From IMG/VR virus record IMGVR_UViG_3300007760_000097, positions 1-22,839 of that record: 22,839 bases of DNA; one strand, written 5' to 3'. This DNA is from a virus. This document shows positions 1 to 22,839 of the stretch, in pieces. Position 1 is the first letter of the stretch. Each line of letters begins with the position of its first letter. The translations under genes were made by a program, and so were the position numbers. The notes beneath the pieces are model-generated. The model was not told the origin of the DNA. It saw nothing but the letters and a program-made list of their open reading frames with translations, and ran no database searches.

Positions 1-297
1 AAAGTTGAAGCCGCTACTGAGTATTTGGATCAAGAAGAACAAGAAGAAGTTGTGGAGGGTCGAGCCGAAATCGGCGACGATCATAGAGAAGCACAGCGCG
101 ATGCTATGCGCGCCGCGAACGATGCTGCGTTGAAGAGTGGAAAAGTAAATAGTTTGTGGCACGGAGTTACGAAAAAAAATATCGACGCTGGCCACCATGA
201 TTCCGACAATCCAAATCCAAAACCGAAAATTGGGCCCCACCAACACCTAATCCAGCGGGCCCGTCGAGAGGCCCGCGCACCGTCACTAGAAAAATAA
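1..297 (+). CDS. C-terminal end of an unidentified structural-module protein (partial)
   Basis: The reading frame is open from the first base, so the gene begins upstream of the window; only about 98 residues are visible. The fragment is very hydrophilic: a Glu-rich start, a run rich in Asp, Arg and Ala, then a basic Pro/His/Arg tail ending in Ser-Leu-Glu-Lys. No catalytic motif, membrane segment or recognisable domain is visible. It stops 12 bases before the prohead core gene. In T4 the genes before 21 are 20 (portal), 67 and 68, so this could be the tail of the portal protein or a small core protein; the fragment does not decide this. The last 45 bases are unusually GC-rich and contain a perfect inverted repeat. 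Confidence 0.55.
   Translation, partial: KVEAATEYLDQEEQEEVVEGRAEIGDDHREAQRDAMRAANDAALKSGKVNSLWHGVTKKNIDAGHHDSDNPNPKPKIGPHQHLIQRARREARAPSLEK
255..276 (+). other. GC-rich inverted repeat at the end of the first gene
   Basis: GCGGGCC (255-261) and GGCCCGC (270-276) form a perfect 7-bp stem with an 8-base loop, inside the last codons of the partial gene and about 20 bases before the Shine-Dalgarno of the next gene. No U-tract follows, so it is not an ordinary intrinsic terminator. It could stabilise the RNA end or tune readthrough and translation of the next gene; it could also be chance in a GC-rich patch. Confidence 0.35.
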
Positions 298-309
298 GGA
301 CTATAACAA

Positions 310-2001
310 ATGGCAAAAACATTTACTAAATTCAGAAGTGATCTTGACGAAGATATTTTAAGTCTCTTGGAAGATGATGAAACTGAACTCAAGGTTCAGG
401 CTAAGACACCAGGTGTGGCTGCTAGTCTTCCTACGGACGAGGATGAATTGGAAGATGATGATTATGCCGAATGGGAAACCGTAGATGCAATTCCTCAGAC
501 ATATGTTAGAGGTAAGAATGGTACAGTAACTCATCATGATGAGGGTGTGGGACAAAAAGGTGCAGAGATTCCAGAAGCCGAAATGGCAGAGGATTTAGAT
601 GAAGCCGATGAAATTTCGGAGGTACTTAATCAAGATGATATACATGAACCTGGGTCAAGGGCAAATCAAGACACCAAGACTCTTGAACTTAATGATAGAA
701 TTCGCCAACGTTCTCCGGAATACCGTAGGGAGCAGGCGGCCAAGAAGAAAAGGCGGGATGCTGAACGGGCCGCAGAGAAGGCCGATCCAGGAGGAATCAA
801 ACGAGGCAATGCTGAGAGACTTGCCAAGGCGAAGGCCGACGCGGCTCGCCGCAAGAAGGAGCGCCTAGCAGCAAAAAAGTCTGGTAAGGAAGTACCATCC
901 CCTTATACTGCTCATGCTGGGACTGACCGGGCCCGCCCCGCTGCGCCGAGAAAATCTAGGGCCGGGCTGGCCAGCGACTACACCCCCGACAATCATGGGG
1001 AGGCTCTTGATGAGACAGATAGCCTGCACCCCGACGACCTAAAACGTGTTAACAAAACTCATCCAGGTAGCCCTCAATCTCGGGCCAAAACACGGGCCGA
1101 ATATGATGCTCCACGGACCAGGGGTGATGTGGGGGACGATATTAATAGAGCAAAAGAAATTAAACGCTTAAAAGCAGCACGAAGAGCCCGCGAGTTGGCA
1201 TCTGATTACACCCCCGACCATGGGGAGACTCTCGGTGAAGAGGAAACCATCAATGAACTTTCCAAGAAGACATTGGCCAGCTATATTCAAAAGGCTGTCG
1301 GTGATATAGGTGTTAACAATCGAGTCAAAGGGCATCGAGGCGGGGTGAGTAGGGGAGTGGAAATGGCCACAGGCAAAACTGCTCCTAAGGGCCCAAGCAA
1401 TAAAAGAATTAACCGAGAATTACTAAATCGTAACGCAGGGGTTGCTCAGGCTCTCAAAAAATTACTTAAACAAGGAGATGAGATCCTTGATCATGATGAA
1501 ACATTTGCAGAAGCAAATGAGGTAATTTTCACCAAAAAAGAAAAAAAGGCCGCAGCCAAAAGAGCAAAAAAGAATAGAAAGACTCGGGCAGATAAAAGAA
1601 AGGCCAATGAACCTGATGATTCTGATTATGACAAGGGAAATTATCCTGGATACTGGGGCCGCAAGCCAGATGGTTCACCTGCGGACGAAGATTATCACCC
1701 AAGCTTTAAAGAATTTCGAGATAGTTTTAAAGAAGAGCCTGTGTATGAAAATGTAATGGACAGCCTAAAGAAGATTGTTTCTAGGAATCAAAAATCAAGC
1801 CTGACCTTTGAGGATGGAACGGGAACTGATGTTGATCCAAAACAGGCAACTAATATTTTGCAAGTATATGGTGCGCTTAGTAAAAATAATCAACCTAAAA
1901 TGGCTGCTATGATAGCTAAAGATGGTGCGGGATTTTCTAAGGCATTAAGTTTCGCCCAATCTCATGATGGTGAGTCTCATCTCGCCACAACCGAACTTTA
2001 A
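310..2001 (+). CDS. Prohead core/scaffold-type protein upstream of gp21
   Basis: This 563-residue protein is highly charged, with alternating acidic and Lys/Arg/Ala-rich tracts and almost no hydrophobic core until its C-terminal third. No signal peptide or membrane segment is present. Its position directly before the prohead protease and gp22 matches the prohead core genes (67/68) of T4, which are removed by gp21 during head maturation; marine T4-like phages often carry a longer protein here. A segment near residue 315 reads ELSKKTLASYIQKA, a motif I associate with these marine core proteins (recall, not a search). The last 90 residues look like a small folded domain. A 14-15 residue motif is repeated near residues 221 and 297. 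TAAGGA at 294-299 is a plausible ribosome site. Function is inferred mainly from position and composition. Confidence 0.6.
   Translation: MAKTFTKFRSDLDEDILSLLEDDETELKVQAKTPGVAASLPTDEDELEDDDYAEWETVDAIPQTYVRGKNGTVTHHDEGVGQKGAEIPEAEMAEDLDEADEISEVLNQDDIHEPGSRANQDTKTLELNDRIRQRSPEYRREQAAKKKRRDAERAAEKADPGGIKRGNAERLAKAKADAARRKKERLAAKKSGKEVPSPYTAHAGTDRARPAAPRKSRAGLASDYTPDNHGEALDETDSLHPDDLKRVNKTHPGSPQSRAKTRAEYDAPRTRGDVGDDINRAKEIKRLKAARRARELASDYTPDHGETLGEEETINELSKKTLASYIQKAVGDIGVNNRVKGHRGGVSRGVEMATGKTAPKGPSNKRINRELLNRNAGVAQALKKLLKQGDEILDHDETFAEANEVIFTKKEKKAAAKRAKKNRKTRADKRKANEPDDSDYDKGNYPGYWGRKPDGSPADEDYHPSFKEFRDSFKEEPVYENVMDSLKKIVSRNQKSSLTFEDGTGTDVDPKQATNILQVYGALSKNNQPKMAAMIAKDGAGFSKALSFAQSHDGESHLATTEL
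970..1239 (+). repeat. Two imperfect copies of an ASDYTPD..HGE..L.E coding repeat
   Basis: Copy one is at 970-1014 and copy two at 1198-1239. Both encode Ala-Ser-Asp-Tyr-Thr-Pro-Asp followed by His-Gly-Glu, a Leu and a Glu. The 12 bases TACACCCCCGAC (979-990 and 1207-1218) and CATGGGGAG (994-1002 and 1219-1227) are identical in both copies, but flanking codons and one Asn insertion differ. This is an old internal duplication, not a recent slippage event. Each copy ends near an LxE tripeptide (LDE, LGE), which resembles the gp21 cleavage consensus. Confidence 0.6.
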
Positions 2002-2020
2002 ATTTTAGAGAGTATCCAAA

Positions 2021-2668
2021 ATGAAACTTATAACAGAACATATAGAAGACATCGAATATATCGTAGAAGAATCTGCCGGTGAAAAGAATCATTTCATCAA
2101 AGGGATTTTTATGCAAGCTGAACAGAAAAACCGAAATGGTCGAGTGTATCCTATATCCACTTTAAGAAAAGAAGTAAAGCGATATGGTGATACATATGTT
2201 AAAAATAATCGAGCATTTGGTGAACTTGGGCATCCAGATGGACCAACTATTAATCTTGAACGAGTTTCACACATGATTACAAGCCTCGAAGAAGATGGCT
2301 ATAACAACTTTATTGGCAAAGCAAAGGTTATGAATACGCCTAATGGAAATATTGTAAAGAATTTGATGAAAGAGGGCGCCAAGTTAGGTGTATCTTCACG
2401 CGGCATGGGTTCTTTAAAGTCCTTGGGGGGATCAAATATTGTACAAGATGATTTCTATCTTGCAACTGCCGCAGATATTGTTGCAGACCCTTCTGCTCCA
2501 AATGCATTCGTTGAAGGCATCATGGAAGGAAAGGAATGGGTCTGGGACAATGGACGTTTGAAAGAGCAGGAAATTTCCAATTATAAAAGAACAATTGACA
2601 CCACACCTCAAAAGCAGTTAGAAGAGCGAAAGTTAGAAATTTTTAAGGATTTTCTTTCAAAATTATAA
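2021..2668 (+). CDS. 21: Prohead core protease gp21
   Basis: This is the T4 gp21 serine protease family (MEROPS S80), which sits inside the immature prohead and trims scaffold and capsid proteins after (L/I)xE sites before DNA packaging. At 215 residues it matches the T4 protein (about 212). Visible family blocks are NRNGRVYP (38-44), GELGHPDGPTINLERVSH (67-84) and LGVSSRGMGSL (122-132). His84 or His71 and Ser125/Ser126 are the natural catalytic candidates, inferred from conservation. It lies between the core protein and gp22, as in T4. The ribosome site before ATG 2021 is weak (AGAG), which fits a catalytic component needed in low copy. Confidence 0.93.
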   Translation: MKLITEHIEDIEYIVEESAGEKNHFIKGIFMQAEQKNRNGRVYPISTLRKEVKRYGDTYVKNNRAFGELGHPDGPTINLERVSHMITSLEEDGYNNFIGKAKVMNTPNGNIVKNLMKEGAKLGVSSRGMGSLKSLGGSNIVQDDFYLATAADIVADPSAPNAFVEGIMEGKEWVWDNGRLKEQEISNYKRTIDTTPQKQLEERKLEIFKDFLSKL

Positions 2669-2672
2669 AAAT

Positions 2673-2695
2673 GATAAATAGAGATAGAATAAATA
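2673..2695 (+). promoter_or_regulatory. Candidate late promoter elements before gp22
   Basis: Two NATAAATA matches lie between gp21 and gp22: GATAAATA at 2673-2680 and AATAAATA at 2688-2695. T4 late promoters are TATAAATA, and NATAAATA has been described for marine T4-like cyanophages. The second is 22 bases before the gp22 start, similar to the exact copies elsewhere here. AT-rich spacers produce such matches by chance, so these are weaker calls than the exact sites. Confidence 0.45.
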
Positions 2696-2717
2696 TCTCA
2701 CTTTAGGAGAACTGAAC

Positions 2718-3950
2718 ATGGCAACTCAAACAGAAATCTTACAAGAAGGGGAACTTGTTACTGAGGCGGGTGTGGCTACCCCCGGAAACTCTTCCTTTCC
2801 TAGAGAAGGCTCAACCCCAGGGAAAGCAAATGCTCCCAAGGCAAAGGCTAAGGTTGGACCACTTCCTCCTGTTACGACAGATCCTGAAGTGAGAAATAAG
2901 GATGCTGCTAAGGTTGCACATCAAACTAAAAAGGCCGCTGAGCCACAAGATGCCAAAAAGACTGGCGACCAAACAGCGGATAAGTTAAAAGAAGATGAAG
3001 ATCATGATGGTGCCGAGTTGGTAGAGGGTGAAGATGTTCCTCTCACTAAAGCTGGCATGGCCATGGCCATTTTCGACGCACTACGCGAAATGGATAAAGA
3101 TGATTTGGAAGCTTCTTTTGGTAATATTGTAAATGCTATCTACGAGCAGCCAGAAGAAGAAGAGGATATTGATGTTTCTGAAATCGAAGAAGAGGTTGCT
3201 GAAGATCGACAGCCACGATATATTTCAGCCGAAGATATTGACCTTTCTGATGATTTAGGTGCAATGACACAAGACGAAGACCTGTCGGAAGAGTTTAAGG
3301 GTAAGGCTAAAATCATTTTTGAAAGTGCTGTTGTTGCTAAGGTTAATGAAGAGATTGATCGACTTGAGGAAGATTATCGAGCAGAGTTGGTTGAGGCCAT
3401 TCAAACAATTTCTGAAGATCTTTCAAAGAAGGCCGATGATTATCTGACTTATGTAGTCAAGGAATGGATGGAAGAAAATGAATTGGCTGTTGAACGCGGT
3501 CTCAAGACTGAGGTTACAGAAGATTTCATTCAAGGGCTAAAGGATTTGTTCCAAGAACATTATATCGATCTTCCTGAAGAACAAGTAAATGTTGCAGAGG
3601 CTTTGGCTGATAAGGTAGATACTCTAGAAGCCGCTCTAAACGAAGCCATTGAATCTAACATTGAACTCAATAACGGACTTAGCGATTATAAGAAATTTGA
3701 GGTGTTAGCAGACCTTTCTGATGGTTTGGCTGATACTGAAATTGAAAAACTCCGCAGTCTTGCTGAAGGGGTTGAGTATGAAGACGAAGATCAATATACA
3801 GCGAATTTAATGACCATACGAGATAATTATTTTCCAAAAGCGCCGCGAGAAAGTATCGAAGAGACAGTCGAGGAAGGTGGTCTTCTAAATGAAGATATTT
3901 CCCCAGTTATGGCTGCCTATTCAAATGCACTAAAAAGAACTACCAAATAA
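2718..3950 (+). CDS. 22: Prohead scaffold protein gp22
   Basis: This is the major internal scaffold around which gp23 assembles; it is later degraded by gp21. The 410-residue protein is strongly acidic. An N-terminal Lys/Ala/Pro-rich unstructured part (1-90) is followed by acidic runs (145-190) and a long helical region with the typical gp22 sequence: LSEEFKGKAKIIFESAV (189-205), DYLTYVVKEWMEENELA (241-257), then GLKDLFQEHYI (273-283). T4 gp22 is about 270 residues; marine homologues are longer, mostly from added N-terminal sequence. Acidic (L/I)xE tripeptides, the gp21 target consensus, are frequent. AGGAG at 2705-2709 is a good ribosome site, and it lies directly between gp21 and gp23 as in T4. 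Confidence 0.88.
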   Translation: MATQTEILQEGELVTEAGVATPGNSSFPREGSTPGKANAPKAKAKVGPLPPVTTDPEVRNKDAAKVAHQTKKAAEPQDAKKTGDQTADKLKEDEDHDGAELVEGEDVPLTKAGMAMAIFDALREMDKDDLEASFGNIVNAIYEQPEEEEDIDVSEIEEEVAEDRQPRYISAEDIDLSDDLGAMTQDEDLSEEFKGKAKIIFESAVVAKVNEEIDRLEEDYRAELVEAIQTISEDLSKKADDYLTYVVKEWMEENELAVERGLKTEVTEDFIQGLKDLFQEHYIDLPEEQVNVAEALADKVDTLEAALNEAIESNIELNNGLSDYKKFEVLADLSDGLADTEIEKLRSLAEGVEYEDEDQYTANLMTIRDNYFPKAPRESIEETVEEGGLLNEDISPVMAAYSNALKRTTK

Positions 3951-3953
3951 ATA
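3946..3953 (+). promoter_or_regulatory. Candidate late promoter before gp23
   Basis: AATAAATA (one base from T4 TATAAATA, matching NATAAATA) overlaps the gp22 stop codon and lies 28 bases before the capsid gene start. The highly expressed capsid gene would be expected to have its own late promoter. Confidence is moderate because the first base is not T. Confidence 0.5.
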
Positions 3954-3981
3954 GGTATCACAAACAAGGAGAAACAAATAA

Positions 3982-5391
3982 ATGCTTCTTTCTGAAGAAC
4001 TTCAAAAGAAATGGCAGCCAGTTCTCGACCATGAGTCTCAAGAGCCGATTACAGACCCACTAAAGAGATCCGTGACTGCTACCCTCCTCGAAAACCAGGA
4101 GCAGGCTCTTCTATCCGGTCAGGCCGGTGAAGGGCGTGGTCTTCTTTCCGAGTCCCCCATAAACGTAACCGGCGGCTCTACAGATGCTGGTGTTGGTGTT
4201 GATAACTACGATCCCGTTCTTATCAGCCTAGTTCGACGCGCAATGCCTAATCTTATTGCGTATGACATTTGTGGTGTGCAGCCAATGACAGGCCCAACCG
4301 GCCTCATCTTTGCAATGCGTGCCTCTTATGCAAATAGCACACTTCGTGATCCGGGCGACACCAATGCTGGTGGCTTTGGTCCTGGTGCTGATCCAAACTC
4401 AGGTCCATCAAGCGGTAAGCCCCATGAAGCTCTATACTGGGAAGCCAACACGGCCTTCTCTGGTGCTGGAACTCAGACTGGCCAGGCTGCTAATGCTGCT
4501 AGTTCAACTACTGGTACTAGTATGTCCACATCTAGTGCAGAGACCCTAACTGGTGATGCATTTCCTCAGATGGGCTTCGTCATCGACAAGGTGTCTGTTA
4601 CTGCTGGTTCCCGCGCACTCAAGGCTGAATACAGCATTGAGCTTGCACAAGACTTGAAGGCAATTCATGGTCTTGATGCAGAGACTGAGCTTGCGAACAT
4701 TCTTTCGGCTGAAATTCTTGCAGAAATCAACCGTGAAGTTGTTCGTACTGTTGTCCGACAAGCCAGAGAGGGTGGGCAGCAAGGTCTTGCTTCGGCTGGC
4801 ACATTCAACCTTGATGTTGATGCAAATGGTCGTTGGAGTGTTGAGAAGTTCAAGGGTCTCATGTTCCAGATTGAACGTGAAGCAAATATGATTGCTAGGG
4901 ATACTCGTCGCGGCAAGGGGAACATCATTATTTGTTCCTCAGACGTTGCGTCTGCTCTTAGCATGACAGGTTCACTTGACCATGCTCCGGCACTCAAGGA
5001 CAACCTGAACGTTGACGATACTGGCAATACCTTTGCTGGTGTTCTAAACGGCAAGTATAAGGTTTATATCGATCCTTATCATAATGGTGGAGCGTCTGCT
5101 GCGGGATCTGCTGGCGGCTTTGCGTCACACACCGACTATGCTGTTGTTGGTTATCGTGGGTCTTCGGCCTATGATGCTGGTCTGTTCTATTGCCCATATG
5201 TTCCGCTCCAGATGGTGCGTGCAGTTGGCGAGAATGACTTCCAGCCAAAGATTGGATTCAAGACTCGGTATGGCCTTGTCAACAATCCTTTCGCGACCGA
5301 AAATGGATTGGGCGCGATTGATGCGACTAATCCAGGTAGCGCAGATCAGAACATCTACTATCGTAGACTTTTGATCACAAACCTACTCTAA
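3982..5391 (+). CDS. 23: Major capsid protein gp23
   Basis: This is the HK97-fold hexamer subunit of the T4-like head. The family signature is clear: LVRRAMPNLIAYDICGVQPM (83-102) followed by TGPTGLIFAMRA. A variable Gly/Ser/Thr-rich insertion lies around residues 120-185, then a conserved stretch ending in AEILAEINREVVRTV. At 469 residues it is shorter than T4 gp23 (521) and similar to marine homologues. The N-terminal delta domain (1-57) ends in LLSE (54-57), matching the gp21 cleavage consensus, so the mature protein probably begins at Ser58. AAGGAG lies about 10 bases before the ATG. A strong terminator follows the stop. Base composition is more GC-rich than most neighbours, fitting a very highly expressed gene. 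Confidence 0.97.
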   Translation: MLLSEELQKKWQPVLDHESQEPITDPLKRSVTATLLENQEQALLSGQAGEGRGLLSESPINVTGGSTDAGVGVDNYDPVLISLVRRAMPNLIAYDICGVQPMTGPTGLIFAMRASYANSTLRDPGDTNAGGFGPGADPNSGPSSGKPHEALYWEANTAFSGAGTQTGQAANAASSTTGTSMSTSSAETLTGDAFPQMGFVIDKVSVTAGSRALKAEYSIELAQDLKAIHGLDAETELANILSAEILAEINREVVRTVVRQAREGGQQGLASAGTFNLDVDANGRWSVEKFKGLMFQIEREANMIARDTRRGKGNIIICSSDVASALSMTGSLDHAPALKDNLNVDDTGNTFAGVLNGKYKVYIDPYHNGGASAAGSAGGFASHTDYAVVGYRGSSAYDAGLFYCPYVPLQMVRAVGENDFQPKIGFKTRYGLVNNPFATENGLGAIDATNPGSADQNIYYRRLLITNLL

Positions 5392-5411
5392 TACAGTAAG
5401 TTTGTCGCAAT

Positions 5412-5448
5412 AAAAAAAGGGCATCCTCTTCGGGGGGTGCCCTTTTTT
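5412..5448 (+). terminator. Intrinsic terminator with UUCG tetraloop after gp23
   Basis: A 10-bp stem (5419-5428 with 5433-5442, two G-T pairs) is capped by CTTCGG, the exceptionally stable cUUCGg tetraloop. It is preceded by seven A and followed by six T, so it could form on both strands, but the T-run after gp23 gives the working direction. It should end gp23 transcripts just before the next late promoter. Confidence 0.95.
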
Positions 5449-5458
5449 AGGTTTGTGT

Positions 5459-5466
5459 TATAAATA
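5459..5466 (+). promoter_or_regulatory. T4-type late promoter (exact TATAAATA) before the tail tube gene
   Basis: An exact TATAAATA lies 18 bases before the tail tube start codon and 10 bases after the gp23 terminator T-run. The gp55 sigma factor encoded in this window is the expected recogniser. The AAGGAG ribosome site lies between this element and the ATG. Confidence 0.85.
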
Positions 5467-5484
5467 TAGATATAAGGAGATATT

Positions 5485-5994
5485 ATGCCAGAGCCGACTA
5501 ATAAAAATTTTCTATCCCCCGTTGGATTTAGATTTTCAATCGAACGCTTACCTCATGTCAATTGGTTTGCTCAATCCACAAATTTACCTGGAGTCACTTT
5601 AGGTAGAATTGATATGCCGACCCCTTTTGTCGATGTAAATGTTCCAGGAGATAAGTTAGATTTTGAAGATCTAAACATTAGATTTAAAGTAGACGAAGAC
5701 TTGAAAAATTGGGAAGAAATTCAAAAGTGGATTTTTGGTTTAGGTTTTCCTGAAAGCTTCGATCAGTATGACAATTTGATTGATTCTGCCCGACCGGGTC
5801 AAGATGCAAGATATTCTGATGCCACAATGCATATCTTAAATAGCAACATGAATCTAAATTATGAGGTACACTTTAGAGATTTATATCCAACCTCTGTATC
5901 ATCTTTACAGTTTGATTCTACCGTTAGTGATATTGATTATGTTACTGCGGATGCTACCTTTCGTTATCTTTTATATGAATATAAAAAGGTATGA
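5485..5994 (+). CDS. 19: gp19-family tail tube protein
   Basis: This 169-residue protein matches the T4 gp19 tail tube monomer family (163 residues), which stacks in hexameric rings to form the DNA channel inside the contractile sheath. The visible pattern is an N-terminal strand region (FRFSIERLP), a TNLPG turn (32-36), a GDKLDFEDLNIRFKVDED block (54-71), a WIFGLGFP helix region (83-90), and a C-terminal YEVHFRDLYPTSVSSLQF block that corresponds to the gp19 GLWPTNVGELQL region. In T4, gene 19 lies before gene 20; here a member lies after gp23 under its own late promoter. It may be the sole tube protein, moved, or a paralogue, since the region upstream of the portal is outside this window. 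Confidence 0.85.
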   Translation: MPEPTNKNFLSPVGFRFSIERLPHVNWFAQSTNLPGVTLGRIDMPTPFVDVNVPGDKLDFEDLNIRFKVDEDLKNWEEIQKWIFGLGFPESFDQYDNLIDSARPGQDARYSDATMHILNSNMNLNYEVHFRDLYPTSVSSLQFDSTVSDIDYVTADATFRYLLYEYKKV

Positions 5995-6006
5995 TTCGTT
6001 TTCCCC

Positions 6007-6034
6007 TTGACAAAGTGTGATTTCGTGCTATAAT
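6007..6034 (+). promoter_or_regulatory. Consensus sigma70 promoter driving uvsY
   Basis: TTGACA at 6007-6012 and TATAAT at 6029-6034 are both perfect consensus, separated by 16 bases. TGC before the -10 adds an extended -10 TGn element. The start codon of uvsY is about 30 bases downstream. This host-type promoter fits early or middle transcription of the recombination module, in contrast to the late promoters around it. Confidence 0.88.
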
Positions 6035-6065
6035 AAGTATAATTATATCATTGGAGCGGTGCAAT

Positions 6066-6509
6066 ATGAAGATGGAAGAAATTGAAGAGGCATGGTCTAA
6101 CGATTGTGGTATGGATGATACTGAACTAGATATGGAATCTATTAAGATTCCTCAGTTGCACAATAAGTATCTTAAAATCTATAACCGTGAAAATATTCTG
6201 CTTCGTAAAATGAAATACTCCCATAAACAATTGGAGCGAGATAAGTTTGAATACTATTCGGGTAAAATGGATCAATCTGAGTTGGAAGATCGCGACTGGA
6301 AACAATTTGACCATCGCCTTCTAAAGCAAGATGTTCCTAGGTATATGGAAAGTGATGTTGATTTGATCAACGTTTTAATTAAGCTCGATCAACAACAAAG
6401 TAAAGTTGATTATCTTAAAGCTATTATATCATCAATCAATAACCGAAGCTTTAACATCAATAATGCTATTAAGTGGCGCCAATTTATAAACGGAATAGGT
6501 CAACTGTAA
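6066..6509 (+). CDS. uvsY: UvsY recombination mediator
   Basis: UvsY loads the UvsX recombinase onto gp32-coated single-stranded DNA during recombination-dependent replication and repair. At 147 residues it is close to T4 UvsY (137). It is highly charged and helical, with the family's central DKFEYYSGKMD block (T4: ARLDYYSGRGD), a following acidic stretch and a C-terminal helix ending in a conserved I..R.F.I.....WR-type segment. ATG 6066 is chosen because GGAG (6053-6056) lies nine bases before it; a TTG at 6051 in the same frame would overlap that ribosome site. The neighbour uvsW follows after 49 bases, as in T4-like phages. Confidence 0.9.
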   Translation: MKMEEIEEAWSNDCGMDDTELDMESIKIPQLHNKYLKIYNRENILLRKMKYSHKQLERDKFEYYSGKMDQSELEDRDWKQFDHRLLKQDVPRYMESDVDLINVLIKLDQQQSKVDYLKAIISSINNRSFNINNAIKWRQFINGIGQL

Positions 6510-6558
6510 AACATCTACATTATATGTAGTATAACGCAAGCAGTAGAAAGTTATCCAA

Positions 6559-8067
6559 TTGAGCAGCGAGCTATTATCGTCGCACAATCTTAGAGAGACT
6601 TTAATTATATCACAAGAAAGTTCCGCATATATTACTCTTGATGCTGAACCCCATATAATTAAAGAAATGTCGGAACATTTTACTTTTTATGTTCCTGGCT
6701 ATAAATTTATGCCTGCATATAGAAATCGCACTTGGGACGGAAAAATACGATTACTTGATACTCGAAAGAGAAGAATATATGCAGGGCTATTAAAATATAT
6801 CGAAAAATTTTGTGAAGAGCGAGAATATAATGTTGTTATAGATCACACCACAATAAAGGGTGATGTTGAGTTTTCGTTAAAGGAAGCACAAGATTTTATT
6901 AACACGTTGAAGCTTCCGTTTTCAGTAGCAGAATGGCAACTTAAAGCCTTTGTTCATGCAGTTCGTAAAAAAAGATGCTTGCTTCTTTCTCCCACCGCAT
7001 CTGGAAAATCTTTGATCATTTATCTTCTCATGAGATTTTATGAGAATAAGAAAAAGCTGATCATTGTTCCAACGACATCTCTTGTTGCACAAATGTATCA
7101 TGATTTCGGTCATTATGGTGAACCAGAAGGATGGAAATCAGAAAATCATGTCCATCAAATTATGGCAGGTCGAGAAAAGGAAACTGACAAGAACATTGTG
7201 GTTTCAACTTGGCAATCATTATTTCGTATGCCAAAAGAATATTTTGATCAATATGATGTTGTTATTGGTGATGAGTGTCATTTGTTTAAGTCAAAATCCT
7301 TGACCACAATTATGACCAATATGACCAATGCCGAATATAGAATTGGAACGACAGGAACTTTAGATGATACGCAGACACACCAATTGGTTTTAGAGGGACT
7401 ATTTGGTCTAGTAAAGGCTGTCACTACAACAAAAGACCTGATAGACAAACAATTTTTATCTGCATTTGAGATTAAGGCTATAACACTATCTTATCCAGAA
7501 GAAATCCGAAAAGAACTTAGTAAAGGTAAATATCAAGATGAGGTTGATTTTCTTGTAACAGATACTAAAAGAAACAATTTCATTCGTAATTTAACCCTAA
7601 GCCTGAAGGGAAATACTCTGGTTCTTTTTCAATATGTAGAAAAGCATGGTAAGCCTCTTTTTGAAATAATTAAAGAACAGGCTGATCCTTCTAGAAAACT
7701 ATTCTTCGTCTATGGTGGAACAGATGTGGAACAAAGAGAAAAGGTCCGAGCTATTGTAGAATCTGAAAAAGATGCTATAATAGTAGCATCAAATGGGGTT
7801 TATTCTACCGGAGTGAATATTAAGAATTTACATAATATCATATTCACCCATCCTGGTAAGTCTAAAATACGAACCCTTCAGAGTATTGGTAGAGGATTAA
7901 GAAAAGGTGAAAATAAGATAGCTGCGGTATTATATGACATCGTGGATGATCTTTCATATAAAAAGCGTGCCAATTTCTCTGTTCGCCATTTTTCAGAAAG
8001 ATTCAAATATTACAAGGCAGAAAAATTTTCTGTTAAAATTTATAAAGTAGATTTACTATATAAATAG
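6559..8067 (+). CDS. uvsW: UvsW superfamily 2 DNA/RNA helicase
   Basis: UvsW unwinds and branch-migrates recombination intermediates and R-loops, switching T4 from origin-dependent to recombination-dependent replication. The 502 residues match T4 UvsW (about 503). An N-terminal domain with NRTWDGKIRLLD (56-67) precedes the helicase motifs: SPTASGKS Walker A (144-151), PTTSLVAQM (171-179), DECH (238-241), TGTL (265-268), ASNGVYSTGVN (410-420) and QSIGRGLRKG (441-450). No ATG fits the conserved N-terminus; the first in-frame ATG would remove much of it, so TTG 6559 with a weak AGAAAG site is the likely start. The stop codon overlaps a late promoter for the next gene. Confidence 0.95.
   Translation: MSSELLSSHNLRETLIISQESSAYITLDAEPHIIKEMSEHFTFYVPGYKFMPAYRNRTWDGKIRLLDTRKRRIYAGLLKYIEKFCEEREYNVVIDHTTIKGDVEFSLKEAQDFINTLKLPFSVAEWQLKAFVHAVRKKRCLLLSPTASGKSLIIYLLMRFYENKKKLIIVPTTSLVAQMYHDFGHYGEPEGWKSENHVHQIMAGREKETDKNIVVSTWQSLFRMPKEYFDQYDVVIGDECHLFKSKSLTTIMTNMTNAEYRIGTTGTLDDTQTHQLVLEGLFGLVKAVTTTKDLIDKQFLSAFEIKAITLSYPEEIRKELSKGKYQDEVDFLVTDTKRNNFIRNLTLSLKGNTLVLFQYVEKHGKPLFEIIKEQADPSRKLFFVYGGTDVEQREKVRAIVESEKDAIIVASNGVYSTGVNIKNLHNIIFTHPGKSKIRTLQSIGRGLRKGENKIAAVLYDIVDDLSYKKRANFSVRHFSERFKYYKAEKFSVKIYKVDLLYK
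8059..8066 (+). promoter_or_regulatory. T4-type late promoter (exact TATAAATA) overlapping the uvsW stop
   Basis: An exact TATAAATA sits inside the last codons of uvsW, 18 bases before the next start codon, the same spacing as the tail tube promoter. It would put the Sm-like gene, and possibly gp55, under late control in addition to readthrough from the uvsY promoter. Confidence 0.8.
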
Positions 8068-8084
8068 AAAGAGAAGTGTAAACT

Positions 8085-8576
8085 ATGGAAAACACAACAG
8101 TCTCTTACAAATACCTGAAGTTGATTACTGGAGATGAACTAGTATCTGCGGTTCATGTTTCCGATGATAATCCTTCCACCCTTATGTTGGAGAGACCTTT
8201 AAGATTGATATTCATGCCTGATCATGCTTCTGGATCTTTATCCAGTTTTTATATTTCCTTAGGACCGTGGATACCCTGTTCAGATGATATTCACTTTACC
8301 ATCAAGAAGGATAATGTGTTGGTTATGTCTAATGTCAGTCCAGAGATGATTCGGCAATATAAGATCTCTAATAAGGATATTGGCGGTAAAATTGTAAGCC
8401 CTGAAGAATCTAAAAAAATGATTGATAAGGAAATGCTTGAGGCTGATGAAAGGATTGTAAATTTGTTAGATGGTTTATCTCAACTAGAAGCGTTGTCTGA
8501 TCTGGAAGACTATGATACCTCTACAGGAAAAACTTCATTCCCTCCAAGAAAAAAGGGCAAAAAACTTTTAAATTGA
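8085..8576 (+). CDS. Small protein with an Sm-like N-terminal fold
   Basis: The first 95 or so residues of this 163-residue protein follow the Sm/LSm beta-barrel pattern: KLITGDELVSAV (12-23), then D-x-STLMLERPLRLIF (31-43), and a second block of alternating hydrophobics up to MIRQYK (88-93). The rest is a charged helical tail with an acidic patch and a basic end (KKGKKLLN). Similar small genes sit between uvsW and gp55 in marine T4-like phages (recall, not a search). An RNA-binding or ring-forming role is suggested only by the fold pattern. The basic C-terminus would suit nucleic-acid binding. It has an exact late promoter immediately upstream, and gp55 follows after 42 bases. The biological function is unknown. 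Confidence 0.6.
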   Translation: MENTTVSYKYLKLITGDELVSAVHVSDDNPSTLMLERPLRLIFMPDHASGSLSSFYISLGPWIPCSDDIHFTIKKDNVLVMSNVSPEMIRQYKISNKDIGGKIVSPEESKKMIDKEMLEADERIVNLLDGLSQLEALSDLEDYDTSTGKTSFPPRKKGKKLLN

Positions 8577-8598
8577 CACTATATAATGGTGCTATATT
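8573..8598 (+). promoter_or_regulatory. Possible weak host-type promoter before gp55
   Basis: TTGACA (8573-8578) overlaps the stop of the preceding gene, and TGCTATATT gives an extended -10-like element (TATATT 8593-8598). The spacing is only 14 bases, shorter than normal, though a separate TATAAT lies at 8582-8587. The resemblance to the uvsY promoter (TTGACA followed by GTGCTATA) is suggestive, but activity is uncertain. Confidence 0.35.
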
Positions 8599-8618
8599 GA
8601 TTAGGATAAAATAATACA

Positions 8619-9185
8619 ATGGAAAAAACAAAATCTAATACTAAAGCTAAAGCCAATCATTATGTTGATAATACATTGTTTTTAGATGAAATGTTAAAGT
8701 TTAGAAATTCAGTTATTGAATCTAAGCTCAACAATACCGAAAGGCCTCAGGTTCCTAATTATGTTGGAGAATGCTTTCTGAAGATTGCAGAACATCTTTC
8801 ATATAAACCCAATTTCATCAACTATACCTTCAGAGAAGAAATGATTTCAGATGGAATTGAAAATTGTTTACAGTATATTGATAACTTCGATCCCGAGAAA
8901 TCTAGAAATCCCTTTGCATATTTTACTCAAATAATTTACTTTGCATTTTTGCGAAGGATCCAAAAAGAAAAGAAACAGCTTTATGTGAAGTATAAATCAT
9001 TAGAAAGGTCTGGAATGATGGAAGGTATTATGGCTCAACAGGCGCCCGGCGGAGGAGATGAATTTCGTTTAGGTAAATATAACGACAGCATTTATTCCAA
9101 TCTCTATGATTTTATCGAGGAGTTTGAAGCTAAAGCGACGGCCAATAAGAAAAAGGCGGCCGCAAAAAAGAAGCCAAAGGCATAG
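8619..9185 (+). CDS. 55: Late-transcription sigma factor gp55
   Basis: gp55 is the small T4 sigma-family protein that binds host RNA polymerase core and directs it to TATAAATA late promoters, with gp33 and the sliding clamp. The 188 residues match T4 gp55 (185). The sigma region-2-like core is visible as EMISDGIENCLQYIDNFDP (roughly 87-105), then NPFAYFTQIIYFAFLRRIQKEKKQ, a pattern shared with sigma70 region 2. The last 20 residues are almost entirely Lys and Ala. TTAGGAT provides the ribosome site. Presence of gp55 beside TATAAATA sites throughout the window makes the late-promoter assignments coherent. Confidence 0.93.
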   Translation: MEKTKSNTKAKANHYVDNTLFLDEMLKFRNSVIESKLNNTERPQVPNYVGECFLKIAEHLSYKPNFINYTFREEMISDGIENCLQYIDNFDPEKSRNPFAYFTQIIYFAFLRRIQKEKKQLYVKYKSLERSGMMEGIMAQQAPGGGDEFRLGKYNDSIYSNLYDFIEEFEAKATANKKKAAAKKKPKA

Positions 9186-9221
9186 TTGATATAATAAACA
9201 TAATGGAAGGAGCATCTTACG

Positions 9222-10298
9222 ATGGCTAAGATTGTTCTATTGACGGATACGCATTTTGGCGCCAGAAATGATTCTGCTATATTCAGAGAGTATTTTTTCA
9301 AGTTCTATAATGAATTGTTCTTCCCCTTTCTTGAAGACAATAACATTAAAACTGTTGTACATTTAGGTGATATTGTAGATCGCCGAAAGTATATTAACTT
9401 CAATACCCTAAAATCATTTCGCGATGATTTTGTATTTCGATTAGGTAGGATGGGAATTGACACCCATATTATTATAGGCAACCATGACTGCCACTATAAG
9501 AATACCAATCGTATTAATTCAATGGATACTTTATTTAGCACATTAGACGGTAAATATGAACCTTGGATATATTCATCGCCTACTGAAGTTAATATCGACG
9601 GTTTGAATATTCTTATGGTTCCTTGGATTAATTCTGAAAATTATGACGAATCTGTTGATCTCATAAAAACCAGTGCGGCTCCTGTTCTTATGGGGCATCT
9701 TGAGATTAAAGGGTTTTTAATGGACCAAAAGATGAGAAACCCTATAGGTTTGAACGCATCATTGTTCGATAGATTTGACATGGTTATGTCTGGTCATTTT
9801 CATCATAAGTCTGATAATGGAACAATCTTTTATCTTGGTAATCCATATGAAATGACATGGATTGATTATAATGATAAACGAGGATTTCATACCTTTGATA
9901 CTGAAACTAGAGAACTAGAGTTCATTCAAAATCCTTATCGAATGTTTCATAAGATTTATTATGATGATACCGATAAGACATTTGAAGAGGTTACGATACA
10001 AGAATTCGAGAAATATAAGAACACGAACGTTAAAGTTGTGGTTCAAAATAAAACGAACCCTTATTGGTTTGATATTATGTTGGATGGTCTGTATAAAGTG
10101 GGGCCGAATGATGTGAAAATTGTAGAAGACTATAGTGAAGTTATTTTAGAGGATGAGATGGGTGTTGATCAAGCCGAAGATACTATGAGTATTTTAAACA
10201 CATACATTGATTCTTTAAACTCTAATACAGATAAGACTAAGTTGAAAAGTTTGTTTAAAGAGTTGTACCAAGAAGCTAATACCCTTGGAACTGAATAA
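9222..10298 (+). CDS. 47: gp47, Mre11/SbcD-type recombination nuclease
   Basis: gp47 is the metal-dependent nuclease subunit of the gp46/gp47 complex, which resects DNA ends for recombination and degrades host DNA. All calcineurin-like phosphoesterase motifs are present: D9-x-H11, GD50-x-x-D53, GNHD (86-89), GHLE with H159, and GHFH (191-194). The length of 358 is slightly above T4 gp47 (339). AAGGAG lies about a dozen bases before the ATG. The stop is eight bases before gp46, so the two partners are co-translated. Confidence 0.96.
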   Translation: MAKIVLLTDTHFGARNDSAIFREYFFKFYNELFFPFLEDNNIKTVVHLGDIVDRRKYINFNTLKSFRDDFVFRLGRMGIDTHIIIGNHDCHYKNTNRINSMDTLFSTLDGKYEPWIYSSPTEVNIDGLNILMVPWINSENYDESVDLIKTSAAPVLMGHLEIKGFLMDQKMRNPIGLNASLFDRFDMVMSGHFHHKSDNGTIFYLGNPYEMTWIDYNDKRGFHTFDTETRELEFIQNPYRMFHKIYYDDTDKTFEEVTIQEFEKYKNTNVKVVVQNKTNPYWFDIMLDGLYKVGPNDVKIVEDYSEVILEDEMGVDQAEDTMSILNTYIDSLNSNTDKTKLKSLFKELYQEANTLGTE

Positions 10299-10306
10299 GG
10301 ATTAAT

Positions 10307-12025
10307 ATGGCATTGGAATTTCAGAAGGTTCGTTGGAAAAATTTCCTTTCTTCGGGAAATAATTTTATTGAGATTGAACTAAACAAATCAACCAGAACAC
10401 TTATTATAGGAAAAAATGGTTCAGGAAAAAGCACACTTCTTGATGCCATTACCTTTGGTTTGTTTGGAAAGCCGTTTCGCAAGATTAGTAAACCCACGCT
10501 GATCAATAGTATTAACGATGGATCGTGTTGCGTTGAAATTGAGTTTTGTATTGGGAATAAACGGTATCATGTGGAGCGAGGAATTAAACCCAATTTATTT
10601 AATATAACAATAAATGGAACTACACTCGACCAGGCGTCTAGTGTAAAAGATGCACAGGAATATTTTGAAGAACAAATTTTACACCTCAATTATAAGTCGT
10701 TTACCCAGGCTGTTATTTTGGGAAGCGCAACATTTCTTCCTTTTATGCAATTAACAGCAGCCCATAGAAGAGAAGTGATTGAAGACTTGTTGGATATTAG
10801 AATATTTTCAGGAATGAATTCTATTCTGAAAGAACGCATTAGTGAGGTTAAGTCTAAAATTTCTGATAATACACACAACATAGAACTAACTGAAGAAAAA
10901 ATAGAAATTCATAATAATCATCTTAAAAAATTACAGACGAACCACCAGGCAAAATTAGAAAAAAATAGAGAAGAGATAAAAGAGTCCCATGAAACTATCG
11001 TGGCACATAAATCTGAAATAACAACTCTTTCCAATCAAGTGCAAAATTTAAATGTCACAATTACAGATCAAGATAAATTACAAAAATCTAAAAAATCTAT
11101 AGAGGGGCTGTTGTTTAAAATACAAACAAATGAGTCTAAGATAAAAAAGGAAATTGATTTTTATACGGACCACGATGACTGCCCAACTTGTGAACAAAAA
11201 ATTGATGCAGGATTTAAATCAAAGACTATTGAAAATAAGTCTCTTAAATTAAATGAATTAGAACAAGCATTGCTTGATCTTGAGGAAAAGGTTAAAGGAG
11301 TAGACAAGAGACTGTCAGAAATTTCTGGTGTGAAAGATCAAATTAACGAATTGCAAAATTCGATCAATGTGGAAAATAATTCGATTTCTGCTTTGACGCA
11401 GTATGTCAAAAAAATACAAGAGGAAAATGAAACCTTACAGGAAACAAAAGGTGATCTTAATAAGGAAAAAGAAACCATAAAAACATTGTTGTCCGAAACA
11501 AAAGAATTGGAAAAATCACAAGAGGCACTATCGAATACAAAATCATTATATCAAACGGCTGGTGATCTATTAAAAGATTCAGGAATAAAAACATTAATCA
11601 TAAAGCAATATATTCCTATCATTAATAAACTAATCAACCAACACTTGGCTGATATGGATTTTTTCGTTCACTTTACTCTAGACGAAAACTTTCAAGAGAC
11701 AATTAAAAGTAGGCATAGGGATCAGTTTTCGTATTATAATTTTAGTGAAGGTGAGAAGAAGAGAATTGATCTTGCCCTTCTGTTTACCTGGAGGTCTGTG
11801 GCACGACTTAAAAATTCAATCAACACTAATCTTTTGATTTTGGATGAAGTTTTTGATAGTTCATTAGACATGGATGGTACTGAAGAGTTTATGAAAATTT
11901 TATATTCATTAGGTGAAGGACAAAACGTGTTTGTAATTTCCCATAAAACAGACATGCTGCATGATAAATTTGACGCATCGATTAAGTTTGAAAAAGTAAG
12001 AGGTTTTAGTCAGGTGGCTGCATGA
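10307..12025 (+). CDS. 46: gp46, Rad50/SbcC-type ATPase
   Basis: This is the ATPase partner of gp47. Visible features in order are Walker A GKNGSGKS (35-42), a long coiled coil broken by a zinc-hook CPTC (292-295), the ABC signature FSEGEKKR (479-486), Walker B LLILDE (509-514) and a switch His in VISHK (543-547). The length of 572 matches T4 gp46 (560). The stop codon overlaps the start of the next gene (ATGA), so the accessory cassette that follows is probably translated from the same mRNA. Confidence 0.96.
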   Translation: MALEFQKVRWKNFLSSGNNFIEIELNKSTRTLIIGKNGSGKSTLLDAITFGLFGKPFRKISKPTLINSINDGSCCVEIEFCIGNKRYHVERGIKPNLFNITINGTTLDQASSVKDAQEYFEEQILHLNYKSFTQAVILGSATFLPFMQLTAAHRREVIEDLLDIRIFSGMNSILKERISEVKSKISDNTHNIELTEEKIEIHNNHLKKLQTNHQAKLEKNREEIKESHETIVAHKSEITTLSNQVQNLNVTITDQDKLQKSKKSIEGLLFKIQTNESKIKKEIDFYTDHDDCPTCEQKIDAGFKSKTIENKSLKLNELEQALLDLEEKVKGVDKRLSEISGVKDQINELQNSINVENNSISALTQYVKKIQEENETLQETKGDLNKEKETIKTLLSETKELEKSQEALSNTKSLYQTAGDLLKDSGIKTLIIKQYIPIINKLINQHLADMDFFVHFTLDENFQETIKSRHRDQFSYYNFSEGEKKRIDLALLFTWRSVARLKNSINTNLLILDEVFDSSLDMDGTEEFMKILYSLGEGQNVFVISHKTDMLHDKFDASIKFEKVRGFSQVAA

Positions 12026-13170
12026 TGGAAGAAAAAAAACCATGGATGAAAGGTTATGAGTTAGAATACCTTAAAGAAATAGAAACATTTTATTCGTATT
12101 ATAATACATATGCCATGTCTCCTTTTAATTCATTCAAAAAGAATAATGTAGCAGAAGGATTGCACGACAAATCATTATACTTTGATGGAGATGTTGCATT
12201 TACTAGTAAAATTTCAAAAGCTGCTTCTCCTATTAATATGTACCGTGGTGTAGTTATTGGGAACAAACAAAAGGGCGACTGTACTATAAAAAACTTAGCA
12301 TGGAAAGAGGGCTGTCAATCAAAAGCCCTTGCAATTTTAAAAGAACATGAGATTGATAAACCATGTTGGCTTTATGTTTGGGGGGAGGATGCGAATTCAA
12401 AAGAAGTTGCTTTGAAGGCAGGATTCTCTTGGGTTGGAACAAAAATTACAACCTTTGCTGAATTATATGGAATTTATTTCAGACCATCATTAACAGATAA
12501 TGCGTTGTTTGATGTTCCAAGAATACATCCAGACAGGTTGCCTGAAGAGGATTTTTCTTTAGAAAAACTTTCGTTAGATGATGTGACTCCTTTGATTGAA
12601 TTTTTATCAGAGCAAATTCAAAATTTGGACTTAGATTTCACGAATCATTATTCAAACTATAATAAAAATGGTGCATGGTCGGCACTATCGCTTCGTGGTT
12701 ATACTCCTGATCCTGAATTTATTACCAAACCTATTGAGATGAATAAAAAGTGGAAAGAAGAACACGCAGACAAAATATTTGAAATGCAGGACACAATACT
12801 TAGAATGAATCTGGCTTCAGTCGAACTTATACTAGATTTGATTCCAAGCACATTTCATCGAATTAGAATTATGCGACTTGCTCCTGGAGGAGGGGAACTT
12901 GAAAGACATACTGATCAAGTTGATCCCGATTCTGGTATTCAAGACGGAAAAATTATGCGATTGCACTTTCCAATTATCACCAATGACTCTGTTGTATTTA
13001 CCACATGGAATGTTGATGGTACTAAAAAAAATGTACATATGAAGGTGGGGGAATGTTGGTATATTGATACTCGCAAGCCTCACCAGGCCATAAATACTGG
13101 AAAAACAGATCGACTTCATTTGGTTGTTGATGTTGATGCAAATGATGATGTGAGAGGATTATTATGTTAG
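12022..13170 (+). CDS. GNAT-like domain fused to an aspartyl-hydroxylase-type 2OG/Fe(II) oxygenase
   Basis: Two domains are visible in 382 residues. Residues 1-155 end in WLYVWGEDANSKEVALKAGF and a final strand (LYGIYFRP), the typical second half of an N-acetyltransferase (GNAT) fold; the usual acyl-CoA loop (R-x-x-G-x-G) is not evident, so this half may be degenerate or bind another cofactor. Residues 270-382 match the aspartyl/asparaginyl beta-hydroxylase-like 2OG oxygenases: iron ligands H296-x-D298 and H354, MRLHFPI (312-318), GECWYID (343-349), and R364 in DRLHLVVD for 2-oxoglutarate. The catalytic set is complete. The gene overlaps both gp46 and the next gene by a few bases, indicating translational coupling. 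The substrate could be protein, nucleic acid or an amino acid and cannot be read from sequence. Confidence 0.75.
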   Translation: MMEEKKPWMKGYELEYLKEIETFYSYYNTYAMSPFNSFKKNNVAEGLHDKSLYFDGDVAFTSKISKAASPINMYRGVVIGNKQKGDCTIKNLAWKEGCQSKALAILKEHEIDKPCWLYVWGEDANSKEVALKAGFSWVGTKITTFAELYGIYFRPSLTDNALFDVPRIHPDRLPEEDFSLEKLSLDDVTPLIEFLSEQIQNLDLDFTNHYSNYNKNGAWSALSLRGYTPDPEFITKPIEMNKKWKEEHADKIFEMQDTILRMNLASVELILDLIPSTFHRIRIMRLAPGGGELERHTDQVDPDSGIQDGKIMRLHFPIITNDSVVFTTWNVDGTKKNVHMKVGECWYIDTRKPHQAINTGKTDRLHLVVDVDANDDVRGLLC

Positions 13171-13952
13171 ATGGTAATGACGCAGAATACTACCTTCAAA
13201 TTGTGAAAGATTGGATTGATCCAAATCCTGAGCCAGTTCTTAAAATGCACGAAGATTATATCGTGCTTCGAGATGACCTTTTAGGTGCCGGGACCAAAGT
13301 TCGAGGTGTAGATTATCTAATCGGACATATGCCAGAGTTTAAAGAAACCAAAGAGTGGGTTTTTGGTAGTTGTCCTGCCACAGGATATGCACAAATTAGT
13401 CTACCTGTGGTATGTGGCAAGTATGATAAGAAGGCTGTGCTGTTCATGGCAGAGCGAAAGCGAGAAAACCTTCATGGCTATCAGATTAAAGGATTGTCGT
13501 TGGGGGCAGACTATCGTTGGGTCCCTAATGGAATGTTAAATGTGACACAGAAACGCGCCAAAGATTATGTAGCAGAGAATCCAACAGAACGTGCAGTTTT
13601 GCCTTTAGGCTTAGAGCATCCATCGGTGATTGGTTCTTTCATTAAAGTTGCCCGAGCGTTGCCTATTGAACCTAAAGAAGTTTGGACTGTAGGATCTAGC
13701 GGAACGCTTAATCGTTCTCTTCAATTGGCTTGGCCTGATGCAGAAATTCATGTGGTATCTGTTGGACATAATATGAAGGAACGTGAGGTTGGACGTGCTA
13801 TATATCATAGAAGTGAATTAAAATTTGACAAACCTGTCAAGCCAGAAGACGCGCCTCCCTTTCCATCAGCGCCCACTTATGACGCCAAGGCATGGAAATT
13901 TATACGAGAACACGCATCTTCAGGAGCATTGTTTTGGAATGTAGGAGCGTAA
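13164..13952 (+). CDS. Short fold-type-II PLP-enzyme-like protein
   Basis: This 262-residue protein resembles the ACC deaminase / D-cysteine desulfhydrase group of PLP enzymes. VLRDDLLGAGTKVRGVDYLI (34-53) corresponds to the family's segment around the Schiff-base lysine, so K45 is the candidate. GSCPATGY (68-75) corresponds to the substrate-carboxylate loop, VGSSGT (176-181) to the Gly/Ser phosphate-binding loop, and the C-terminal YDAKAWKF with LFWNVGA to the usual end of the fold. Family members are usually 320-340 residues, so this is a compact form. The start overlaps the previous stop, with AGAGGA at 13153-13158. It could be an active lyase or desulfhydrase-type enzyme, or a carrier that has lost activity. 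I rely on motif resemblance only. Confidence 0.6.
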   Translation: MLDGNDAEYYLQIVKDWIDPNPEPVLKMHEDYIVLRDDLLGAGTKVRGVDYLIGHMPEFKETKEWVFGSCPATGYAQISLPVVCGKYDKKAVLFMAERKRENLHGYQIKGLSLGADYRWVPNGMLNVTQKRAKDYVAENPTERAVLPLGLEHPSVIGSFIKVARALPIEPKEVWTVGSSGTLNRSLQLAWPDAEIHVVSVGHNMKEREVGRAIYHRSELKFDKPVKPEDAPPFPSAPTYDAKAWKFIREHASSGALFWNVGA

Positions 13953-13953
13953 T

Positions 13954-14175
13954 GTGAGAAAAGAACAAACAAGAAGACAAGCATTGAAAGAAACAGTTGT
14001 AACTCGTTTTGTTGGATTTACAGCCGCCCTTATAACGGCCGAACTATTTGTTTATGAGATGTTTGGAGTCACAGTTTCTGTTACCCAGAATCTTGGTATA
14101 ATGGTCTATTGGACTTGCCAAAGCATTCTCGTTGGTTATATGTTGCGGCGTTTTTTTGAAATGCGAGGAAGGTGA
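13954..14175 (+). CDS. Small two-helix membrane protein
   Basis: The protein has 73 residues: a basic N-terminus (RKEQTRRQALKE), then two hydrophobic segments at about 18-36 and 45-63, and a basic end (RRFFEMRGR). Both ends are likely cytoplasmic by the positive-inside rule. The layout resembles small DUF2061-type membrane proteins, but the match is only in general pattern. GTG 13954 follows the previous stop by one base, with TAGGAG (13942-13947) seven bases upstream. It lies between the PLP-like and methyltransferase-like genes, overlapping the ribosome site of the latter. A holin or a membrane anchor for the cassette are alternatives; neither is shown. Confidence 0.65.
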   Translation: MRKEQTRRQALKETVVTRFVGFTAALITAELFVYEMFGVTVSVTQNLGIMVYWTCQSILVGYMLRRFFEMRGR

Positions 14176-14177
14176 GA

Positions 14178-15749
14178 ATGAACCATTTTTATGAACGCAA
14201 CAATTATATCCTAGAGCATGAAATAAACAAACCGTTTGAAGAAATTTTATGGATGTCTGATGATGAATTTTCTCAATGGGTGATCGATATGAGAAAAACT
14301 ATTGCCTATGCGTGGGACGAATTGGGAATGCCTCCCCGAGTAGGATATAATGAAGATGCGATTGTCGACCAATTCAATAAATTAGATTCTTTTCCAGTAC
14401 ATGAATTTGAAATGGTTGATGAACTAACTGGAGAGAAGGATTGTATTCGTAATACGTCTGTTATTGGAAATGCAGCCAACCAATGGTTCCCTTCTATGAT
14501 GGCAACCAAAATTAATTACAAGAACTCTACTGATGGGCTTTCAATTTACGATCATTTTGTTGATGATAGCCTATTGAAGAAGGTGACCACATATTCTCGT
14601 AGACACTTCAAGCGTGATAGTTTTTATCATTACTCTCTTCCGGTAAAGGCTGAAGATCCTGAAAATCTTTTTGCTAAGACGGGGAAGGAATGGATTGAAG
14701 AGTTTGAGAAAACTGAACGAAAGTATGGCAAAACTGATTATTGGCTTGCACCAAAAAATATTGATGCAGACTATACTGGATATAATGAAAAGATAAAATC
14801 GCAGAAGTTTTTGAGCATATCTAAATCTGAAATAGAATCACTAAATATACCAGATGGATGTAAAACAAATGTTAATTACGACAAGAGTGAAAATTATCAG
14901 ATCAGGTTTTTTGAATATGGCCAGAAATTATTTCCTGTTGGATTAAAGGCATTTCGTATTTCATGGTGCCAATATGCAGTAAACTTTCCCCCATTAACAG
15001 CAAAGTATCTTTATGAAAAATATACTGAACACCTTCCAAAGGATAGGCCAGCTATTATTTACGATCCTAGTGCTGGGTGGGGCGGCCGCATTTTGGGGGC
15101 TATGTCTGTTCGCAATGATCGTGACATACATTACATTGGTACTGATCCTAATACCGACCATATCATTCATTCAGATTATGGAAAAGACTGTCCATACACA
15201 AAATATGAGGACCTAGCTAATTTTTATAATGAAAGAACATATAGGGGTTCTGGATTATTTCCCCATACCAATACCTTCCAGGTGTTTCAAGATGGGTCGG
15301 AAGTTATTAAAAATAATTCAGAGTTTAAGAAATATCAGGGGAAGGTGGATCTAGTGTTTACTTCTCCCCCATATTTTGCTAAAGAGGCATACTCAGATGA
15401 TCCTGAACAGTCTTATAAAAAATTTGGAGATTATGATTCTTGGCGGGATGGGTTCCTTAGGCCCACTCTAGAAACGTGTGTTGAGTGGTTGAAAGAGGAT
15501 CGTTATTTGTTATGGAACATTGCTTCTGCAAAGTTTGGAAACGAAATGCTTCCATTAGAAGAAGATAGCTGTGATATTCTAGATTCATTGGGAATGACAT
15601 TTATCACTAAGTTAAAAATGACGCTTGCACAGATGCCTGGTGGAAACCGTCTTGATACGGAAACAGGATTACCTAAGGCCAAGAATTTTTGTAAAGTAAA
15701 TGGTCTTTGGTTAAAATACGAACCGATTTGGGTGTATAAAAAGGTATAA
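14178..15749 (+). CDS. SPPY-type DNA methyltransferase-like protein with a large N-terminal domain
   Basis: The C-terminal half carries a Rossmann methyltransferase fold. With ATG 14178 as residue 1, YDPSAGWGGRILGA (295-308) is the AdoMet-binding motif I, and DLVFTSPPYF (391-400) is motif IV, the TSPPY catalytic loop of amino-methylating (N6-adenine or N4-cytosine) enzymes. Motif I precedes motif IV. Residues 1-260 match nothing I recognise and are rich in aromatic and charged residues; they could recognise the substrate. The whole protein is 523 residues, long for a phage DNA methylase. ATG 14178 is preferred to GTG 14172 because GAGGAAGG (14165-14172) then has proper spacing. It is the last gene of the overlapping cassette. 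Confidence 0.72.
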   Translation: MNHFYERNNYILEHEINKPFEEILWMSDDEFSQWVIDMRKTIAYAWDELGMPPRVGYNEDAIVDQFNKLDSFPVHEFEMVDELTGEKDCIRNTSVIGNAANQWFPSMMATKINYKNSTDGLSIYDHFVDDSLLKKVTTYSRRHFKRDSFYHYSLPVKAEDPENLFAKTGKEWIEEFEKTERKYGKTDYWLAPKNIDADYTGYNEKIKSQKFLSISKSEIESLNIPDGCKTNVNYDKSENYQIRFFEYGQKLFPVGLKAFRISWCQYAVNFPPLTAKYLYEKYTEHLPKDRPAIIYDPSAGWGGRILGAMSVRNDRDIHYIGTDPNTDHIIHSDYGKDCPYTKYEDLANFYNERTYRGSGLFPHTNTFQVFQDGSEVIKNNSEFKKYQGKVDLVFTSPPYFAKEAYSDDPEQSYKKFGDYDSWRDGFLRPTLETCVEWLKEDRYLLWNIASAKFGNEMLPLEEDSCDILDSLGMTFITKLKMTLAQMPGGNRLDTETGLPKAKNFCKVNGLWLKYEPIWVYKKV

Positions 15750-15752
15750 ATA
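15745..15752 (+). promoter_or_regulatory. T4-type late promoter (exact TATAAATA) before the giant virion gene
   Basis: An exact TATAAATA overlaps the end of the methyltransferase-like gene and lies 27 bases before the start of the 1531-residue gene, with AAAGGA as ribosome site between them. It would allow strong late expression independent of the upstream cassette. Confidence 0.83.
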
Positions 15753-15779
15753 TATAAAACTTTAAGTAAAGGATTCTCT

Positions 15780-18700
15780 ATGGCTCCTCCACCATTGAAA
15801 TTAACGAACCTATCTGGATTTACATCTCGTCCTGGAATTTTTGCTACGGGACCAAATGAAAATCATATTGTAATCAATATTGACCCAACTAATGATATAT
15901 ATTACCAGGGTTTGTCTGGTTACTATCCAGGAATGGGCGAAAGTTCTTCAGGCCACCTTTTAATGCAAGGGACTGGAGATGAATTAAATCCTAGATATTG
16001 GTGGCTTAGCGATTTCCCTTATCAAAGAAATGTGACACATTCTGACGCACCTGATGAATTTAGATTTAGGCCCGCTGAAATCTGGGCAGGTATAATGAAT
16101 GATACATATGCGGCCGCAAGTGCAGATAATTTAATTCCATATTACAGCATAGTGAATGCGGAATATGGAACGACCCAGAATCAATTTAGGGGTACACACC
16201 CGTTTCCAAGCCATGCCAACATCTTTCAATATCGGCAAAGAAGATCGTGGAACAAATATACCCTTAAACATGCTCACGCCAAATATGGTCGCCCTGGTAT
16301 AGACATTGCTTGGGAGATTGCAAAATTGAAGGGAATTCCATATTGGGAAGTTAAAAATACTGCATATACCTGGGAGGTTAATATTGCCCACGATGCTTGT
16401 GTTGCTAGTACGGGACCATATACGAATACTTTAGAAGCAGATCCCGATGCTGCGTGGACAGGAGCCAATGCTGGAGCATGGCACGGGTCAGAAGACCATC
16501 CAGATTATGTCAATGACGGTATGATGAGACATGCATTACGAAATACATATGGTCCAGAATATCAATTTAAATATGGATCTGGAGCATATAGTGCGGGTGT
16601 GGGTGAGGCCGGAAGATATTATAGAACGCATTCTAATTTTGGAGGCAGCGCCACAAATCATTATCAAAACTCAAATGATTCTGAGCCTCAGGACATAATA
16701 TTTAGACATAGTGATCCGACCTTATTTGAACAAGGAATAATAGAACCTCATTTTCCTCAACTCGGTGGCACCAGCCCAGATTTTTTCTATCTAAATAATA
16801 CACATGAATTTTCTGGATTAATATTACTACAGCAAATTGCTCAAGCCGGTTATTTAGAATATGGTTGGTCGAAATTTTCTGCTCCAGGACCTTTTATGTT
16901 TCCTGAAAATTTGTCATATCATGATCAATATTTAGCCTCACTCGGAACAGGAAATGGATTATCAAATAGTGCTAAACTACGAGGAAGAAAGTGGGATCTG
17001 ACTGTTGATTCATTCACCCGCTCCTTAGGTTTTAGTGGGGTTGAAGATGATGATCGCACAAGCACTACATGCAGCACTAGAAATTCCGACGGAACACCGA
17101 TACCAGAGTTATTACCAAATTCTGCTATATGTGCAGAATTTTTACACCCAAATAGCGTCGGATTAGTACGAATTAATGGTATGATGATGGGGCATGGGGG
17201 CGCAGGGGGTCGAGGTGGATCTACTAATGTAGATGAAAATGCCTTGAGTATAAACAGAAATTCATACAAATGGTTATTACGAGGTGGTACAGGAATCGTT
17301 TCCGATCCAGCCAATATAACACAGAATGAAAAATTATTAAAACCTACTGGAAGCACAAAGGTGGCTGAACACCCCTTCAGCGAAATGCAACGTGATTCAT
17401 CTGATTCAACTTTACAATCAACCCGATTGGCACCTAAAACTACAGGGGCAAAACAGGCCGACTTTCCGGGCGGCGGCGGCGGAATGGGATGGCACTCAGG
17501 AATGGGGGGCATAACTTCAGCATCACTTTATTCTCAAAATCCAACTAAGGCTTTTGGACATGGATTGTTAGAACTTCGCACCACAGGCGCACAAGATGTG
17601 TCTATAGGCGCAGGTAGCGGGTTTGCTTACTGGACGGGAAATACTTATCAAAGAACTGCAAATGGATATGGTTTGTATGGTGATAGTAACGTCGGGTTAT
17701 CTCTCTTTGTATATGGAAATTCTCTTCTTGAAGAAGAAATTTCTCCAGGCGAAACTCATGCTACTAATATTTGGGTAGCTCCGGCCGGGGATTCAGTAAA
17801 GGCTGCAACTTGGATTGATTTTATGTTTGGAGAGTCTTCAGCTTATGGAAATAACACAAACACATCGGCCCATAGTACAGGAACTCCACCCTCAAATCCA
17901 TTTGGAATTTTTGGAAGACATTCATATGCATATTCTTGGGCAAATTCGTCACCTTTAGATGGAGAGTGGGGGCTCCACGCCGATGGTGTAACTGTCAACA
18001 CCCCAGGGGGAACTATAGTATCAACAGGGACAGATGGTAGAGGTCTTCAATATTCAAGTGAAGACCGACTAGTTATGGCCAATAAAATTACTTCTATTGC
18101 TACTTCTAATAACAATATCCTCAATGCCCCAATTTTTGGTAAATTTACAACGAATGCAGAAACTTCCACTTCTGATGCCTTGGAAAATGTATCAGGATTT
18201 TTAAATGTTCTTGATGGTTATAGTGATCCGGGATTTGCTCACCTTTTAGGGCGAAGAGCCTCAGCACCAGGAACAAATGTTCAATTCAAAGGCCATGTTA
18301 AAGAAAATGCACGACAGTCATGGAGGCTTGCAGATAGAGCTTTTGGTTGGTATGATGCAGCAGATAAAATAAACTTAGGCAATGGTACTATATGGGGAGT
18401 CTCTCAGGCCAGTTCTTCTTCTGATATACGACAAGAATGGGCACTACAACATGGGGCCCCGCTTGATAGAAATGCAAATACCACTCCTGCCCGAGGCGTT
18501 GGATCTAATTCTCCTGCTCCTCGGGTTGGATCGTTGGATTCTTGTTGGAGGCTCGGCCCAGCAGTTAGACACGCTTATGGAGGAACGAGCCGTCCAGATT
18601 ATATTTCATTTTATGATTCTCCTCCTCCAGGAATGCCATTTGGTAATGGTAGAAAATTATATCATCAATTAGCAATCTACCAATATTGGTATGGTACTGG

Positions 18701-20375
18701 ATATGGTCATGGAGCAGAATTTCAAACAAGCTCTCCTCCCACATATGTTCAGAGTGGAGCCGTGAGTAGAAATGGTTGGGGTTTGTATAACACATTGGCT
18801 GATGCCAGAGATGTTGCTCGACCAACATGGCCATCATTGACTTTAACTGCATCGACTTCAAGAGATTTAATTTTTGATGCTTTTGGGTGGTCTCATCAGA
18901 ACTTACAGATATGGTCTGGATTGAATATGGCAGGCGGTCACACTAATGCTGGTTTACATACTGCGGCGTTGGTTGAAGGAACTAAAGAAATACCTTGGTT
19001 TCCTGAGGGAGAGTGGGCAACTGATTTAGTGACTCCTAATTTTGGCACAAACACAAACGGGCCCCGGGCATGGTATCCACATCAATTTAATAATGTCTGG
19101 CCAGATGATTTTGATGCTGATGGTGGAGATGTTATGAATAATAGATCTCACCAAAGAGATGTTACAGCATCTCTAGTTTATGGAAGGTGTTCTCCAATAG
19201 AACGTTCAGTTGAAATTTCTGGCGTCCATCAGACTTCTGGCGGTGCGCCATCATTTAATGTTATTGATCAGCAGGGAAATGTTTTAGCATATTATACTTC
19301 TGATGCATCTGTCTGGTCGTCTGCTAATAATGCAGCAGATCTTTCATCCAGTAGTCTTGTCGGAGAAGGGGTACTGACCGGCCTTCTTGGGATGCCGAGC
19401 CCCAACAAGCATTTGCGTTGGGGATTATGTGCGCCTGCATTTGAAGGAATGTTTTGGGGTTCATGGAGGGCTGCCTCGTCGCCAACGACTATTCGGGGAA
19501 CCACGCCTTGGCATCTAACTGGACTTTCTGGTGCTGATGGCGGCTCGGCTCTTAGCACTAATCATAAGGTGTATATTTTAAGAGATGCTGATAATCCAGA
19601 TGCTCTTATTGGAAACACTTGGTCTTTTATTTCTTCTGGTGGCGGTGGTGGTGCGGGTGCTGGATATAATCATCCCCATGTTAATGTGAACCTACTAGAC
19701 AATACCACAACTGGAGAAGATGCTGCGCGTAATAGTTTAGCCAACACAGGAATTGGAATTGATCCTGCATATAAAAATACCACAATAATCTTAGGGGCCG
19801 AAACAGTTGCACCCGGGCTTACTGGTGTCTTAGATAATGGTGTGACTGCTGGTGGTGCTGATGTTGGGTGGGACGTTGCAGATAATCAGGCTGGTTATGG
19901 AGGATCTATTGGTCAATCTGGGCAAGGCTCACACAACCCCAGTCATAATTATGATTATAACACAAATCAATGGAACACAAATATTTCAACTGGTGCTAAT
20001 ACTTATGGAAAATATGTAGAATCTACAACATTTCAAGATCATAGTGGATCCACTACTGTGGATGAGTCTAATGGCATTCCTGCTTCATCAGAACTTGTTG
20101 AATTTAATAACCAAGGACATAAGTCTTATGTGCCCAGCACAGGATTCACACACCATGAAGATTATCCTTCCATAGGAGGAGAATCGGTTGCGATAAAAAC
20201 TATAGCCCCATCCGGACAAGTAATTTTTGATCAACCACAAAGTGTATCGGGCACTCAAATTACCGAATCAGAATATCGAGGGATTATCTTAGGGTCCCCA
20301 GATCCTAGAGGGGCTGTTACTCAAACTGATGTTGTTCAAGATTTAACTAGTTCAGAGTGGTGGAGAGACATTTAA
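15780..20375 (+). CDS. Giant glycine- and aromatic-rich virion protein, probable tail fibre or adhesin
   Basis: The protein has 1531 residues, with no signal peptide, no membrane segment and few charged helices. It is rich in Gly, Asn, Ser, Thr, Tyr, Trp and His, as in beta-rich phage fibres. Glycine clusters lie at 471-481 (GHGGAGGRGG), 563-577 (PGGGGGMGWHSGMGG) and 1287-1295 (GGGGGAGAG), recalling the glycine-rich motifs of gp38-type adhesins. Many stretches read as place-like His/Trp/Tyr loops, unlike enzymes. An exact late promoter lies 27 bases upstream and two hairpins follow. No homologous domain is recognised, so the structural role rests on size, composition and late promoter. A minor capsid decoration or baseplate protein is possible. 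Confidence 0.6.
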   Translation: MAPPPLKLTNLSGFTSRPGIFATGPNENHIVINIDPTNDIYYQGLSGYYPGMGESSSGHLLMQGTGDELNPRYWWLSDFPYQRNVTHSDAPDEFRFRPAEIWAGIMNDTYAAASADNLIPYYSIVNAEYGTTQNQFRGTHPFPSHANIFQYRQRRSWNKYTLKHAHAKYGRPGIDIAWEIAKLKGIPYWEVKNTAYTWEVNIAHDACVASTGPYTNTLEADPDAAWTGANAGAWHGSEDHPDYVNDGMMRHALRNTYGPEYQFKYGSGAYSAGVGEAGRYYRTHSNFGGSATNHYQNSNDSEPQDIIFRHSDPTLFEQGIIEPHFPQLGGTSPDFFYLNNTHEFSGLILLQQIAQAGYLEYGWSKFSAPGPFMFPENLSYHDQYLASLGTGNGLSNSAKLRGRKWDLTVDSFTRSLGFSGVEDDDRTSTTCSTRNSDGTPIPELLPNSAICAEFLHPNSVGLVRINGMMMGHGGAGGRGGSTNVDENALSINRNSYKWLLRGGTGIVSDPANITQNEKLLKPTGSTKVAEHPFSEMQRDSSDSTLQSTRLAPKTTGAKQADFPGGGGGMGWHSGMGGITSASLYSQNPTKAFGHGLLELRTTGAQDVSIGAGSGFAYWTGNTYQRTANGYGLYGDSNVGLSLFVYGNSLLEEEISPGETHATNIWVAPAGDSVKAATWIDFMFGESSAYGNNTNTSAHSTGTPPSNPFGIFGRHSYAYSWANSSPLDGEWGLHADGVTVNTPGGTIVSTGTDGRGLQYSSEDRLVMANKITSIATSNNNILNAPIFGKFTTNAETSTSDALENVSGFLNVLDGYSDPGFAHLLGRRASAPGTNVQFKGHVKENARQSWRLADRAFGWYDAADKINLGNGTIWGVSQASSSSDIRQEWALQHGAPLDRNANTTPARGVGSNSPAPRVGSLDSCWRLGPAVRHAYGGTSRPDYISFYDSPPPGMPFGNGRKLYHQLAIYQYWYGTGYGHGAEFQTSSPPTYVQSGAVSRNGWGLYNTLADARDVARPTWPSLTLTASTSRDLIFDAFGWSHQNLQIWSGLNMAGGHTNAGLHTAALVEGTKEIPWFPEGEWATDLVTPNFGTNTNGPRAWYPHQFNNVWPDDFDADGGDVMNNRSHQRDVTASLVYGRCSPIERSVEISGVHQTSGGAPSFNVIDQQGNVLAYYTSDASVWSSANNAADLSSSSLVGEGVLTGLLGMPSPNKHLRWGLCAPAFEGMFWGSWRAASSPTTIRGTTPWHLTGLSGADGGSALSTNHKVYILRDADNPDALIGNTWSFISSGGGGGAGAGYNHPHVNVNLLDNTTTGEDAARNSLANTGIGIDPAYKNTTIILGAETVAPGLTGVLDNGVTAGGADVGWDVADNQAGYGGSIGQSGQGSHNPSHNYDYNTNQWNTNISTGANTYGKYVESTTFQDHSGSTTVDESNGIPASSELVEFNNQGHKSYVPSTGFTHHEDYPSIGGESVAIKTIAPSGQVIFDQPQSVSGTQITESEYRGIILGSPDPRGAVTQTDVVQDLTSSEWWRDI

Positions 20376-20390
20376 TATTAAAAATTGTGA

Positions 20391-20412
20391 TAGACGACAT
20401 ACCATTCGTCTA
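20391..20412 (+). other. Perfect inverted repeat after the giant virion gene
   Basis: TAGACGA (20391-20397) and TCGTCTA (20406-20412) form a perfect 7-bp stem with an 8-base loop. It is 16 bases after the stop codon, has no U-tract, and precedes the clear terminator at 20432. It could stabilise the 3' end of the fibre mRNA or be an operator-like site for the porin gene. Confidence 0.5.
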
Positions 20413-20431
20413 AATACAACAAATATCAAGG

Positions 20432-20470
20432 ACGCACAGGCTATGCTTTTGTAGCTTTGTGCGTTTTTTT
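20432..20470 (+). terminator. Intrinsic terminator between the giant virion gene and the porin gene
   Basis: ACGCACA (20432-20438) pairs with TGTGCGT (20458-20464), and an inner GCTA/TAGC adds four pairs, followed by six further T residues. This isolates the fibre transcript from the porin gene 30 bases later. No TATAAATA or sigma70 promoter is visible between it and the porin ATG, so porin expression probably depends on readthrough or an unrecognised promoter. Confidence 0.9.
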
Positions 20471-20499
20471 GGCATTTATATAAAAGGAGATTAATTCAT

Positions 20500-21531
20500 A
20501 TGATTAGTCGAAAACTTACTAGAAACATTTTATTTACGCTATTTTTAGCTACCACATTTGCAATTTTTGTTAATGAGGGGGCCGCCGAAGAGGCTGCCAG
20601 CGGAGATACCGCTGTCACGTTGGGTGCAGATTCACGGGCCGCCGGGGTCTTTGATAATAAGGGAAACAGTTTTGATCTTGAGAACGTTCGTTTAAATGCA
20701 ACAGTATCAAAGAGTGGTTTTGATGCGATTGCGTCTGTTCAGTACGATGGTTCAGATTTGAATGTTCTTGATGCATCACTCGGCACGGCATTGTATAAGG
20801 ATCTTGCAGACGTTAAGGTTGGACGGTTTCTAATTCCTGCCGACCGAAATGCATCGAAAGACCTCTATGGTCTGACTACTTGGGATGGAACTGGTGTAGT
20901 TTCCAAGTGGGCATCACCACAGGATTCTGGTCGTGGTGATGGAGTTGCACTTTCTGGTTCCACAGATGCGCCCGAAGGTTTTAGCATTGCATACAACGTA
21001 GGACTGTTCGACGGCAATCGGGGTGATGCTCTGGTTGCTGCGCGAGCGGATCTTACATTCGCAAAATTGGAAGGTCTGGCTTTGGGAGTAAACATTCAAT
21101 CCCAGAACGATGCCTTCCGTGGCAACAAGGACTTTTTCGGGGTTGGGGTTGATGCACTCTATACCACTACAGTTGATCCTGGAACAGTTTCTCTTACTGC
21201 TTCGTTTGCAGACTATGACCTTGATGGTGCCCGTTATCATGAAGGTTCTGGACGCAATGCCGGAACTGGTTTCTCGGCAGGTGCTTCAATTGCATTGAAC
21301 AATACTCATAAGGTTGCATCATTGAATGTTGGATTTGAACCCTTCTTCCTTTATCAGAATTTTGATTATGATGAATATCGTTCGGGTGATACCGAGCGGT
21401 TTGATGTGGGCGCAAACTTCAACTTGGCTGATTTCGCAGGCTCAAAGGTCACCGTTCAGTATTTTAACGAAGACCCTGCGCGTGGAGCCAGCAACGATGG
21501 TGCCATTCTGGGATTGCAAGTAGTATTTTAA
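20500..21531 (+). CDS. Outer-membrane porin, O/P type, with signal peptide
   Basis: This is a host-type outer-membrane beta-barrel carried by the phage. It has a basic start (RKLTRN), a hydrophobic stretch (10-24) and a probable signal peptidase site after GAA (27-29). The rest alternates strands and turns, with VGRFLIPADR at about residues 107-116 followed by a stretch like the conserved block of OprO/OprP-type (phosphate-selective) porins. It ends GLQVVF, the terminal aromatic signature read by the BAM assembly machine. The mature length of about 314 fits a small porin. AAGGAG lies 10 bases before ATG 20500. Base use is more GC-rich than its neighbours and resembles the capsid gene, consistent with high expression or recent host origin. 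Substrate specificity is not shown. Confidence 0.82.
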   Translation: MISRKLTRNILFTLFLATTFAIFVNEGAAEEAASGDTAVTLGADSRAAGVFDNKGNSFDLENVRLNATVSKSGFDAIASVQYDGSDLNVLDASLGTALYKDLADVKVGRFLIPADRNASKDLYGLTTWDGTGVVSKWASPQDSGRGDGVALSGSTDAPEGFSIAYNVGLFDGNRGDALVAARADLTFAKLEGLALGVNIQSQNDAFRGNKDFFGVGVDALYTTTVDPGTVSLTASFADYDLDGARYHEGSGRNAGTGFSAGASIALNNTHKVASLNVGFEPFFLYQNFDYDEYRSGDTERFDVGANFNLADFAGSKVTVQYFNEDPARGASNDGAILGLQVVF

Positions 21532-21549
21532 TAAATCAGAATCGTGTGT

Positions 21550-21557
21550 TATAAATA
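21550..21557 (+). promoter_or_regulatory. T4-type late promoter (exact TATAAATA) before the endonuclease gene
   Basis: An exact TATAAATA lies 18 bases after the porin stop. Unlike the other exact copies, it is far from its gene (80 bases), leaving room for a 5' leader that contains a long hairpin. Confidence 0.82.
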
Positions 21558-21583
21558 CTCAATATGAACACCACGATACTGAA

Positions 21584-21626
21584 CCCCCTCACAACCCACC
21601 ATTAATGGTGGGTTGTTGAGGTTGGG
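21584..21626 (+). promoter_or_regulatory. Long leader hairpin reaching the endonuclease ribosome binding site
   Basis: A near-perfect inverted repeat is centred at 21603/21604. Positions 21591-21600 pair without mismatch with 21607-21616, and after one bulged base the stem continues through 21587-21590, then 21584-21586 with 21624-21626. The 3' arm runs into the G-run 21624-21629, so the Shine-Dalgarno (GGGGGGAG, 21624-21631) is partly occupied. The ATTTTTA after it could alternatively make this a terminator for porin transcripts. Either way, it is the likely control point between porin and endonuclease. Confidence 0.78.
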
Positions 21627-21637
21627 GGGAGATTTTT

Positions 21638-22396
21638 ATGAAATCTATTGTAATGATATTGATATTTTTTTCTTCATCTATCACATTTGCACAAGAACAT
21701 ACTTGGAGTTTTTCTTCTGCAAAAAGTAAACTTCAAAAAAAAGTGTATAATGATATTCAAAATCCAACAACGCTTTATTGTGGATGTTCGTTTATCGTTT
21801 CAGATAAAACAGTAAATTCAACAGACTGTGGATATGTTCCTAGAAATGATAACGTTCGAGCTAAACGTATTGAGTGGGAACATATTATGCCAGCCAGCCA
21901 TTTCGGACAATGGAGGCAATGTTGGTCTCATGGTAAAGAAGCGTTTCCGAATCAATGTCACAATAAAACAAATAGACAATGTTGCGCTAAAGTTGATCCT
22001 GAATTTAAGCAAATGGAATCGGATATGCATAATTTATGGCCTGCTATAGGAGAGTTAAATGCGGATCGATCTAATTTTGATTATGATATAATTCCAGGGG
22101 AAGTTAAAAATTATGGTGCATGTGATTTTGAGGTTGTTCGACACGGTAGCCGATTTGATGGACTTGGATTAAATGTAGCAGAACCTCCGCCCGCTGCAAG
22201 GGGTATTATAGCCAGAGCCTACAAGTATATGATACAAACATATCATCTCACAACATCATGCCGAACCAATACTTTAATGGACGTATGGGACCACGATTTT
22301 CCCCCCACCCCAGAAGAATGTTTACGCAATACAAAAATATTAGATATTCAGGGAAATGACAACCCATTTATAACTATCGGTTGCATAAAAGGATAA
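21638..22396 (+). CDS. endA: Secreted endonuclease I (EndA/NucM family)
   Basis: This family cuts double-stranded DNA in the periplasm or outside the cell. The 252-residue protein has a signal peptide (1-18, cleavage after Phe-Ala before Gln19), then the catalytic block EWEHIMPASHFG (79-90, H82 as general base) and DMHNLWPAIGELNADRSN (129-146) for metal and substrate binding, with the family's YGACDFE segment and a C-terminal QGNDNPFI. About 11 cysteines fit disulfides formed in the periplasm, so the enzyme should be inactive in the cytoplasm. E. coli EndA is 235 residues. It follows an exact late promoter and a hairpin. It could degrade extracellular or incoming phage DNA, or recycle nucleotides; a direct lysis role is not supported. 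Confidence 0.92.
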   Translation: MKSIVMILIFFSSSITFAQEHTWSFSSAKSKLQKKVYNDIQNPTTLYCGCSFIVSDKTVNSTDCGYVPRNDNVRAKRIEWEHIMPASHFGQWRQCWSHGKEAFPNQCHNKTNRQCCAKVDPEFKQMESDMHNLWPAIGELNADRSNFDYDIIPGEVKNYGACDFEVVRHGSRFDGLGLNVAEPPPAARGIIARAYKYMIQTYHLTTSCRTNTLMDVWDHDFPPTPEECLRNTKILDIQGNDNPFITIGCIKG

Positions 22397-22399
22397 ATA
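22392..22399 (+). promoter_or_regulatory. Candidate late promoter before the last gene
   Basis: GATAAATA overlaps the endA stop codon and lies 63 bases before the next start. It matches NATAAATA but not the exact T4 element, and no other promoter is visible in the 66-base spacer. Confidence 0.4.
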
Positions 22400-22462
22400 T
22401 ATACTAGTATCATGAGTTTTTTTGCACACAGAAAGAATAGACATGGTAGATGAGGACGAAAA

Positions 22463-22839
22463 ATGCCAAACGGAAACAATCCGAAGGACGAGGATAAGTA
22501 TAAATGGCCCTGGTCAATTACAGACCGGGAGTTTGGGGCACTTGAGCAAGAACTCAAGGAGCTACGGCACGATTTTAGAAATCTTAAAACTATTGTAATT
22601 AATAGTGGAGTAAGTTCAGTTACTCAAGACGATGTGAATGAATATAGACAAAATGCGGCAACTTTGAGGCAACATATAGATATGTTAAAACAATCGGATA
22701 AACTATACAGATACCTCAATGACGAAGTAATGAAACTGAAGATAAAGGTATATACAGGAGCATCAATCGGAGCCGTAATTGCAGGAATCATAGTGTGGTT
22801 GGTCGATGTTGCCTTTCAGGCAATAGACCAATTAAATTA
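22463..22839 (+). CDS. Coiled-coil protein with one membrane helix (partial, runs off the end)
   Basis: The frame starts at ATG 22463, with GAGG about eight bases upstream, and is open to the window end: 125 residues, no stop. Residues 1-20 are polar, 21-95 form charged heptad-like helices (LEQELKELRHDF, LRQHIDMLKQSD, DEVMKLKIKV), and about 96-117 are a single membrane segment (YTGASIGAVIAGIIVWLVDV). No signal peptide is seen. This order (coiled coil then one C-terminal helix) is like XhlA-type haemolysin/holin partners and other small phage envelope proteins. Its place after a porin and a periplasmic nuclease suggests an inner-membrane role, but lysis, exclusion or anchoring cannot be told apart. 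Confidence 0.7.
   Translation, partial: MPNGNNPKDEDKYKWPWSITDREFGALEQELKELRHDFRNLKTIVINSGVSSVTQDDVNEYRQNAATLRQHIDMLKQSDKLYRYLNDEVMKLKIKVYTGASIGAVIAGIIVWLVDVAFQAIDQLN

Follow-up and report, generated by a model that had tools for sequence, protein, structure and literature searches.

The DNA stretch analysed here (the window; 22,839 nucleotides) is a 22.8-kb virus record, a metagenomic fragment of a T4-like phage, and it encodes a protein that can safely be described as a 16-stranded porin distantly related to the Porin_O_P family. We estimate a probability of about 0.5 that this divergent relative, as its modelled structure suggests, forms a pore of the general-diffusion type and thereby alters how permeable the host outer membrane is. 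This reading is preferred because a profile of bacterial porins recognises the protein, the model has 16 strands with a long loop at the L3 position and aligns with OprP at Z 25.5, and the gene appears to be under purifying selection. It is further favoured by the T4-like context at two different sites, by the separate acquisitions of Porin_O_P relatives in other phages, and by an acidic lumen in which no ladder of basic residues is visible.

Genome context and family relationship

The T4-like assignment made in the sequence-only reading is borne out by PHROG matches to gp21 protease, gp22 scaffold, gp23, tail tube, UvsW-type helicase, gp46/47 and gp55, and gp23 is up to 58% identical to its counterparts in P-SSM2, P-SSM5 and Mosig. 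The coding features to which we refer are the following.

3982-5391, + strand: gp23 major capsid protein of a T4-like marine phage (phrog_138, E 2.4e-151)
8619-9185, + strand: gp55 late sigma factor (phrog_234, E 1.1e-62)
20500-21531, + strand: porin gene, 343 aa, predicted exported 16-stranded beta-barrel (from the ORF, the HMM of bacterial homologues, AF2 and VIA-align)
20833-20931, + strand: codons for residues 112-144, the long loop that links strands 5 and 6 at the place of constriction loop L3 (low pLDDT)
21638-22396, + strand: exported EndA-type endonuclease I, neighbour of the porin (PF04231, E 2.6e-29; phrog_6861, E 3.4e-42)

The porin ORF starts with ATG, is preceded directly by an RBS-like AAGGAG, and ends with TAA; no promoter was identified on its 5' side. 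The N-terminus is hydrophobic, with a putative signal cleavage, placed by eye, after GAA at residues 27-29. The C-terminal residue is Phe, which closes a final strand, AILGLQVVF, of alternating hydrophobic residues. The earlier description of a complete phage porin with signal peptide and C-terminal Phe is thus confirmed by an intact ORF for which an exported barrel is predicted. The GC content of the gene (~47%) is high, but gp23 is just as GC-rich, and we therefore do not take it as a mark of transfer.

Upstream of the porin lies a gene of 1531 codons (15780-20375), whose product is glycine-rich towards its end and is possibly a receptor-binding or tail protein; it has no relative in Pfam, in PHROG (E under 0.2) or among GenBank phages. 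We also note a 382-aa protein encoded directly after gp46 (12022-13170), which carries an aspartyl/asparaginyl beta-hydroxylase domain (PF05118, E 3e-10).

Searched alone, the porin finds no Pfam match (PF07396 is absent even at E 1), no PHROG family and no protein of the GenBank phages, and a PDB sequence search with it returns nothing meaningful. The relationship emerges through a Porin_O_P-related profile, an HMM of 16 marine gammaproteobacterial homologues built solely on bacterial proteins, which finds the window protein at E 7.5e-9 (Z = 100,000) and reports none of 500 shuffled copies of it. The porin of another phage contig, L014, is also detected by BLASTP (E 2e-6) and hhalign (E 7e-6). 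PF07396 itself matches 11 of the 21 aligned homologues. The proposed O/P type therefore stands as a remote Porin_O_P homology, with PF07396 itself giving no match to the window protein.

Comparison with Porin_O_P (PF07396; OprP and OprO of Pseudomonas; the marine gammaproteobacterial members L018-L042) reveals a common layout of signal peptide, 16 strands and terminal strand, together with the motifs GR-x-L-x-P-x-D/E-R, GR-x-D/E-GV and LDA. The first of these contains the “VGRF..P” block, in which G, R, L, P and R are invariant among the 21 homologues. The block had been taken as a hint of the phosphate-selective family; it marks the whole family and is uninformative on phosphate. The window porin differs in the absence of a ~17-residue block, NPGYYTSSTYFG..GD (strands 8/9), and of a CFC-FDG segment (strands 11/12), both of which are present in most other aligned members. 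It further differs in its identity of just ~25%, in its lack of a match to PF07396, and in having no visible arginine ladder.

Predicted barrel and pore lining

The AF2 model, built with the 21 homologues, contains 16 strands with moderate confidence (pLDDT 73, pTM 0.70). Strands 5 and 6 are joined by a long loop, which lies where porins have their constriction loop L3 and is poorly modelled. The prediction thus shows these features of a 16-stranded porin: the barrel, a long L3, the signal peptide (by eye) and the C-terminal aromatic residue. When the model was compared with known structures by VIA-align, OprP and OprO headed the list at Z 25.5, with OprP aligned over 298 residues. The 50 listed porins and outer-membrane channels span Z 22.7-25.5, and the OmpF-, OmpT- and PorB-like general porins are within one to two Z units of OprP and OprO. 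Among the sequences of the PDB, OprP was not recovered by the family profile.

The place of OprP and OprO at the top of the structural list, the remote homology to PF07396 proteins, and a PhoH encoded by the second porin-carrying T4-like phage (see below) could be taken to indicate an OprP/OprO-type phosphate- or anion-specific porin that raises phosphate uptake in infection. We consider this very unlikely. The mature porin is acidic, with a pI of 4.3, as are its bacterial homologues to the same degree. When alternate strand residues are taken as inward-facing on the pLDDT 73 model, in which L3 is unreliable, ~6 Arg/Lys stand against ~11 Asp/Glu. The OprP/OprO scores are tied with those of the general porins, and PhoH-like genes are no evidence of phosphate transport. 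The phosphate selectivity suggested in the sequence-only reading is accordingly unsupported, and the Arg/Lys ladder that structure prediction was expected to show along the pore is not visible. Given the rough assignment, the modelled counts weigh against an Arg ladder without excluding one.

The mature porin in a second T4-like phage

Four IMG/VR contigs (L002-L005), which come from four sample identifiers and are ~99% identical to one another, represent one other T4-like phage that carries a related porin. Its protein is 82% identical to that of the window (88% over the available part of L005, a contig that begins inside the porin). The site is different. In the window the porin is situated between the 1531-aa gene and the EndA-type nuclease, whereas in the other phage it occupies the gap between the sliding-clamp gene gp45 and the clamp-loader gene gp44. 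All four contigs show gp44 downstream of it, and the three that extend beyond its 5' end show gp45 upstream. These two genes lie side by side in HTVC008M and Melnitz, but S-SM2 has denV and speD between them, so that this gap is an accessory-gene site of T4-like phages. No pre-insertion site was found for the locus of the window porin.

The elements that delimit and flank the gene in the window are the following.

20428-20468, + strand: terminator-like hairpin overlapping the T run between the 1531-aa gene and the porin (fold -19.8 kcal/mol, z -3.6)
20500-20592, + strand: signal-peptide coding segment, unrelated in DNA and protein to those of the L002-L004 porins (L005 is cut off here)
20593-21535, + strand: conserved mature-porin block, 89.8% identical in DNA to the porin of the other phage (blastn)
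21550-21557, + strand: T4-type late promoter motif TATAAATA, directly 3' of the porin and at the same place in L002
21579-21631, + strand: strong hairpin 3' of the porin, kept in the other phage lineage (fold -30.6 kcal/mol, z -3.85)

The conserved block is 943 nt long; it begins at the boundary between signal peptide and mature protein and ends shortly after the stop codon. Within the 933 nt of mature codons, dN is 0.063 and dS is 0.264 (NG86), a dN/dS of ~0.24. These values, together with the 82% protein identity and a reading frame kept in all four other contigs, argue against a chance ORF and indicate, from the sequence comparison, that the gene is under purifying selection and has a selected function. 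Such constraint bears on the possibility that the gene has a late role in weakening the envelope or in lysis, or is largely passive, hitch-hiking cargo. Its neighbours in the window, the exported nuclease and a small ORF (22463-22837) whose C-terminal segment is hydrophobic, would suit that role, as would the late promoter motif on its 3' side; but the neighbours differ in the other phage and the dN/dS speaks for a selected function, so that we regard a lytic or passive part as unlikely.

Outside the conserved block, the signal peptides and flanks of the two phages are unrelated, with the exception of the 3' element. As dS in the mature part is just 0.26, ordinary drift would not have erased the whole similarity of the first 31 codons, and the simplest reading is that the signal-peptide segment has been exchanged. 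With the block bounded at the start of the mature protein and at the stop codon, and with unrelated signals in front of it, the mature porin appears to behave as a cassette that is re-fitted with differing export signals.

The 3' element consists of TATAAATA and the hairpin (21550-21631 in the window, 7085-7180 in L002), and its neighbouring genes differ between the two phages. The L002 counterpart of the hairpin folds at -37.5 kcal/mol (z -6.1). The hairpin segments of the two phages align (blastn E 0.002), and the stem contains a compensatory change, CGACCCA/TGGGTCG versus CAACCCA/TGGGTTG. Among the Rfam families, none reaches threshold for the window copy. In both phages the porin is flanked on both sides by strong hairpins, which in L002 are the two strongest in 13 kb, and the arrangement looks like an insulated cassette. 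A wider proposal, which we put forward tentatively and hold to be far from established, is that marine T4-like phages share a mobile cassette of mature barrel and 3' late-promoter/hairpin element, whose signal peptide is swapped on transfer. A pore evolved in phages, for which our searches returned no close bacterial counterpart, would in this manner be re-targeted to different hosts, whose outer membrane would be remodelled in lytic infection.

The second phage also bears on the question of whether a bacterial porin was joined to phage DNA by host contamination or as an assembly chimera. Speaking for it are the metagenomic origin of the window, itself a fragment, and the absence of the porin from isolates among the GenBank phages. 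Nevertheless, four more contigs carry it inside the gp45-gp44 replication block, the late-promoter/hairpin element is common to both phages, and a close bacterial copy did not turn up in a motif scan of 84,980 species genomes. An artefact of this kind is, in our judgement, extremely improbable.

Origin, known phage porins and proposed function

The motif scan of IMG/VR led to two further phage groups with similar porins, the L010 group and L014, which match PF07396 (E 2.5e-13 and 3.7e-12). At best, the L010 porin is ~59% and the L014 porin ~70% identical to marine gammaproteobacterial porins, and the L010 porin has no match among GenBank phages. Like the window porin, these proteins are phage-carried, rare in IMG/VR and members of the same superfamily; they differ in forming separate branches. 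The tree places the L014 porin, a separate phage acquisition, beside a marine gammaproteobacterial protein as its sister (99/87), and the L010 and L012 porins form another branch. The window clade cannot be placed, since it forms a solitary branch of great length (3.5 changes per column). At least three acquisitions of O/P-like porins by marine phages are likely from these sequences. In all, motif-based scans of IMG/VR (2.9 million records) yielded nine porin contigs besides the window; such phage porins look rare in these scans, which miss diverged copies.

In L014 the porin gene (2341-3435, - strand) adjoins phage ribonucleotide reductase genes. The L010 phage encodes a permuted two-piece tmRNA (6463-6931, - strand) with the tag ANDNWYYEEYRLAA, and a protein with an Fe-S cluster biosynthesis domain (6945-7274).

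No close bacterial donor of the window clade was found in searches by motif or by sample. The exact-motif scan of the 84,980 species genomes gave no relative. A degenerate-motif scan led to 26 bacterial loci, nearly all in Gammaproteobacteria, with nothing closer than porins of ~25% identity. Sampled genomes (274 gammaproteobacterial, 398 from Pseudomonadota, 145 from Verrucomicrobiota and two narrower draws) gave weak partial matches or none.

The PA-2 porin (lc/nmpC type) is an OmpC/OmpF-type porin of temperate lambdoid coliphages. It resembles the window porin in being phage-carried and destined for the host outer membrane, as is predicted for the window porin; unlike the latter, it does not belong to Porin_O_P and does not reside in a lytic T4-like genome. 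BFVD also contains phage proteins named as porins. An OmpL-like porin was described in virus contigs from an oxygen-minimum zone, beside glnK-amtB, and was traced to Flavobacteriales (PMC8115048). It too is a predicted beta-barrel porin on a marine virus contig, and is host-derived; the comparison made here is one of context, which differs in that the OmpL-like gene is linked to glnK-amtB and has been traced to Flavobacteriales. As phage porins were already known, the window porin is a new, divergent variant.

We propose that the porin would be made by the phage during infection and, as the signal peptide, barrel and C-terminal Phe suggest, exported by the Sec/BAM route. Once inserted in the outer membrane of the host, it would form a 16-stranded pore of the general-diffusion type. 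The pore may alter the permeability of the infected cell and benefit the phage through uptake of small solutes, or through replacement of host porins that are no longer synthesised.

The main rival to this general-pore reading, which we consider possible though clearly the less probable, is superinfection exclusion, in which the phage porin replaces, masks or down-regulates a host receptor and blocks the adsorption of competing phages. The PA-2 porin would offer a precedent by analogy, and ipeX, a phage-porin transcript, controls OmpC production (PMC12197685). The adjoining EndA-type nuclease could, moreover, cut incoming DNA in the periplasm. Against this reading, no EndA is present beside the porin in the L002-L005 contigs. 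The mature proteins of the two phages are also near-identical in long stretches, and their surface loops bear no sign of diversification. Relatives of the nuclease in annotated phage records are largely from Helicobacter (pro)phages, with 22 IMG/VR loci besides; an empty porin site beside them was not seen in the annotated phage collection. An altered cell surface could matter more than permeability.

Earlier records of phage porins come from a small number of temperate coliphages and from scattered contigs of viromes. To these the present analysis adds one mature porin in two T4-like phages, at different sites and with unrelated signal peptides, and the apparent acquisition of O/P-like porins by marine phages at least three separate times. 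If the pore works as proposed, lytic marine phages would remodel the cell that they infect, either in its permeability barrier or in its receptor surface.
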